Assembly (NCBI RefSeq): GCF_009765785.1
Contig: NZ_LMUT01000007.1
Location: 1 to 64,000 of the forward strand
Direction of reading: 5' to 3'
Length of the DNA stretch: 64,000 bases
DNA from: Granulicella sp. L46
Lineage (GTDB): Bacteria > Acidobacteriota > Terriglobia > Terriglobales > Acidobacteriaceae
This document shows positions 1 to 64,000 of the stretch, piece by piece (positions within the stretch are counted from its first letter, which is position 1; every line of letters begins with the position of its first letter). A program made the position numbers and the translations under genes. The notes below the pieces were generated by a model. The model ran no database searches. It saw only the letters and a list, made by a program, of their open reading frames with translations, and was not told the DNA's origin.

Positions 1-1
1 C

Positions 2-1042
2 GACGGTTTCGCGCGCGTCTCGGTCGACGGCAAGATGGTCGCGCTGCAGTACGGATCGCAGGGAGTCGAAACTCACCTTGGGCGCGTTCATCTCGTGAAG
101 GGCGAGAAGGTTGCCCTGGACGTCCAGTATCGAAGCGCGGACGACCGCAAACCCACCGCCAAACTTATCTGGTCGGTCGTAAATGACGCGCCCGCGCCCG
201 AAGCAGTTGCCGCCGCACGTAAAGCTGATCTCGTCATCGCGGCTGTAGGCATTACCAGCCGCCTTGAAGGCGAAGAGATGCCGGTGAGTCAGCCAGGATT
301 CCTCGGAGGAGATCGGACCAGCATCGATCTGCCACAGCCCGAGGAGGACCTGGTGGAAGCAGTGGCGGCGGCGGGCAAGCCCCTGGTCGTCGTGTTGATG
401 AATGGCAGTGCGCTCGGCGTCAATTGGATTGACAAGCATGCCAACGCTGTTCTCGAAGCCTGGTACCCCGGGGAGGAGGGCGGTGCAGCCGTCGCCAATA
501 CTCTCGCCGGTGAAAACAATCCCGCTGGCAGGCTTCCTGTCACCTTCTACAAGGACGTGAGTCAGCTTCCGCACTTCGAAGACTACTCAATGGACAATCG
601 CACCTACCGGTACTTCACCGGTAAGCCACTCTATCCCTTCGGCTATGGCCTGAGCTACACCAGCTTCAGCTACAGCGCGCTGGCTGTTCCCGAGAAAAGC
701 GTGAATGCGGGCGATCCGGTGATTGCTACCGTCACCGTGACAAATACGGGGAAGGTTGCTGGAGATGAAGTTGCGCAGCTTTACCTGAAGTTTCCATCAG
801 TAGCCGGTGCGCCGCGGGTCGCTCTGCGTGGGTTTCAACGAGTTCATCTTGAGCCTGGGCAGAGTCAGCAACTCCGCTTCGAACTCAAGAACCGCGACCT
901 CAGCATGGTCACGGAGGAGGGCCAGCCTATCATCGCTGGTGGCGATTACACCATCAGCATCGGCGGCGGGCAGCCCGATACCGGGGCGGCTGGAGCCACC
1001 GGGCGCTTTCACGTGGAGGGACGGATCGCGTTGCCAGAATAG
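2..1042 (+). CDS. Glycoside hydrolase family 3 (beta-glucosidase/xylosidase type), 3' part
   Basis: C-terminal part of a GH3 enzyme that removes beta-linked sugars from the ends of oligosaccharides. The frame is open from base 2, so the N-terminal barrel with the nucleophile lies outside the window. The first 50 or so residues look like the end of a PA14-type insert (DGFARVSVDGK). The GH3 C-terminal sandwich follows, with RLEGEEMP and GGDRTSIDLP, the region that supplies the acid/base glutamate, then AWYPGEEGG and NPAGRLPVTF. The last 120 residues form the fibronectin-III-like domain (VTNTGKVAGDEVAQLYLK). Substrate preference cannot be read from this fragment. The next genes are on the other strand, so this is probably the end of its transcription unit. 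Confidence 0.93.
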   Translation, partial: DGFARVSVDGKMVALQYGSQGVETHLGRVHLVKGEKVALDVQYRSADDRKPTAKLIWSVVNDAPAPEAVAAARKADLVIAAVGITSRLEGEEMPVSQPGFLGGDRTSIDLPQPEEDLVEAVAAAGKPLVVVLMNGSALGVNWIDKHANAVLEAWYPGEEGGAAVANTLAGENNPAGRLPVTFYKDVSQLPHFEDYSMDNRTYRYFTGKPLYPFGYGLSYTSFSYSALAVPEKSVNAGDPVIATVTVTNTGKVAGDEVAQLYLKFPSVAGAPRVALRGFQRVHLEPGQSQQLRFELKNRDLSMVTEEGQPIIAGGDYTISIGGGQPDTGAAGATGRFHVEGRIALPE

Positions 1043-1096
1043 CTTTCTGTAACTTTGCGTCGCCCGCCACCGTTTGATGGACCTGGCTTGATCGTC

Positions 1097-1612
1097 TTAC
1101 TCGCGGGTCGTCTCAAAGAGGAACCAGATGCGACGTTCGCCTTGATCGATCCAGTTTTCGAGGAGGCTGGCGGTGGCAACATCGCCTGCTTCATCGCAGA
1201 CAGTGTGGACAGCTCGCATGCTCGAGACCAGGGCCTTCTCGTCCTCGCGAAGCTCGCTCAACATATCTTTCGGAGTTACATACTCCGCATCGTTGTCGGG
1301 GATGCGCTGTAGACGAGCGATGTTTCCGATGGACCGGATGGTGGCCCCACCGATCTTACGAACACGCTCGGCGATCTCGTCCGTCATCGCGAAGAGTTGA
1401 TCGCCGTGATCATCAAGCAGAAGGTGGTAGTCGCGGAAGTGAGGACCGGTCATGTGCCAATGGAAGTTCTTGGTCTTGAGGTAGAGGGTAAACACATCGG
1501 CAAGCAGGGCATTCAGGGCTCCAGTGATATCGGCGACTGCTTCTGGAGCGATATCGGTTGGCACCTTCAGTGGCGCCTTTTGGAGGGCAACGCGTTCTTT
1601 GGTGGTTGACAT
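1097..1612 (-). CDS. dps: Dps family DNA-binding ferritin-like protein
   Basis: 171-residue Dps/miniferritin, which oxidises Fe(II) with peroxide and stores iron in a 12-subunit shell, often protecting DNA under stress. The residues that form the inter-subunit ferroxidase site in E. coli Dps fall at matching positions: H51 (NFHWHMTG), H63, D67, D78 and E82 (TDEIAER). The length is typical of the family. A strong AAAGGAGA ribosome site precedes the ATG. The gene lies 73 bases downstream of the fdhD-linked small gene on the same strand, so it may be read from that operon or from its own promoter in the gap. The N-terminus has few lysines, so DNA binding itself is uncertain. Confidence 0.93.
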   Translation of the reverse strand: MSTTKERVALQKAPLKVPTDIAPEAVADITGALNALLADVFTLYLKTKNFHWHMTGPHFRDYHLLLDDHGDQLFAMTDEIAERVRKIGGATIRSIGNIARLQRIPDNDAEYVTPKDMLSELREDEKALVSSMRAVHTVCDEAGDVATASLLENWIDQGERRIWFLFETTRE

Positions 1613-1685
1613 GAATTCTCCTTTGGGTGGTGCGTGTCGTGCAGGTTAGAAGACGCTCAACGGAGAGGACAGATGTTCAGATTCA

Positions 1686-2069
1686 TCAGCAGGCGGCGGC
1701 TAGATTCGGGTTTGGAAATGTATCTTCGTTCTCCGCGTCGGTCAGATCCAGGCAGGCGAAATCCTTTTCGATAGCGACGGAGAGTACCTGATCGTCAGCT
1801 AGCGCTACGTCGGTGTAGATCCCAACCTCGACGCTGCCTGCCCACTTTTTTAGTTGGAATTCCGGCACGCTTACCGTGATATTCCCTGAGCGATAGGCCA
1901 CAGTTGCATTTGGTTCAGACAGGGAACTGATTATTTCGTACGTAAGCCGATCCTTAGGATTGGGAGTGAATTGAACGTGCTCTCGAATGGCTCCGTCGCG
2001 CAGAAGTTGCTCGACGTCTGAGGGCGTTACGCGGAGGCGTAGAGAGTTTCCTTTGATTCGCAGTTTCAT
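1686..2069 (-). CDS. Conserved small protein (DUF7009-like), fdhD-linked
   Basis: 127-residue protein beginning MKLRIKGNSLRLR. I recognise this start from a conserved uncharacterised family (DUF7009, from memory). It has no signal peptide, membrane segment or catalytic motif, and the composition suggests a small cytoplasmic beta-rich protein. The reading frame extends further upstream, but the ATG at 2069 is chosen because GGAGGT sits just before it and it follows the fdhD stop codon by 10 bases. The tight coupling to fdhD suggests a role connected with formate or molybdoenzyme metabolism. That is an inference from position only. Confidence 0.72.
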   Translation of the reverse strand: MKLRIKGNSLRLRVTPSDVEQLLRDGAIREHVQFTPNPKDRLTYEIISSLSEPNATVAYRSGNITVSVPEFQLKKWAGSVEVGIYTDVALADDQVLSVAIEKDFACLDLTDAENEDTFPNPNLAAAC

Positions 2070-2079
2070 TGCAGACCTC

Positions 2080-3063
2080 CTAACAGCGGTAGGGCGTTCC
2101 ACTGAGCCCCAGCACGCGATGTGGAGCGGAGTAGATGTTGAAAGACTCGGGGCGCAGAAACCCCACGAGGGTGATAGAAAACTCGCGGGCGACTTCGATT
2201 GCCAGACTTGAGGGAGCACCGATCGCAGCAACCATTGGGATGCCGCCCATGACTGCTTTCTGCAGGAGCTCAAAGCTTGCGCGTCCAGAGAGAAGCAACA
2301 GATGGTTGCGAAGAGGGATTGCGTCCTGAAGGAAGGCTTCGCCGAGAAGTTTGTCGACGGCGTTGTGCCGCCCGACATCTTCCCGCACGGAATACAGCAG
2401 CCCGTCCGCGGTGAAAAGCGACGCGGCATGCAGGCCGCCTGTTTTTTTGAAGGCTGCCTGGACCGGCTGAAGTTGTTGAGGAAGTGTAGACAGAATGTCG
2501 GAGCGGATCATGAAGTTGTCGTGTTGCGGCAACGGGCAGAGCGTTCTAAGAGCTGTGAGAGATGCCTTTCCGCAGACACCACAACTTGAAGTGGTGTAGA
2601 AGTTTCTTTCCAGGGTCGACATGCTCACTTCGACTTCGGGTGAAAGTTCTACACGAATCACCTGCGATCGTAATCCCGTCGGTAGAGCTACCTGCCTGCC
2701 GTCGGTCCTGTTCGGTGGGGCCGTTTTGGCTGCTGATGGAGTTCCGATTGAGGCAATGTGTGTTGCGTCACGCACCACGCCTTCGGTCATCAGGAAACCG
2801 GCAGCCAGTTCATCGTCGTTGCCTGGCGTCCGCATCGTGATGGAGATCGACTTGACCTTGCGATTGGCGGCGGCTCCATATACAAGTTGGATCTCAAGCG
2901 GCTCCTCTGCGGCTACAGCATCCTGTAGTATGGTGGTCTCGCCGCGCTTCACTCGGACGATCTCCGCAGGCCTTACCGAAGGATTTGTGTCCTCGAACGA
3001 GGCGTCAGCGGGCACTTCCGGTTCGGAAGGTTGATGCTCGAGTTGAGCTTCGGGAAGACTCAT
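2080..3063 (-). CDS. fdhD: Formate dehydrogenase accessory sulfurtransferase FdhD
   Basis: 327-residue FdhD, which passes sulfur from a cysteine desulfurase to the molybdenum (bis-MGD) cofactor of formate dehydrogenase; without it the enzyme is inactive. The conserved sulfur-carrying loop is present as SSCGVCGK, with cysteines at residues 161 and 164. Other family landmarks are EEPLEIQL, TPGNDDELAAGFL and REDVGRHNAVDKL. The N-terminal 35 residues are a variable acidic tail. The start codon overlaps the stop of the upstream transporter by 4 bases (ATGA), which implies translational coupling. No formate dehydrogenase subunit gene lies in this window. Confidence 0.95.
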   Translation of the reverse strand: MSLPEAQLEHQPSEPEVPADASFEDTNPSVRPAEIVRVKRGETTILQDAVAAEEPLEIQLVYGAAANRKVKSISITMRTPGNDDELAAGFLMTEGVVRDATHIASIGTPSAAKTAPPNRTDGRQVALPTGLRSQVIRVELSPEVEVSMSTLERNFYTTSSCGVCGKASLTALRTLCPLPQHDNFMIRSDILSTLPQQLQPVQAAFKKTGGLHAASLFTADGLLYSVREDVGRHNAVDKLLGEAFLQDAIPLRNHLLLLSGRASFELLQKAVMGGIPMVAAIGAPSSLAIEVAREFSITLVGFLRPESFNIYSAPHRVLGLSGTPYRC

Positions 3064-4343
3064 TTGGAACCAGCTGTTGACCCGGACTTACTGGCGCTTA
3101 GGTTCGCTGGAGGACGAGCGTCAAGTGCAACCGGTGCAGCAATCGATTTCGGCGGCGAGATAAGAATGGGAAGAATCACCGACACTGCCACGATGCCTGC
3201 TACAACGTGAAGACCACTGACGTAGGATCCGCTGATTTGCCGCATGTGTGCGATGAGGAGAGGACCGAATGCACTTGCGAAACCCCATGCCGTTAGCATA
3301 AGGCCGTAGATCGGCCCAACATTTTTGGAGCCGAAGTAGTCGGCCGCAAACGCCGGCATGGTTCCGAAGCCTCCTCCGTAGCACATGAGGATGATGAACA
3401 CCAGGACCGCGAGAATCGCTGCGGAAGAGATGCCTGGCAGGATCCAAAACAGGCCGATCTGAATGAGAAACATGATCGCAAATGTCCAGCGCCGGGTGAT
3501 TGCGTCGGAGACCCAGGCCCAGAAGACTCGACCAAACGCATTGCCAATGCTGACGATGCCAACCATTCCAGCAGCGACGACGGCGCTGACCTTGGCGATC
3601 TCCTGAAACATCGGCGACTCCTGCGAGATGATCGAGATGCCTGCCGAGGTATTCAGAAACAGCAGCGACCACAGAGCCCACCATTGCCACGTCTTTAATG
3701 CGCCGCCCAGGGTGTAATCGGCTGCTGCGCGCTGGGATGACTGAGTCGCACTTGGGGTCCAGCCTTCCGGCTTCCACCCGTCGGGCGGGTTCTGCATGAA
3801 GTAGCCGGTTGCCATGGTAATTACGAGATAAGCGATACCGAGATACGCGAAGGTCTGCAAGACTCCGACACTCTGAATCAGGCGGGTCGCTACCGGCGCA
3901 GTTACAAGAGCGCCGGCGCCGAAGCCACCTACCGCAATGCCTGTAATGAGGCCTCGACGATCAGGGAACCACTTGACCAGCACAGCGATGGGAACGATGT
4001 AGCTGAGCCCAACGCCTATTCCTCCAATGACTCCATAACTAAGGTAGAGCCACCATAGCTTGTTGGCGGAGAAGCTTGCGAGGAAGACGCCGAGGCCGTA
4101 GAGGAAGCCACCCGTGAGGGCGACGACGCGAGGTCCTTTCTTGTTTAGCCATAGACCACCGAAGAAACAAGCGATGCTCAGGACAAAGATCGAGATGGTG
4201 AAGGTAAGGGTTACTTCCTCGATAGACCAGTGAAACTGCTTGACGAGAGGAGCCCTGAAAACGCTCCAGGCATAGACGGCCCCCAGAGCCATTTGCATCA
4301 GGAAGCCCGCTACTGCGATTGCCCAGCGATTGCTTTTCGGCAT
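3060..4343 (-). CDS. OFA-type MFS transporter (oxalate/formate antiporter-like)
   Basis: 427-residue major facilitator protein with about twelve hydrophobic segments. It begins with the OFA-type signature GAVYAWSVFR after WAIAVAGFLMQMALG. The family includes oxalate/formate exchangers and other small-carboxylate carriers in the inner membrane. The 4-base overlap with fdhD makes formate or a related acid a plausible substrate, but sequence alone does not fix it. A GGAGAG ribosome site precedes the ATG, and a 528-base gap upstream should hold the promoter for this gene, fdhD and the small gene after it. The C-terminal tail is short, polar and serine-rich. Confidence 0.88.
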   Translation of the reverse strand: MPKSNRWAIAVAGFLMQMALGAVYAWSVFRAPLVKQFHWSIEEVTLTFTISIFVLSIACFFGGLWLNKKGPRVVALTGGFLYGLGVFLASFSANKLWWLYLSYGVIGGIGVGLSYIVPIAVLVKWFPDRRGLITGIAVGGFGAGALVTAPVATRLIQSVGVLQTFAYLGIAYLVITMATGYFMQNPPDGWKPEGWTPSATQSSQRAAADYTLGGALKTWQWWALWSLLFLNTSAGISIISQESPMFQEIAKVSAVVAAGMVGIVSIGNAFGRVFWAWVSDAITRRWTFAIMFLIQIGLFWILPGISSAAILAVLVFIILMCYGGGFGTMPAFAADYFGSKNVGPIYGLMLTAWGFASAFGPLLIAHMRQISGSYVSGLHVVAGIVAVSVILPILISPPKSIAAPVALDARPPANLSASKSGSTAGSK

Positions 4344-4871
4344 ACTTTCTCTCCAAACATCACTTGTGAATATTGAGTGGTGAATCGCACGAAAGGATTC
4401 ATCTGATTTCGTAGCAACTCATTTGGGGCCGGTGGCCGGTTCAGGCTTCGCACTGGTAAATCGCCCGTTCTCCCGCGAAAGAAGAAGTGGCCACCAACGC
4501 AATACGGTTTGCGATCTCAATTGGTTTCTTTGCCACTGAGTTGAATCGCAGACACCCCCAATCGCAAGCCATAGGCTGCACTTCTAATGCCAAACAATTT
4601 ACACCTACGCCACGTAAACTTCCCATAGTTTCTTGCAATCCGAGAGTTAAAGATTTGTTAACTCCAGGACGCCGACAGAATGCGTCAAGATTTCGACAGC
4701 GGCTGTCTAACTACTGACGCCGACGCGAAGTGCGGGGCATCTAAGTTCGGAGGATTCGAGTACGGTCGGGATCTGCCTCTGTCAAGAAGTTGGTAGATAT
4801 CCCTCCGAATACGTCGGTGCCGGTTCGGCGGCAATTGCCAGGTTGCATTTTCAGCAAAGGGGAACGAACAA
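4344..4871. other. 528-base divergent intergenic region
   Basis: Gap between the minus-strand transporter operon and the plus-strand SDR gene. I see no convincing gene: the short open frames here lack good starts and family features. It should hold the two divergent promoters. Visible structures are a 7-base perfect inverted repeat (listed separately) and an AGGGGA ribosome site for the SDR gene at its right end. Confidence 0.6.
4644..4664. promoter_or_regulatory. Inverted repeat, candidate operator
   Basis: GAGTTAA (4644-4650) and TTAACTC (4658-4664) form a perfect 7-base inverted repeat around a 7-base AT-rich spacer. It lies in the middle of the divergent gap between the OFA transporter and the SDR gene. 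The size and spacing would suit a dimeric regulator. No T-run follows, so it is not a terminator. No regulator can be assigned. Confidence 0.35.
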
Positions 4872-5756
4872 ATGAGACCTCAAGACGCTACTTCGAGTGA
4901 GATTTTGAAGGGTAGGGTGGCGGTAGTTACGGGAGCCGCGCGTGGCACTGGAAGGGCAGCAGCAATCGCGCTGGCACGAAGCGGGGCGGATGTAGCGGGG
5001 ATTGATATTTGTGCACCTGTCGATCCGAGATCGGGTGTGACGCCGGCAACGCAGGCAGATCTGGACGAAACCGGACAGCTCGTCCGGCAGGCTGGTCGCA
5101 AGTGGCATAGCTTCGTGGCGGATCAACGTGACCTCCCAAGCCTTCGCTCCGCGGCCGCACAGATCGAGCAGGGATTTGGGGGGATTGACATTCTGTTTGC
5201 GAACGCCGGAATTCAATCTTTCTGGCCCATCCTTGAGATGGAAGATTCCGACTGGCAAATTACGATCGACGTGAATCTGACGGGAACAGCAAATGCCATT
5301 CGCGCATTCGCACCCGCGATGGTGAAGCGAGGCAGCGGCCGGATCATTGTGACAACCTCCACGCAAGGACGCCACGGAACGTTGAATGCTTCTGCCTACT
5401 CAGCCTCGAAGTGGGGCATCATCGGGCTGATGAAGTCGGCGGCGCTCGAACTTGGCAAGCACAAGATCACGGTCAACGCGCTTGTTCCAGGATTGATTGA
5501 TACTCCATTGACGAGACATGAAGAACGCTACGCACAAGCGCTCGAAGTGGCTGGTCGGACTCCGACGGGCAATCTGCAGAAGGACGAAGAGGAGGCCAAA
5601 AAAATACTTCAAGCACGATCGCCATTTGGAGTGCCATGGATCGATCCTTCGGATTTGGCCCCAGTTGTGGTGTTCCTGGCATCGGATGCTGCGCGAATGG
5701 TCTCGGGCTCAACCTATGACGTTACCGCCGGAGACAGCGCGAACAACACCGCGTGA
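4872..5756 (+). CDS. SDR family NAD(P)-dependent oxidoreductase
   Basis: 294-residue classical short-chain dehydrogenase. The nucleotide-binding motif is VVTGAARGTGRAAAIAL near residue 18, NAG follows at about 113, and the catalytic pair is Y176 and K180 in YSASK. A longer loop after TPLTRHEERYAQALE resembles SDRs in the mycofactocin-coupled group, but no mycofactocin genes are present here and that subgroup is uncertain. AAAGGGGAAC precedes the ATG. The gene stands alone: the transporter operon is divergent and the next gene begins about 210 bases later. The substrate is unknown. Confidence 0.88.
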   Translation: MRPQDATSSEILKGRVAVVTGAARGTGRAAAIALARSGADVAGIDICAPVDPRSGVTPATQADLDETGQLVRQAGRKWHSFVADQRDLPSLRSAAAQIEQGFGGIDILFANAGIQSFWPILEMEDSDWQITIDVNLTGTANAIRAFAPAMVKRGSGRIIVTTSTQGRHGTLNASAYSASKWGIIGLMKSAALELGKHKITVNALVPGLIDTPLTRHEERYAQALEVAGRTPTGNLQKDEEEAKKILQARSPFGVPWIDPSDLAPVVVFLASDAARMVSGSTYDVTAGDSANNTA

Positions 5757-5965
5757 GCAGGTGATGGCACCTACGCCTCTGGGCGGCATTTTCTCCATTC
5801 TCTGAAGTAATGATTGCGCGCGATTGGCAACGGTCTTGACTTGCTGGAAGCTTACCCGCGTTCGCTGTTTACCGGAAGATTTCGCTGGGATCGGCGGACG
5901 GTGTGAAGCGGCTTCAAGTAACCTATGCTTTTACAGCGGTGTGGCGTGGGCGGAGGAGCTGTGCG

Positions 5966-7648
5966 ATGCGGTTGAGAATCGGTAAAGGTCCGTGGAGAAT
6001 GCAGTGGGGAAGGCTGGCTGCTGCGCTGCTCCTCTTCCTGTGCGCGCATGTCTTTGCCCAACTGCCCAGTCCGGTGGCCTCGCAGACACCGAGCACGCAC
6101 CCGGAGACCCACGTCGATCCGTATGGCCGTACTACGCCCAGGGGCACCGTCACGGGCTTCATTCGGGCGACGCAGCGGGGAGATTTTGCGGGCGCCACAC
6201 GGTTCATGCAAGTGCCGACGGCGCAATCTCCGGACGCGGAGCCCGTGGCTCGTCAGCTCAAAGAATTGATGGATCGGTACTATGTTCATTCGATCGAGAG
6301 CATCAGTGACAAGCCCGCGGGCAATGTGAATGACGGCCTCCCACTGGATCGTCAAAACGTGGGGACGCTGAAGATCGGATCGCAGAAGCTCGACATCCTT
6401 CTTATCCACGTACACGATGAGGAGGGGGGCCAGATCTGGCTGGTTTCCTCGGATACGCTCGCCCAGGTACCAGAGATGTATGACCTGATGGAAGAGACCT
6501 GGGTCAACCGGCTGATGCCGCGGATTTTGGTCGAACGCGCATTTCTGGGGTTCTCGGCTGCGCAATGGATCGTGTGGGCGGCTTCGATCATTCTTCCTCT
6601 TCTGCTGATGTGGTTGGTATGGCGAGTCTGTCTTGTCGCTGTTGAACGAGCAGTCGTCAATGCCTACGCCAGAGAGCGGATTAAAACATGGCTCGGCGAA
6701 ATTCGCGGGCCGATAACATTTCTTGTTCTGCTTACCTTTCATCTGCTCACGGTGCGCACGCTCGGCTTTTCGCTGAGCTTCCGACTGGCCTACATGCGAG
6801 GGGGATCGGTTCTTGTCCTCATCGGGGTGACATGGCTCATTCGCCGCGTACTGAAGCTGCTCTTTGAGCGAGCGGGCAGGGTTGCGTGGATTCATGGCGA
6901 GACGAACAGGAAATCGCTGATGCTGCTGGGCGAGCGATTGATGAATGTTTTCGTCGTCGTGGTAGCGATCTTCGCGATCCTCACGGTATTGGGCGTTGAC
7001 ACGAAGACTGCCCTGGCCGGCGTCGGGATCGGCGGCGTCGCGGTCGCGCTGGGTGCGCAGAAGTCGATCGAGAATATTCTTGGCGGGATCTTTCTGCTGA
7101 TGGACAACGCCCTGGCTGTCGGCGACCGGTGCTCGATCTCCAACCGGATCGGGTACATCGAGGACATCACGCTACGCTCGGTAAAGTTGCGAACGGATGA
7201 TCAGAGCCTGCTGTCGATTCCAGCGGGAGCGCTCGCGCAGTCGAACATCGAAAACTTCGCGACGCGCAGAAAGACGTTGATGGAGACGCGTCTGCGGCTC
7301 CGATACGGAGCGACCGCTGCGCAACTGCGCGACGTGCTTGCCAAGATTCAAGAGCTCGTCGCGAACCATCGACGAGTCGAGCAAGACACGAAGCGCATTC
7401 GGCTGATTGGCTTTGCGGAGCGAGGTATGGAGATCGAGTTGTATCTCTACGTCTTGACTGCCGACACGTTGACCTTCTACGAGATCCGCGAACAGTTACT
7501 GCTGGAGGTTGCGGAGATCGTCGAGGCATCGGGCAGCGGCTTTGCTGGGCCGACGGAGTTCGTCTACCTCGAGAGCCCAGGAGACGGTGGGAAGGACGGC
7601 GTTGCCGGTGCTCGCATCACGCAGCAACGCAATCCCGCCGAAGGCTGA
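5966..7648 (+). CDS. MscS-family mechanosensitive ion channel
   Basis: 560-residue channel of the MscS superfamily, which opens under membrane tension to release solutes on osmotic downshock. The ATG at 5966 is chosen over the GTG at 5903 because GGAGGAG lies 7 bases upstream and the product then starts with a signal peptide (LAAALLLFLCAHVFA). A periplasmic domain of about 150 residues follows, then four or five membrane helices. The pore region is ALAGVGIGGVAVALGAQ, followed by the beta domain with GDRCSISNRIGYIEDITLRS. The periplasmic part makes it longer than E. coli MscS, like the larger YbdG/YnaI group. It appears monocistronic. Confidence 0.92.
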   Translation: MRLRIGKGPWRMQWGRLAAALLLFLCAHVFAQLPSPVASQTPSTHPETHVDPYGRTTPRGTVTGFIRATQRGDFAGATRFMQVPTAQSPDAEPVARQLKELMDRYYVHSIESISDKPAGNVNDGLPLDRQNVGTLKIGSQKLDILLIHVHDEEGGQIWLVSSDTLAQVPEMYDLMEETWVNRLMPRILVERAFLGFSAAQWIVWAASIILPLLLMWLVWRVCLVAVERAVVNAYARERIKTWLGEIRGPITFLVLLTFHLLTVRTLGFSLSFRLAYMRGGSVLVLIGVTWLIRRVLKLLFERAGRVAWIHGETNRKSLMLLGERLMNVFVVVVAIFAILTVLGVDTKTALAGVGIGGVAVALGAQKSIENILGGIFLLMDNALAVGDRCSISNRIGYIEDITLRSVKLRTDDQSLLSIPAGALAQSNIENFATRRKTLMETRLRLRYGATAAQLRDVLAKIQELVANHRRVEQDTKRIRLIGFAERGMEIELYLYVLTADTLTFYEIREQLLLEVAEIVEASGSGFAGPTEFVYLESPGDGGKDGVAGARITQQRNPAEG

Positions 7649-7650
7649 GA

Positions 7651-8448
7651 TCACTGGGTGTTGCCCAGCCTCACAGAGGAGTTCAGTCTGAAATGGATGA
7701 TGGTTTCGGACGGAAGCGTGATGTCGCGGTTGGTGGTAGCAGCGCCGACCGTGCCCGCGCCTGCACCGATTAGGCCGCCGATGAGGGCGCCTTTGCCGCC
7801 GCCCGCGATTCCGCCGATTAAAGCGCCGCCGCCTGTTCCGCCGCCGACCATAGCAGCGGTTCGCTTGCCTTTGCCGGTTGAGGTCTGAGCATAGGTTGCG
7901 GTGTTGATGGCGAAGGTCGCGCCGTTGAGACGAAAGCTATTCAAACGGAGATTGAGGGTTGCTCCGCCTTTGAAACGTCCCGAGGCGTGGGCCTCCGTCA
8001 CGGTTCCGACAGCCCTGGTGCCGACGGGGACCACCGTATTGCCGTTGACCACAACGGGGGAAGAGAACGTTGCATCGAAACTCTGGCCGGGGTCGCTGAT
8101 TTTGGATCCTACCGGCTGCACGAGCCTGACCCGCAGGGTTGTTCCGGCCGGGATAACGACAGGGGGCGGCGGTGGCGGGGGAGTGGGCTCAACGGCCGGA
8201 GGCGGAGCGGTGGCTTCCATGGGTGCGGGTTCGGGGGCGGACGAAGCCGGAGAGTTGGGTGAAGAAGTTGGGGCGGAGGACGGGGATGCAGAGGACGGAG
8301 CCGCGCCGGGCGAAGCGGGTGAATTCGGTGAAGTCTGAGAGGAGCTCGTGTCAGACGAAGCTGGCGCTGATGAAGTGCTCTTGCAGCCTGTGCCCCATAC
8401 CGCAAAACTTAGGAGCAATGTTGATGTAAGTACAATCCTGGTTCGCAT
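7651..8448 (-). CDS. Ser/Pro-rich lipoprotein with glycine-zipper domain
   Basis: 265-residue putative lipoprotein of unknown function. The frame is open further upstream, but the ATG at 8448 has AGAGGT before it and gives a signal peptide ending in the lipobox-like WGTGC. A linker of about 75 residues made almost only of Ser, Ala and Pro follows, then PPPPPPPVVIPAGTTLRV, which begins a beta domain. Near residues 210-245 is a glycine zipper (GGGTGGGALIGGIAGG), which packs helices in membranes in other proteins. The C-terminus returns to a beta segment (TIIHFRLNSSVRL). The design suggests an envelope anchor that spans a gap. It converges on the MscS gene with only two bases between them. Confidence 0.78.
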   Translation of the reverse strand: MRTRIVLTSTLLLSFAVWGTGCKSTSSAPASSDTSSSQTSPNSPASPGAAPSSASPSSAPTSSPNSPASSAPEPAPMEATAPPPAVEPTPPPPPPPVVIPAGTTLRVRLVQPVGSKISDPGQSFDATFSSPVVVNGNTVVPVGTRAVGTVTEAHASGRFKGGATLNLRLNSFRLNGATFAINTATYAQTSTGKGKRTAAMVGGGTGGGALIGGIAGGGKGALIGGLIGAGAGTVGAATTNRDITLPSETIIHFRLNSSVRLGNTQ

Positions 8449-8638
8449 CGAAACCTCTTTCCAGTGACGGTTGACATCGGGGAAGTACTGTCGTGTTTGC
8501 CTGCTTAGATGCAGGCTGTTACGTCTCGGGATACATAATAACTCTCGGCGATTGCCAAGTATCGTTGCAGCGATCATCGTGATTCCAAACAGGCTCGTGA
8601 ACCACATGATCGCTTGTGCGAGGTAGCGGCGAGTCGAT

Positions 8639-9391
8639 TTACTGTCGACCCAGGGATTGAGAGAGGATGAGAAGGTTCGAAGGCTCGAGGCGGATAAGTC
8701 CGGCTCGCGGGGACTCGATATCCGCGATGAGCAGGAAGGATATGGCGACGAAGAGCGGAAGAATGAACGATAGCAGCCTTTCTTGTGATGGCCTGCGGGA
8801 GGTATAGCCGATCATCAGGTCGCAGCCGATGCCGATGGCTAGCAACAGCATCCAGGCTGTGGCGGGGATGTGGTCGTCCCAGGCAAATTGGGTATAGCCC
8901 TGCGAGTTCAGGACGTCGTTCATACCGGAGGCGGCGAGGGCGGCGACCGGCGTGGGATTAGCGAGGGCGGGTGTTTGAACTGCGGACCAGAGAGCGGTCT
9001 GAAGTTTCTCGGTATCCGCGTTGATTTGTGGCAGCTTGCGCTCATCCGTGGCGCGGTAGAAGACGATGCGTTGATCGAGATAACTGCGAAGCAGTTGATG
9101 CACACGGTCCGCATCGGCCGGTGCCAGCAGATCGGCTCGCAGGTACTCCGTGCCGATTGCGTTCGCCTCCGCCTCTTCAAAATTCTTGCGTTGATCGAAG
9201 CGAGTCACGGCCATGGAGAATGTGAATCCGATCATGAGCCCGAGTAAGGTAAGCGCGGCCGTGAGAATCACATCGAAGTCCTTGCGCATGTCGTCGGCCG
9301 GCGGACGGCGTTTGCGAATGGCCGCGCCGATTCTCTCTGAGATCCAGAGAACAATAAGGGAGACGAAGAAGAAGAGAACTGGAGAAGCCAT
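8639..9391 (-). CDS. DUF4239-like (bestrophin-like) membrane protein
   Basis: 250-residue inner-membrane protein with two helices near the N-terminus (about 4-20 and 42-62), a soluble middle part, and two more near the C-terminus (about 183-198 and 208-226). The layout and the segment GFTFSMAVTRFDQRKNFEEAEANAIGT, with its RF..R..... EA.AI pattern, match the DUF4239 family, which is compared with bestrophin anion channels. Function is unproven. It has no close operon partner: gaps of about 190 and 216 bases separate it from its neighbours. Confidence 0.72.
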   Translation of the reverse strand: MASPVLFFFVSLIVLWISERIGAAIRKRRPPADDMRKDFDVILTAALTLLGLMIGFTFSMAVTRFDQRKNFEEAEANAIGTEYLRADLLAPADADRVHQLLRSYLDQRIVFYRATDERKLPQINADTEKLQTALWSAVQTPALANPTPVAALAASGMNDVLNSQGYTQFAWDDHIPATAWMLLLAIGIGCDLMIGYTSRRPSQERLLSFILPLFVAISFLLIADIESPRAGLIRLEPSNLLILSQSLGRQ

Positions 9392-9607
9392 CGCTCGAGA
9401 TGTCCTTTTTGGCGCTGTAGCGCTTGATCTACGCTGCTGTAACCGGGCTGGCCTCGGTTGCGGTAGTCGGAGTCGCTGGGTACGGCAGGCTTCGACAATG
9501 CGACGCTGTGGTGCATGACCGATGAAGAAGAAAGCATAACAGGTGATGAAATCCAGAAAGGCTCCCGCGGGAGGCAGGGGAGCTCGCCAGGCGGGTTTGA
9601 AGGAGGA

Positions 9608-11131
9608 CTAGTGCAGCTCGGCAGTGCGGAGAAAGTCGAAACTGCCACCGGGGTCGAGCGTGAGGTTCGTCAGGCGCGCAGAGTGGATGACGATGTTGTC
9701 TGGATACCAGAGAGGGATGGTGGGAAGATCTGTGGCGAGGATCTGCTGGATTTGAAGATAGTCCTGGCGGCGCGTGGCTTCGTCGGTGCTTGAGGTGGCG
9801 GCTTGCAACAGCGCATCAACGCGGGGGTTTGCATAGTGGCCGCGGTTGGCGCCCTTGGGCGGAAACATCTCGCTGGAGTAGCTGTAGTGGAAGATGTCGG
9901 GGTCTTCGTTGGAGCCGATCCAGCGCAGCAGATACATCTGGAACGCGCCCTTGGTGATGTCGGAGTAGAAGGTGCCGAACTCTGTCGAGCGCAACGAGAG
10001 GTCGATGCCGACGTCGCGAAGCTCGGCCTGCATGGCCTGGGCTTCGAGCCGCGTGGTCTCGTCGGTGGAGGTCTTCATGGTGAGGTGAAGGCGGATGCCG
10101 CGGCTGTCGGCGGCGTTGAGTAGCTGGATCGCGCGCGTCGGGTCGTGCGGGTATTGCGCGAGATCTGCGTCGGGCGCGGCAGCCCAGTGGCCGGGCGGGA
10201 GCAGCGTGTCGGCGAGATGGGCGTGGCTGCGCCAAAGAGCTGCGATGAGCGCGGGACGGTCGATGGCGAACGCGATGGCCTGGCGAATGCGCGGGTCGCG
10301 TAGTGCGGGGTCCTGCACGTTGAAGTTGAGGTAGTCGACGCGCGCGCCTGGACCGGTGGAGACGCGGAGGTTGGGTGAATCGCTGAGGGCGTGCACCATG
10401 TCCATGGTGAGGACGTTGCTCTCGACATCGGCCGAACCTTTCTTCATCTCGAGCGCGGCGGTGATCGTATCGGGGACGACCTGGAAGCGAACGTGCTCGA
10501 TGGTAGGGCTGGGCGGGCCGGCCCAGTAGGTTGGATTGCGGTCGAGAAGGACTTCTTTGTCCTGCACCTGCGAGACGAAGCGGAAGGGGCCGGAGCCGAT
10601 GGGATGAAGACCTTCGTCGCGCGCGGCGCCGGCCTCGACGACGCCGAAGAGGCCATCGCTGAGGTTGAAGAGGAGGCTGGGCTGCGGCGTGCTGGTGTGC
10701 ACGATGACGGTGAGTGGGTCAGGCGTCTCGACCGCGGTGATGGATTTGAATGCACCACCCTTGGCTGTGATGATCGCTCCGTTGGTCATGCTGCGAATGG
10801 ACCATGCGACGTCGGTTGCGGTGAGTGGATGGCCGTCGTGGAAGTGCACGCCCGCGCGCAGATGGAAGACCCAGGTGAGTGGGTCGGGGCGGTCCCATGA
10901 GGAGGCTAGCCAGGGCTGTAGGTTGAAGTGTGCATCTTTGCGGACGAGGGGATCAAAGATGAGGCTTCCGATGCGTTCGGATTGCGAGTCGGTGCCCTGG
11001 CGGACGTCCAGGTTGTTCGGCGAGGACTCGATGAGGAAGGTAAGGGTGTGCGGGTCCTTCGCGGACGACGAACACGCGACGAGCGCCAGGCAAAAAAGTG
11101 TTGCGAGCAAGGGGCGGGTGCGGGAGGTCAT
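9608..11131 (-). CDS. ABC transporter substrate-binding lipoprotein (peptide/nickel type)
   Basis: 507-residue extracytoplasmic solute-binding protein of the SBP_bac_5 (DppA/OppA/NikA) family, which captures oligopeptides or related ligands for an ABC importer. The start at 11131 overlaps the upstream stop codon by 4 bases and gives a lipoprotein signal with lipobox LVAC. Family marks include LTFLIESSPNNLDVRQGTDSQ-like N-terminal beta strands, LTWVFHLRAGVHFHDG, AIAFAIDR and the C-terminal DLPTIPLWYPDNI. No permease or ATPase genes lie in the window, so it is an orphan binding component. It is the last gene of the mutS-anmK run. Confidence 0.9.
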   Translation of the reverse strand: MTSRTRPLLATLFCLALVACSSSAKDPHTLTFLIESSPNNLDVRQGTDSQSERIGSLIFDPLVRKDAHFNLQPWLASSWDRPDPLTWVFHLRAGVHFHDGHPLTATDVAWSIRSMTNGAIITAKGGAFKSITAVETPDPLTVIVHTSTPQPSLLFNLSDGLFGVVEAGAARDEGLHPIGSGPFRFVSQVQDKEVLLDRNPTYWAGPPSPTIEHVRFQVVPDTITAALEMKKGSADVESNVLTMDMVHALSDSPNLRVSTGPGARVDYLNFNVQDPALRDPRIRQAIAFAIDRPALIAALWRSHAHLADTLLPPGHWAAAPDADLAQYPHDPTRAIQLLNAADSRGIRLHLTMKTSTDETTRLEAQAMQAELRDVGIDLSLRSTEFGTFYSDITKGAFQMYLLRWIGSNEDPDIFHYSYSSEMFPPKGANRGHYANPRVDALLQAATSSTDEATRRQDYLQIQQILATDLPTIPLWYPDNIVIHSARLTNLTLDPGGSFDFLRTAELH

Positions 11132-11724
11132 GATCCGTTGGCCTTTCCCGTGATCGGGAGCTGGTGAAGGATTTTGACTGCGTCCGCGAGGCTGGCTTCC
11201 TTGCCCCAGGTAAGAATTAAATTCCACGGCCCGTCTGCCGAAACGCAGAATAGTTGGATCTCTTCAGGAGTCGGCGTGCGCGAGATGATGCAGTCGTAGT
11301 TGCTGTCGACGAATGGGTCTGCGGAGTAGGTCTCTACGGTGGTTTGTCGTGAAAGTCTTGATGCAAGCATGACGTCACGGAAGCGTTCGATTCGTTCGCG
11401 CCCGCTGTTCGGGGAAGACTTCCCTTGGTTAATCATGATTGACTCGTCAATCATCCCGAAGTTTCTGCTCGCGCGGCGGAGCAAGAGTTCGTGCTCTCCT
11501 CGAAGGGTGTCTTCCTGCCTCCAGGGAAAGGGAACCTTGATGAGGATTCCTTCATAGTTGGCCACGCCGTGGTGTTGCGCATACCAGATCCAGTCGCTGG
11601 CGCGGTCGCCCACGGTTACCCATAGAAATAGAGGCGCGATGATCGCGAGGGTGACGTAAACAAAAGGGCGGAGCGGAATCGGTTTGTTCCAGATCGTCTT
11701 TTTATCGTCGACCGTGACAGTCAT
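11128..11724 (-). CDS. Single-pass membrane protein, unknown function
   Basis: 198-residue protein with one clear hydrophobic helix at about 20-38 (FVYVTLAIIAPLFLWVTVG) after a short positive N-terminus. The rest is predicted outside the cytoplasm. I recognise no family. It starts 9 bases after anmK ends and its stop overlaps the start of the binding-protein gene by 4 bases, so it is almost certainly co-transcribed with both. Two cysteines (YDCIISR, LFCVSADG) could pair outside the membrane. Confidence 0.7.
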   Translation of the reverse strand: MTVTVDDKKTIWNKPIPLRPFVYVTLAIIAPLFLWVTVGDRASDWIWYAQHHGVANYEGILIKVPFPWRQEDTLRGEHELLLRRASRNFGMIDESIMINQGKSSPNSGRERIERFRDVMLASRLSRQTTVETYSADPFVDSNYDCIISRTPTPEEIQLFCVSADGPWNLILTWGKEASLADAVKILHQLPITGKANGS

Positions 11725-11733
11725 ACGCGATCC

Positions 11734-12933
11734 TCAAGAGGCATAGGTTATCTTCCCGAGAACTGCGGGGTGAGCGGCGCCGGTGGCGCTGGGGATGTTG
11801 CCGGGGAGGTGGTGCCAGGTGAGCCAGCCTAGTAGCGCGAAGGCGGCGGCCTCCTTGGCTTCGACGGGGAGGCCTGCGTTGGCGGTTGTGGAGACCTTGA
11901 CGCCGAGTTGTGCGAAGCCTTCGGTGAGCATGCGCATGAGGGTGAGGTTCTTGGTGCCGCCGCCGGCTGCGATGAGTTCTGTGGCGCGGGCGAGGGGGGC
12001 GTGCTGCCCGAGGTGTGGCCAGCAGAAGCGGCGGTAGGCGTCGAGGATGGTGGAGGCGGTGAGCGCGGTGGCTGTGGCGATCACGTCCTGCTTCGGAGCT
12101 TGCTTGCAGAGGGCGAGGAGCTGGTGCGCGAAGGCGGGGCCGAACTCTTCGCGGCCGCAGGATTTCGGTACTGGGGCAGAGAAGTAAGGAGTGGTGAGGA
12201 GGCGGTGGAGAACGGGCTTGAGAACCTGGCCGCTGGCTGCGATTGCGCCGTCCTTGTCGAAGCGACGGTTGTAGAGCTGCTGCATGAGCAGGTCGATGAG
12301 GATGCTCGCAGGGCCGGTGTCAAAGGCGAGAACGTCAGCTGAGGTGCAGGCTGCCGGGAGCACAGTGACGTTGGCGATGCCGCCGAGGTTGAGCAGCACG
12401 CGGTTTTTCGTGGCGTGGCGGAAGAGGCAGAAGTCGAGCATGGAGACCAGCGGCGCGCCCTGGCCTCCGGCAGCGAGGTCGGCGGGGCGGAAGTCGTTGA
12501 CGACCGGGATGCGCAGTCGCTCGGCGAGTACCGCGGCTTCTCCGATTTGCGAGGTGCAGCGGATGGGCACGCCGAGAAACTTTGCGGCGGTGGCTTGGTG
12601 GTAGATCGTCTGGCCATGCATGGCGGCGAGTTGCGGCTTGAGGTTGAGCTCGCGGGAGGTGGTGGCGATGCAGTCGGCGTAGAGTTCGCCGAGCCGCCAG
12701 GAGAGTTGGCTGAGTTCTGCTGCCGTGGTGTTATTGCCGGCGGCGATGGAGAGGATCATTGCGCGCAATTTCTTGTCGTAGGCGAACGATCGGTGGCCAA
12801 GAAATTTGAGGCGCGGCGCTGTCTCGGTGCGGAGTGCCGGTGAGATGCGACAGAGAGCTACGTCGACGCCGTCGGCAGAGGTGCCGGACATGACGCCGGC
12901 TATGAGAAGCGGCTTGGGTTGCGGTGGCTTCAT
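11734..12933 (-). CDS. anmK: Anhydro-N-acetylmuramic acid kinase
   Basis: 399-residue AnmK, which opens and phosphorylates 1,6-anhydro-MurNAc to MurNAc-6-phosphate in cell-wall recycling. The ATP-binding motif GVMSGTSADGVDVAL lies at residues 13-27. Also present are MHGQTIYH, NDFRPADLAAGGQGAPL, LNLGGIANVT, DTGPASILID and the C-terminal IAAGGGTKNLTLM and PVEAKEAAAFALL. The length is slightly above the usual 370. Its start overlaps the end of mutS by 4 bases (ATGA), implying coupled translation. Confidence 0.96.
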   Translation of the reverse strand: MKPPQPKPLLIAGVMSGTSADGVDVALCRISPALRTETAPRLKFLGHRSFAYDKKLRAMILSIAAGNNTTAAELSQLSWRLGELYADCIATTSRELNLKPQLAAMHGQTIYHQATAAKFLGVPIRCTSQIGEAAVLAERLRIPVVNDFRPADLAAGGQGAPLVSMLDFCLFRHATKNRVLLNLGGIANVTVLPAACTSADVLAFDTGPASILIDLLMQQLYNRRFDKDGAIAASGQVLKPVLHRLLTTPYFSAPVPKSCGREEFGPAFAHQLLALCKQAPKQDVIATATALTASTILDAYRRFCWPHLGQHAPLARATELIAAGGGTKNLTLMRMLTEGFAQLGVKVSTTANAGLPVEAKEAAAFALLGWLTWHHLPGNIPSATGAAHPAVLGKITYAS

Positions 12934-15674
12934 GCGTCCCCTTTGAGCTCGCGCTGTAGTTCGGCCAGAAGCTGCAGAGCTTCGCGCGGGGTAAGACCGT
13001 CGATGTCTACCTGCTCGATGCGGTCGACGATGAGTTGCGAGAGCGGCGTGAACATGGTCATTTGGATTTTCGCTTCGCGGGAAGGCGCGGCCTCGCGGAC
13101 CTGCTGGGTTTCGGCGCGCTCGTGGACCTTGAGGACCTCACGAGCGCGGCTGATGACGGCGTTGGGAAGGCCGGCAAGTCGCGCGACCTCGATGCCGTAA
13201 CTCTTGTTCGCCGCGCCGGGTTCGACGGTGTGGAGGAAGACGATGCCGCCGGAGTTTTCGCGCACCGTGACACGCACGTTGCGCAGGTGGGCAAGGCGGT
13301 CAGCGAGCAGCGTGAGCTCGTGGTAGTGCGTGGCGAAGAGGGTACGGCAGCCGATGGTGTCGTGCAGGTGCTCGACCGTTGCCCAGGCGAGCGAGAGGCC
13401 GTCGTAGGTGGCCGTGCCGCGGCCCATCTCGTCGAGAAGAACCAGCGAGCGCGAGGTTGCGGTGTTGAGAATCGCGGCGGTCTCGGTCATCTCGACCATG
13501 AAGGTAGACCGGCCGCGCGCGACGTTATCCGCTGCTCCGATGCGGGTGTAGATGCGGTCGACGAGGCCGAGGCGCATGCTCTCTGCCGGAACGAAGCAGC
13601 CGCTCTGCGCCATGATGACCAGCAGTGCAGCCTGGCGAAGATAGGTGCTCTTGCCGCCCATGTTGGGGCCGGTGATGAGCAGCAACGAGGCTTCGGCTGC
13701 GGCGGTATCGCCGGCGCAGAGGTGAAGGGAATTGGGGATGAAGCGGCCGGCGCCCTGGTCCTCGAAGCGGCGCTCGATTACGGGGTGGCGGCCGTTGTGA
13801 AACTCGAGCAGCCCGCTATTGTCGACCTGCGGGCGCACCCAGCCGCGCAGAGCTGCGAGATGAGCGAAGGAGGCGAGCAGATCGATGCGCGCGATCACGC
13901 GGGACGTCTCGCGGATACGTGTGGCGTTGGCGAGTAGCTGGCGGCGAAGTTCGGCGAAGATGCGGCGCTCTATCTCGCCGCAGCGCTCCTGCGCGGTGAG
14001 GATTTTTACTTCGAGATCTTTGAGTTCCGGGGTGGTGAAGCGCTCGGCGTTGACGAGAGTTTGCTTGCGTTCGTAATCCGCGGGGACGGACTTGGCGTTG
14101 GCCTTGGTGACCTCGAGGTAGTAGCCGAAGACAGAGTTGAAGCGGACCTTGAGCGAGCCGATGCCGGTGCGTTCGCGCTCGCGCTCTTCGATGGAGGCGA
14201 TGCGCTGGCGGCCTGTAGACGAGAGGTTGCGCACAGCGTCGAGATCCTCGTCGACGCCTTCGCGAATGGCGCCGCCGTCGGAGAGTGCGACGGGAGGTTC
14301 GTCGACCAGGGTGCGTGCGATCAACTCGTTGAGATCGTCGAGCGTGTCGAGGCTGGTGGCGAGTTCGGCCCAGCGGCTGTTGGGATTCGCGGCGACAAAT
14401 TCGGAGACCGCAACGCGCAGGCCGGGAAGGCGCGCGAGCGTTTTGCCCAGGGCGACGACTTCGCGCGGCCCGGCGGTTTCGAGGGAGACGCGGCCGAGCA
14501 GGCGCTCGAGGTCGAGGATGCCGTCCATGGCGCGGCGCAGGGCCTCGCGGCGGCGCAGGTCAGAGACGGCTTCGGCTACCGCGTCCAGACGGCTATTGAT
14601 GGCGTCGACCGACTGCATAGGGCGCAGCAGTTGTGCTCGCAGAAGGCGCTTGCCCATGGGCGTGCAGCAGGCGTCGAGGGTCCAGAAGAGGGTGGTCTGC
14701 GGGCCTTCGCTGGAGAAGAGCGGCTCGACCAGCTCGAGGTTGCGCACGCTTACGGCGTCGAGCTCGAGCGCGTCGTTACGCTCGTAGTAGCGCAGGGTGT
14801 CGAGATGCGCGAGCGCGCCCTGCTTCGTGGCGCGAAGGTAGTGCACGATGGCGCCGGCGGCAACGGCTGCGGCATGGTGTTGGCCGAGGCCCATGCCGTC
14901 CAGCGAGTGCACGCGCAGCTGCTGGCGGAGGAGGGGAAGGGCGTAGTCCTCGGTGAAGGCCCAGTCTTCGACCTCGGTACGGGCTCCGGAGATGTCGAGT
15001 TGCGCGGGCTGCTCAGCGGCGGCTTCTTTCGGCGCGGCGGGATCGTGCAGGACGCCCTGGCGAACGCTCTGCGACGTGCTGCCGAAGCCAGCGCTGCCGC
15101 GCGCGTAGATCACTTCGGCGGGACGCATGCGCGCGAGCTCGTCTAGAGCCAGCGCCCAGGCCGAGGGACCCGAGAACTCGGTGGCGCGGAAGTCGCCGGT
15201 GGAGAGATCGAGCGCGGCAACACCTACAGCCGCGGCAGGCCCGTTGCCGGAAGCAGAGATGCTGGCAAGCCACTGGCTCTCGCTCGCGTCGAGTGCTGCG
15301 TCGACCGCGGTGCCGGGGGTGAGAACGCGCGTGACTTCGCGGCGAACGATGGTCTTCGCGGTCTTCGGATCTTCCATCTGCTCGCACAGGGCGACGCGAT
15401 AGCCCTTGCGCAGCAGCCGCTGCAGGTAGGTGCCGGCGGAGTGGTAGGGAACGCCGCACATGGGAACGGACTTGGTCTTGTCGCGCGAGGTGAGGGTGAG
15501 CTGCAGCTCGCGGGAGGCGATCAGCGCGTCCTCGTAGAAGAGCTCGTAGAAGTCGCCGAGACGGAAGAACAGCAGAGCGTCGGGATGCTCGTCCTTGGCG
15601 GCGCGATACTGCCGCATGACCGGGGTAAGGTCGCGCTCAGTGGCGGCTGCGGTAGTTTCGGTGGACAAGGTCAT
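12930..15674 (-). CDS. mutS: DNA mismatch repair protein MutS
   Basis: 914-residue MutS1, which recognises mismatches and slips and recruits MutL. The mismatch-contacting loop is in the N-terminal domain (FFRLGDFYELFYEDA, with F-x-E seen as FYELF). The connector, core and clamp domains follow. The ATPase has Walker A GPNMGGKST near residue 665, Walker B LVLLDEMGRGT and the switch FATHYHEL. It is longer than E. coli MutS by about 60 residues, mostly in variable linkers. It is the first gene of a run with anmK, a membrane protein and a binding protein. Confidence 0.98.
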   Translation of the reverse strand: MTLSTETTAAATERDLTPVMRQYRAAKDEHPDALLFFRLGDFYELFYEDALIASRELQLTLTSRDKTKSVPMCGVPYHSAGTYLQRLLRKGYRVALCEQMEDPKTAKTIVRREVTRVLTPGTAVDAALDASESQWLASISASGNGPAAAVGVAALDLSTGDFRATEFSGPSAWALALDELARMRPAEVIYARGSAGFGSTSQSVRQGVLHDPAAPKEAAAEQPAQLDISGARTEVEDWAFTEDYALPLLRQQLRVHSLDGMGLGQHHAAAVAAGAIVHYLRATKQGALAHLDTLRYYERNDALELDAVSVRNLELVEPLFSSEGPQTTLFWTLDACCTPMGKRLLRAQLLRPMQSVDAINSRLDAVAEAVSDLRRREALRRAMDGILDLERLLGRVSLETAGPREVVALGKTLARLPGLRVAVSEFVAANPNSRWAELATSLDTLDDLNELIARTLVDEPPVALSDGGAIREGVDEDLDAVRNLSSTGRQRIASIEERERERTGIGSLKVRFNSVFGYYLEVTKANAKSVPADYERKQTLVNAERFTTPELKDLEVKILTAQERCGEIERRIFAELRRQLLANATRIRETSRVIARIDLLASFAHLAALRGWVRPQVDNSGLLEFHNGRHPVIERRFEDQGAGRFIPNSLHLCAGDTAAAEASLLLITGPNMGGKSTYLRQAALLVIMAQSGCFVPAESMRLGLVDRIYTRIGAADNVARGRSTFMVEMTETAAILNTATSRSLVLLDEMGRGTATYDGLSLAWATVEHLHDTIGCRTLFATHYHELTLLADRLAHLRNVRVTVRENSGGIVFLHTVEPGAANKSYGIEVARLAGLPNAVISRAREVLKVHERAETQQVREAAPSREAKIQMTMFTPLSQLIVDRIEQVDIDGLTPREALQLLAELQRELKGDA

Positions 15675-15780
15675 GCACTCGTATCTGAACGCCCAGAATA
15701 TCGCACGCGCCTGTAGTCATATCGCAGACGCCTGTGCCACCCGCTTGGCGAAACCCTGCGCGTGCCCCTAGACTGGCAGG

Positions 15781-16035
15781 ATGATCGAGATTCCGATGTC
15801 TGAGACGCAGTTCGCTGCGGCCACCGAACGTCTGCGTGCAAACGGTATCGAGCTGGCTGGAACCACGGGGACCCTGAGCAAAGACGGCGTGACAGCGAAG
15901 TATGTCTACGGGGAGGGCAAACTGGCGGTCGAGATCGTGGATCGGCCGTTTATGCTGCCCATTTCGCTGATTGAGGGGAAACTTCAGTCGTATCTCGAGC
16001 AATCCATAGCGTACGACTCAAGTAAAGCGCGCTAA
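15781..16035 (+). CDS. Small conserved-looking protein, unknown function
   Basis: 84-residue cytoplasmic protein with no signal peptide or membrane segment. The predicted pattern is alternating helix and strand, with TLSKDGVTAKYVYGEGKLAVEIVD in the middle and the helix ISLIEGKLQSYLEQS at the end. Codon use is like that of neighbouring genes and it begins 106 bases from the divergent mutS. A GGCAGG ribosome site precedes the ATG. I do not recognise a family. Confidence 0.6.
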   Translation: MIEIPMSETQFAAATERLRANGIELAGTTGTLSKDGVTAKYVYGEGKLAVEIVDRPFMLPISLIEGKLQSYLEQSIAYDSSKAR

Positions 16036-16118
16036 ATGTGAAGTTTGCCTTGCCCATTCACGTACGCCGGATGTAGGATTCTATTTTTCCTGCTGTTGTG
16101 TGGCGTACGAAAGGTACG

Positions 16119-16313
16119 ATGATGCACAATTCTGGGAATACGTTTTCTTTTGATCCCGTTGGTTTGAATGTGCGGCGCTCGCGCAAGAGTGGTCGTGCGC
16201 CGGTGAGTCTCCGCAAGATCCTTCGCGTGGTGATCGTTCTAGCCGCTTCAACCCTTTGTTGGGCAGCAATCGGCTGGTTTACGTTCCAGATATATCGGCT
16301 GGCTGCGCACTGA
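16119..16313 (+). CDS. Small single-pass membrane protein
   Basis: 64-residue product with a basic N-terminal half (NVRRSRKSGRAPVSLRK) and one hydrophobic helix near the C-terminus (VVIVLAASTLCWAAIGWFTFQI), so probably N-in/C-out in the inner membrane. Tandem ATG codons at 16119 and 16122 follow an AAAGG ribosome site; the GTG at 16098 has none. It lies 99 bases before the hemX-like gene and on the same strand. The function is unknown and the call rests on one frame with a sensible start. Confidence 0.5.
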   Translation: MMHNSGNTFSFDPVGLNVRRSRKSGRAPVSLRKILRVVIVLAASTLCWAAIGWFTFQIYRLAAH

Positions 16314-16412
16314 GGCGGTTGCGATCTCCGGTCTGTGAGCGTGGTCACAAATCGACCGAGCAATGCAGATATACTGGATTTTCGTGCATAATCTGCGCGC
16401 GAAGCTGAACGT

Positions 16413-17228
16413 ATGACCCTGCTCTGGCTCCGACTTGCGGTGATTCTCTACGGCGTTGCCGCCCTCGCGGTACTGCCCGCCGCGCTCTATAACCGCCCGC
16501 GCTGGCGCCATATCGCGGTGCCGGCGGCGTTCCTGGGGGCGTTTTTCCACTTTGTCTCCATTGCTGAGACCCTGTACGCGGCGCATCGCGCCTTACCCGT
16601 AGACACCCACGAGACGCTGTCTATGCTGGGCCTCCTGCTGGTGGTGGGGTTCCTGATCCTGGCAGCGCGCTACCGGACCGTGTCTTTCGGGATTTTTCTG
16701 CTGCCGATCGCGGTGCTGCTGGCGATTGTTCCGGCGTTCCATCCTGGCCATGAGCAAATCGCCTACCCGCTGGTGCGGACGGGCTGGATTCTGCTGCACA
16801 TTGCGCTGTTGCTGGCGGCCTATGCGGCGATGTTTCTGTCGCTGATCGCGAGCATGCTCTACCTGATCCAGGAACGACGGCTGAAGGAGAAGCGAACGGA
16901 GTCGCAGCGCGGATGGCTGCCGCCGCTCGAGACCCTGGACCAGATCGGCTTGAATTCGCTGCGCTTTGGCCTCCCCTGCATGACGGCGGGGTTGCTGATT
17001 GGGTCGGTGCTTGCGATCCAATCCATTGGGCCTGCCTTCTTCGCGGACCCCAAGGTGCTGCTCTCGATTGCGATGTGGATTGCCTACATCCTGATGATCT
17101 ATATCCGCAGCAACAGCGGATTGCGCGGACGGCGCGCGGTGTATTTGTCATGCTTCGTGTTTCTCGTGATGGTCGGGGTATGGGCAGCGAACTCGCTGTC
17201 GGCCGTGCATAGGTTCAAGACGCCATGA
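16413..17228 (+). CDS. Cytochrome c assembly (CcsA/HemX-like) membrane protein
   Basis: 271-residue protein with about eight membrane helices, of the CcsA/CcmC/HemX type. The region HPGHEQIAYPLVRTGWILLHIALLLAAYAAM resembles the family core, with conserved histidines near helix ends, although the full WWD motif of haem exporters is not evident. Genes of this type lie upstream of hemA in many bacteria and are called hemX; in Bacillus HemX lowers HemA level. The stop overlaps the hemA start by 4 bases, so the two are translationally coupled. A role in limiting HemA is likely by analogy. Confidence 0.86.
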   Translation: MTLLWLRLAVILYGVAALAVLPAALYNRPRWRHIAVPAAFLGAFFHFVSIAETLYAAHRALPVDTHETLSMLGLLLVVGFLILAARYRTVSFGIFLLPIAVLLAIVPAFHPGHEQIAYPLVRTGWILLHIALLLAAYAAMFLSLIASMLYLIQERRLKEKRTESQRGWLPPLETLDQIGLNSLRFGLPCMTAGLLIGSVLAIQSIGPAFFADPKVLLSIAMWIAYILMIYIRSNSGLRGRRAVYLSCFVFLVMVGVWAANSLSAVHRFKTP

Positions 17229-18568
17229 GCGATTTGACGCATGACGCGAAGTTCGAAGAGACTGTGCGGTCGACGCCGCAGTCTTCGCAGCAGTTGCTGT
17301 TGCTGGGGGTGAGCCATACCACCGCGCCGATTGCGGTGCGCGAGCGGTTGGCGATCCCTGGGCATCGGCTGGCGGACGCGACGCGCACGCTGGTGGATCA
17401 GCCGGGGATTCGCGAGGCGCTGATCCTTTCCACCTGCAATCGCGTTGAGATTTTGACCGTCCAGGACGGAGTGAACGAAGAGAACGCGGAGGCGCGCGCG
17501 GGCAAGCGGCAGGCGCCGGCGCTGAGCGTGATTCACTTTCTGCATGAGTACCTGCAGGTCCGAACGACCGATATCGAGCCGCACGTGTACGAGTATCACG
17601 AGCGCGATGCGATCCGGCATCTGTTTCGTGTGGCGAGCTCCCTCGACTCCATGGTCGTGGGCGAGCCGCAGATCCTGGGGCAGGTGAAGCAGTCCTGGAC
17701 GGTGGGCCGCGAAGTCGGTGCGGTGAAGACGATGCTCGACCCGCTGCTGCAGCGGGCGTTCTCGGTGGCCAAGAAGGTGAGGACGGAGACGCAGATCGGT
17801 AACACGACGGTCTCCGTAGCCTCGGTTGCCGCGGAGCTGGCGCGCAAGATCTTTGGATCGCTCGCCGGCAAGACAGTGCTGCTCGTGGGCGCGGGCAAGA
17901 TGAGCGACCTGACCGCGCGGCACCTCATCCAGCAGGGCGCGACGGTGCTGCTGGTGGCGAATCGGACCGAGTCGAAGGCGCAGGCGATTGCCGATGCGCT
18001 GCGCACGCCGAGCATTACGACCGGGGTAATTCCGATCGATCAACTGCATGAGCAGGCGCATCGCGCCGACATCGTGATCACGAGTACGGGCGCGGGCCAG
18101 GTGTTTACGCCAGAGAGCGCGCGGGCGGTCTTGCAGCGTCGCAAGAATCGGCCGGTGTTCTTCATCGACATTGCGGTGCCCCGCGACGTAGCGCCCGAGG
18201 TGAATAAAGTCGACGGCTGTTTTGTATATGACATCGACGACCTGCAACAGGTGGCGATGCAGAACAAGGCGGTGCGCAATCGCGAGGCCGAGGCGGCCGA
18301 GTCGATTGTGACGCGGGAGGTGGCGCGCTACAGCGACCGGATCTCGCAGGCGCCGGTAACGGAGTCGATTAAGGAACTGCTGACGAGCGCAGAAGAGGTG
18401 CGGCACCAGGAAATGGCGCGAATCATGCATCAGCTCGCGGGACAGCCTCTGACGCCCGAGCAACTGGCTGCGGTCGATCGCCTGACCAAGTCGCTGACTG
18501 GCAAGCTGCTTCATCCACAGATTGCGGCGCTGCGCGAAATGGCAGCCGAACGCGAGTCAGACGAGTAG
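17225..18568 (+). CDS. hemA: Glutamyl-tRNA reductase
   Basis: 447-residue HemA, which reduces glutamyl-tRNA(Glu) to glutamate-1-semialdehyde, the committed step of C5-pathway tetrapyrrole synthesis. The catalytic cysteine is C71 in LILSTCNRVEIL. SSLDSMVVGEPQILGQVK and the NADPH-binding VLLVGAGKMSDLTARHL follow, then FFIDIAVPRDVAPEV and the C-terminal dimerisation helix. An N-terminal extension of about 20 residues precedes the catalytic domain. It is coupled to the HemX-like gene by a 4-base overlap. hemC, hemD and hemQ lie elsewhere in the window rather than in one operon. Confidence 0.97.
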   Translation: MSDLTHDAKFEETVRSTPQSSQQLLLLGVSHTTAPIAVRERLAIPGHRLADATRTLVDQPGIREALILSTCNRVEILTVQDGVNEENAEARAGKRQAPALSVIHFLHEYLQVRTTDIEPHVYEYHERDAIRHLFRVASSLDSMVVGEPQILGQVKQSWTVGREVGAVKTMLDPLLQRAFSVAKKVRTETQIGNTTVSVASVAAELARKIFGSLAGKTVLLVGAGKMSDLTARHLIQQGATVLLVANRTESKAQAIADALRTPSITTGVIPIDQLHEQAHRADIVITSTGAGQVFTPESARAVLQRRKNRPVFFIDIAVPRDVAPEVNKVDGCFVYDIDDLQQVAMQNKAVRNREAEAAESIVTREVARYSDRISQAPVTESIKELLTSAEEVRHQEMARIMHQLAGQPLTPEQLAAVDRLTKSLTGKLLHPQIAALREMAAERESDE

Positions 18569-18779
18569 GACCGGGCTGCGTCTAACCAATGATTGTGATT
18601 ACTACGTATTTACCCAGAAGAGCTGGCGCGCGACGCGGAAATTTCTTTCGATGAACACGGGTCGCAGCGATCGTTGATGCCATGAATGCTTCACGGCGCT
18701 GAGGTAAACTTAAGAGGGGTCCGGTGATGTCAGGCCGCGAATCATAACCATAGAGTGACAGGTAGGAGAGCAAGCTGAA

Positions 18780-20219
18780 ATGAGTCCCATAGCGCCATTG
18801 CGGCCCGGTCGGCAATCGCGCCTTCGATTAGCCTATGTGCTTGCCGTGCTGCTGCCCGTGTTGGGAACGGTACTGACGCAACACATGGCGTTTCTGCACG
18901 GCATACCCAACTCCACAAACCTGCTGGCGGTGGTGATTGTCGGGATCCTTGGCGGCCTTGCGCCTTCGCTGGTTGCGATCGCGGTCGCAGTGGTCACGCG
19001 CATCCTTTATCTCTCGATCATTCCCGATCACTCTTTTTCATTTTCGTACGAGTTGCTGCATGTGCTGATCATGCTGGCCGCGGCGTTGGTGGTCTGGTTC
19101 ATGAGCCGCAACCGGAGGCAATCAGAAGAGAAGCTGGAGGCGACGCTGGTGTCGCTGCAGGAGCGCACGGATGACCTGGTGTCGTCGCTCAACAGCAGCC
19201 GCTGCGCATGCTGGACGCTGGATCTGGATAGCGGCCGCAGTGAGCGCTGGTACAGCGGCAGCTATCAGCTCTATGGCCGGCCGTACAGCGAGTTGGAACA
19301 GCTCTCTTCGCTCCAACCCCTGGTGCATCCCGAGGATGATGTGCGGCTGCGCGAGTTGATGCTGCGCATGCGGACATCGTGGGAGCCGGTGGTGTTTGAA
19401 CATCGCGTGACCTGGCCGAATGGAGAGATTCATACGCTGGAGATGCGTGGCAATCGTGTGGCTGGACGGGGCTGCGTGTGGCGCGGCGTCACGCTCGACA
19501 TCACAGAGCGCAAGAAGACAGAAGCCGCTCTGCTGCGCGCCGAGAAGCTGGCGGCGATGGGCCGATTGGCGTCGACGGTGGCGCACGAGATCAACAACCC
19601 GCTGGAGTCGGTGACCAACCTGCTGTTTCTTGCGCAGGCGAGCCAATCGCTGGATTCCGAGACGCAGATCTACCTGGCCACCGCTGAGCGCGAGCTGGCG
19701 CGGCTGAGCAACATCACTCGCCTGACGCTGGGCTTTGTTCGCACCAGTGCCAGCACGGATGAGACCGAGATGGCCGACGTGGTCAATGAGGTTCTCTCGA
19801 TCTTCAACCACCGCTTCGAAACCAAGGGCGTCCGGGTGGAGCGCCGCTACGAGCCGGACGTCAGCATCACGATCGCTCCGCATGAGCTGCGGCAGATTGT
19901 GACCAACCTCATCGCCAACGCCGCGGATGCGGTGGGCATCGAGCACGCGTGGATTCGAATTCGTATTGCGCGCGAAGGTGAGAAGGCCGTGCTGGAGGTG
20001 GAAGATAACGGCGAGGGCATCGACCCCATCCATCTGCCGCGAATCTTTGAGGCCTTCTTCAGCACCAAGGAAGAAGTGGGCACGGGCATTGGGTTGTGGG
20101 TGACGCGCGAGCTGGTGGAGAAAAACGGTGGCCACATCTTCGCCGAAAGCAGCACAGAACAAGAGCTGCCTTCGGGTGCGACGACACAGTTCCGGGTCGA
20201 GTTCCCAGTGACTGCCTGA
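18780..20219 (+). CDS. Membrane sensor histidine kinase with PAS domain
   Basis: 479-residue sensor kinase. Residues 15-110 form a KdpD/DUF4118-like block of membrane helices (LLAVVIVGILGGLAPSLVAI). A PAS/PAC domain covers about 135-245 (WRGVTLDITERKK). The HisKA box has its phospho-acceptor at H269 in VAHEINNPLESV. The ATPase carries DNGEGIDPIHLPRIF and GTGIGLWVTRELVEKNGG. No response regulator is adjacent, so its partner is unknown. The ATG follows GGAGAG; the 211-base upstream gap has no gene. Confidence 0.93.
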   Translation: MSPIAPLRPGRQSRLRLAYVLAVLLPVLGTVLTQHMAFLHGIPNSTNLLAVVIVGILGGLAPSLVAIAVAVVTRILYLSIIPDHSFSFSYELLHVLIMLAAALVVWFMSRNRRQSEEKLEATLVSLQERTDDLVSSLNSSRCACWTLDLDSGRSERWYSGSYQLYGRPYSELEQLSSLQPLVHPEDDVRLRELMLRMRTSWEPVVFEHRVTWPNGEIHTLEMRGNRVAGRGCVWRGVTLDITERKKTEAALLRAEKLAAMGRLASTVAHEINNPLESVTNLLFLAQASQSLDSETQIYLATAERELARLSNITRLTLGFVRTSASTDETEMADVVNEVLSIFNHRFETKGVRVERRYEPDVSITIAPHELRQIVTNLIANAADAVGIEHAWIRIRIAREGEKAVLEVEDNGEGIDPIHLPRIFEAFFSTKEEVGTGIGLWVTRELVEKNGGHIFAESSTEQELPSGATTQFRVEFPVTA

Positions 20220-20228
20220 GTTGCCGCG

Positions 20229-21131
20229 CTAGGACTGCGGCGAGTGTCCTGCGACCGTAGGTGCGAGCCCCTTTGGTTTGCGCGTGAGCAGGAAAATCAT
20301 CCCGGCCACAATGACCATCGTGATCATGCCGGCGATTCCAAGGATGCGCACGATGGACACCGAATAGCGGCCCACCGCCGGGCTGTAGTTGCAGCAGTAG
20401 AGGATGAGCAGGTCGACCGGGTTGCTGATCTTCTTGTCGCCCGCCTGGAGCAGTGCCATACGCAGGTCGCGGGCAGGGTAGTCGATGCCGGAAAGATAGC
20501 GCGACATGCGGCCATCCGGCGTGGCAAACATGATGACGCTGGAGTGCGCGAACTGGTCCATCTTGCCGTCGGGACCGGGCACGCGCACGTAGTGGAAACC
20601 GGAAGCGTTGGTGATTGCGTCGATGCTCGGCTGGTCAGCGGTGAGGAAGTGCACAGCGTTTGCGGCTGTTGGATTATTCGTCCATCCGGCTTCACTGAGA
20701 AAGGTCTTTTTTTCGTCGACGGCGTTGGCGGGTTTGTCCATTGTGTCGATGCTGACCACGAGCACCTGATAGTCGCTGCCGGGCTTGAGCGTGGTTTGCG
20801 CGAGGCCGGTGGCGAGGCCATGCTGCACCTGCGGACACATCATCGCGCACTGGTAATACACCTCCGCCATCACTACCGGCTTGTTGCTGAACCAGCTGCT
20901 GAGCGGGCCCGTGCGACCAGTTTCGTCGGTGAAGACGGCGGCCATCGGCAGGGGCTGGCCGAGACGTTGCTCGATTCCTGCGTGGGCGAGATAGGCGGGC
21001 ATCTGCTGGGCAGCCATGCCCATGGGTTTGTCCGCTTCATAGCCCTGCGCGTGCAGCAGGGGGGAAGCCAGACTTCCCGCAAACATCACCGCCGCTCCAA
21101 GTTCCTTCAGTCCCAGCCTCAATCGCTTCAC
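20229..21131 (-). CDS. SCO1/SenC family copper-binding protein
   Basis: 300-residue SCO-type thioredoxin-fold protein, which delivers copper to the CuA site of cytochrome oxidase. The metal-binding pair is C95 and C99 in YYQCAMMCPQV, and the distant conserved histidine is in DQFAHSS. A signal peptide lies at the N-terminus, and the protein ends with a membrane helix (GIAGMITMVIVAGMIFLLT) after an unusual LILYCCNYSPAVGRYS segment. The GTG at 21131 with AAGGA upstream is preferred over a more distant start in poor context. It is divergent from hemC with 84 bases between, and no oxidase genes are nearby. Confidence 0.9.
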   Translation of the reverse strand: MKRLRLGLKELGAAVMFAGSLASPLLHAQGYEADKPMGMAAQQMPAYLAHAGIEQRLGQPLPMAAVFTDETGRTGPLSSWFSNKPVVMAEVYYQCAMMCPQVQHGLATGLAQTTLKPGSDYQVLVVSIDTMDKPANAVDEKKTFLSEAGWTNNPTAANAVHFLTADQPSIDAITNASGFHYVRVPGPDGKMDQFAHSSVIMFATPDGRMSRYLSGIDYPARDLRMALLQAGDKKISNPVDLLILYCCNYSPAVGRYSVSIVRILGIAGMITMVIVAGMIFLLTRKPKGLAPTVAGHSPQS

Positions 21132-21215
21132 CGTTTCCTTACGTCTCCATGATAAACGTGCGCCGCGACTCGAAGCACATGCGAGCACCCACCCAAACCG
21201 CGTATCCTAACGAAT

Positions 21216-22202
21216 GTGAATACATACACGATTCGAATTGGATCGCGCGGCTCGCAGCTTGCCTTGTGGCAGGCCAACCATGTTGCCGCCGAGCTTCGCA
21301 GCCACGGCCACACGGTAGAGATTGAAGTCATCCGCACGGTCGGCGACCGCATGCAGGACCCAAGCTTCGTCGCCCCCGCAACCTTTGAGGACGGCACGCC
21401 GCTCGATGCAAAGGGCATCTTCATCAAGGAGATCGAAGACGCGCTGCTAGTTGGCAGGATCGACCTTGCCGTCCACTCGCTCAAAGATCTGCCGACCACG
21501 CTGCATGAGCGCTTTGCACTCGCCGCGATTCCTCCCCGTGTCGACGCACGCGATGCCTTCGTCTGTGAGAAGCATTGGGGCCTGCACATGCTCCCCTCCG
21601 ACTCGACCATCGCGACCACCAGCCCGCGGCGGCAGGCCATGATTCTCGCTCTGCGCCCCGATGTACGCTTCGTCGAGATGCGCGGCAACATCGACACGCG
21701 CCTGCGCAAGTGGTCCGAAGGTCAAGCCGACGCGCTAGTGCTTGCATGCGCCGGTCTCGATCGCCTCGGCCACACCGAACATGTGCACTATAGATTTAGC
21801 GTCGACGAATTGACGCCGGCGCCAGGGCAGGGAGCACTTGGCCTCGAGACGCGCAGCGCAGAGCATCCACTCGACACCGAAGATCCCGAGCGCGATCCGT
21901 TTATCTACAAGGCGGTGCGTGCGCTCAACGACCCCGATGCGGAGTTTGCCACGCAGGCCGAGCGCGCGGTGCTGAATGCGCTCGGTGGCGGCTGCCAGTT
22001 GCCGCTGGGCGCCTATTGTCATCGTGTGGACGACACGTGGCATCTACACGCAATGGTTGTCGCGCGTGATGGCGAGCAGGCCGCGCACGTAATCAAGAAG
22101 GCTCCGTTAGGCACTGCCGCATGCGACCTCGGCGCTTCGGTTGCAGAGGCGTTGATCGAACGCGGGGCGCAGGAGTTGTTGGCGGAAACCGCGCCTGCCT
22201 GA
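21216..22202 (+). CDS. hemC: Hydroxymethylbilane synthase (porphobilinogen deaminase)
   Basis: 328-residue HemC, which polymerises four porphobilinogens to hydroxymethylbilane. The N-terminus has the classic IRIGSRGSQLALWQA, then KGIFIKEIEDALL, DLAVHSLKDLPT and TSPRRQ. The dipyrromethane cofactor cysteine is C260 in LGGGCQLPLGAY. The start is a GTG; no in-frame ATG fits. It is transcribed alone, divergent from the SCO gene and convergent with the HxlR regulator, 7 bases from its end. Confidence 0.97.
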   Translation: MNTYTIRIGSRGSQLALWQANHVAAELRSHGHTVEIEVIRTVGDRMQDPSFVAPATFEDGTPLDAKGIFIKEIEDALLVGRIDLAVHSLKDLPTTLHERFALAAIPPRVDARDAFVCEKHWGLHMLPSDSTIATTSPRRQAMILALRPDVRFVEMRGNIDTRLRKWSEGQADALVLACAGLDRLGHTEHVHYRFSVDELTPAPGQGALGLETRSAEHPLDTEDPERDPFIYKAVRALNDPDAEFATQAERAVLNALGGGCQLPLGAYCHRVDDTWHLHAMVVARDGEQAAHVIKKAPLGTAACDLGASVAEALIERGAQELLAETAPA

Positions 22203-22209
22203 CACAGCC

Positions 22210-22623
22210 TTACCGTGCTTCGAACTCCTGGCGGGTGCGCTGAAATTGCGGAACGCTCCGAGCGACCCAGTTCCACAGCGGCTCAACGTGCGAGAGCAGC
22301 TCCAGCCCCAGAGCCGTAATGGTGTATTCCACGCGCGGGGGCACTTCGGCGAAGATCTGACGCGTGATCAATCCATCGCGCTCCAGCGCCCGCAGCGTCT
22401 TGGTAAGCGACTTCTGACTCACCCCTTCCACCCGCTCCATGAGCCGAGTAAATCTCAGCGGGCCGTCCTCCTCGGCCAGGATCGCCAGCGTCCACAGCGA
22501 CCATTTATCCGCCAGGCGCATTACCATTTCGCGCGTCAGTTCCTCTTCGGTTTCAGAGAGGGCGTCGCACGCGGCGTTGATTTCTTCCCACCGATTCGCT
22601 TCGACTTTGCCGCTGTTTCCCAT
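22210..22623 (-). CDS. HxlR family winged-helix transcriptional regulator
   Basis: 137-residue MarR/HxlR-type regulator. The family core is LADKWSLWTLAILAEEDGPLRFTRLMERV, followed by SQKSLTKTLRALERDGLITRQ as recognition helix and wing lead-in, and PPRVEYTITALGLELL. HxlR proteins often sense aldehydes, quinones or other electrophiles and control a divergent oxidoreductase. That is the arrangement here: the SDR gene starts 75 bases away on the other strand. There is no cysteine in the DNA-binding half except C19, so the sensing mode is open. A GGAGGT ribosome site precedes the ATG. Confidence 0.93.
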   Translation of the reverse strand: MGNSGKVEANRWEEINAACDALSETEEELTREMVMRLADKWSLWTLAILAEEDGPLRFTRLMERVEGVSQKSLTKTLRALERDGLITRQIFAEVPPRVEYTITALGLELLSHVEPLWNWVARSVPQFQRTRQEFEAR

Positions 22624-22635
22624 TGGTTACCTCCG

Positions 22636-22663
22636 GGTACCTACGCGCAAGAAAGGTGCCTAC
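22636..22663. promoter_or_regulatory. Direct repeat, candidate HxlR operator
   Basis: GGTACCTAC (22636-22644) and GGTGCCTAC (22655-22663) are a 9-base direct repeat, 8 of 9 identical, with starts 19 bases apart. It lies in the 75-base gap between the divergent HxlR and SDR genes, where an operator for mutual control would be expected. The spacing is near two helical turns. Binding is inferred. Confidence 0.4.
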
Positions 22664-22698
22664 TTGCCAAGAGATACTAATGGGCCAATACTACTCTC

Positions 22699-23655
22699 AT
22701 GAAGACTGAATGGACTACCAAAGATATCCCCTCGCAAGCAGGCCGGCGGGTTTTGATCACCGGCGCAAACAGTGGCATTGGCTGGGAAGCAGCCCTGGAG
22801 CTGGCCCGGCAAGGCGCGGAGATTATTCTGCCAGCGCGGACCGAGGCCAAGGCTAACGACGCGATCGCCCGCATCCGCGCCCAGGTTCCGAACGCAAAGT
22901 TGATCCCGGAGATTCTCGATCTCGCCGACCTGAACTCGGTGCACGCGTTTGCCAAGCGGGTCGCCGAGATGTTCCCGGGCCAGAGCCTCGACCTGCTGAT
23001 CAACAATGCCGGCGTGATGGCCGTGCCGACGCGCGAACTGACCGTCGACGGCTACGAGCGCCAGTTCGCGACCAACTATCTCGGCCCCTTCGCGCTTACG
23101 GCGCTGCTCTTCTGGTCGATCAAACCGCAGCCCGGCTCTCGCATCGTCACGGTTTCGAGCGGCGTCAGCAACCAAGGCAAGATCGAGTTCGACAACCTGC
23201 AGTCCCAGCGCCGCTACAGCCCGATGTGGCAGGCGTACGCGCAGTCGAAGCTGGCCGACCTAGTCTTCCAGCAAGAGCTGCAGCGCCGACTCACGGCCAT
23301 GGGCTCGCCCATCCTCAGCACCGGCGCCCATCCCGGCTATGCGATCACAAATCTGCAGACAACCGGCCCGGGCGAAAACGTTCCATTCCTTATGCGCTTC
23401 GGCATGATGATCCTCAAACCCCTTGCCTCACAGGATGCGGCTCATGGCGCGCTGCCAACGCTGTACGCTGCAACCGCGCCCGAAGCCACCCCCGGCGGGT
23501 ACTACGGCCCCAGCGGTTTCCAGGAGCTTAAGGGCTACCCCGTCCCCGCAAAGATCACCGCTGCAGCGAAGGATGTCGCACTCGCGCAACGTCTCTGGGC
23601 GGAGTCGGAGCGGCTTACCGGCGTGAGCTTCGGTGCGCTCTCGGACGCGGCGTAG
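22699..23655 (+). CDS. SDR family oxidoreductase (retinol dehydrogenase-like)
   Basis: 318-residue short-chain dehydrogenase. It has TGANSGIGWEAALELARQGA at residues 16-35, LDLLINNAGVM, and the catalytic Y180 and K184 in YAQSKLADLVF. The overall layout, with HPGYAITNLQ and a C-terminal YYGPSGFQELKG, matches the atypical retinol dehydrogenase/WWOX-like group common in soil bacteria. It is divergent from an HxlR regulator that probably controls it. The true substrate is unknown. Confidence 0.88.
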   Translation: MKTEWTTKDIPSQAGRRVLITGANSGIGWEAALELARQGAEIILPARTEAKANDAIARIRAQVPNAKLIPEILDLADLNSVHAFAKRVAEMFPGQSLDLLINNAGVMAVPTRELTVDGYERQFATNYLGPFALTALLFWSIKPQPGSRIVTVSSGVSNQGKIEFDNLQSQRRYSPMWQAYAQSKLADLVFQQELQRRLTAMGSPILSTGAHPGYAITNLQTTGPGENVPFLMRFGMMILKPLASQDAAHGALPTLYAATAPEATPGGYYGPSGFQELKGYPVPAKITAAAKDVALAQRLWAESERLTGVSFGALSDAA

Positions 23656-23671
23656 GCGTCGGAAATAAAGA

Positions 23672-26080
23672 CTACTCGCCGTAGGGTACCCAGATGTTCT
23701 TTACCTGCGTGGCGTGGCGAAGGAACCATCGGCCCTGCGCCTGCGCGGGATCGAACCAATCGATGGCGCGGCCATCGTTGCTGAAGACTTGCTTGAGGTT
23801 TCCGATGGACGCAGCCTTTACCATCGCGGAAGCCGCCTCGTCGCGGAAGCTCCAGATCGCGTCGATGTCGTCATGCTCGGCGAGTGTCTTGCCGAGCTCG
23901 CTGGCTTTCCCGGCAACAAGATTCACAACGCCGCCCGGCAGATCGCTCGTGTCGAAGACCTGGTAGAGCTCGCCCATCAAGGTAGCGGCGCGCTCGCTCG
24001 GAACCGCAACAACCGTGTTGCCCATCGCAATTGCGGGCAGCACGAGCGAGAGTAGCGAAAGCAGCGGAGCCTCGTCCGGCGCAAGAATTCCAACCGTGCC
24101 GACCGCCTCTTTCATCGCCAGCGTCACCATGCGTGCGGGAGGATTGTGCACCGTGCCTTCGAACTTGTCCGCCCATGCCGCATACGTGAATGTCCGTTCA
24201 ACGCTCTGGTCGACCTCGACCGCAGCCTGCTCCGGTCCAACAAACGCGGCGAGCTTGGCGATGATTTCCGCGCGACGCTGCACGAGGTTCTCAGCGAGGA
24301 AGTACAGCACCTGCGCCCGCCCATGCGCTGTTGTCTTCGCCCACTTGCCCGCGGCGCGCGCTGCTTCTACGGCATTGCGAAGGTCCTTGCGACTCCCCAG
24401 CGGCGCTTCGCCTACAAGGCTTCCATTGCGTCCATACACTGGATAGCTGTACCCCGAGTCAGGCCTAGCCTGCTTGCCGCCGATGTAGTTCTTCACCGTA
24501 CGATCGATGCCAACGGCGTTCTCAGTTGTTAGTTCTCCGTTCTCAGTTGCAACAACCTCACTGACAACTGACAACTGAGGACTGAGAACCTGCCCCCGCA
24601 GCCACGCCGGCTCGAGGTACTCGTACATCCCTTCCTTGCCGCCCTCGCGTCCGTAGCCCGACTCGCGATAGCCGCCGAAGCCACACGCCGCGTCGAAAAG
24701 ATTCGTCGCGTTCACCCACACGACGCCGGCCTTCACTTGAGCCGCAACATCCAAGGCGACGTTGATGTTCTCGCTCCAGATGCTCGCGGCCAGCCCGTAC
24801 GCCGTGTTGTTCGCCAGCTCGACAGCCTCGGCCGGCGTGCGGAACGTCATCGCCACCAGCACCGGCCCAAAGATTTCCTCCTGCGCGACGGTTGCACTTG
24901 GGGATACGCCGGTCAGCAGCGTCGGCTTGAAGAACAGCCCCTTCTCCGGCATCGTCACGTCCGGCTGCCAGCAGGTCGCGCCTTCGGCGATTCCGGTCTT
25001 CACCAGCGCCGCAATGCGGTCGTACTGCACCTGGTCGACGATCGCGCCAATGTCGATGGCCTTATCCAGCGGCGAGCCAATCCGCAGCGTCTGCATGCGC
25101 GCTCGAATCTTCTCGAACAGCCGCTCGGCGATTCGCTCCTGCACGAGGAGGCGCGAACCGGCACAGCATACCTGCCCCTGGTTGAACCAGATGCCGTCGA
25201 CGAGGCCTTCCACCGCGGAGTCGAGATCGGCGTCGTCGAAGACGATGAACGGGCTCTTCCCGCCGAGCTCCAGCGACAGCTTCTTCGAGGTCTTCGCCGT
25301 GGCCTTCCGAATAATCCGTCCAACCTCGGTCGAGCCGGTGAACGCAATCTTGTCGATGCCCGGATGTTCGACAATGGCCGCGCCCGTCCGTCCATCGCCG
25401 TTCACCACATTCAGCACGCCCTTGGGCAGCCCAATCTCGTCGGCGATCTCCGCAAACATGATCGCGGTGAGCGGCGTGTACTCGGCCGGCTTGATCACGA
25501 CGGTGCATCCGGCAGCCAGCGCTGGCGCCACCTTCCACGCAAACATCAGCAGCGGAAAGTTCCAAGGAATAATCTGCCCGACGACACCCGCCGGCGCATA
25601 CCCGGGAAACTCCTCGTCAAGAATTTGCGCCCACCCGGCATGATGATAAAAGTGCCGCGCCACCAGCGGAATATCAATATCCCGCGACTCGCGAATTGAC
25701 TTGCCATTGTCCAGCGTCTCGAGCACGGCTAGCCGCCGAGCATGCTTCTGCACCTGCCGCGCCAGCGCGTAAAGATACCGCGCCCGCTGATGCCCCGTAA
25801 GCGCCTGCCACCCCGGCAGCGCAGCCCGCGCAGCCTTCACCGCAAGATCCACCTCCGCGGCACCAGCGGAATTCACGGTCGCCAACAACTCGCCAGTCGC
25901 CGGATTCTTCACGGCAAACGATTCGCTCTTCGCCGTCGATCCCGCCGCCGTCCACGCCCCATCAATGTAAGACCCAAACGCCCGCCCATGCGCCTCCAGC
26001 CAGCGATTCACCTCACCAGCATCTTCCGGCGCCGGCCCATACTCCATCGACTCAAACTTCTCCACAATGCTGCTTGCCAT
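23672..26080 (-). CDS. Two-domain aldehyde dehydrogenase, ALDH16-like
   Basis: 802-residue protein with two aldehyde dehydrogenase folds. Domain 1 (about 30-495) is complete: PWNFPLLMFAWKVAPALAAG, FTGSTEVG, catalytic glutamate in LELGGKSP and catalytic C305 in NQGQVCCAGSR. Domain 2 (about 525-800) keeps the fold but lacks a catalytic cysteine motif. This is the design of ALDH16, seen in bacteria and animals. ATG 26080 is chosen because GAGAGGT precedes it; the frame is open upstream. Downstream of deoC, it could oxidise the acetaldehyde DeoC releases. A 72-bp repeat element encodes residues 498-521 in the linker (see the repeat entry). Confidence 0.92.
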   Translation of the reverse strand: MASSIVEKFESMEYGPAPEDAGEVNRWLEAHGRAFGSYIDGAWTAAGSTAKSESFAVKNPATGELLATVNSAGAAEVDLAVKAARAALPGWQALTGHQRARYLYALARQVQKHARRLAVLETLDNGKSIRESRDIDIPLVARHFYHHAGWAQILDEEFPGYAPAGVVGQIIPWNFPLLMFAWKVAPALAAGCTVVIKPAEYTPLTAIMFAEIADEIGLPKGVLNVVNGDGRTGAAIVEHPGIDKIAFTGSTEVGRIIRKATAKTSKKLSLELGGKSPFIVFDDADLDSAVEGLVDGIWFNQGQVCCAGSRLLVQERIAERLFEKIRARMQTLRIGSPLDKAIDIGAIVDQVQYDRIAALVKTGIAEGATCWQPDVTMPEKGLFFKPTLLTGVSPSATVAQEEIFGPVLVAMTFRTPAEAVELANNTAYGLAASIWSENINVALDVAAQVKAGVVWVNATNLFDAACGFGGYRESGYGREGGKEGMYEYLEPAWLRGQVLSPQLSVVSEVVATENGELTTENAVGIDRTVKNYIGGKQARPDSGYSYPVYGRNGSLVGEAPLGSRKDLRNAVEAARAAGKWAKTTAHGRAQVLYFLAENLVQRRAEIIAKLAAFVGPEQAAVEVDQSVERTFTYAAWADKFEGTVHNPPARMVTLAMKEAVGTVGILAPDEAPLLSLLSLVLPAIAMGNTVVAVPSERAATLMGELYQVFDTSDLPGGVVNLVAGKASELGKTLAEHDDIDAIWSFRDEAASAMVKAASIGNLKQVFSNDGRAIDWFDPAQAQGRWFLRHATQVKNIWVPYGE
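24518..24589. repeat. 72-bp imperfect palindromic repeat inside the ALDH16-like gene
   Basis: The element begins GTTCTCAGT (24518-24526) and ends ACTGAGAAC (24581-24589), a perfect 9-base inverted pair. Its interior is built from degenerate CAACTGACAACTGAGG-like units. It is 72 bases, exactly 24 codons, and encodes residues 498-521 of the dehydrogenase on the minus strand, rich in Ser, Val, Thr and Glu (QLSVVSE...ENGELTTEN). Translated copies of QLSVVS-type repeats are familiar to me from Terriglobia genomes, where such units are mostly intergenic. The in-frame length keeps the gene open. Confidence 0.75.
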
Positions 26081-26103
26081 TACTGACCTCTCAATTGCTC
26101 TGA

Positions 26104-26553
26104 TTACGGATGTTGGAGCAGATATTCGCTCTTCATCGACTCGCCGCGTACGAATGCAAGTTTGCCCGGGATGCACGAAAGTGCGGTGAACTGGCAAATT
26201 CCCCAAATAGTTTTCATAGCTTCATCAAGCGGGAGTTGGCGCCCGTCCAACGTTTTATCTTCAGAAATTACCCATGCGTATTGGCCTGCACCATTTCGTT
26301 TGAGGAGCGCCACAAGCTCGTCCGATGTATGGGCTACGCTGGCCGGAACTTGCGTTGCATAGCGTTCGTCGAGCCAATTTAAGTGCGCTAGCTTGCCGGT
26401 CAATTCATGCCTCTTGGCGGGCGTTTTCATCAAGACAAGTGCACGTTCCCGCCGCGCTTTCTCGATGAAAGACTGCACGAACATTTCTTCATGTACTGCG
26501 CCTGGTAGAAGGTCGGTCTGCGGCTTTGAATGATTTGCCAAGGAGTGCCTCAC
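26104..26553 (-). CDS. Unknown protein between deoC and ALDH16-like gene
   Basis: 149-residue cytoplasmic protein with no recognised family. Notable segments are ERALVLMKTPAKRHELTGKLAHL, QYAWVISEDKTLDGRQLPLDEA and FTALSCIPGKLAFVRGE, which suggest an alpha/beta fold. The GTG start overlaps the deoC stop by 4 bases (GTGA), and the dehydrogenase starts 23 bases after its stop, so it is an integral member of the three-gene unit. An internal ATG at codon 24 is a possible alternative start. Confidence 0.72.
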   Translation of the reverse strand: MRHSLANHSKPQTDLLPGAVHEEMFVQSFIEKARRERALVLMKTPAKRHELTGKLAHLNWLDERYATQVPASVAHTSDELVALLKRNGAGQYAWVISEDKTLDGRQLPLDEAMKTIWGICQFTALSCIPGKLAFVRGESMKSEYLLQHP

Positions 26554-27578
26554 GCAATCGGGTGCCGATACGCAGCCGAATACCTTCCCGTAACAAAGTG
26601 CTCCAACTGCCGTTCAATATCTCCCAGCATCGAACTCGCGCCATACCGGAACAGCGTCGGCTCCAGCCACGACCGCCCCAGCTCATCCTTCATGGTCGCC
26701 ATCCAATCCAGCGCCTGCTTGGCCGTCTTAATCCCGCCCGCCGGCTTGAACCCGACCGCCATGCCTGTCCGCTCGCCATACTCCCGCAGCGCGCGAATCA
26801 TGACAAGCGAAACGGGCAGCGTAGCGTTCACGGCCTCTTTGCCGGTCGATGTCTTGATAAAGTCCGTCCCCGCCATCATGGCCACCCAACTCGCGCGCGC
26901 AACGTTGCGCAGCGTCAGCAAATCGCCCGTGCCGAGAATGGCCTTCATGTGCGCCGGTCCGCACGCATCCTTGAACGCGGCAACCTCGTCGTACAGCGCA
27001 TTCCACTCGCCGTTGAACACATGCGCGCGCGTGATGACGATATCGATTTCGCTGGCCCCAGCCTCCACGCTCCGCCGAATCTCCGCGACCCGCGTCTCCA
27101 GCGGCGACAGCCCGGCAGGGAAGCCCGTCGACACCGCGGCCACGGGTATCCCCGAGCCCTCCAGCGCCTTCACGGCTGTCTCGACAAACGCGTGATACAC
27201 GCACACCGCGCCGACGGTCAGCCCCAGCTCCTCAATCCCCAGTGCCTTCACAATCTTGTCTTCCACCGGCCGCCGCGCCTTCGCGCACAACCTCCGCACG
27301 CGGTCCGCGGAATCATCTCCTGACAAAGTCGTCAGGTCCATGCAAGCGATCGCGCGCAGCAGCCACGCTGCCTGCCACTCCTTCTTCACACTGCGCCGCG
27401 CAGGTATCGTAGCCGCGCGCCGCTCGACCGCGCTGGTATTCACACGGATCTCTTCCACCCAATCGAGATTGAGCGGCATTCGCCGGTTCGCCGACATCTC
27501 GCGCCCATACAACATCACCGGCGCGGCCGCCTCCGCGTGCCTATGTAGCTCCGTCACCTTCGCCTCTTTGGTCGCCAT
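26550..27578 (-). CDS. deoC: Deoxyribose-phosphate aldolase
   Basis: 342-residue DeoC, which splits 2-deoxyribose-5-phosphate to glyceraldehyde-3-phosphate and acetaldehyde. The Schiff-base lysine is K242 in GTDFIKTSTGKE, and the second active-site lysine is in VGFKPAGGIKT. DLTTLSGDDS near residue 95 contains the substrate-site acidic residue. It is longer than E. coli DeoC (259) because of an N-terminal extension of about 80 residues, as in the long-form DeoC found with ALDH genes. The ATG at 27578 is preferred to a start 63 bases upstream. Confidence 0.94.
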   Translation of the reverse strand: MATKEAKVTELHRHAEAAAPVMLYGREMSANRRMPLNLDWVEEIRVNTSAVERRAATIPARRSVKKEWQAAWLLRAIACMDLTTLSGDDSADRVRRLCAKARRPVEDKIVKALGIEELGLTVGAVCVYHAFVETAVKALEGSGIPVAAVSTGFPAGLSPLETRVAEIRRSVEAGASEIDIVITRAHVFNGEWNALYDEVAAFKDACGPAHMKAILGTGDLLTLRNVARASWVAMMAGTDFIKTSTGKEAVNATLPVSLVMIRALREYGERTGMAVGFKPAGGIKTAKQALDWMATMKDELGRSWLEPTLFRYGASSMLGDIERQLEHFVTGRYSAAYRHPIA

Positions 27579-27717
27579 AAAACTCTCCCGCGCCGCCTCA
27601 CGCCCGCAGCGCAAACCCAAACAATCCGGCCCGCCATCCACTGGCAGGCCGCTAAGGGTGATAACGATTAAGTGTATACCGCAAGGCTTACGGTCGCGCT
27701 CCGTGCCTCACCCCGAG

Positions 27718-28425
27718 CTATGCGTTCAGAGGGCGATACAAACTGCGCAGGGCATTGTTGCAGATGCGATAGCAATGGCACGCGGCCTTCTCTAGCTCTG
27801 CAGGGGCGAGGATGGTGACCTTGCCGCGGCGATAGCTGATCATGCCGCGCTCCTGCAGCGAGCCGGCCACCAGGGTGACGGTGGTGCGGCGCGTGCCGAG
27901 CATGTCGGCCATGAACTCCTGGGTGAGGGTCATGGTGTCCTGCTGGGAGCGATCGCGACACATCATCAGCCACCGAGCCAGACGTTGTTCGGCCTCGTGC
28001 AGCCGGTTGCAGGCTGCAACCTGCTCGAGCGCGACATTCTGCTGTTGCACGAACTCGAGGATGCGGCCGCGCAGCTCTTCCGATGTGATGAAGATTGCGC
28101 GCAGGTCGTCCAGCCGAATCCTTAGCGCCGTAGCCTGCACCAGGATGCAGGCCTGGGACGGCGTAGGGGTCGGTCCCAGCAGGTGCATGGCGCCGACCAC
28201 GCCCTCGTGGCCAGTCAGGCCCACCTCGGCGCTACCTCCTTCCGCCATCGCAACCTCGAGCGAGGCTACCCCCGTGCACAGGAAATAGACGTAAGCCGGC
28301 GCCTCGCCCTGTTCATAGAGCTGGGTTCGGTTAGGAAGATCAATAGCGCGGCAGGGCGCTAGGATTCCTTCGCGAAGCTCAGGCGATAACGCGTCAAGCA
28401 GCAGGTTTCCAGTCGTAGCAGGCAC
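27718..28425 (-). CDS. Crp/Fnr family transcriptional regulator
   Basis: 235-residue regulator with a cyclic-nucleotide-type sensor domain (about 15-135; LYEQGEAPAYVYFLCTGVASL) and a C-terminal helix-turn-helix (about 150-225; FMADMLGTRRTTVTLVAGSLQ). It lacks the N-terminal cysteine set of Fnr, so it does not appear to carry an iron-sulfur cluster. The phosphate-binding RxS loop of true Crp is not obvious either. It is separated by 139 bases from deoC downstream and stands alone. Confidence 0.92.
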   Translation of the reverse strand: MPATTGNLLLDALSPELREGILAPCRAIDLPNRTQLYEQGEAPAYVYFLCTGVASLEVAMAEGGSAEVGLTGHEGVVGAMHLLGPTPTPSQACILVQATALRIRLDDLRAIFITSEELRGRILEFVQQQNVALEQVAACNRLHEAEQRLARWLMMCRDRSQQDTMTLTQEFMADMLGTRRTTVTLVAGSLQERGMISYRRGKVTILAPAELEKAACHCYRICNNALRSLYRPLNA

Positions 28426-28720
28426 GTTCGGTCCTTCTTATCTCTTGAGAACGAGTCCTTCCATTGCCTGCAGGTGCAGTCGGCAAAATCGGTAAAGGTC
28501 TCATTTGCCGGACTATAACGGTCGCGGGAGGCGTACATTGTGCGGTGGGAGCGTTTTGGCCTTGCCGCGGGGAGCGCAGTATGATGAAAGGCTCGTTCGA
28601 GTTGTGGCCCGAAGCGATATCGGAGGCGTCTTTCCTCCAGATACCGGATTACTTGGCCGATATCCTACACCCACATTTATGCATTTGTAAGCCCTATATC
28701 TTACAGTCGGACCCAACTTT

Positions 28721-30190
28721 ATGACGACACCTGTAGCACCACTCAATCACGCCGATCGCCAGGCCCTCGGCCACAGCGCACGCAAGCAGCTTGCCCGCAG
28801 CGAGCACGGCAACTTTCAGGCTTCCACCTGCACACAGGATCCCCTCGCGGTCCTGCGGGCCGCCATGACCGGGCGCGTGCCCAGCCTCATCCCGATCAAG
28901 TACGAGCGCATGGCCGCCAGCCCCTTCGGCTTCTTTCGAGGAGCGGTGCCGATCATGGCGGCCGATCTCGCCTGCCATCCCAACACCGGCATCACCACGC
29001 AGCTTTGCGGCGACGCCCACGTCCTCAATCTCGGTGCCTTTGCGGCGCTCGACGGGCGGCTGGTCTTCGACATCAACGACTTTGACGAGACCATTCGCGG
29101 ACCGTTCGAGTATGACGTCAAGCGTCTCGCCACCAGCCTGCTCCTCGCGGGCAGGGCAGCCGGCGTCAAGCGAGCGGCGCGGCGCGATGCGGTGCTTCAT
29201 TTTGCCCAGCAGTATCGCACCATGATGCAGACGTTTGCCGCCATGCCTGTATTGGAGCTTGCGCGTTACCAGATTCATCGCCTCGGCGCGACCGAACCCA
29301 TGCCCGCTATTCTGTCGCAGGCCGCTCACTCGACGCCACAAAAGCTGCTCAAGTCGATCACCCAGCCAGCCCCTGCGGCGGCCCGATCGGCGGCCAGCCC
29401 GACTTTGAACTCAACTGGCAACTCGGCAATCCCGCGCATCTTCCACTCCAATCCTCCGCAGCTCGAGCGTGTCAGCGCGAAGGAAGCTGCCCTCGTCCTG
29501 GCGGCGCTGGGGCCCTACAGTCGCACGCTTCAGCCTGAGCGCGTCCACTTCCTGAATCAGTACGTCGCGCAGGACGTCGCCTTCAAGGTGGTTGGAACTG
29601 GCTCCGTCGGCCTGCGCGACTACGTCATCTACTTCGAGGGCCTCAGCCGTCCGCACGGCGTCGACCCGCTCTTTCTCCAGTTCAAGGAAGAGCCTGCGTC
29701 GGCCTACGCGCCCTATCTGCCGGAAGGCTCCGGCCACACCCACGAAGGCCACCGCGTGGTCGATGGACAGCGCGCCATGCAGCTCACCTCCGACCCGTTC
29801 CTCGGCTACACCACCATTGAGGGGCGCGACTACCTGGTGCGCCAGCTGAACGATCACAAGGCGTCGCTCGACCTCGAAATTCTGAACCCGACTTCGCTGC
29901 TCGGGTTCGCCGACATCTGTGGCGAGATGCTGGCCCGCGGACACGCGCGCGCCGGCGACCCGGTCACGATCGCCGCCTACCTCGGCACCTCCAACCGCTT
30001 CGATCGCGCCATCCTCAGCTTCGCGCGTGCCTACTCGGACAAGACCGAGCGCGACTGGGAAGCGCTGATCAAGTCGAAGGACCTGCGGGACGCAAAGAAG
30101 GCCCTCGACAGCGACACCCCGAAGGTTCCCAAGAAGAAAACGAACCAGCCACCCCAGAAAACCGCGAAGCAGCTACCGCAGAAAAAGTAG
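28721..30190 (+). CDS. DUF2252 family protein
   Basis: 489-residue member of DUF2252, an uncharacterised family with remote resemblance to aminoglycoside-phosphotransferase-like kinases. Landmarks are PIKYERMAASPFGFFRGA near residue 65, LCGDAHVLNLGAF (a D-x-H-x-x-N catalytic-loop-like motif) near 95-107 and FDINDFDE near 118, which resembles a metal-binding DFD. KVVGTGSVGLRDYVIYFEG and GRDYLVRQLNDHKAS follow later. The C-terminal 30 residues are a Lys/Pro-rich tail. No partner gene is adjacent. The enzymatic activity is unknown. Confidence 0.9.
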   Translation: MTTPVAPLNHADRQALGHSARKQLARSEHGNFQASTCTQDPLAVLRAAMTGRVPSLIPIKYERMAASPFGFFRGAVPIMAADLACHPNTGITTQLCGDAHVLNLGAFAALDGRLVFDINDFDETIRGPFEYDVKRLATSLLLAGRAAGVKRAARRDAVLHFAQQYRTMMQTFAAMPVLELARYQIHRLGATEPMPAILSQAAHSTPQKLLKSITQPAPAAARSAASPTLNSTGNSAIPRIFHSNPPQLERVSAKEAALVLAALGPYSRTLQPERVHFLNQYVAQDVAFKVVGTGSVGLRDYVIYFEGLSRPHGVDPLFLQFKEEPASAYAPYLPEGSGHTHEGHRVVDGQRAMQLTSDPFLGYTTIEGRDYLVRQLNDHKASLDLEILNPTSLLGFADICGEMLARGHARAGDPVTIAAYLGTSNRFDRAILSFARAYSDKTERDWEALIKSKDLRDAKKALDSDTPKVPKKKTNQPPQKTAKQLPQKK

Positions 30191-30194
30191 CGGT

Positions 30195-30229
30195 AGCCCG
30201 CTCTATCGCGGGCAGGTCGAGCGCGGGCT
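30195..30229. repeat. GC-rich palindrome after the DUF2252 gene
   Basis: GCCCGC (30196-30201), a TCTATC loop and GCGGGC (30208-30213) form a hairpin 5 bases after the stop codon. A second GCGGGCT (30223-30229) can pair with AGCCCGC (30195-30201) instead. There is no T-run, so this is either a rho-independent terminator of weak type or a dispersed palindromic unit. It could also stabilise the 3' end of the message. Confidence 0.45.
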
Positions 30230-30335
30230 TCGTAACCAGCGCTTAACGAGCGACGCATCAACTCCGTCAATAAGCGAATCGGCTGTTGCACTAAGCTGGA
30301 AACAAGCACATCATTCGACGACGGGGGATCCGGAC

Positions 30336-31304
30336 ATGAAGAGCATTTGGATCGCAAGACTTGCCAGCTTCCTGGTCGCCGCGTGCGGTGTCCTGTCCTT
30401 CACTTCCTCCGTCGATGCAGGCAAGGACAACCTCCCACGATTGCCGGCAGCAGCGTTGTTGGTCGGAAATTTAAGGGACGACCTGGCGGTAACTGTCGGC
30501 GACAGGACAACACAGATACAAGGTGGCGGCGGTTGGGTGGTGATTCCAAGCATCTCGGTGAATGGGCGCGTCGTGGCTTCCGCTCGCATGATCCCAGTGA
30601 ATACCCTGGCAGACAAGCCGACGTATATCGTTGGAACCTACGATATTGCCGGCAATCAATGGAAGGATTACAACGAACTCCAAATCAAGGGGGGCTCGGT
30701 TGCAATTTCTCCGGATGGCACCAAGCTGGCGTGCAGCAACATGGCTTCTGAGCCTTCTCTACTTCACGTACTCGACTTGAAGACTGGAAAGATAACGGTA
30801 GGCCCAGAAGCGACGGAGGGTGCTCGCTTCCTCACCTGGTCTCCTGACAACCGGCGCATTGCTTTCGACAAGGAGTTTCAACGAGGAGCGGATGGGGCTT
30901 CAGTTTTGCTGTCTCCGGAGATCTACGTTTTTAATGTCGAAGACGGAACCGTCTCAAAGATTGCAGAGGGCACCGAACCTTCCTGGTCGCCTTCGGGAGA
31001 GTGGATTGCGTTCAGTGATTTCTCCGCATTTCGAAGTGGAAAGTATGCCGACACGCCCAGCCGCCTGAGCCTGGTTCATCCCGACGGGACGGGTTCCAAA
31101 GTCGTCACGTTTCTCAAATGGAACGAGGATTTGTTCCTGCCAGCCATCTGGTCTCCCGATTCCAAAGACCTCCTCATCGAACGGCCGCAGGAAGACGAGG
31201 TGAATCCACGGGTAAACATCTACGAGTTGGATCTCGCCACGCTCAACCTCACAGCGAAGTTCAGGAAAACTCCAGAAGTCTACGGATGGGCGACGACCAA
31301 ATAA
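30336..31304 (+). CDS. Secreted WD40-like/TolB-type beta-propeller protein
   Basis: 322-residue protein with a signal peptide (LASFLVAACGVLSFTSS). Repeated PD40/TolB-type blades are visible: VAISPDGTKLACSN, LTWSPDNRRIAFDK, PSWSPSGEWIAFSD and AIWSPDSKDLLIER. Such propellers usually act as binding platforms in the periplasm. This one lacks the N-terminal TolB domain and no pal or tol gene is nearby, so it is not TolB itself. It appears monocistronic. Confidence 0.8.
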   Translation: MKSIWIARLASFLVAACGVLSFTSSVDAGKDNLPRLPAAALLVGNLRDDLAVTVGDRTTQIQGGGGWVVIPSISVNGRVVASARMIPVNTLADKPTYIVGTYDIAGNQWKDYNELQIKGGSVAISPDGTKLACSNMASEPSLLHVLDLKTGKITVGPEATEGARFLTWSPDNRRIAFDKEFQRGADGASVLLSPEIYVFNVEDGTVSKIAEGTEPSWSPSGEWIAFSDFSAFRSGKYADTPSRLSLVHPDGTGSKVVTFLKWNEDLFLPAIWSPDSKDLLIERPQEDEVNPRVNIYELDLATLNLTAKFRKTPEVYGWATTK

Positions 31305-31345
31305 TGCGGCGTTGAACTGAAGCGCGTTTCAAATATCCAAGCACG

Positions 31346-32398
31346 CTACGGTTGGTTGGGATTCGCTGGCCGATCCTCAACGGGGACGTTGACGGGGCCT
31401 GCCTGCGTCGAGGGGTGCGTGATTGGGACGGTAATTTGGGAAGGGCGGATCAGCTTGGTGGACCTATCGATAGTGACCAGCGCCTCATGAACATTGTTGT
31501 TTATTGGGGCGGGCATCGGAAACTGAAGGATGTAACGCTGACGAAGGAAGTCGATGAACTGCGCGAGCGTGTGGGAGACGCGTTCGGGCGTGGTGGTCAT
31601 GTTGAGGCCGCCGGACCGCTGGGAGAGGTCGTTGAAGGAGCCGCCCCAAGGAAAGAGCTGCGCGTCAGGAACGTTGATGCCGAAGGTCGTCACCGAGTAC
31701 AAGGCGGCATCCGAAATTAAATCCGTCCATACGAGAAGGCCTTTGTCGTCCATCCCGTCGCTGAGGATGAGCACGACGCGGCGACCGGGCATTGGATAGC
31801 TGCGCTCGATGATCAAGTCGAGGTAGTCGCGAAGACCCGATTGATCCTGACATGCGACGTCACCTTTCTTGCCATCGGATTGCGCGGATCCAATGACGGA
31901 GTTGAGGGCGGTCTCGAGAAGCGCTGCGTTCGGGGGCTGATCGTATGCAGTTCGAAAGAGCGCACAGTTCATCGCGTACAACGAAACCCGGTCTTGAGGC
32001 CGAAACGAACTGGTGATCCACGCCGGGAAGCCGTTTTGAAACGCGGTGAGCAAAGGAGATTGTTTCCCTTGCGTATCAATGAGAATGGCGAGAAGGATGG
32101 GGTCGTCGCCTTCCAGGCGAATGCCGCTGGGGTGGAAGGGTGAACCTCCGTCGAGCCGGATGTTGATGTTCTTTGGGTTCAGGGATCGAACGGGGTGATC
32201 GTTTCGACCAAGAACGAGGGTTGGAAGCTCAATCAGGTCAGTGTAGACGTGGAGGGTGTAAGCGGGGGGCGCGTCGGGCGGCGATTGTGCGCGAGCTTTG
32301 CAGGTAATAATCGTCAGAAAAGCAAGGAACAAGAGGCAAGATGGACGGTGTACGCCCGCAGAGGATGCTCGAGGCGGAGTGGATCGGCGCAGACCCAT
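31346..32398 (-). CDS. VWFA-related domain protein, acidobacterial type
   Basis: 350-residue exported protein with an N-terminal signal (LLFLAFLTIITCKARA) and a von Willebrand A-like domain. DPILLAILIDTQGK gives a degenerate metal site (D-x-Q-x-K instead of D-x-S-x-S), and RRVVLILSDGMDD is the central strand and acidic motif. It resembles the TIGR03436 family, expanded in Acidobacteria and of unknown role. Metal-dependent adhesion is doubtful given the altered site. The C-terminus ends in a proline-rich tail. Confidence 0.83.
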   Translation of the reverse strand: MGLRRSTPPRASSAGVHRPSCLLFLAFLTIITCKARAQSPPDAPPAYTLHVYTDLIELPTLVLGRNDHPVRSLNPKNINIRLDGGSPFHPSGIRLEGDDPILLAILIDTQGKQSPLLTAFQNGFPAWITSSFRPQDRVSLYAMNCALFRTAYDQPPNAALLETALNSVIGSAQSDGKKGDVACQDQSGLRDYLDLIIERSYPMPGRRVVLILSDGMDDKGLLVWTDLISDAALYSVTTFGINVPDAQLFPWGGSFNDLSQRSGGLNMTTTPERVSHTLAQFIDFLRQRYILQFPMPAPINNNVHEALVTIDRSTKLIRPSQITVPITHPSTQAGPVNVPVEDRPANPNQP

Positions 32399-32610
32399 GG
32401 GGGCAAGTATGACAGAAGTTGAGCCCGGAGAGCGAGAGCAGTCCGCAAAGTCCTGGAAGCTTTACGCGTAGCTGAAACAGGAAAGATAGCGCTCTCGTGT
32501 CCTTCCCGCGGACTCCCGGAAAACGGTGTTTGCGGAAACTCCGTTCAACCGACCACCACCGGGTTTCCGCCGCTTCTATTGTCACCCGCTCAGTTTGTTA
32601 CCCTTCCTGC

Positions 32611-35600
32611 ATGCGTGTTCGTGTCTTTTCTTTCGTCCTCGGCCTGGCTGTCAGTTCCTCGATTCTTCTTCCCACGACCCTCACTGCGCAGTCCTTCACG
32701 CCCAAGCGCGAGTTGAAGAATCTCTCGCCCTCTGCGCTCACCACGCTGCACACTCTCGAGACCCTCACCGAGCTTCCTGCCGGCGAGTGGCGCCTCCACG
32801 TAGGCGACGTTCCGCACGGCGAATCGCCCGCACTCGACGACTCTTCCTGGCAACTCGTAGCGCCGCACTCGACCGCCCCCAAGGACGCCGTCTGGTACCG
32901 CCGCACCATCGAAGTCCCTAAGACCCTCAACGGCTACGACATCACCGGCTCCCGCATCTGGTTCCAGTTTCAGGCCGACGCCAACGGCCCCATGCCCGAG
33001 ATCATCTACTTCAACGGCCGGCGCGTCGCCCTCGGTGATGACCTCGAGCCCATCGTGCTCTTCGCCCCCGCCAAGCCCGGCGACAAGATCCTCGTAGCCG
33101 TCAAGCTCCTCCACACTGTCGACGTCAAAACCTTTGAGGGCATCAGCCTCCGCGTCGATCCCAACCCCGACGACCCCATCTCCAGCGCCCGCCCCAACCC
33201 CCAGGACATCCGCATCCAGTGCATCGCCGCCGCGAACATCCTTCCCGCGCTGCCCAAGCCACGCACCGACCTCCTCCCCACCGTCGAAGCCGCCATCGCT
33301 GCGATCGACCTCAAGGCGCTCGCCTCCGCCAACCAAGCAGCTTTCGACGCCTCCCTGCGCAAATCCCAGCAACTTCTTGCGCCGCTCCACCCCATCCTCC
33401 AGCAGGCCACCATGGACCTCGACGGCAACGCGCACATCGACGCCGCCTGGCTCTGGCCCCGCACCGAAACCGTCGACGCTGTCCGCCGCACCTTCACCAC
33501 CGCCCTGCAACTGATGAACGAGTATCCCAACTACGTCTTCACCCAATCCGCCGCGCAGTATTACGCCTGGATGGCCGACAAGTATCCCGACCTCAACGAC
33601 CAGATCAAGCAGCGCATCAAGGAAGGCCGCTGGGAAGTCGTCGGCGGTATGTGGGTTGAGCCCGACCTCAATCTCCCCTCCGGCGAGTCGCAAGTCCGTC
33701 AACTCCTCGTCGGCCAGCGCTTCTTCAAAAAGGAGTACGGCGTCACCGCCCGCATCGGCTGGAACCCCGACAGCTTCGGTTACAACTGGCAGCTTCCGCA
33801 GATCTACAAGCGCTCCGGCCTCGACTACTTCGTCACCCAGAAGATGCATTGGAACGACACGAACCAGCTCCCCTTCCGCCTCTTCTGGTGGGAGTCGCCC
33901 GACGGCTCCAAAGTTCTCACCTACTTCCCAACCGACTACGTCCACATGGACCTCAACCCCACCCGCATCGCGGCTGACTACGCCGAGTCCGTCGCCCGCA
34001 ACCCCGGCACCATCGAGCACCTCGACCTCTACGGCATAGGCGATCACGGCGGCGGCCCCACCCGCGACATGCTCGACCAAGGCGACCACTGGATCGCCGA
34101 AGGCGCCAAGCCCGACACCGCCGTTCCCGCCATGCGCTACAGCACGGTGCAGCATTATTTCGACGACGTGCAGACGCACCTCAACCCCAACTCGCCCACC
34201 TGGGACTACGACTCCATCGCCAAGGGCTACACCGCGCCCCCGGCTGGTCCGAATGGAGAAGTCGGCATCCCCACATGGAAAGACGAGCTCTACTTCGAGT
34301 ACCACCGCGGCGTCTACACCACGCAAGCCAACCACAAGCGCAACATTCGCACCAGCGAAACCGCCACGCTCGACGCCGAGAAGCTGGCCTCCTTCGCCTG
34401 GCTCGATGGCGACGCCTATCCCGACCATCTGCTCAACACCAACTGGCAGAAGATCACCTTTAACGAGTTCCACGATCTAGCCGCCGGCTCCGGCATCGCC
34501 GTCATCTACCGCGACGCTCAGGACGACTTCACCCAGGTCTTCGACGCCGACCACAACATCAACGAAGCCGCCCTCCACACCCTCAACTCAAGCGTCGACA
34601 CCAGCTCAAAAACCGGCGTCCCCGTCATCGTCTACAACACCATGGCCTGGCCGCGCAGCGAACTCGTCACGCTGCACGTCGAGCTCCCCGAAGCCTCCAA
34701 CGTCATCACGCTCACCGACGCCAAAGGCGACCTCGTCCCCGCGCAGGTCACCAATCACATCGCCGGAACCGATGACTTCGAAGTCCTCGCCAACGTCGCC
34801 AACATCCCCGCACTGGGCTACACCGTTCTGCATGCGGACAGCAGCAAACAATCTGCGAAGCCGAACACTGACTTGAGCCTGGAATCGGACGCCTCTTCCT
34901 TCACCCTTGCGAACGCGCGGATTAAGCTCGTCATCGGCAAAGAGAACGGCTGCATCACCAGCATCCTCTCCGACAAAGCTGAATACCTCGCCCCGCAAGC
35001 CTGTGGCAACCAACTCCAGACCTACGTCGACACCCCCAAGCAATACGACGCCTGGAACATCGATCCCGGAACGCTCGACCGTCCCATGACTCCCATCGAC
35101 CACGTCGACTCCATCGCCATCACCGACAACGGCCCCCTCCGCAAGACCATCCGCATCACCCGCACCTGGAGCAAGTCGCACTTCATCCAGGACATCTCGC
35201 TCGACGCCGGCAGCGACGTCGTTCGCGTGTCGACCACGGTCGAATGGCACGAGACCCACGTCCTCCTCAAGGCCGCCTTCCCCCTAGCCGCCTCCGGCCC
35301 CAAGGCCACCTACGAGATCCCCTTCGGCAACATCGAGCGCACCACGACGCGCAACAACTCGTGGGAGAAGGCGCAGTTTGAAGTCCCGGCCCTCCGCTGG
35401 GCCGACCTCGGCGACCAGCACCAGGGCTTCTCCCTCCTCAACGACTCGAAGTACGGTTACGACGCTGCAGGCAACGTCTTCCGCCTCACTCTACTCCGCT
35501 CGCCCACCTGGCCTGACGCCGACGCCGACCGCGGCACCCAGCACTTCGTCTATGAACTCTACCCGCACGCCGGCTCCTGGAAAGACGCGCTCACCGTCCG

Positions 35601-35970
35601 CCGCGGCTACGAACTCAACACCCCCCTGATCGCCGAACAAGTCTTCGCCCACACCGGCGAGATGCCCGCCACCCACTCCTTCGTCTCCCTCGACGCGCCC
35701 AATGTAACCCTCAGCGCGGTCAAGAAAGCCGAAGACGGCAACGCCCTAATTTTCCGCATGTACGAGTGGGCTGGGAAGCCGACGGAGGTCAAACTCCACA
35801 TCCCCGCCGGCGCCCGGTACGCTATAGAAACCAACCTGATGGAAGACCCAATCCCCAACGCCGAGCACCTACCCCTAGCCGACGACACGGTAACTGTCTC
35901 CATCAAGCCCTACGAGATCCTGACCCTGCAAGTCACCTACCCGGAGAAGACAGCCGTCGCAATGAAATAG
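32611..35970 (+). CDS. Glycoside hydrolase family 38 alpha-mannosidase, secreted
   Basis: 1119-residue GH38 enzyme that releases alpha-mannose. ATG 32611 gives a clean signal peptide (FSFVLGLAVSSSILLP...LTAQS), so it acts outside the cytoplasm; the open frame continues upstream without a better start. The zinc site begins with H275 and D277 in NAHIDAAWLWP, and the nucleophile is D387 in GWNPDSFGYNWQLP. NEFHDLAAGSGI follows at about residue 620, then the C-terminal beta domains. Strong codon bias creates a 627-codon antisense open frame, which is a shadow. Confidence 0.95.
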   Translation: MRVRVFSFVLGLAVSSSILLPTTLTAQSFTPKRELKNLSPSALTTLHTLETLTELPAGEWRLHVGDVPHGESPALDDSSWQLVAPHSTAPKDAVWYRRTIEVPKTLNGYDITGSRIWFQFQADANGPMPEIIYFNGRRVALGDDLEPIVLFAPAKPGDKILVAVKLLHTVDVKTFEGISLRVDPNPDDPISSARPNPQDIRIQCIAAANILPALPKPRTDLLPTVEAAIAAIDLKALASANQAAFDASLRKSQQLLAPLHPILQQATMDLDGNAHIDAAWLWPRTETVDAVRRTFTTALQLMNEYPNYVFTQSAAQYYAWMADKYPDLNDQIKQRIKEGRWEVVGGMWVEPDLNLPSGESQVRQLLVGQRFFKKEYGVTARIGWNPDSFGYNWQLPQIYKRSGLDYFVTQKMHWNDTNQLPFRLFWWESPDGSKVLTYFPTDYVHMDLNPTRIAADYAESVARNPGTIEHLDLYGIGDHGGGPTRDMLDQGDHWIAEGAKPDTAVPAMRYSTVQHYFDDVQTHLNPNSPTWDYDSIAKGYTAPPAGPNGEVGIPTWKDELYFEYHRGVYTTQANHKRNIRTSETATLDAEKLASFAWLDGDAYPDHLLNTNWQKITFNEFHDLAAGSGIAVIYRDAQDDFTQVFDADHNINEAALHTLNSSVDTSSKTGVPVIVYNTMAWPRSELVTLHVELPEASNVITLTDAKGDLVPAQVTNHIAGTDDFEVLANVANIPALGYTVLHADSSKQSAKPNTDLSLESDASSFTLANARIKLVIGKENGCITSILSDKAEYLAPQACGNQLQTYVDTPKQYDAWNIDPGTLDRPMTPIDHVDSIAITDNGPLRKTIRITRTWSKSHFIQDISLDAGSDVVRVSTTVEWHETHVLLKAAFPLAASGPKATYEIPFGNIERTTTRNNSWEKAQFEVPALRWADLGDQHQGFSLLNDSKYGYDAAGNVFRLTLLRSPTWPDADADRGTQHFVYELYPHAGSWKDALTVRRGYELNTPLIAEQVFAHTGEMPATHSFVSLDAPNVTLSAVKKAEDGNALIFRMYEWAGKPTEVKLHIPAGARYAIETNLMEDPIPNAEHLPLADDTVTVSIKPYEILTLQVTYPEKTAVAMK

Positions 35971-36057
35971 TGACGCTGCCTGCATCACGACACGATCACC
36001 AAACCAAAAGGGAAGAGTCTTTCGATCGCAAGCAATCCATCCGCCACGGAGTAGTCG

Positions 36058-36933
36058 ATGCCATCTGTCAGCAGAGTTAGCCGAAGCACCGTCTATAAGA
36101 ATCTCTCGCTGCTTGCCGTTGCATTGCTGGTTGCCGTGGCTGCACGCAGCCGGGGCCAGGCGCCCGTTTCCGCGTCGCAAGTGGCCGCGCCCGCCTATGA
36201 CGTCGTCTCCGTCAAGCCCAACAAATCTGGTAGCGGCGGCATGAGTCTCACCGACGTGACAGCAATCTTCCAGGCCAAAAATATTACGGTCGAGAATCTT
36301 GTCTTCAGCGCTTATAACCTGACCTCGGAGAATCTCATCTTCGGTCTGCCAGGGTGGGCGCGCTCCGACCACTTTGATGTCGACGCAAAGATGGTCGACC
36401 CTGACCCGAAGCAAATCGAGAAGCTCACGGTTGACCAACGCAGGGGAATGCTCCTCGCTATCCTCAAGGATCGGTTTCATTTCCAGGCGCATCTCGAAAC
36501 CAGGACCCTTCCCGTCTACGACCTCGTCATTGCCAAGGGTGGCCCGAAGTTCACAGGAAGTAGTGAATCGAGTAAGGAGATTGCCGCCACGATCGCCAAA
36601 AGAAATCTCACGAATGGCGGCATGATGATGAGCGACGGGGAGCTAATCGCGGGGGACACGCCGGTATCCACGCTAACCTATAGCCTCACCGGGGCGGCGG
36701 GTCGCACCGTCATCGATAAAACCGGCCTGACGGGTACCTACAACTTCGAGCTCAAATGGACACCCGAGCGCGAAGGCCAGGCCGACGCGGACAACGGCCA
36801 GGCCGACTCGCAGAATTCGGCCTCGTCCATCTTCACCGCGGTCGAAGAGCAACTCGGTCTCAAGCTCCAACCCTCAAAGGGCCCAGTCCAAACTCTGGTC
36901 GTCGACCACGTAGAATTGCCATCAGAAAATTGA
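36058..36933 (+). CDS. TIGR03435-type acidobacterial protein
   Basis: 291-residue exported protein with an N-terminal hydrophobic segment (LLAVALLVAVAARSRGQA). It opens the mature part with AYDVVSVKPNKSG and continues with ITVENLVFSAYNLTSENLIFGLPGW and DHFDVDAKM, the hallmark pattern of TIGR03435. That family occurs in many copies in Acidobacteria and a few other soil bacteria and has no known function. The C-terminal part (TGLTGTYNFELKW and IFTAVEEQLGLKL) also fits. The gene follows the mannosidase by 87 bases and may share its transcript. Confidence 0.92.
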   Translation: MPSVSRVSRSTVYKNLSLLAVALLVAVAARSRGQAPVSASQVAAPAYDVVSVKPNKSGSGGMSLTDVTAIFQAKNITVENLVFSAYNLTSENLIFGLPGWARSDHFDVDAKMVDPDPKQIEKLTVDQRRGMLLAILKDRFHFQAHLETRTLPVYDLVIAKGGPKFTGSSESSKEIAATIAKRNLTNGGMMMSDGELIAGDTPVSTLTYSLTGAAGRTVIDKTGLTGTYNFELKWTPEREGQADADNGQADSQNSASSIFTAVEEQLGLKLQPSKGPVQTLVVDHVELPSEN

Positions 36934-37060
36934 CCCCCTTGCTTTTCTTTCTGCCATTCCCTCCGGGAATCTGCTGTTCGCCACATGCCGCACTCATGCT
37001 CGCTCCCGCATCGCCACACCCCTCACCTTCAGATGAGAAGATGAAGGGCAGAGAACCACC

Positions 37061-38011
37061 ATGCCTGCCCCCCGCGTCCTGATCACCCGCTCCCCCCACC
37101 AGGCCTCCGCGCTCGCCGACCAGCTCCGCGCCCACGGTGCCGACCCCATCCTCATCCCCACCATCGAGCTGGCCGACCCCACCACCTTCGCCCCCCTCGA
37201 CGCCGCCCTCGCCCACCTCGACCACTTCCACTGGCTCCTCTTCACCAGCGCCAACGCCGTAGAAGCCTTCCACCGCCGCCTCACCCATCCCGCCGCAGAA
37301 CCGGGTGCCCCAGGTCTCGCTTCTGAGACCTGGGTAGTCCCGAGCGAGAATCAAGCCCCGGCAAAAATCTCTGTCATCCTGAGCGAAGGGCAGAGCCCGC
37401 AGCCGAAGGACCCCGACGCCGCCAATCCGACCTCAACCCCATGTCCCTTTCCGCCCCTAACCCTCCCGGCCAACCTCCGCATCGCAGCTATCGGCGCGGC
37501 CACGGCCCGCGCCCTCGAAGCCGCAGGCCTCCACGCCGAGCTCCTCCCCCCGCAAGCCGTGGCCGAGTCCCTCGCCGAAGCCCTCCTGCCCCACGCCCTC
37601 CAGCCCGACGGAACCCCGACCCGCTTCCTCCTCCTTCGCGCCGAAACCGCCCGCGAGCTTCTCCCCGATACCCTCCGCGCCCCAGGAGCCGACGTCACCA
37701 TCGCTCCCGCCTACCGCACCATCGTCCCCACAGAGTCCATCGCCGCCATCCGCCAACTCTTCTCCACGCGCGAGAACTGGCCAGCCGCTATCACGTTCAC
37801 CAGCAGCTCAACAGCGACCAACTTTATAGGATTACTTGAGGTTTCTAACCTAAGTCTTCCACAGGAGATCCTTCGCATCTCCATCGGCCCCATCACCTCC
37901 CAAACCCTCTGTGACCTCAATCTCCCACCCCACGCCGAGGCCGCCGAGCCCAGCCTCCCTTCGTTAGTCGCCGAAGTTGTCAAGGCCCTCACCTTGACCA
38001 AATCTTCGTAA
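37061..38011 (+). CDS. hemD: Uroporphyrinogen-III synthase with repeat-derived insert
   Basis: 316-residue HemD, which cyclises hydroxymethylbilane with inversion of ring D. The two-domain core is present: VLITRSPHQASALADQLRAHGADPILIPTIEL, WLLFTSANAVEAF, LRIAAIGAATARALEAAGL, FLLLRAETAREL, AITFTSSSTATNFI and ISIGPITSQTL. The family is usually about 250 residues. The excess lies between RRLTHP and PLTLPANLRI (about residues 78-130) and is encoded by two dispersed-repeat-like elements listed separately. Both flanking motifs remain in frame, so the protein may well be functional. Confidence 0.92.
   Translation: MPAPRVLITRSPHQASALADQLRAHGADPILIPTIELADPTTFAPLDAALAHLDHFHWLLFTSANAVEAFHRRLTHPAAEPGAPGLASETWVVPSENQAPAKISVILSEGQSPQPKDPDAANPTSTPCPFPPLTLPANLRIAAIGAATARALEAAGLHAELLPPQAVAESLAEALLPHALQPDGTPTRFLLLRAETARELLPDTLRAPGADVTIAPAYRTIVPTESIAAIRQLFSTRENWPAAITFTSSSTATNFIGLLEVSNLSLPQEILRISIGPITSQTLCDLNLPPHAEAAEPSLPSLVAEVVKALTLTKSS
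37304..37337. repeat. Palindromic repeat inside hemD
   Basis: CCCAGGTCTC (37309-37318), loop GCTTCT, and GAGACCTGGG (37325-37334) form a perfect 10-base stem with a 6-base loop. The flanking bases GGTGCC and TAG belong to a form I recognise as a dispersed unit in Granulicella/Edaphobacter-type genomes. Here it is translated within hemD as GAPGLASETWV. Confidence 0.7.
37371..37414. repeat. CTGTCATCCTGAGCGAAG-type dispersed repeat inside hemD
   Basis: The 44-base segment begins CTGTCATCCTGAGCGAAG and ends AGCCGAAGGACCCC. Units of this form (TCATCCTGAGCGAAG...CGAAGGACC) are widely dispersed between genes in acidobacterial and some other genomes. Here the unit is translated in frame as VILSEGQSPQPKDP, 36 bases after the palindromic unit. 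Confidence 0.7.
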
Positions 38012-38356
38012 CTAGCTCATTGCAAACGAGAAGAAACTTGCCGGAACTTGGCATAGTGACCCCATCGGAACGCCTATAATTGAAACAAGCCCCCCACCAG
38101 CCGAAAAGTAGAGCCAAACCGGCTCGCTTGAGCTTTCCGAGTTCCCCACAGGCCCACCAAAAATCCACAGCCCGCGACGCGCCTGCCCTGTCGAATTATC
38201 CGGTGCCGGAGGGGTACTTTTTGGACCTAAGCCAAGCGATTGCAATACTTACAAGCAAGTCTCCGGCCCTATAGGGGGATACTTTGGCCTCTAAGGGCAA
38301 TAGGATGAGAGACTTGAACCTCAAGTCATACTTGGAGGGGAGGGGGGTACCCCTTC
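38012..38356. repeat. 345-base gap between convergent genes, repeat-like
   Basis: Gap between the ends of hemD (plus) and nth (minus). I see no convincing gene. It contains two related blocks, GGGGTACTTTTTGGACCTAA from 38211 and GGGGATACTTTGGCCTCTAA from 38275, followed by a G-rich tract ending in GGGGTACCCC near 38344-38353. The repeated GGGG(A)TACTTT core suggests a dispersed element or transcription-end structure serving both genes. Confidence 0.45.
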
Positions 38357-39163
38357 CTAGTGCGAACTCCACGTTTTATCCACAGAGTTGCATAGTTTTT
38401 CCAGCGAGCAATCCACACATCGCGGCTTCCGCGCAATACAAACTTGCCGTCCATGATGGATCAGTTCGTGCGAAAACTGGATCCAGTGATCCTGCGGAAT
38501 GACCTTCTCCAGATCCTGCTCGACCTTCACCGGATCATCCTGCTTCGTAAGCTCCAACCGCCGCGACAGTCGACCAACATGCGTGTCGACGACGACACCC
38601 GAAGCAATCCCAAACCAGCTTCCCAGCACGACGTTCGCGGTCTTCCGAGCAACACCCGGAAGCTCGGTCAGCTCCTCAATTGTCTCTGGAACTTTCCCCC
38701 CAAACTTCTCCACCAACACCTTCGCCGCACCTTTAATATTCTTCGCCTTCGCCCGATAAAACCCAGTCGATTTGATAATCCGCTCGAGCTCCGGCAACGG
38801 CGCGTCGGCGAGCTTGTTCGGCGTCGGATACATCCGAAAAAGCTCAGGAGTAGCCTTGTTCACTCCAACATCCGTCGTCTGTGCGGACAGGATTGTCGCG
38901 ATCGTCAGCTCGAAAGCATTGTGGTGAGTAAGCGCGCACACGACGTTCGGGTAGGTCTTCTGCAGCGCGTCGAGAATGGCCCGGATGCGTTCTGGTGCGA
39001 GCGGCTTGGCGGTCTTGCCACGCTTCACTTTGGCGGAGACAGGCTCTTTGGCCGCAATCGCCCTCGCCTTCGCGGCTGGAATGCCCTCAACCGCAGCTTT
39101 CCGAGCCGCAGGCTTCAGCTTCTGTGGCGGAGTCAGCTTCTTTGCTGCCTTGGTCGTCGCCAT
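38357..39163 (-). CDS. nth: Endonuclease III
   Basis: 268-residue DNA glycosylase/AP lyase that removes oxidised pyrimidines. The helix-hairpin-helix LPGVARKTANVV supplies catalytic K174, and the catalytic aspartate is D193 in VVVDTHVGRLSRRL. The C-terminal [4Fe-4S] cluster has the exact spacing C242-x6-C249-x2-C252-x5-C258. A Lys/Ala-rich extension of about 50 residues precedes the core, longer than in E. coli (211 residues). It starts 3 bases after the hemQ stop, so the two are co-transcribed. Confidence 0.97.
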   Translation of the reverse strand: MATTKAAKKLTPPQKLKPAARKAAVEGIPAAKARAIAAKEPVSAKVKRGKTAKPLAPERIRAILDALQKTYPNVVCALTHHNAFELTIATILSAQTTDVGVNKATPELFRMYPTPNKLADAPLPELERIIKSTGFYRAKAKNIKGAAKVLVEKFGGKVPETIEELTELPGVARKTANVVLGSWFGIASGVVVDTHVGRLSRRLELTKQDDPVKVEQDLEKVIPQDHWIQFSHELIHHGRQVCIARKPRCVDCSLEKLCNSVDKTWSSH

Positions 39164-39166
39164 TGA

Positions 39167-39964
39167 TTACCCGAGGCGGTCCAGCATCTCCATCGGCTTG
39201 AGACGCACGCAGCTGAAGATGGGATAGTCCTTGAGGGTGTAGACGCTGATCTCGGTCTCGCGCAGCTGCTGCACGAGGTCGAGGAAGTCCTCAGGGAAGT
39301 TGGTCTCGAAGGCGACCACGAACTCCTGATCATCCAGCCCGAACGAGTAGGTCGTGTTTAGCTTGACTCGCGGATACATCAGCCCGATGCGAATGTGCTC
39401 GTCCATCAGGCGCTTGCGTTCGGTGGCCGAGAGCAGGTACCAAGGCCGCGTCTTCCAGAACGGGTAGATGAAGATGTACTTCTGCCCGCCAGGACGAATC
39501 GCCCCGCGCCCTTCGCCCTCGCTCTCGTCCTCGCGGTCGATTGAGTACTGCGAGCGCTTGGTCATGGCCAGGAAGCTGTGCGGCGTGCTGAGGTATCCGC
39601 CCAGCGGCGTAGCCATCAGCTCCGAACGCATCTTGTTCAATTCATCGACAGCGTAGCCAATCGACCAAACGCACATGTCCACATCGCCGCGCGTGCCAAT
39701 CGTCGAGTAGGTCAGGGAGAGAAACTCGCCCGGCTTATTCCATTTCGTCAACACCTCTGCGAAGGCCAGCTTGTGAGCAGCCTTCTCCTCTGCCGGCAAA
39801 CGCCGCCACTCGGGCATCACCTTGTAGAAGCTGAAGCACACAACCTGTCGCTTTACCGGAGTCGCACCGTGAGCGGCAGGCGCTCCATAGCCGCTGGGCT
39901 GAGGACGTGCGGGAACTGCTGACTCGGGTGCGGCGGCGACGGGTGCGGTAACGGCTTCAGACAT
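39167..39964 (-). CDS. hemQ: Coproheme decarboxylase / chlorite dismutase-like protein (HemQ)
   Basis: 265-residue protein of the chlorite-dismutase fold. It has the HemQ features: Y167 in YIFIYPFWKTRPWYLL, corresponding to the catalytic tyrosine, and H190 in LMDEHIRIGLMYP, corresponding to the haem-ligand histidine. It does not show the arginine context of true chlorite dismutases. HemQ decarboxylates coproheme III to haem b with peroxide in the coproporphyrin-dependent pathway. An Ala/Pro-rich tail of 35 residues precedes the fold. It leads a two-gene unit with nth. Confidence 0.88.
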   Translation of the reverse strand: MSEAVTAPVAAAPESAVPARPQPSGYGAPAAHGATPVKRQVVCFSFYKVMPEWRRLPAEEKAAHKLAFAEVLTKWNKPGEFLSLTYSTIGTRGDVDMCVWSIGYAVDELNKMRSELMATPLGGYLSTPHSFLAMTKRSQYSIDREDESEGEGRGAIRPGGQKYIFIYPFWKTRPWYLLSATERKRLMDEHIRIGLMYPRVKLNTTYSFGLDDQEFVVAFETNFPEDFLDLVQQLRETEISVYTLKDYPIFSCVRLKPMEMLDRLG

Positions 39965-40035
39965 GCATCTATGCTAACAAACGCGGCAACCAGGCTAATG
40001 AGCGAAACAGATCGCAGCCGGTATACTGGAGCCTC

Positions 40036-40662
40036 ATGTCTGCAAAGTTGATCGCACTGATTGTTGCCCTCATCGCCAGCGGCGGTTACGCCATGGTTGC
40101 GTTGCTCATGGCCATCCAATCGGCCTGCATTCCTATCCCGTCCGAGGTCATCATGCCCCTCGCGGGCTATGCGCTGGCGCACACGCAACTGCAGCTTATC
40201 CTGTTGGCAGTTGTGGCCTCACTCGCATCGAACCTCGGCTCCATTCCGGCCTACTGGGTAGGCGCAAAGGGTGGCCGGCCCATGGTCGAGCGCTACGGCC
40301 GTTACCTATTGCTGAGCAAGCACGACCTGGATATGGCCCACAACTTCTTTGACAAGTATGGGTCGATCACGGTGTTGGTGGGTCGCATGCTGCCGATCGT
40401 CCGGACGTTCATCGCGTTTCCGGCGGGCGTCGCGCGGATGAACCAGGCGCGCTTCCACATCTACACCTTCATCGGGTCGTTTCCGTGGTGCTACGCGCTT
40501 GCATACATTGGCATGCGGCTCGGCGCGCAATGGAATAGCGATCCCCGGTTCAAGGCGTTCTTCGATCGTTTCCATCATGGCGTCGAGGCGGTGCTGGTGA
40601 TTGGCGCGGCGTACTTCATCTGGACCCACTGGAAGAATCGCGCGAAACTAGCCATCGACTAG
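40036..40662 (+). CDS. DedA family membrane protein
   Basis: 208-residue DedA/VTT-domain protein with about five or six hydrophobic segments. The family motifs are AIQSACIPIPSEVIMPLAGY (an S-x-x-x-P-x-PSE pattern) and the downstream FFDKYGSITVLVGRMLPIVRTFIAFPAG, with the conserved G-R and R-T. DedA proteins are linked to lipid scrambling and proton-dependent membrane homeostasis. Its stop overlaps the end of the convergent acyltransferase fusion gene by 4 bases. Confidence 0.94.
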   Translation: MSAKLIALIVALIASGGYAMVALLMAIQSACIPIPSEVIMPLAGYALAHTQLQLILLAVVASLASNLGSIPAYWVGAKGGRPMVERYGRYLLLSKHDLDMAHNFFDKYGSITVLVGRMLPIVRTFIAFPAGVARMNQARFHIYTFIGSFPWCYALAYIGMRLGAQWNSDPRFKAFFDRFHHGVEAVLVIGAAYFIWTHWKNRAKLAID

Positions 40663-43292
40663 GCGAGCAGTTTGGCCATCGCTGCCTGCAGCCTCTGGGT
40701 GGTCTGGTCTGGCGTGCTGTGCGGATCGTACGGGATGGGCTCGCCGACGCGGACAGTAATACGGCCGGAATGAAACCAACGCTTATTCGCTTGGACGATC
40801 TGGTCGAGGCCAACGAGCGCCACCGGCAGAACGTCTGCGTTCGCTTGCTGCGCGAGTAAACCGATCCCAGAGCGAAACGGCTGCAGCGTGCCGTCGGCGG
40901 AGCGGTGGCCTTCAGGGAAGATGATCACGGAATAGCCGCGATCCAGCGCACGTCCCGCGTGTTCGAAGCTGCGCCGGAAGCCGCCCAGGCGCGGCAACGG
41001 GAACACGTTCATGAAGACCGTGATCAGCCAATAGGCAATGGGCAGCAGTGGGTTGAGCACAGGGCTAGACGCACCGCGGCCACGGCGGAAGTCCAGCAGC
41101 ATCTCTCCGGACATCGCAATGGCGACCCGGTGGCGCAGGTCCGACGGCAGGCCATAGAGGATTAGCGGGACATCGTAAGCCGTGACGTGGTTGGCGATGA
41201 TGAGCAGCGGCGGTCGCGTGCGGGATGAGAGGCGGCGCTCAACCCGCGGCGCGGCAAGCAGCCAGACCAGCGGCCGGATGGCAAGCTCCTGAACTGTGAC
41301 TCGGAGGGCGTTGATCGGCGTGAGCCAGGGCCAACGCGGATAGCGGTGCGCTGGGTCCGTTGCTCCCGCTGCAGGAACAGCTGGAGCAAAACGCGCCGCA
41401 GTGACGGGGTGGGCTTCGGTCGGTGCGGCTTGCGGTCCATGGCCTTCGGTTGGGCTGGACGCTCTGCTGGGTGCGGATGCACCGGTCAGAGCGCGGAGCT
41501 CGGCGAGTGTCTTTACCTGTGCGATCTGCTCGTCGGCCAGCTCGAGGCCGAAGCGTTGTTCGAGAAAAGATTGCAGTTGCACGCGGCCCAGGCTATCGAG
41601 GTGCAGGTCTTCGGCCAGGCGCGTTGAGTCGGTGACGTTCGCTGGAGCTTCTCCAGTCACGGTGGCGATCATCTGCACGAGCACATCACCGCGGCCAGCG
41701 GAGGGATGCGCGGCGGTTGCGGCAAGCTGATCGGCGGCCCAGTCGGCGACGACGCGGCGAAGGAGCTTGCCCGTGGAGGTGAAAGGGAAGCTGGGCTCGG
41801 GCCAGCGCAGCACGCGGCGAATCTGTTGGAAGTCGGCGAGCGAGCCGTTGGCCTGCGCGAGGATCTGCCTGAGCTGTGACTCGTCGGCATCGGCAATGAA
41901 GACCGCGACCGGCTCAGGGCCATTCGCGCCTTCGCTCGCGACGACGGCTGCGGCACGAACGCCCGGCTGCTTCAGGAGCGCGGCTTCGAGGTCGACGGGA
42001 TAGATGTTGAGACCAGCGGCGGTAACGATGACGTCGCCGCGCCGGCCGGAGAAGCGCAGCTCGCCCGAGTCGTCCTGGGTGGCGAGATCGCCGGTGGCGA
42101 GCCACTCGGTCGCGCGAGGCTGGATTGCGCCGTCGGCCCACGTAGAGCCGGAGACCACGTCGCCGCGCACCATGATCTCGCCCTCGGGGCTGATGCGAAC
42201 TTCGCGGCCAGGCAGCGGCTTGCCGAGCGTTCCGCGGCCGACGTGGAACGGATGATTGAGGGTCACGAGCGCGGCAGTCTCCGTCATGCCGTAGCCCTGG
42301 ATGACCGCGTAGCCGAGGCGTCCCCAGAAGAGTTCAAGATCCGGCGGGAGCGTCGCGCCGCCGGAAATCAGTGCCCAGAACTTCCAGCCGGTCAGGCGGT
42401 GAACGTGTCGGAAGCGGACGAAGCGTTTGTAGATCGGCCAGCCTTCGGAGGCAGCGAGCTGCGCGCCAAGTTCGGGGAAGAGGAGTTGGAGGTGGGAGCG
42501 CAGCAGCTCGAGGGAGCGCGGGACTGCGATGAGGACCGAGATGCGCTCGAGGCGGATGCGGTCGAGCATGCGGGCTGGCTCGAGGTTGGTCTCGAAGTGA
42601 ACCTCGGCGGCGAGCAGTGCGGGCGTCCACAGACCCATGAACTGGCCGAAGACGTGGCTGAGCGGAAGGCTGTGCAGAAAGCGCAGGGGATGAACCAGCC
42701 GCTCGTAGCGCAGATACTTTTGCATCTCGCGCTCGATGGGGTCGAGGCTGGCGAGCACGTTGCGGTTGGTGTGGACGATGCCTTTCGGAGCGGCCGTGGT
42801 GCCGGAGGTGAAGATGATCTGGAAGGGTGCATCGAGCGTGACAGCTGGATTGACTGTGAAGAGCGGCTCAGTGGGGAGCGAGTGGGCGAGGTCGTCGAGC
42901 AAGAGCTGCGGGACGTTGGCGGGCAGCGCGGAAAGACGCGGCGTGTCGGCGAGGATGAGTTTGGGCGAGACGTCCGCGATGACACGGGCCGCAAAGTCGG
43001 GCGAGCCTGCGGCATCGAGCGGAACCGCCAGCACCCCGCGCAGCAGACAGCCGAAGAAGGCAGCAACCCATTCCGCGGAGTTCTCGCCCCACAGAACGAC
43101 TCGGTCGCCAGGAGTGATGCCGCGGCGCTCGAGGTCGGCGGCAAATCTGCCGGCCAGCGCAGCTAAGTCGCCGTACGTCATGGTGTAACGCCGCACGCCG
43201 CGATAGCGCACGATGGCAATCTGCGGGCCGTTGCGGCGGAAATCGTCGACCAGGCTGGCCAGATGCGGACGCACGAAAGAGCTCTCCTCCAA
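40659..43292 (-). CDS. Three-module adenylation/acyl-carrier/acyltransferase protein
   Basis: 877-residue fusion. Residues 1-530 are an AMP-forming acyl ligase (FTSGTTAAPKG near 165, GYGMTETAA, ATGDLATQDDSGELRFSGRRGD). Residues 545-620 are an acyl-carrier domain with phosphopantetheine serine S567 in DLHLDSLGRVQL. After an Ala/Pro linker, residues 680-877 are a PlsC-type acyltransferase with H702 and D707 in NHVTAYD and a variant FPEGHRSADG. It could activate a fatty acid, load it on its own carrier and transfer it to a lysophospholipid or other acceptor. E. coli Aas has the reverse order and no carrier domain. Confidence 0.93.
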   Translation of the reverse strand: MEESSFVRPHLASLVDDFRRNGPQIAIVRYRGVRRYTMTYGDLAALAGRFAADLERRGITPGDRVVLWGENSAEWVAAFFGCLLRGVLAVPLDAAGSPDFAARVIADVSPKLILADTPRLSALPANVPQLLLDDLAHSLPTEPLFTVNPAVTLDAPFQIIFTSGTTAAPKGIVHTNRNVLASLDPIEREMQKYLRYERLVHPLRFLHSLPLSHVFGQFMGLWTPALLAAEVHFETNLEPARMLDRIRLERISVLIAVPRSLELLRSHLQLLFPELGAQLAASEGWPIYKRFVRFRHVHRLTGWKFWALISGGATLPPDLELFWGRLGYAVIQGYGMTETAALVTLNHPFHVGRGTLGKPLPGREVRISPEGEIMVRGDVVSGSTWADGAIQPRATEWLATGDLATQDDSGELRFSGRRGDVIVTAAGLNIYPVDLEAALLKQPGVRAAAVVASEGANGPEPVAVFIADADESQLRQILAQANGSLADFQQIRRVLRWPEPSFPFTSTGKLLRRVVADWAADQLAATAAHPSAGRGDVLVQMIATVTGEAPANVTDSTRLAEDLHLDSLGRVQLQSFLEQRFGLELADEQIAQVKTLAELRALTGASAPSRASSPTEGHGPQAAPTEAHPVTAARFAPAVPAAGATDPAHRYPRWPWLTPINALRVTVQELAIRPLVWLLAAPRVERRLSSRTRPPLLIIANHVTAYDVPLILYGLPSDLRHRVAIAMSGEMLLDFRRGRGASSPVLNPLLPIAYWLITVFMNVFPLPRLGGFRRSFEHAGRALDRGYSVIIFPEGHRSADGTLQPFRSGIGLLAQQANADVLPVALVGLDQIVQANKRWFHSGRITVRVGEPIPYDPHSTPDQTTQRLQAAMAKLLA

Positions 43293-43427
43293 GTGAGATG
43301 ATTAGAGCAGATTCGCAGAGTTTCGCAGGTCATTTGCAACACGGTTTGCTGAAGAGCGATACTGGAGTGTCCGCATGACTCTTACGGAAATCTAGAAATT
43401 TGCACGATAGGAAGGGCACGTATCGCA

Positions 43428-44768
43428 ATGTCGACACCCAACGCCGCGTCTCCGGATGCAGCGAGCATCAAACCAGCAACAGGAAAACTTGGAATTATGA
43501 TTCCCGGCATGGGAGCGGTCGCGACGACGCTTATCGCCGGAGTAGAGGCAGTTCGCAGAGGATTTGCCAAGCCATTTGGGTCAATGTCGCAGATGGGAAC
43601 GATCCGACTTGGCAAGCGGACCGACGATAACACACCGCTGATCAAGGATTGGGCGCCGATTGCGCAGCTCGATGACCTTGTGTTTACGGGCTGGGATATC
43701 TTCGGCGGCAACCTGTATGACGCGGCGAAGACAGCCGGCGTGCTCGATCGCGATCAGATCGAGAGCATGAAGGACTTCCTGCAGGGCATCGAGCCGATGC
43801 CCGCGGCCTTCGACCAACGCTGGGTCAAGCGGCTTACGCCACAACATCAGAAGGTCGGCAAGAACAAGTGCGACCTCGCTAGCCAGATCCGCAATGACAT
43901 TGCCGAGTTCAAGACCAAGACCGATCGCCAGGTGATGATCTGGTGCGGATCGACCGAGATCTACATCCAGCCGTCAGCCGTTCACCAAACCCTCGAGGCC
44001 TTTGAAAAAGGTCTTGTTGACGACGATCCCAACATCTCGCCGTCCATGCTGTATGCGTGGGCTGCGTTGAAGGAAGGAATTCCGTTTGCCAACGGTGCGC
44101 CGAATCTCACGGTCGACATTCCTGCGTTGCAGGAGCTGTCGAAGAAGATGAACACACCGATCTGCGGCAAGGACTTCAAGACCGGCCAGACGTTCATCAA
44201 GACCGTGTTGGCACCGGGCTTCAAGGCACGTCAGCTTGGCGTCAGCGGATGGTTCTCCACCAACATCCTGGGCAACCGGGACGGCGAGGTACTGGACGAT
44301 CCCGACAACTTCAAGACGAAGGAAGTGTCGAAGTTGGGCGTGCTGGAGCACATCTTCCAGCCGGACAAGAACCCAGATCTCTACGGCGACGCGTTCCACA
44401 AGATTCGGATTGAATATTATCCGCCGCGCGGCGACAACAAAGAGGGTTGGGACAACATCGACATCTTCGGCTGGCTCGGCTATCCGATGCAGATCAAGGT
44501 CGATTTTCTCTGCCGCGACTCAATCCTGGCGGCTCCGCTGGCGCTGGATCTTTGCCTGTTCATGGACCTCGCAGCACGTACGCCGGCACTGCGCGGGCTG
44601 GGCATCCAGGAGTGGCTGAGCTTCTACTTCAAGGATCCGGACAGCGCGCCTGGTGTGTATCCGGAGCATGATCTATTCATTCAGCAGATGAAGTTGAAGA
44701 ACACGCTGCGGCACATTATGGGTGAGGATTTGATCACGCATCTTGGGCTGGAGTACTACGGCGAGTAA
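43428..44768 (+). CDS. Myo-inositol-1-phosphate synthase
   Basis: 446-residue inositol-3-phosphate synthase, which converts glucose-6-phosphate to myo-inositol phosphate using tightly bound NAD. The Rossmann motif is IMIPGMGAVATTLIAGVEAV. Other family blocks are LVFTGWDIFGGNLYDAA, SPSMLYAWAALKEGIPFANGAP, CGKDFKTGQTFIKT and GWFSTNILGNRDG. Inositol is used for phosphatidylinositol, glycolipids or compatible solutes. A strong terminator follows immediately, so the gene is monocistronic or last in its unit. Confidence 0.95.
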   Translation: MSTPNAASPDAASIKPATGKLGIMIPGMGAVATTLIAGVEAVRRGFAKPFGSMSQMGTIRLGKRTDDNTPLIKDWAPIAQLDDLVFTGWDIFGGNLYDAAKTAGVLDRDQIESMKDFLQGIEPMPAAFDQRWVKRLTPQHQKVGKNKCDLASQIRNDIAEFKTKTDRQVMIWCGSTEIYIQPSAVHQTLEAFEKGLVDDDPNISPSMLYAWAALKEGIPFANGAPNLTVDIPALQELSKKMNTPICGKDFKTGQTFIKTVLAPGFKARQLGVSGWFSTNILGNRDGEVLDDPDNFKTKEVSKLGVLEHIFQPDKNPDLYGDAFHKIRIEYYPPRGDNKEGWDNIDIFGWLGYPMQIKVDFLCRDSILAAPLALDLCLFMDLAARTPALRGLGIQEWLSFYFKDPDSAPGVYPEHDLFIQQMKLKNTLRHIMGEDLITHLGLEYYGE

Positions 44769-44784
44769 GCAGTTTGGAACGGCC

Positions 44785-44826
44785 GAGAAGCCCTGCAACG
44801 GAGGTTGTTGCAGGGCTTCTCTGTTT
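44785..44826 (+). terminator. Rho-independent terminator of the inositol phosphate synthase gene
   Basis: A perfect 15-base stem, GAGAAGCCCTGCAAC (44785-44799) pairing with its complement (44807-44821), encloses a 7-base loop and is followed by TGTTT. It begins 16 bases after the stop codon. The T-tract is short but the stem is very stable. Confidence 0.85.
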
Positions 44827-44846
44827 GCAGGGGAAGGGTGCGACGC

Positions 44847-45545
44847 GTGGACTTGAGCGGAGTTGATCTTCAACGACAGACCCTGCGGCTATACGGTGAG
44901 CTGGCAGCGCGGCGCGAGAGCTGGGCTGGGCAACTGGTCTTCGCGTGCGGAGCGAGAGCATCCGGAACGGGGTTGCCGGCGGCGGTGAGCATTGCTGGCG
45001 GGACGTCGTTGCTGCTGGATCCCGATACGGCAGCGGTGAAGTCGGTGTTCCGGCAGGGCGGCGTCGACTTCGTGGTGAATACGCTGGATGAGGCGCTGAG
45101 GGTTCTGAAGAATGAGATCCGCAAGCATCGGCCGCTGAGTGTGGCGCTGGAGGGGGAGGTGGAGCCAGCACTAACGGAGATGCGCGAGCGAGGCGTGCTG
45201 CCGGATTTGCAGGTTTCGGTGGGAGAGGCAGCCGACAATGAGGGGCAACTTGGCGCCGAGAATTTGTGGCTGGCGAGGGAAGGTGCGGTGTTGGTTTCGA
45301 GCGCGCGCCTTGAGGCTTGGCTCATGGAGCGAGGATGGTACGAGGTGGTGCTTGAGTGTGCGACGACGGCGGAGATGCGGAAGTTGGATGCCCGGCTGCT
45401 GGCGCTGTTGCCGGAGACAGATGCGAAGCGGCGCACGTGGTTGCAGCGAATCGGGCACTATCAAAGGATAGTGGCCGGTGGCACCCGAGTGGTGTGGTTG
45501 ACGGAGGCTGAGCGCAGAACGGTGGAGAACTCGGCTGCAATTTAG
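44847..45545 (+). CDS. Unknown protein, possible urocanase-domain relative
   Basis: 232-residue protein. The frame is open from 44805, but that start lies inside the preceding terminator. The GTG at 44847 follows GGGAAGGG and is chosen. The segment VDFVVNTLDEALRVLKNEI...RPLSVALEGEVEPALTEM...RGVLPDLQVS resembles, from memory, the part of urocanase where PLS(I/V)GL-GN is followed by E(L/M)-RG-PD. The rest of urocanase, including the NAD-binding and catalytic cysteine regions, is missing. A diverged or domain-level relative is possible; the function is unknown. Confidence 0.62.
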   Translation: MDLSGVDLQRQTLRLYGELAARRESWAGQLVFACGARASGTGLPAAVSIAGGTSLLLDPDTAAVKSVFRQGGVDFVVNTLDEALRVLKNEIRKHRPLSVALEGEVEPALTEMRERGVLPDLQVSVGEAADNEGQLGAENLWLAREGAVLVSSARLEAWLMERGWYEVVLECATTAEMRKLDARLLALLPETDAKRRTWLQRIGHYQRIVAGGTRVVWLTEAERRTVENSAAI

Positions 45546-45579
45546 ACGGGGTCAGTTGTCATGGCTCTGCGTTGAATCG

Positions 45580-46194
45580 CTAATTCTGAATGACGTTAAG
45601 GATCTCTGGCCAGAGGGTCTTGACTCCTCCGACGGATTTGGACGAGACAGGCAGAACGCGGTCGACGCCGTGCGCCTTCTTGAGAGCGGCCAGCGACTTG
45701 GTAAGCTGGTTGCCGCCAAGGCGGTCGGACTTGGTGCCGACTACCAGGTGCGGGCGCTGCATAGCGTGCAGAGCGTTGATGAGCAGGGTATCGCTCTCCT
45801 GCGGAGGAATGTTGGTGTCGACCAGGCAGATGCAGAGGGCGAGTTGTTCGCGTTCGGCGAGGTAGGGCTCGATGAACTTGGGCCACTCGGCGGAGATGGA
45901 CTTGGAGATCTTGGCATAACCGTAGCCGGGAAGGTCGGCGAAGATGAGCGCCGGCCGGGCGTTGAACTTGGCTTCGGTACCGTCATGGAGCGCGAAGAAG
46001 TTGATAGCGCGGGTGCGACCGGGAGTCGAGGAAACCTTCGCCTCCTTTGAGCCGAGCAGGGTATTGATCAGCGACGATTTGCCGACGTTGGAGCGGCCTA
46101 GGAAGGCGACTTCCGGGGCGTCGAAGGTGCGGGACGCGTCGGGGAAGTGGTCGGGGCTCATGGCGGAGAGCAGGAACTTTGGAACGAAGCGCAT
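45580..46194 (-). CDS. engB: Ribosome biogenesis GTPase EngB (YihA/YsxC)
   Basis: 204-residue small GTPase needed for 50S subunit assembly. The GTP-binding motifs are G1 GRSNVGKSS, a G2 threonine in the STPGRTRAINF loop, G3 DLPGYG, G4 TKSD and a G5 region near PVSSKS. The length is typical of the family. It converges on the urocanase-like gene and stands alone. The ATG at 46194 is 127 bases from the divergent NHL gene. Confidence 0.96.
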   Translation of the reverse strand: MRFVPKFLLSAMSPDHFPDASRTFDAPEVAFLGRSNVGKSSLINTLLGSKEAKVSSTPGRTRAINFFALHDGTEAKFNARPALIFADLPGYGYAKISKSISAEWPKFIEPYLAEREQLALCICLVDTNIPPQESDTLLINALHAMQRPHLVVGTKSDRLGGNQLTKSLAALKKAHGVDRVLPVSSKSVGGVKTLWPEILNVIQN

Positions 46195-46321
46195 GGTCTG
46201 AGCTTATCGCTTGTAGAGGTCGTGTGCGCGGAGACACAGAAGGAGGTCGGAACACTGGGGTAGGATGACACCGAATCCGTTATTTGCGCGAAAGACTGTG
46301 GCGCATCGCTGAGGAGGATTC

Positions 46322-48775
46322 ATGCGCAGTCTGTCGATGTCAAAAAGCGCGGGCGAGGGCCGTGGCAGAGAGTTGCTGGCAACGTTTGCGGCAGTGTCGG
46401 GCGAGGCGGTGCTGGTGGGCATGGTCGTGGCGCTGATCGGCTTGCTGCTGGTTCTGGCTAATGCGCAGGCTAAGGCGCAGGGAATGACGCTTCCGGTTGC
46501 GATGCCGTTGCTGCCGAGCAGTGTGGCCTTCGACGCGGCAGGAAATCTTTACTTTTCCGATACCAATCGGCAGGTGGTCTACGAATCGTCCCTCGCCGGT
46601 GTGCTGAGCGTGGTGGCGGGCGATGGTGTGCAGGGATTTGGCGGCGATGGCGGCGTGGCAACAAGTGCTGAGTTGAACGCGCCGCAGGGAGTCGCGGTCG
46701 GGCCTGATGGGACGCTGTATATCGCAGACACGGGCAATGAACTGATTCGGGCGGTCAGGGGCGGGGTAATCACGACATTTGCCGGCAATCGGAGCGTGGG
46801 ATTTGGGGGCGATGGCGGAACGGCGACGAGCGCAACGTTTCGCTGGCCAAATGCTCTCGCCATCGATGAGACTGGTGCGGTGCTGGTTTGCGATTCTGGC
46901 AATGAGCGGGTGAGGCGAATCAGCGCGGGCATAATCACGACAGCAGTGGGCAACGGGGTGCAGGGATTTGCGGGAGACGGCGGTGCAGCAACAGGCGCTG
47001 AGCTGAACGCGCCTCAGGGTGTCGCGGTGGGAAGCGACGGCCGCATCTTTGTTGCAGACTCGCGCAATCAGCGCATCCGGGTGATAGCGACAAACGGTGT
47101 CATCACCACATTCGCGGGTAATGGCGCGGCAGGGTATGCAGGCGATGGTGGCCCCGCGGCTGAAGCGGAGCTGGCGATGCCGCGCGGACTGTTCGTGACG
47201 TCGAATGGTGCTGTGATCTTTGCGGATTCGAATAACCAGAGGCTGCGCATGGTAGATGCGAGTGGCGTGATCACGACGATTGCGGGCAGCGGCGTGCAGG
47301 GTGGCTCGAGTGATGGAATGGTGGCGGGGACGGTGGCGATGAATTCGCCGCGCGGGGTGGCCGTGTCGAGCTTCGGTGCGCCAGTGTATGCAGACGTGCT
47401 GAATCACCTGGTGCGCGAGAGCGTGGCGAATGGGAATGTATACGTGCCGGCAGGGCTGGCGCCGGCACGAACGACCCAGGTCGCGCTTAGTGCGACTTCG
47501 AGCAACGGACAGACGAACGCAGCGGTCACGGTTGCAGGCCCGGCGGGAACGGTGCAGGGCGTGGTGGAGCTGCTGGATGCAGGGTTGTTGGTGACGCAGA
47601 CGACGCTGGCGGGAGGATCGACGACGTTTGCTCCGCAGACGCTCCCCGCTGGCACGCAGTCGCTGTACGCAGCCTACCTGGGAGATGGAGTGAATCCGGC
47701 GTCGACGAGCGCCGCGGTGAGCGTGAACGGCGGCATCGGGGTCATCACGGCGACGGCGAATCCCGCGATGGTGGAGTATGGGCAGGCGATACCGTTGCTC
47801 ACGGGGACATTGACGGGTGCGTTACTACAGGGTGCCAGCGTTGTGGTGACGTTTACGACGACGGCGGGCTTACTGTCGCCGGTGGGAAACTATCCGATCG
47901 TTGCGGCGCTGAGCGGGCCCGCGAGCGCGAATTACACGGTCGTGATGAGCCCGGCATCGGGAGCGTTGCAGATTGTGCCGGCGGCGAGTGTGACGGCAGA
48001 GCTGCCGCTCACGCAAGGTTCGTACATGGGCCTGCCACTGTTGTTGAGCGCTAGTGTCGGCTCTACGACGCAGGGAGTGCCGACGGGCATCGTCACGTTT
48101 CTTGATAACGGGACGGTGATCACTAGCGCTCCACTGACGAACGGTGCGGCGAATGGCACGTATCTGTCGCCGGGAACAGGCACGCACTCGCTGGTGGCCA
48201 GCTATGGCGGTGACGGGAACTTCCTGTCGAGCGCATCGCAGGCGCAGATAACGACGGTGTCGGTAATGCCAGATTTCACGATGGTGGCGACTGGCTCTAC
48301 GACGCAGACGGTTGCCGCAGGCGATGTGGCGAACTATGCGATGGTGGTGGGGGAGCAGGCGGGAGCGTTTACAGGAATCGTGGACTTTAGTGCGAGTGGA
48401 TTGCCGGCTGGAGCGACGGTTTCGTTCTCGCCGCCACAGGTTGTTCCCGGAACTGGGTCAGTGAACGTGACGATCAGTGTGCAGACCAGCGCGGCGCTGC
48501 TAACGCTTGGATGGAGACGCGTGTCGACTGTGGTGTTGGCTGGCCTGCTGTTTCCGGTGTGGATTGTGGGAAGACGCAAGCGGATCAGCCGGGGATGGTT
48601 GGCGACCTGCACCTTGCTGATGGGGATGCTGGCAATGGTGGGATGCGGTGCGCGGAGCATTTCGACGCCTCTCGCGGGTGGAAAAACGTACATGCTCACA
48701 GTTACGGGAACGTCCACTAACCTTGCGGGAACGGTGGTAAGTCACTCGATGCAGGTTACGTTGGTGGTGGAATAG
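46322..48775 (+). CDS. Secreted NHL-repeat and Ig-like domain protein
   Basis: 817-residue exported protein. A hydrophobic segment at about 30-48 (VLVGMVVALIGLLLVLANA) acts as signal or anchor. Five or six NHL blades follow (GVAVGPDGTLYIADTGNELIR, GVITTFAGNGAAGYAGDGG), forming a beta-propeller to about residue 370. Then come Ig-like and MBG-type domains (TVQGVVELLDAGLLVTQTTL, AVSVNGGIGVITATANPAMV). The C-terminal 100 residues contain a hydrophobic helix, GRRKRISRG, a second helix ending in MVGCGA and a final beta segment. AGGAGG precedes the ATG. Such proteins abound in Terriglobia; the ligand is unknown. Confidence 0.88.
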   Translation: MRSLSMSKSAGEGRGRELLATFAAVSGEAVLVGMVVALIGLLLVLANAQAKAQGMTLPVAMPLLPSSVAFDAAGNLYFSDTNRQVVYESSLAGVLSVVAGDGVQGFGGDGGVATSAELNAPQGVAVGPDGTLYIADTGNELIRAVRGGVITTFAGNRSVGFGGDGGTATSATFRWPNALAIDETGAVLVCDSGNERVRRISAGIITTAVGNGVQGFAGDGGAATGAELNAPQGVAVGSDGRIFVADSRNQRIRVIATNGVITTFAGNGAAGYAGDGGPAAEAELAMPRGLFVTSNGAVIFADSNNQRLRMVDASGVITTIAGSGVQGGSSDGMVAGTVAMNSPRGVAVSSFGAPVYADVLNHLVRESVANGNVYVPAGLAPARTTQVALSATSSNGQTNAAVTVAGPAGTVQGVVELLDAGLLVTQTTLAGGSTTFAPQTLPAGTQSLYAAYLGDGVNPASTSAAVSVNGGIGVITATANPAMVEYGQAIPLLTGTLTGALLQGASVVVTFTTTAGLLSPVGNYPIVAALSGPASANYTVVMSPASGALQIVPAASVTAELPLTQGSYMGLPLLLSASVGSTTQGVPTGIVTFLDNGTVITSAPLTNGAANGTYLSPGTGTHSLVASYGGDGNFLSSASQAQITTVSVMPDFTMVATGSTTQTVAAGDVANYAMVVGEQAGAFTGIVDFSASGLPAGATVSFSPPQVVPGTGSVNVTISVQTSAALLTLGWRRVSTVVLAGLLFPVWIVGRRKRISRGWLATCTLLMGMLAMVGCGARSISTPLAGGKTYMLTVTGTSTNLAGTVVSHSMQVTLVVE

Positions 48776-48925
48776 GCAGCCAGGTATGTTGTTCATGCCG
48801 CGGAACGAGCACTTGGAGACAAGCAGCGTTCGCGACGCAATTGTGCATCTACTAGGAAGACACGCTCCAGGAATCGCAGTTTTGAAACCAAAGGGCGTTA
48901 ACCTCCAACAATCGAAACGAGATCT

Positions 48926-51091
48926 ATGCCACGCACGCTGCTTCCTGGAAAGCCTTACCCTCTCGGCGCCACGCCTACTTCCCTTGGCACGAATTTTGCG
49001 TTGTACTCCGAAAATGCTTCGGCGGTGCATGTTTGCCTGTTTGACGACGCGGGCAAGCAGATCGACTGCGTTGAATTGAAGGAGACGACGGCGTTTGTGT
49101 GGCATGGATTGCTGCGCGGGATTAAGCCGGGGCAGCGCTACGGATATCGCGTAGACGGTCCGTGGGAGCCGGAAAAAGGTCTGCGGTTTAACAAGAGCAA
49201 GTTGTTGATCGACCCCTATGCAAAGGCTATCGCTGGCGAGGTCGACCACAAGGGACCGATCATGCCCTATGACATCGCGTCCGGCGATGACATGAAAATT
49301 TGCAACATCGATGATGCCGACTTTGTGCCCAAGAGCGTCGTGGTGGATTTTCACTTTGACTGGGGCGACGATTGTCCGCCTGAGACGCCGATGTCGGACT
49401 CGATTATCTACGAGATGCACGTTCGCGGGTTTTCCATGAGCAATCCAGCCATCCCCGAGAAGCTGCGCGGAACCTACGCGGGGCTTGCCCACGACGCCAG
49501 CATTGACTACCTGAAGAAGCTCGGAATCACCGCGGTGGAGTTGTTGCCGGTACACCACTTCATTGATGAAGGGCACCTGCTGGATAAAGGGTTGCGCGAC
49601 TATTGGGGGTACAACACCCTGGGATATTTCGCGCCGATGTCGCGGTATAGCTCAAGCGGCGATGACGGGGAACAGGTCACCGAATTCAAGCAAATGGTGA
49701 AGCGGCTGCATGCCGAGGGTCTCGAGGTCATCCTGGATGTGGTGTACAACCACACCTGCGAAGGCAACGAAAAGGGCGAGATGCTTTCGTTCAAAGGCGT
49801 GGATAACACAACGTACTACCGTACGGTGGCTGATGATGGCCGATATTACGTGGATTACACGGGAACGGGCAACACGCTGAATGTTTATCACCCGCAGACG
49901 CTGAAGCTGTTGATGGACAGTCTGCGCTATTGGGTTTCCGAGATGCATGTCGACGGGTTCCGCTTCGATCTCGCATCGACGCTGGCGCGTGAGCTGCACG
50001 ACGTAAACAAGCTGGGAGCTTTCTTCGATACGATCCACCAGGATCCTACCCTTGCAGACGTGAAGCTGATTGCCGAACCGTGGGACATTGGAGAGGGCGG
50101 CTACCAGGTGGGCAACTTCCCAGTGCTGTGGGCGGAGTGGAACGGTAAGTATCGGGATACGGTGAGGCGGTTCTGGAAGGGCGACAATGGGCAACTGTCG
50201 GACTTCGCGTATCGGCTGACGGGGTCGAGCGATTTGTATAAGAGCGATGGGCGAAAACCCTCGGCGTCGATCAACTTCATCACGGCGCACGATGGATTCA
50301 CGTTGTGCGACCTGGTGAGCTTCAACGAAAAGCACAATGAGGCGAACCTCGACAACAATACCGATGGCGCCGACCATAATGACAGCTGGAACATGGGTGC
50401 GGAAGGGCCGACCGACGACCCAGAGATCAATAAGTTGAGAGAGCGGCAGACGAGGAATTTTCTGGCGACGCTGATGTTTAGCCAGGGTGTTCCCATGCTG
50501 CTGGGTGGCGACGAGTTTGCGCGGTCGCAACGCGGCAACAACAATTGCTATTGCCAGGACGACGAACTGACCTGGTTTGACTGGAACCTCGATGAGCCGC
50601 GTAAACGGCTTCTAGAGTTCACCTCGAAGCTGATCAAGTTGCGCAAGGATCACCCCAACCTGCATCGGCGAAGGTTCTTCCAGGATCGTGAGATTCGTGG
50701 TTCCGTGGTGCGCGATATCGCGTGGTACGGAACGGATGGGAACGAGATCTCGGACGATGCTTGGAGCGAGGAGTGGAATCGTTCGATTGGGCTAATGCTC
50801 AATGGACAGACGCTGCAGGTGATGGACGACGAAGGCCATCCCGTGGTGGACGACAGTTTCCTGATTCTCGTGAATGCCGCAGCCGAGGGCGTCGAGTATG
50901 TGTTGCCTGCGCCGCCGGATGGGAATCCATGGAGGCAGGTACTGGACACCGAGAATGTTGAAAACCCCTTCTGCGACGCCGCCGTGGAGGAGAAGGTGAT
51001 CCTGGGTGGCCGATCGATACGGGTCTACTCGGATTGCACGGAGGAGATCGCGAAGTCGCCGGTGCGGTATAAGCTGACGAGAACGCTCTAG
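48926..51091 (+). CDS. glgX: Glycogen debranching enzyme GlgX
   Basis: 721-residue GH13 isoamylase-type enzyme that hydrolyses alpha-1,6 branches left by phosphorylase. The N-terminal CBM48-like domain (PLGATPTSLGTNFALYSENA) precedes the barrel. Catalytic residues are D348 in DGFRFDLAS, E384 in LIAEPWDIGEGGYQ and D456 in ITAHDGFTL. DVVYNHTCEG is conserved region I. Its length is like GlgX/TreX of other bacteria. It is not beside other glycogen genes here. Confidence 0.96.
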   Translation: MPRTLLPGKPYPLGATPTSLGTNFALYSENASAVHVCLFDDAGKQIDCVELKETTAFVWHGLLRGIKPGQRYGYRVDGPWEPEKGLRFNKSKLLIDPYAKAIAGEVDHKGPIMPYDIASGDDMKICNIDDADFVPKSVVVDFHFDWGDDCPPETPMSDSIIYEMHVRGFSMSNPAIPEKLRGTYAGLAHDASIDYLKKLGITAVELLPVHHFIDEGHLLDKGLRDYWGYNTLGYFAPMSRYSSSGDDGEQVTEFKQMVKRLHAEGLEVILDVVYNHTCEGNEKGEMLSFKGVDNTTYYRTVADDGRYYVDYTGTGNTLNVYHPQTLKLLMDSLRYWVSEMHVDGFRFDLASTLARELHDVNKLGAFFDTIHQDPTLADVKLIAEPWDIGEGGYQVGNFPVLWAEWNGKYRDTVRRFWKGDNGQLSDFAYRLTGSSDLYKSDGRKPSASINFITAHDGFTLCDLVSFNEKHNEANLDNNTDGADHNDSWNMGAEGPTDDPEINKLRERQTRNFLATLMFSQGVPMLLGGDEFARSQRGNNNCYCQDDELTWFDWNLDEPRKRLLEFTSKLIKLRKDHPNLHRRRFFQDREIRGSVVRDIAWYGTDGNEISDDAWSEEWNRSIGLMLNGQTLQVMDDEGHPVVDDSFLILVNAAAEGVEYVLPAPPDGNPWRQVLDTENVENPFCDAAVEEKVILGGRSIRVYSDCTEEIAKSPVRYKLTRTL

Positions 51092-51113
51092 ATCGAAGTA
51101 AGCGAAGTTCGAA

Positions 51114-51401
51114 TTACGTCGCGCTTGCTCCGTTGGGATTGAGGAGATCGACAAAGAGAGTGTAGCCGCGATGGGTCGCAAGGCTGAGCGCGCTGTCTTC
51201 TTTGTTGTTGCGGGCGTTAATGCCTGCACCCTTTTCGATAAGCAGGCGGCCGATGGACACGTCGCCTTCGACGGCGGCGAGCATGAGGAGGGTCCAGCCA
51301 TTCTGGTTGGCCAAGTTGGGATCGAGGCCCTGTTCCAAAGCCGCGCGGAGACCGGCCTCGTCGCCGCGTTTGATCAGGTTTTGTGCGCCGCGATAGGTCA
51401 T
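51114..51401 (-). CDS. Small ankyrin-repeat protein
   Basis: 95-residue protein of two to three ankyrin repeats: AGLRAALEQGLDPNLANQNGWTLLMLAAVEGD, then IGRLLIEKGAGINARNNKEDSALSLATHRG. It has no signal peptide. The gene starts 3 bases after gmhA ends, so both are on one message. It probably acts as a protein-binding module; the partner is unknown. Confidence 0.85.
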   Translation of the reverse strand: MTYRGAQNLIKRGDEAGLRAALEQGLDPNLANQNGWTLLMLAAVEGDVSIGRLLIEKGAGINARNNKEDSALSLATHRGYTLFVDLLNPNGASAT

Positions 51402-51404
51402 GAG

Positions 51405-52016
51405 CTACTCCGCTAAATGTTGGGGCTTTTCACCGAAGTGTTCGCCGAAGTAGAAGCGCTCGACGAGCATGCAGAGGATGTGCTCAAGGGCCAGGTGGGA
51501 TTCCTGGATGTTCATCGTGGTGTCGGAGGGAACGATCACGTTGATGTCGGAGATGTCTTTCATCGCGCCGCCGTTGTTGCCGGTGTAGGCGATGGTGTGG
51601 ACGCCGAGGGTGCGAGCACACTTCAGGGCCTTGATGCAGTTCTTCGAGTTGCCCGAGGTGGAGATCGCGAGGAGCACGTCGCCGGGCTGACCGAGGGCCT
51701 CCACCTGGCGCTCGAAGATGTGGTCGAAGTAGTAATCGTTTCCAACCGCGGTCATGATGCTGCTGTCCGTTGTGAGGGCAATGGCGCGGAGTGCCGGGCG
51801 GTCGATGGTGAGCCGCGCGACGAACTCGGCGACGAGGTGCTGAGCGTCGGCAGCCGAGCCTCCGTTGCCGCAAACGAGGAGCTTATGGCCGGACTTCATG
51901 GAGTCGGCGGTAAGGCGAGCGGCGGCGACGACGGCGTCGTGGATGGTCTCATCGCGGAGGACGCGTGTCATGGTGGAGATGGACTGGGCGAGCTGGCGTT
52001 TGACGATGTCGATCAT
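51405..52016 (-). CDS. gmhA: Phosphoheptose isomerase (SIS domain)
   Basis: 203-residue GmhA-type SIS protein, which converts sedoheptulose-7-phosphate to glycero-manno-heptose-7-phosphate for LPS inner core or other heptosides. Key segments are LLVCGNGGSAADAQHLVAEFVARL, ALTTDSSIMTAVGNDY, ISTSGNSKNCIKAL and ESHLALEHILCMLVE with its conserved Glu-x-His. The presence of heptose synthesis fits a diderm envelope. It is followed 3 bases later by the ankyrin gene and preceded, 106 bases upstream, by the cupin gene. Confidence 0.94.
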   Translation of the reverse strand: MIDIVKRQLAQSISTMTRVLRDETIHDAVVAAARLTADSMKSGHKLLVCGNGGSAADAQHLVAEFVARLTIDRPALRAIALTTDSSIMTAVGNDYYFDHIFERQVEALGQPGDVLLAISTSGNSKNCIKALKCARTLGVHTIAYTGNNGGAMKDISDINVIVPSDTTMNIQESHLALEHILCMLVERFYFGEHFGEKPQHLAE

Positions 52017-52122
52017 GGTGCGTCCTCCCGGAGTGCACGAATGGGGGTTGCGAGCCTGAGCGTTCGCGGATTCATGTTGCCGAGTTTACGATGCGTGAAA
52101 ACGATACATGAATTGCCTGGCT

Positions 52123-52491
52123 TTAGCGCAAGTACGCGTCGTCGCCTGTGATCCAGTCCTTGCGGGGCGGGGCGAAGATGTCGAAGTCGACGGTGTCTTC
52201 GAGCGCCTCGGCTGAATGGGGAACGTTGCCGGGAATGATGAGGATTTCACCCTCACGGATGATCTTTTCTACAGCATTTCCTTCGTCGCCGAGCAGGAAG
52301 CGAAGGGCTCCCTGGGTGATGTAGGAGATCTGCTCGTTGGGATGTTGATGGCGCGGAACGATGCAGCCTTTCTTGAGCTCGATGCGCGCGAACATGGATT
52401 TCGATCCGGTAACGAACTGGCGCGTCAGCAGGGGATTGAGCTGCGTTGCGGGGATGTCGGACCAGCGGGTGTGAAGCAGTTCTTCAGACAT
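52123..52491 (-). CDS. Cupin domain protein
   Basis: 122-residue single-domain cupin. Motif 1 is IVPRHQHPNEQISYITQGALRF, with metal ligands H, H and E. Motif 2 is GEILIIPGNVPHSAEA, with the last His. Such proteins can be dioxygenases, isomerases or ligand-binding domains. The ATG at 52491 is chosen over a TTG 18 bases upstream. The gene is divergent from amt. Confidence 0.88.
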   Translation of the reverse strand: MSEELLHTRWSDIPATQLNPLLTRQFVTGSKSMFARIELKKGCIVPRHQHPNEQISYITQGALRFLLGDEGNAVEKIIREGEILIIPGNVPHSAEALEDTVDFDIFAPPRKDWITGDDAYLR

Positions 52492-52583
52492 GTCCAAAGA
52501 GTATCGCAACCTTGGAGCAAAGGCATCTGCAGGCGGAACAGGATGTTGTAAAGTAGGGGGAACTGAACAAAAGCTGCAGGTCC

Positions 52584-52648
52584 GCGAGCGTTAGTATGCT
52601 CGCAGATCGAAACAAATTTCTGTGCCGCGGGGCGCGATTGCCGGCACA
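52584..52648. promoter_or_regulatory. Two inverted repeats upstream of amt
   Basis: GCGAGC (52584-52589) pairs with GCTCGC (52598-52603), and TGTGCCG (52621-52627) pairs with CGGCACA (52642-52648). Both lie in the gap between the divergent cupin and amt genes, just before the ammonium transporter. They could be operators or leader hairpins for nitrogen control. I see no clear sigma-54 promoter (TGGC...TTGC). Confidence 0.35.
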
Positions 52649-52689
52649 TACACCAAATGGCTCTGATTTCCGACGAAGGTGATGGACGT

Positions 52690-54213
52690 ATGGGTTGGAT
52701 GAAGCAATGTTCCCCTGAGGCGGTCGGCGCGCGGAGATCGCGGCGGTCCCTGGGATCGGCTGCTCGCGGTGTGGCTGCGCGGACGATGGCTGCGCGGTGG
52801 CTGATGGCCCTTTTACTGTGTTGGGGCATGGCCGCGGGGATGGCATGGGCGCAGGCGCCCGCGTCAAGCCAGGCCGACAGGATTGCGGCGCTCGAGAAGA
52901 CCGCCGGAGAGAACGCCACGGCGATCGCCAAGGCGCAGAGTGCAGGAGACAACGCCTGGATGCTGACCAGCGCGGCGCTGGTGCTGATGATGAGTGGGCC
53001 TGGGCTGGCGCTGTTTTACGGCGGCCTGGTGCGGAAAAAGAACATTCTCGGAACCATGATGCAGACGTTCGCGATGATGGCCGTGATTACGGTGCTATGG
53101 GCGTTCGTGACGTACTCGCTGGCGTTCGGAACCGGGAACGCGTTTATTGGCGGCTTGCACAACGTGTTTCTTCGCGGCGTGGGGCTCGACCCCAATCCAG
53201 CGTATGCCGCTACGATTCCGCTTCAGACTTACATGGTCTACCAGCTGATGTTTGCGATCATTACGCCGGCGCTCATCACCGGAGCGTTTGCCGAGCGAAT
53301 GAAGTTTTCGGCGATGCTGGTGTTCATGGTGCTGTGGGCGATCCTGGTGTACTCACCGATGGCGCACATGGTATGGGGCGTGGGAGGGCTGCTGAACGCG
53401 ACCGCGGTAGGAACCGGGGGACTGGCGGGACGGTTTCCGTGCCTGGACTTTGCAGGCGGGACTGTCGTGCATGTGACCTCCGGCGTAAGCGCGCTGGTAA
53501 CGGCGATCTACCTTGGCAAGCGGCTGGGATTTCCGCAGAAGGCCTTCATGCCGCACTCGGTAGTGCTGAGCTTTATCGGAGCTTGCCTGCTGTGGGTAGG
53601 CTGGTTTGGATTTAATGCGGGGTCGGCGCTGGCGGCAAGCGGCTTGGCAACTTCTGCGTTTGTGGCCACCCACTTTGGGGCGGCCGCGGCTGCGATTGGC
53701 TGGTCGGTAGCAGAGTGGTTGCGCAATGGGAAACCTTCAGCGCTCGGAGCGATTTCGGGCGCGGTGGCAGGGCTGGTAGCGATTACGCCTGCCTCCGGAT
53801 TTGTGACGCCGATGAGCGCTCTGTGGATCGGCTTGCTCGCCGGCATCTTCTGCTTCTTCATGGTCGTCGTTGTGAAGAATATCTTTGGCTATGACGATTC
53901 GCTGGATGCGTTTGGCGTGCATGGAGCCGGCGGGACCTTGGGAGCGATCCTGACCGGTTTCTTCGCGAGTTCGGTGATCAATCCGATCTTTGGAGCAGGG
54001 AAGGCGACCGGTTTCTTTGAGGGCAATCACGGGCAGGTACTCAATCAGTTGGTGGGAGTGTTAATCGCCTGGACGATTTCCATCGTGGGTACGCTGATAA
54101 TTTTATTTGTAGTTGATAAGCTGATTGGCCTGCGTGTAAGTGAGGATGACGAACGCGCGGGACTCGACCTGTCGCAGCATGGCGAAGAGGGCTATGACTG
54201 GGAAGGCGGGTAG
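52690..54213 (+). CDS. amt: Ammonium transporter Amt
   Basis: 507-residue Amt/Rh channel for ammonium uptake. A signal-peptide-like helix (LMALLLCWGMAAGMAWA) precedes the channel, as in AmtB. A short coiled-coil-like segment with ADRIAALEKTAGENATAIAKA follows, then about eleven membrane helices. Family blocks include ALFYGGLVRKKN, GGTVVHVTSGVSALV and DDSLDAFGVHGAGG, which hold the pore histidines. The start is uncertain: ATG 52657 lacks a ribosome site, and 52690 follows GAAGG. The gene is followed 37 bases later by glnK, the usual amt-glnK pair. Confidence 0.95.
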   Translation: MGWMKQCSPEAVGARRSRRSLGSAARGVAARTMAARWLMALLLCWGMAAGMAWAQAPASSQADRIAALEKTAGENATAIAKAQSAGDNAWMLTSAALVLMMSGPGLALFYGGLVRKKNILGTMMQTFAMMAVITVLWAFVTYSLAFGTGNAFIGGLHNVFLRGVGLDPNPAYAATIPLQTYMVYQLMFAIITPALITGAFAERMKFSAMLVFMVLWAILVYSPMAHMVWGVGGLLNATAVGTGGLAGRFPCLDFAGGTVVHVTSGVSALVTAIYLGKRLGFPQKAFMPHSVVLSFIGACLLWVGWFGFNAGSALAASGLATSAFVATHFGAAAAAIGWSVAEWLRNGKPSALGAISGAVAGLVAITPASGFVTPMSALWIGLLAGIFCFFMVVVVKNIFGYDDSLDAFGVHGAGGTLGAILTGFFASSVINPIFGAGKATGFFEGNHGQVLNQLVGVLIAWTISIVGTLIILFVVDKLIGLRVSEDDERAGLDLSQHGEEGYDWEGG

Positions 54214-54588
<375 letters not shown>

Positions 54589-54641
54589 GGGGTGCAGCGA
54601 CGAACCGACTATCAAACAACGCGAACGAGGGCGGCGGTGGG

Positions 54642-57305
54642 ATGAATCCAAAGCCGGGGGGTTCGGCACGCGGGGTCTATGAAGAGCGCCTCGCAGAGAT
54701 TCGCGGCAACTTTGAATCGAGCGGCGATGGACTGCAGGCAGCGGCCGCCCGCTCGGCACTGGTCGGCGGACTGGTGATGCAGTTTTGGGAGGAGCAGGTT
54801 GCCGCAAATCCGAAACTGGGTAAGGGAGTTGCCGTCTGTGCGATCGGCGGGTTTGGGCGCGGACAGCTGTTTCCTTACTCCGATGTGGACCTGATGTTTT
54901 CGGTGGAGAAGGGCTCGGAGAAGTTGGCCAAGGAGCCGATTCGAAGCGTTTCACAGTCGCTGTGGGATTGCGGCCTGCAGGTTTCCTTTGTGACTCGACC
55001 GCCGGGGGAGTGTGAGCGCCTGGATGTGGCGAATCCCGAGTTTGCCCTGGCGCTGCTGGACTTGCGGTGGCTCGGCGGGGATCAGGACGTGTTCGCCCGA
55101 CTAAAAGAAAAGTGTGTCGCAAAGCTGAGGTCATGCGATGGCAAAGCGATCGGTGTAGAGCTGGCGAAGCTTACCAGCGAGCGCCATGCGAAGTTCGGCG
55201 ACACGCTGTTTCACCTGGAGCCGAATATTAAGGATTGTCCCGGCGGCCTCCGGGATGCGAACGTCCGCCAGTGGCTGGTTGGGCTGCGGACTGGAAAGAA
55301 TTCGCAGAACGTGGGGAACGCGGTGGCGTCGAGTCCCAGCAGCGAGGAATTTCAGGAAGCGGTGGCATTTCTAGCGGCCGTCCGTTGCTTCCTCCACTAT
55401 CGCCATGAGTGCGACGACAATACGCTCGACTGGCAGGCACAAGATGGGGCAGCGAAGCACCGAATCGGGTTGCCGGGACCGGGGCACGGCAGTGTCGATG
55501 CAGCGTACTGGATGCGAGTGTACTTCCGTCACGCGCGGGTCATTGAGAAATGCTTGCTTCGGGAGGCGGAGAGTGCGGGGCTTGAGGTGGAAACTCCGTC
55601 GGTTGCGCGAAAGATTCGCGTGCCCGAGGAAGCCGGCTTCCAGATCAAGGCCGGCGTCCTGGATCTGAGGGAGACGTCTTCCGGTGGCGTGGATGCGGCG
55701 TACGAACCGGAGATCGTCCTGGCAGCGTTTCGAGCGATGGCGGAGAGTGGCGCGCGGCTCTCACAGAGCAGCGAAGAGCGGATTGCGAATGCTATTCCAA
55801 GACTGTCGTCGAACCTCGAAGAAGGGCCGGGGTTATGGAGGCAGCTAAGTGCGATCCTGGTTGGTCAGCGCGCGGGACACGCCTTGCGCGCCATGCATGC
55901 CCTGGGTGTGCTGGAGTTGATCCTGCCGGAGTTCCATGGAATTGATGCGCTGGTGATTCGGGACGCCTACCACCGGTATACGGTCGACGAGCATACGTTC
56001 GTGCTGATTGACACATTGCACGGCCTGTCCGCAGATCCCAAGAAAGACGCGCGCAAAGAGGTTGAGGAGTGGCGCGTCAAGTTTGGCGCGATCCTTGCAG
56101 AGCTGCAGAATCCAGGGCTTTTGTATCTGGCCGCGGTGCTGCACGACACCGGCAAAGGGCGCGTCAGCGAGAATCACGCGGCAGAGAGTGCGCGGCTTGC
56201 TCAAAGCGTGCTGAGTCGACTGGAGATGGATGCCTACGACGGTGGTGTGGTGATGCGGTTAATCGAGACACACCTTGAGATGTCGGCTGCGATGCGGCGA
56301 GACATCTTCGATGCTGAAACAGTTCGGGCGTTTGTGGGTAAGGTGCAGACGCACGAGTCGCTGCGTATGTTGACGCTGTTCACCTACGCCGATATTGCCG
56401 CCGTACATCCAGACGCACTGACGCCATGGAAGGCGGAGAACCTGTGGCGTCTGTACATTGCGACGGCCAATCAGCTGGACAGGAATGTTGACGAGGTGCG
56501 GGTGCACACGCGCGTGTCTGGAGGGGCGCTGGGCGGCTGGCGGAAGGATGAGAAGATCACCCGCGTGCTTTCGTTGGTGCCGGGCAGGGAAGCAGCGATG
56601 GAGCAGTTCCTCGAGGGCTTTCCGGAGCGATATGTCAGCACCCGATCTGCAGAGACGATGCGACAGCACTTCGAGATGACCCAACATTTTGCGGACGACT
56701 CGTTTCAGATGACCTTTCAGCATGGAGACACACGGTCCGGATCGGTGAGCGAGATTACGCTGGTTACCCAGGATCGGCCCCGACTGTTCGCCGGTATGGC
56801 GGCTGCTCTTGCTGCCTGGGGAATGAATGTAGTGACGGCCGACGCGTTCGCCAACCAGGCCGGTGTGGTCGTGGACACCTTTCGGTTTACCGATACCTTC
56901 AAGACCTTGGAGCTGAATGAGAGCGAGCGTGGCCGCTTCCTGTCGAGTGTGCGGGACCTGGTGGCGGGCCGTGCGTCCGTGGAAAAGCTGCTGAGCGGAC
57001 GCCGCCGGGCAAAGCGGAGGCCACCCCTCGTCCCGGTGGAGACCAGGATCGAGTTCGATGAGACGGCGTCGTCGCACAGCACGCTCCTGCAAGTAATTGC
57101 GCAGGATATTCCGGGGCTTCTGCGAGCGATCAGCGCGACCCTGAGTGAGCGGGGGCACAACGTGGAAGTAGCGTTGGTCGATACCGAAGGCGAGACCGCG
57201 ATCGATGTCTTCTATCTCACGACGGGAGGCAAACGGCTGACAGTCGAGCAGGAAAAGGAGTTGCATCAGGGGTTGATCGAAGCGATTGAGGCGAACAGCC
57301 GCTGA
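54642..57305 (+). CDS. glnD: PII uridylyltransferase / uridylyl-removing enzyme GlnD
   Basis: 887-residue bifunctional nitrogen sensor that uridylylates PII when glutamine is low and removes UMP when it is high. The nucleotidyltransferase motif is GGFGRGQLFPYSDVDLMF at about residues 69-86. KDCPGGLRD follows near 200. The HD hydrolase domain is near residue 500 (AAVLHDTGKGR). Two ACT domains occupy about 700-785 (EITLVTQDRPRLFAGMA) and 815-885 (LLQVIAQDIPGLLRAISATL). The length matches E. coli GlnD (890). It completes the amt-glnK-glnD module. Confidence 0.97.
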   Translation: MNPKPGGSARGVYEERLAEIRGNFESSGDGLQAAAARSALVGGLVMQFWEEQVAANPKLGKGVAVCAIGGFGRGQLFPYSDVDLMFSVEKGSEKLAKEPIRSVSQSLWDCGLQVSFVTRPPGECERLDVANPEFALALLDLRWLGGDQDVFARLKEKCVAKLRSCDGKAIGVELAKLTSERHAKFGDTLFHLEPNIKDCPGGLRDANVRQWLVGLRTGKNSQNVGNAVASSPSSEEFQEAVAFLAAVRCFLHYRHECDDNTLDWQAQDGAAKHRIGLPGPGHGSVDAAYWMRVYFRHARVIEKCLLREAESAGLEVETPSVARKIRVPEEAGFQIKAGVLDLRETSSGGVDAAYEPEIVLAAFRAMAESGARLSQSSEERIANAIPRLSSNLEEGPGLWRQLSAILVGQRAGHALRAMHALGVLELILPEFHGIDALVIRDAYHRYTVDEHTFVLIDTLHGLSADPKKDARKEVEEWRVKFGAILAELQNPGLLYLAAVLHDTGKGRVSENHAAESARLAQSVLSRLEMDAYDGGVVMRLIETHLEMSAAMRRDIFDAETVRAFVGKVQTHESLRMLTLFTYADIAAVHPDALTPWKAENLWRLYIATANQLDRNVDEVRVHTRVSGGALGGWRKDEKITRVLSLVPGREAAMEQFLEGFPERYVSTRSAETMRQHFEMTQHFADDSFQMTFQHGDTRSGSVSEITLVTQDRPRLFAGMAAALAAWGMNVVTADAFANQAGVVVDTFRFTDTFKTLELNESERGRFLSSVRDLVAGRASVEKLLSGRRRAKRRPPLVPVETRIEFDETASSHSTLLQVIAQDIPGLLRAISATLSERGHNVEVALVDTEGETAIDVFYLTTGGKRLTVEQEKELHQGLIEAIEANSR

Positions 57306-57463
57306 GACGACTCTCGCCATAATCCGGTTCACAATCTGCAAACTATTTTGTCCCTGAACAACCGCTTCAAGGGCTGCCGCATCACACGAGGGACAAGTTT
57401 TGAATTTGAGGAGCCACGAAAGGTTGGCTAAGCGTCTGGCTTTTATGGCCGATTATGGGCCGA

Positions 57464-57483
57464 ATCTCATAACCTAATGAGAT
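57464..57483. promoter_or_regulatory. Inverted repeat upstream of nuoB
   Basis: ATCTCAT (57464-57470) and ATGAGAT (57477-57483) form a perfect 7-base inverted repeat with a 6-base spacer, ending 31 bases before the nuoB start. It lies in the 209-base gap after glnD. It may be an operator or a leader hairpin; no T-run is present. Confidence 0.35.
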
Positions 57484-57514
57484 CAAAGGGTTCCGAGAAC
57501 GTATACTGAGCATC

Positions 57515-58132
57515 ATGACCCAAACTTCCAACCAGATGGCGACCATGGGTGAGCCGACCAAGGCTCAGCAGCAGAGTGACCGTTACCTTTTCGGTAACCT
57601 GGAAAGCTTTGGAAAGAACCGCCAGATGGTGCAAGAGGTGAACTGGGGAAGCAGCCAACCTGAGGGTGTGGTGCTGGCTTCCCTGGATGCCGCTGTTAAT
57701 TGGGTACGAAAGAATTCGATCTGGCCCATGACCTTTGGTTTGGCATGCTGCGCCATCGAAATGATGTCCATGGGTGGATCAAGATACGACATTGCAAGGT
57801 TTGGCGCAGAAGTCTTCCGGCCGTCGCCGCGGCAGAGCGATCTGATGATCATCGCGGGCAGGGTTTCGCAGAAGATGGCGCCCGTCATTCGCAGGCTCTA
57901 CGAGCAGATGCCCGAACCAAAGTGGGTGATTTCTATGGGCGCATGCGCGACTTCTGGAGGCGTTTTTAATAACTACGCGCTCCTGCAGGGGGTTAATCAA
58001 GTAATACCGGTCGATGTGTACGTGCCGGGATGCCCGCCTCGGCCGGAGCAGTTGTTGTACGCGATCACGCTTTTGCAAGAGAAGATTCAGGCCAGCCGCG
58101 GAACGGTTCGGCAGACGCTGAATCTGGACTGA
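57515..58132 (+). CDS. nuoB: NADH-quinone oxidoreductase subunit B (solitary copy)
   Basis: 205-residue NuoB, which carries cluster N2, the last iron-sulfur centre before quinone in complex I. All four cluster cysteines are present: C78 and C79 in [12 protein letters not shown]144 in [10 protein letters not shown] and C173 in [30 protein letters not shown] is also typical. The N-terminus is 30-40 residues longer than average. No other nuo gene adjoins it, although nuoB normally lies between nuoA and nuoC. The start could also be at 57536 or 57545. Confidence 0.95.
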
Positions 58133-58312
58133 ATGCAGAGTTTCTGGACTAAAATGGCCTGTATTCGGACCTTAACAGAAAGGGTTCATCTCGAAATCAG
58201 GAACAAGGACGGGATGGAGTTGCTGTAGCGTTGTTATGTGAAGAACTGGGTGCTTTGGGGCTGCTGAAGATTTTTATTGCACGATCGGGCATTCGAGGTA
58301 CACTTTTCGGGA

Positions 58313-58358
58313 ATGGTTATAGGTATAGTTAGAAGGCTAACCACTAATAAATAACCAT
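58313..58358. promoter_or_regulatory. Nested inverted repeats in the leader of the OmpA-like gene
   Basis: ATGGTTAT (58313-58320) pairs with ATAACCAT (58351-58358), and inside it GTTAG (58328-58332) pairs with CTAAC (58337-58341). The block is AT-rich, unlike the surrounding genome, and ends 39 bases before the start codon of the barrel protein gene. It could be a promoter/operator region or a 5' leader stem that protects the message. Confidence 0.4.
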
Positions 58359-58397
58359 AGAACATTGAATTAGAAGCTTGACTTGGAGGATCGTCGA

Positions 58398-60083
58398 ATG
58401 TCTTATCGCCCATTTCGCAATATCGGCCGGTTGGCTCTGGCTGCATGTGCGGTCACTTTTGGAGTAGCCATCGCGGGTGCGCAGAGCACAATGCCCAACG
58501 CTCCCAATCCATCGCGTGTAGACATATTCACGGGCTACTCCTACTACGGATTGCACAGTCTTAATCAGCCCTCTGGTGAACAGTTTGGCTCCGTAGATGA
58601 GGGCGCCATCGGTAGCGGCGCTTACTATTTCAACAGGTATTTTGGCGGCGAAGTCGCTATGATCGCCAACCCCAACGGCAACGGTGACGGCTTTTACGGC
58701 TATTATGCCGGCCCGATCTTCCGCCTTCCGATGCAGAACTACACGCTCTTTGCGCACGGTATGGTAGGCGGCGTTGATGGCGTTGGACCCAACAACCCCG
58801 GCGGCGTTGGCTACAACCCGTACCAGTGGGGTGTTGGCTTAATCGCTGGCGGCGGTATGGACTACGATCTTCCTTTCTTCAATCATCGCCTCGGTCTGCG
58901 CCTGTTTGAGGCGGATTATCGCTACACGCACATTGACTTCGGTCCGGCAAATCCGGCGATCTACCTTCAGGGCGGACGCGCAAACCTGTCCGGCGCGGAG
59001 CTGAGCACCGGTCTACTGTTCCACTTCGGCAGCATAGTCCCACCGCCGCCGGTTACCTATGCCTGCGCAGTGACGGCGCCGACGGGAACAATCTATCCTG
59101 GCGACCCGGTCACGGTCACCGGTACAGCGACCAACCTACGCCCCAAGAAGGACGCGCACTACACGTGGACCTCGGATGGCGGTACGGTATCGGGTGAGTC
59201 CAATGTTGCGGCGATCGACACCAAGACGCTTTCGGCCGGAACTTACACGGTCAAGGGTCACGTTGAGCAGGGTCCAAAGCCCGGCATGTTCGCAGATTGC
59301 ACCGTGCCGTTCACTGTGACGGCATTCCAGCCGCCGACCATCTCCTGCTCGGCGAATCCAAGCACTCTCAATGCGGGTGATCCTTCCACCATCACGGCTG
59401 CTGGCGTAAGCCCGCAGAATCGTCCTCTGACTTACAGCTACAGCGCTACGGCTGGATCGATCAGCGGCAACACTGCTTCGGCGACCCTGTCGACGGCCGG
59501 TGCGGCTCCTGGCACGACGATTACCGTGACCTGCAACGTAGTTGATGACAAGGGCCAGACTGCCTCCGCGCAAACGACGGTTACGCTGAACGCGCCGCCG
59601 CCGCCGCCGGCACCTGTGACCCAAAGCCTGTGCACCATCACCTTCGACAAGGACAAGGCACGCCCAACCCGTGTGGACAATGAAGCCAAGGCTTGCCTTG
59701 ACGACATCGCCCTGACGGCGCAGCGTGACACGACCGCGAAGCTTGCGATCGTTGGTAACTCTGCTCCTGTGCCGGTTCGCGGTAAGTCGACCCCGAAGAA
59801 GGAACAGATGGCGACTGACTGGGCCAACAAGCGCGCTGCAGAGCGTGCGGTCAACGAGAAGAACTACCTGGTAACGGAGAAGGGTCTGGATGCCTCGAGC
59901 ATCTCGGTCTACACCGGAACTGCGGGAACCAACTCGGCTGCCACCACGCTGATCCCTGCCGGAGCAACGCTTGACCAGACCGGACTCACCCCAGTGGATG
60001 AGACGGCGGTCAAGGCTGTGCCCCGCAAGGCAGCGGCTCCTCGCCGCCGCCGCAAGGCGGCAGCAGCAGCGGCCACGATGTAA
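58398..60083 (+). CDS. OmpA-like outer-membrane protein with Ig-like domains
   Basis: 561-residue envelope protein. ATG 58398 follows GGAGGA by 8 bases and gives a signal peptide (LALAACAVTFGVAIAGA). Residues 35-225 look like an eight-strand beta-barrel (VDIFTGYSYYGLHS ... STGLLFHFGS). Two Ig-like domains follow (GTIYPGDPVTVTGTATNL; PSTLNAGDPSTITAAGV), then a proline hinge and an OmpA-type C-terminal domain (CTITFDKDKARPTRVDNEA ... NKRAAERAVNEKNYLVTEKGLD), whose peptidoglycan-binding residues are only partly kept. The last 20 residues are Ala/Arg/Lys-rich. A strong terminator follows. Confidence 0.87.
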   Translation: MSYRPFRNIGRLALAACAVTFGVAIAGAQSTMPNAPNPSRVDIFTGYSYYGLHSLNQPSGEQFGSVDEGAIGSGAYYFNRYFGGEVAMIANPNGNGDGFYGYYAGPIFRLPMQNYTLFAHGMVGGVDGVGPNNPGGVGYNPYQWGVGLIAGGGMDYDLPFFNHRLGLRLFEADYRYTHIDFGPANPAIYLQGGRANLSGAELSTGLLFHFGSIVPPPPVTYACAVTAPTGTIYPGDPVTVTGTATNLRPKKDAHYTWTSDGGTVSGESNVAAIDTKTLSAGTYTVKGHVEQGPKPGMFADCTVPFTVTAFQPPTISCSANPSTLNAGDPSTITAAGVSPQNRPLTYSYSATAGSISGNTASATLSTAGAAPGTTITVTCNVVDDKGQTASAQTTVTLNAPPPPPAPVTQSLCTITFDKDKARPTRVDNEAKACLDDIALTAQRDTTAKLAIVGNSAPVPVRGKSTPKKEQMATDWANKRAAERAVNEKNYLVTEKGLDASSISVYTGTAGTNSAATTLIPAGATLDQTGLTPVDETAVKAVPRKAAAPRRRRKAAAAAATM

Positions 60084-60102
60084 ACCTGCCTCAATAAACC
60101 TC

Positions 60103-60143
60103 AACGGCCGGCCGGGAGCGATCCCAGCCGGCCGTTGTACTTT
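60103..60143 (+). terminator. Rho-independent terminator of the OmpA-like gene
   Basis: AACGGCCGGC (60103-60112) pairs with GCCGGCCGTT (60127-60136), and the inner GGGA/TCCC extends the stem around a GCGA loop. GTACTTT follows. It begins 20 bases after the stop codon. Confidence 0.85.
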
Positions 60144-60267
60144 AAGGGTGAACAATCCTGCCTGCCTCGCGCTCCGTCCGGACGCATCAGGCTAGATAAG
60201 TCCCGCTCCCTTCGTGCGTGCCGAATGGACGAGGTTTAGGTTAGCCTTATGGAATAGGAGCAATTTG

Positions 60268-62304
60268 TTGAAAAGTCTGAAATCCCTGTCCCTGCGTGTG
60301 CTTGCTGCCCTCGTCCTGAGTGGGACATTTGCCCTTCCGATGCATGCTGCGGCGAACTGGTTTCCCTTAGGACCTTATGGCGGAGATGCGCGCTGTTTCG
60401 CCGCGGATCCTGGAAACTCGAAGCATCTCTACCTGGGGACCGCCAGCGGGTGGATCTACGAGTCGCGTGATGGCGGAGGGACCTGGTCGCGCCTAAGTCA
60501 AATTCGCGATCGCAACGACCTAATCATCGATCACATTCGCACCGACGCCAGGAACCCACGGCGCCTTGTTGTTGGCGCGTGGATTGTCGATCATCCCGAT
60601 GGCGGAATGTTCATCAGCGAAGACGGCGGCAAGACCTGGAATGACGTTCCCCAGATGCATGGTCAATCCGTGCGGTCGCTGACGCGGTCGGATTCCAACC
60701 CCGACGTGATGGTCGCGGGAACGCTGCAGGGGGTGTTTCGTACCATCGACAACGGCTTGCATTGGAACCAGATCAGTCCGGCCGGAAGCACAGAGATTCA
60801 TGAGGTACAGTCGGTCGCGATCGACCCGAAGAATCCGCAGATCATCTATGCCGGCACATGGCATCTGCCGTGGAAAACCGTCGATGGCGGAGCTCACTGG
60901 GAAAACATCAAGCAGGGAATCATCGAAGACTCGGATGTGTTCTCAATCCTTATAGACCCAACCCAGCCCCAGACCGTTTATCTAAGCGCGTGTTCCGGAA
61001 TCTACAAGAGCGTTAACGCGGGCGCCCTGTTCAAGAAGGCGCCGGGTATTCCCTCGGCAGCTCGTCGCACCCGCAAGCTCCTACAAGATCCAGGTCATCT
61101 GTCGACGGTATATGCAGGCACTACACAAGGGCTCTATCGCACGTTGGATGCTGGTCAGACCTGGGGCCCCTTGACTCCTGACAACGTGATTGTGAACGAC
61201 GTCTATGTCGATCCGAAGGACTCTGGACATGTCTTGCTGGCGACCGACCACGCAGGGGTTCTGCGCAGTGACGACTTTGCCGCAAGCTTTCACCAATCAA
61301 ACACGGGATTTTCGGCACGCCAGGTGGTGGCATTCGCGACCGATTCCATTCACCCTGCCGTGGTCTACGCCGGTGTGGTGAACGACAAAGAGGAAGGCGG
61401 CGTCTTCCAGAGCGTCGATGGCGGTGTTCACTGGCGGCAGGATAGCGTAGGTCTGAACGGACGCGACGTGTACAGCCTTGCTTCGACGCCTGCAGGCACG
61501 CTGCTCGCCGGAACCACCCACGGAATCTTTCGACTGGAAGGCGAGATCTGGGTGAACACAGGCCAGTGGCTCAAAAATGTATCGCACGAGAAACGGCCGG
61601 CTGCCAAATCTGCAGTACCTTCGCGCGATGATAGTCGCCTGACGAACCAGCCCATGGTCGATTCGATCGTCTATTCCATGGTTTCGGACGGAAACGTCTC
61701 GACCTTTGCCGGAACGTCCGACGGTCTCGTGCACAGCGAGAACGATGGCGTTGCGTGGACTCCGATGTCGACGCTACATATGGGCGAGGTGCGCTTCTTT
61801 GCCGTGGAGCGGGGAATCATGCTGGCAGCGGGCCTGAAGCGGATGTCGCTCTCCACGAACGGAGGCGCTCGATGGGCATCCCTCGCACTGCCTGCGGCGC
61901 TCACACAGATCTCCGCCGTTGCCGTCGATGGCAACATGAATCTCTGGGTGGGCGGCCGGGAGGGCGTCTTCTATTCGTCAGACAGTGGCGCCACGTGGCG
62001 GCCAATCCACAACCTGGAGATTCCACAGGTAGACGGAATCTACTTCGATCGCACCGGCAATCGGATACTGCTGACCACAGCCAACTCGACAATGGTCTTT
62101 GCGGTTCAGCTTCCAGATCACACGGTCCGATACTGGGAAACCGGTTGGAGGCTGCGCTTTGCACGGCCCATGGGCACCCATCTGCTAGCCGCCACCTTGT
62201 ATGACGGCGTCGTTATTCAACCGAAGATGGTGGACTCGGAGTTTGGTAAGCAGTTCTCCGGGACTGCGCCTAAGGCAAGCAGTGCTGGAGCGGGCTCTCA
62301 ATAG
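60268..62304 (+). CDS. Secreted BNR/YCF48-like repeat protein
   Basis: 678-residue exported beta-propeller protein with sortilin/BNR-type blades: YLGTASGWIYESRDGGGTW, MFISEDGGKTWNDV, VFRTIDNGLHWNQI, PWKTVDGGAHWENI, LYRTLDAGQTWGPL, VFQSVDGGVHWRQD and VFYSSDSGATWRPI. I choose the TTG at 60268: AGGAG lies 7 bases upstream and the product begins with a tidy signal peptide (LRVLAALVLSGTFALPMHAAA). The GTG at 60214 has no ribosome site and adds a poor leader. The role is unknown; such propellers bind proteins or sugars. Confidence 0.85.
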   Translation: MKSLKSLSLRVLAALVLSGTFALPMHAAANWFPLGPYGGDARCFAADPGNSKHLYLGTASGWIYESRDGGGTWSRLSQIRDRNDLIIDHIRTDARNPRRLVVGAWIVDHPDGGMFISEDGGKTWNDVPQMHGQSVRSLTRSDSNPDVMVAGTLQGVFRTIDNGLHWNQISPAGSTEIHEVQSVAIDPKNPQIIYAGTWHLPWKTVDGGAHWENIKQGIIEDSDVFSILIDPTQPQTVYLSACSGIYKSVNAGALFKKAPGIPSAARRTRKLLQDPGHLSTVYAGTTQGLYRTLDAGQTWGPLTPDNVIVNDVYVDPKDSGHVLLATDHAGVLRSDDFAASFHQSNTGFSARQVVAFATDSIHPAVVYAGVVNDKEEGGVFQSVDGGVHWRQDSVGLNGRDVYSLASTPAGTLLAGTTHGIFRLEGEIWVNTGQWLKNVSHEKRPAAKSAVPSRDDSRLTNQPMVDSIVYSMVSDGNVSTFAGTSDGLVHSENDGVAWTPMSTLHMGEVRFFAVERGIMLAAGLKRMSLSTNGGARWASLALPAALTQISAVAVDGNMNLWVGGREGVFYSSDSGATWRPIHNLEIPQVDGIYFDRTGNRILLTTANSTMVFAVQLPDHTVRYWETGWRLRFARPMGTHLLAATLYDGVVIQPKMVDSEFGKQFSGTAPKASSAGAGSQ

Positions 62305-62346
62305 CGCTGGAACCGGCGGCACATAACGGCGCTAGAATAGAGAAGT

Positions 62347-63498
62347 ATGGAAGCAACTATGTCCACGCCACGCCCACGCCACTCGTTTCAGACCGACGAC
62401 CCTTCGCTTGAACCCATTGCGAAGAAGGTTCAGGCAGGAAAGCGTCTCAGCTTCGATGACGGTCTTACCCTGTATCGCAGCGGAGACATCCTTGCCGTCG
62501 GCTGGATGGCGAATCTGGTGCGTGAGCGCATGCATGGCGATGTCGCGTACTTCAACGTGAATCGGCACATCAATCCTACGAACGTCTGTATGGCGTCGTG
62601 CAGGCTTTGCGCGTTCGGCAGAAAGAAGGGTGAGGCCGACACTTACACCATGGCTCTGGAAGAGGCATGGGAGACAGCCGGCCAGGGGCTCACAGAGGCG
62701 GTCACCGAGTTTCACATTGTTGGCGGTCTGCATCCTGATCTACCGTTCGAGTACTTCATGGACCTCGTGCGAGGCTTGAAAGAGCGCTACCCTAAGGTCC
62801 ACATCAAGGCCTTCACGATGGTGGAGATTTCCTTCCTGGCAAAGATTGGAAAGATGTCGATTCCAGAGGCGATCGAGCGCATGAAGGCAGCGGGCGTGGA
62901 CTCCTGCCCTGGCGGCGGCGCCGAGATCTTCGCTGACCGCGTGCGTCATATTATTTGCGACCACAAGATCGACGGCGGCGAGTGGCTGGAGACGGCTCGG
63001 TTGCTGCACAAGGCTGGTTTGCGATCCAACGCGACGATGCTCTACGGTCACATCGAAAACGATGAGGATCGTGTCGACCACCTGCTCAAGCTGCGCGAGG
63101 TGCAGGACGACACCGGCGGATTCCAAACATTTATTCCGCTCAGCTTTCATCCGGACAATACGGCGCTCGGGCATCTACCCAAGTCCAGTGGCATGACGGA
63201 CATTCGGCAGATTGCCGTCAGCCGCTTGCTATTGGATAATTTCTCACACATCAAGAGCTACTGGCAGATGGTGACGCCGAAGATGGCGCAGATTTCGCTG
63301 CGTTTCGGCGCGGACGACATCGACGGAACGGTTGTGGAAGAGAAGATCTATCATGACGCGGGCGCGAATACGCCGCAAGGCCTGCGGCGCCAGGATCTGG
63401 TCCGACTCATCACCGAGGCAGGGCGCATTCCGTTTGAGCGCGACACCCTCTACCGCGCGGTAACACGCAGCGAAGACAGCTTCACCGTCGCGGTGTAG
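62347..63498 (+). CDS. mqnE: Aminofutalosine synthase MqnE (radical SAM)
   Basis: 383-residue radical SAM enzyme of the futalosine route to menaquinone, which joins the MqnA product (3-enolpyruvyl-benzoate type) with SAM to form aminofutalosine. The [4Fe-4S] cysteines are C81, C85 and C88 in NPTNVCMASCRLCAF. MqnE-type blocks follow: EFHIVGGLHPDLPFEYFMDL, VHIKAFTMVEISFL, SCPGGGAEIF and IPLSFHPDNTALGH. It is distinguished from MqnC by the HPDLPFEY segment. It stands 42 bases after the BNR gene. Other mqn genes are outside the window. Confidence 0.93.
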   Translation: MEATMSTPRPRHSFQTDDPSLEPIAKKVQAGKRLSFDDGLTLYRSGDILAVGWMANLVRERMHGDVAYFNVNRHINPTNVCMASCRLCAFGRKKGEADTYTMALEEAWETAGQGLTEAVTEFHIVGGLHPDLPFEYFMDLVRGLKERYPKVHIKAFTMVEISFLAKIGKMSIPEAIERMKAAGVDSCPGGGAEIFADRVRHIICDHKIDGGEWLETARLLHKAGLRSNATMLYGHIENDEDRVDHLLKLREVQDDTGGFQTFIPLSFHPDNTALGHLPKSSGMTDIRQIAVSRLLLDNFSHIKSYWQMVTPKMAQISLRFGADDIDGTVVEEKIYHDAGANTPQGLRRQDLVRLITEAGRIPFERDTLYRAVTRSEDSFTVAV

Positions 63499-63589
63499 CG
63501 AGGGCGGCACTAAGACCTTCTGCGCATGTATTGAAGACCATTTAGCCGAATCAGCGCTGAACGGATTGCGATGGTGACGTTGATGATGG

Positions 63590-64000
63590 GTGAAGAAGGT
63601 GGGCATCACACTACGTCCGTATCGCGTGAATGATCTGGACGCGATGCATGCGTTGGATGTGGAGTGCTTCGATAAGCCATTCCGCTTTTCCCGCGGCGCG
63701 ATGCGACGTTTTGCCGAAGCGAAAAAAGCGCGAGTGGTCATTGCGGAAGATAACGACGCGTTGGTGGGCTTCGTCATCCTGGATATCGAGGAAACCGAAG
63801 AGGGGCGGTTCGGCTACATCGTCACGTTAGATATATCTCCAGGATATCGACGTAGGGGCGTTGCGGGGCAGTTGATGGAGCAAGTGGAGCGAGAGGCTCT
63901 CCGTGAGGGCTGTGCTGCTGTTGTGCTCCATGTCTTCACCGGAAATGAGCCGGCGATACGTTTCTACGCCGGCCGCGGTTTCGTGCGGTCTCATCGGGAG
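63590..64000 (+). CDS. GNAT N-acetyltransferase, RimI-like, 5' part
   Basis: N-terminal 137 residues of a GNAT protein cut by the window end. It opens with a KKVGITLRPYRVNDLDAMHA start and continues with VECFDKPF, a position where RimI has its C-F-x-x-P-W-type motif. The acetyl-CoA loop is ISPGYRRRGVAGQLM, and GNEPAIRFYAGRGFV is the C-terminal motif. It probably acetylates the N-terminus of ribosomal protein S18 or a similar target. GTG codons at 63590 and 63599 are both possible starts; an in-frame stop lies just upstream of the first. Confidence 0.82.
   Translation, partial: MKKVGITLRPYRVNDLDAMHALDVECFDKPFRFSRGAMRRFAEAKKARVVIAEDNDALVGFVILDIEETEEGRFGYIVTLDISPGYRRRGVAGQLMEQVEREALREGCAAVVLHVFTGNEPAIRFYAGRGFVRSHRE

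Follow-up and report, generated by a model that had tools for sequence, protein, structure and literature searches.

The window, that is, the whole 64-kb stretch of DNA that was analysed, contains on its forward strand the hemD gene for uroporphyrinogen-III synthase (positions 37061 to 38011; 316 aa), which was assigned from its ORF, a Pfam HEM4 match (PF02602, E 4e-52) and Foldseek. An extra segment of HemD was located on the same strand at 37283 to 37471, with outer limits that are approximate, using linker and protein alignments and the AF2 pLDDT. The HemD linker was found to be 222 nt in the window's own assembly (G000) compared to 51 nt in three relatives with an empty site (G013, G004 and G012), a surplus of 171 nt or 57 aa, in agreement with an earlier reading of the DNA (hereafter the sequence-only reading) according to which HemD is 50 to 60 residues longer than usual. 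The insert is flanked by a helix ending in ..SANAVEAFHRR and then by the strand ..RIAAIGAAT, and one copy each of two repeat families, A and B, was found inside the extra DNA. The part of HemD that bears the insert was placed in domain 1 by the sequence-only reading; crystallographers usually name it domain 2, even though it belongs to the N-terminal half of the chain.

The hemD frame was single and intact, with a positive coding score on both sides, and the flanks are in frame as had been claimed. No second hemD was found in a search of the whole 5.48-Mb assembly, which is 99.97% complete; apart from hemD itself, that search matched only a peptide that B encodes within an ORF resembling a glycosyltransferase. 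A broken hemD with an intact copy elsewhere was therefore rejected. Five of the seven loci that hold the nearest named hemD genes are labelled Granulicella, among them G. paludicola DSM 22464, G. sapmiensis and Granulicella sp. S156, which places the window in the Granulicella group. HemD inserts of the same kind were found in the assemblies of two named isolates, G. paludicola DSM 22464 (L118), where the insert is of family B, and Granulicella sp. S156 (L121).

An AF2 model was obtained from a shallow input of eight sequences, the HemD of the window and seven relatives (pTM 0.58). Residues 79 to 130 had a pLDDT below 50 and no secondary structure, and most of the remaining ten-residue blocks were above 80. 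When the model was searched with Foldseek, all 13 matches at E <= 0.001 were HemD structures. In the model, the insert is predicted to be disordered and the HemD core to be intact, which fits the earlier placing of the site in a loop between helix and strand. The RNA of the insert was predicted to form a strong hairpin.

Two dispersed repeat families

Family A is a REP-like palindrome of 32 bases (37303 to 37334, forward strand) that encodes GAPGLASETW. The hemD unit reads GGGTGCCCCAGGTCTC-GCTTCT-GAGACCTGGG, and the perfect 10-base hairpin seen by the sequence-only reading was recovered, with 37309-37318 paired to 37325-37334 in 10 perfect pairs. When the G000 assembly was searched with the 16-mer of A at up to two mismatches, 30 matches were found compared to 2 for the reversed pattern; 4 of the 30 had no hairpin and were dropped, leaving 26 placed copies. 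In the 25 of these that were aligned, 97.6% of the stem cells were paired, and cells with a change on both sides numbered 24 compared to 8.4 in shuffles, a value as high being reached in 0 of 500 shuffles. The stem is kept by compensatory change, and family A is a short palindrome in many copies within the 20-40 bp of REPs. It was present in 24 of the 28 genus genomes, with no match for the reversed-pattern control. Within the window the hemD copy was the only exact one; one further A-like match, at 6493, had 3 mismatches and is at about chance level.

The core of family B (37372 to 37414, forward strand) was delimited from the genome copies and consists of TGTCATCCTGAGCGAAG (37372-37388 in hemD), a short variable hairpin and CGCAGCCGAAGGACCC; it encodes VILSEGQSPQPKD, and the hemD unit continues to GGACCC, ending at 37413. 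A less conserved 3' tail, which ends in ..CCTTTCCGCC.. and encodes approximately the last 16 extra residues, was recognised in aligned copies at 37415 to 37463, so that the full extent of family B in hemD is from 37372 to about 37463. In the 24 copies aligned, out of 27 exact ones, the CCTTTC neighbourhood was conserved, with one T invariant and another nearly so. The exact 17-mer occurred 27 times in the G000 assembly and the 14-mer 47 times, compared to 0 for either reversed pattern, and 42 copies, exact ones and BLAST matches together, were placed. By the 14-mer, family B was found in 58 of 101 genomes with no match for the reversed control. Its only exact copy in the window is that of hemD. 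These genome-wide counts bear out the claim that two different dispersed families lie in hemD.

Several further features of family B were seen. All 15 of its placements in ORFs were in the sense direction (mostly VILSE.., some CHPE..) and none was antisense, while two of the three antisense frames were open in 13 to 24 of the 27 copies over 60, 80 or 100 bases. In G095 and G079, family B often occurred as inverted pairs 62 to 80 bp apart, resembling REPINs, and the G000 copies were mostly single.

The possibility that A and B form one composite element was rejected, since B lies less than 150 bp from only 2 of the 26 family A copies and the spacers differ. A placed B was found less than 500 bp from 4 of the 26.

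The hemD loop across the genus

A hemD match was found in 26 of the 28 genus genomes, and 25 loci could be read (G019 and G020 had no match and G026 a partial one). The linker was long in 5 of the 25, with 74 residues in G000, 72 in G014, 50 in G006, 45 in G015 and 37 in G009. The loop contained A and B in G000, B in G015, and sequence of a third type, family C, in G014, G006 and G009, where GG..TTCAGCC.. and GGGGCTTTAGCCCC-like stretches were recognised by eye. The linker was short in the other 20 loci, 15 of them measured by script (17-30 residues) and 5 read by eye, with 1 outgroup locus left out. The segment is therefore not an ordinary conserved HemD loop, a finding that the sequence-only reading had named as one that would refute it. 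The 30-residue linker of G022 resembles, by eye, a worn family C insert. One assembly, possibly a mixed bin, gave two hemD loci (G002:C281 and G002:C176).

A tree of hemD with the insert removed, from which 3 of 30 loci were omitted (G016 being a genus member among them), required 3 changes of insert state, 2 of which were forced by starred branches. In a RecG tree of 25 genomes, in which G012 fills 47% of the columns, 3 changes were forced (in G009, in the G015/G014/G006 clade and in G000). Such changes cannot separate gain from loss of the insert. The simplest reading is at least four insertions at one HemD loop, because the G015/G014/G006 clade combines B (in G015) with C (in G014 and G006); a single old gain followed by losses would still require one family to have replaced another. 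The earlier suggestion of a tolerated hot spot is thus upheld by three families in five of 25 loci and by at least three changes on the RecG tree, and it extends to other genes.

Elements in other genes and near Y1 genes

On the evidence of ORFs, coding scores and matches to protein families, 11 of the 26 family A copies and 15 of the 42 family B copies of G000 were placed within ORFs. The hosts of A were hemD, RecG, an Lhr-type helicase, HisRS, Tgt, a TrmJ-type methyltransferase, a geranylgeranyl-reductase-type protein, an SDR, the tail of a TatB-type protein, penicillin acylase and a membrane protein. Family B was found in hemD, RecG (two loops), ScpB, ScpA (where two copies lie on the N-terminal side of the domain and are possibly untranslated), a heavy-metal P-type ATPase, a PIG-L protein, Lhr, penicillin acylase, three PMT-type glycosyltransferases (four copies in all) and the membrane protein that also holds A, which is the only host ORF without a family match. 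These findings show that hemD is not special as a host, both families being found in other conserved genes of G000.

The two families were found together far more often than expected. There were 4 A-B pairs less than 500 bp apart compared to 0.2 expected, a number that random placement attained once in 20000 simulations, and each pair lay within a single ORF (hemD, RecG, Lhr and the membrane protein). With penicillin acylase, 5 genes carried both families compared to 0.03 expected (11 x 12 / 4700); the hypergeometric probability was 2e-11 to 4e-11, calculated on our own placements with gene length ignored. This excess supports the tolerated hot spot beyond hemD. The start-to-start distance between A and B was 68 bp in hemD and 104 bp in RecG loop 2; in the remaining three genes the copies lay 232, 298 and 1103 bp apart, the last of these being penicillin acylase. 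Pairs of B with B less than 500 bp apart numbered 4 compared to 0.16 expected.

Alignments with PDB structures were interrupted at the elements in RecG (487|576), HisRS (342|376) and Tgt (184|206). Loop 1 of RecG, compared among 7 genomes including G000, had 112 residues in G000; five relatives had 27 residues there and one had 43. For loop 2, compared among 14 genomes including G000, the length was 88 residues in G000 and 10 in the 13 relatives. Elements in frame inside a conserved gene, with empty sites in relatives, were thus found in hemD and in RecG loops 1 and 2. The B insert of RecG loop 2 was common to G000 and G004, and A was present there in G000 only, which indicates that an insert can outlast speciation. 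A third long stretch of RecG (649|712) contained neither A nor B and had 83 residues, the two measured relatives having 81 and 92, so that extra stretches are not always elements. The Tgt case of G000 is less clean than the others: its A-bearing loop has 34 residues, and some relatives that lack A have a loop at least as long. Antisense family A hairpins were found in another Tgt loop, near residue 50, in G012 (L240), G020 (L239) and G021 (L243), and the Tgt of G021 had three antisense copies 60 bp apart.

Other repeat-derived stretches were observed in the G000 proteins. The RecG gene (G000:C21:548499-551240; L102, L126) has B in loop 1, both families in loop 2 and, in a loop that precedes these, a peptide resembling family C; counted with the upstream reading, the frame has 1183 aa compared to approximately 830 in most relatives. 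Repeat-encoded segments, several of them consecutive in L077, were seen in three PMT-type glycosyltransferase ORFs (L077, L079 and L073 on C5 and C13). Penicillin acylase (L114 / L070; G000:C21:660-663 kb) combines family A, family B and a repeat 'D' in one protein, the latter as two copies of a peptide of the SSRPxRAARSGETPVF type.

Genes with the Y1_Tnp domain (PF01797), the transposase domain of REPIN/RAYT systems, were examined for neighbouring elements. Family A lay on both sides of the Y1 gene in opposite orientation at 3 of 60 Y1 loci (L172, L216 and L218) compared to 0 of 77 control loci. In G024, the copies at C1:280426 (+) and 281001 (-) surround a Y1 match at 280527-280754; one of the 2 strict A copies of G001 is separated from a Y1 match by 50 bp and one of the 7 in G022 by 142 bp. 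A count of A within 500 bp of Y1 gave no excess, with 6 of 60 Y1 loci compared to 4 of 77 control loci, two of these four being Tgt genes that carry A inserts of their own. As in REPIN/RAYT systems, family C flanks Y1 genes, on both sides in G000 and G015, and the same arrangement was seen for family A in four genomes. These findings suggest that family A is probably a REP moved by RAYTs. For family B, no link to Y1 was found within 500 bp (1 of 60 loci compared to 2 of 77 controls), and B was absent from the three Y1 regions of G015; the RAYTs found were rejected as its movers, since B is no nearer to Y1 than to controls. The only Y1 match of G000 (L125, G000:C5:1470757-1470951) lies in a frameshifted gene with family C on both sides and no flanking A or B, and gave no support to this gene as the mover of A or B.

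Origin and meaning of the hemD insert

The reading that fits best is tolerated selfish insertion: the extra part of HemD would consist of two selfish, non-autonomous palindromic repeats in one permissive loop, in-frame survivors that the protein tolerates. We give this reading a probability of approximately 80%. Family A, as a REP, would have been inserted probably via RAYT (Y1) transposases, and family B, a second dispersed hairpin repeat, would have been inserted into the same loop, transposition being the presumed route of either into hemD. The copies now seen in genes would be those that fell in frame, in a floppy loop, and left the fold undisturbed, and such survivorship would lead the same few loops to collect elements repeatedly. 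Judging from the intact gene, HemD with its insert is presumably made and active. The protein would stay functional, and the inserted peptide, presumably neutral, is most likely functionless and would decay with time.

An unlikely but serious alternative is that the insertion machinery prefers DNA beside an existing hairpin, or a given sequence, so that the first element in hemD drew in the second. It would agree with the short A-B distances in hemD (68 bp) and RecG loop 2 (104 bp), with the excess of B-B pairs within 500 bp (4 compared to 0.16) and with the three antisense A copies spaced by 60 bp in the Tgt of G021. In three further genes, however, A and B are 232, 298 and 1103 bp apart, the inserts of RecG sit in separate loops, and the hemD loop was hit by different families in species where the other family is missing from it. 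Whatever brought the elements in, the segment could since have become useful to HemD, in regulation, partner binding or mRNA structure, and have been kept for it. The open hemD frame, the RecG B insert kept in two species and the strong hairpin predicted in the insert RNA would be expected of such true domestication, which we nevertheless consider very improbable, as the insert is predicted to be disordered, differs in kind of repeat among lineages, is absent from 20 of the 25 genus members read and looks worn in G022. The term domesticated, as used in the sequence-only reading with the sense of a gained function, was accordingly not supported. The chance that the segment is an artefact, from misassembly or from a pseudogene whose frame has simply not yet closed, appears close to negligible: nothing was found in its favour, and it is opposed by the single intact ORF with a positive coding score on either side and HEM4 at E 4e-52, by the lack of any second hemD match in a genome that is 99.97% complete, and by inserts of the same kind in the assemblies of L118 and L121. 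Tolerated selfish insertion thus fits best.

Comparable elements are known from other bacteria. The passages of PMC3733652 on intragenic REPs of the GTAG and CGTC types name Opitutus terrae, Rickettsia conorii, Thauera, Xanthomonas and others, and describe REPs wholly within conserved genes, some genes being hit twice, including repair and RNA genes (uvrA, tRNA synthetases), as well as recB of two Xanthomonas species with differing REPs at about one site. The present case is similar to what is described there in having short palindromes in conserved genes, repair and RNA genes included and some doubly occupied. It differs in phylum and apparently in the repeats, and in that a single protein loop has received three families in different members of a genus, with two families occurring in common genes far above chance.

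The rickettsial palindromic elements (RPE; Ogata et al. 2000, 2002, 2005, as cited in PMC2229807) and their Wolbachia counterparts are likewise palindromic inserts that are in frame in conserved proteins and apparently tolerated. In the account given in PMC2229807, RPE occur in 19 rickettsial frames, and a guanylate kinase with an insert of this type is active with changed substrate affinity. RPE are described as 105-146 bp long and from obligate intracellular bacteria, whereas the Granulicella elements have 32 to about 95 bp and one family is probably RAYT-linked; the likeness meant here is one of kind. According to PMC12306157, REPs are extragenic as a rule, unlike the 11 of 26 placed A copies that were found in ORFs here; Granulicella aggregans appears in a table of that paper, where the search described is of intergenic regions.

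The host of the A and B elements is a soil acidobacterium. No report of in-gene repeats in Acidobacteriota was found by title or abstract, in a search of a collection with few subscription papers. The phenomenon is thus known from other bacteria, and the Granulicella cases look new.

A wider reading, which we put forward tentatively and at somewhat less than even odds, is that certain loops act as landing pads throughout the genus, so that in Granulicella and its kin a small set of permissive loops in core enzymes (HemD, RecG, Tgt, Lhr and penicillin acylase) is entered again and again by several unrelated palindromic families, which outlast speciation, form tandem arrays and then decay. If this is true, these genomes would represent an insertion scan of essential proteins performed by nature, from which new disordered segments of protein would steadily arise. 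The findings add acidobacteria to the bacteria with protein-coding palindromic repeats, which had been described in Rickettsia and some other genera. They also provide a replicated case, with several families and several species at one loop, in which survivorship and site preference could be told apart. A further consequence is a need for caution in annotation, as lineage-specific inserts in conserved enzymes of these bacteria may be mobile-element sequence and not adaptations. The repeated use of the same loops by several families and species is the part worth following.
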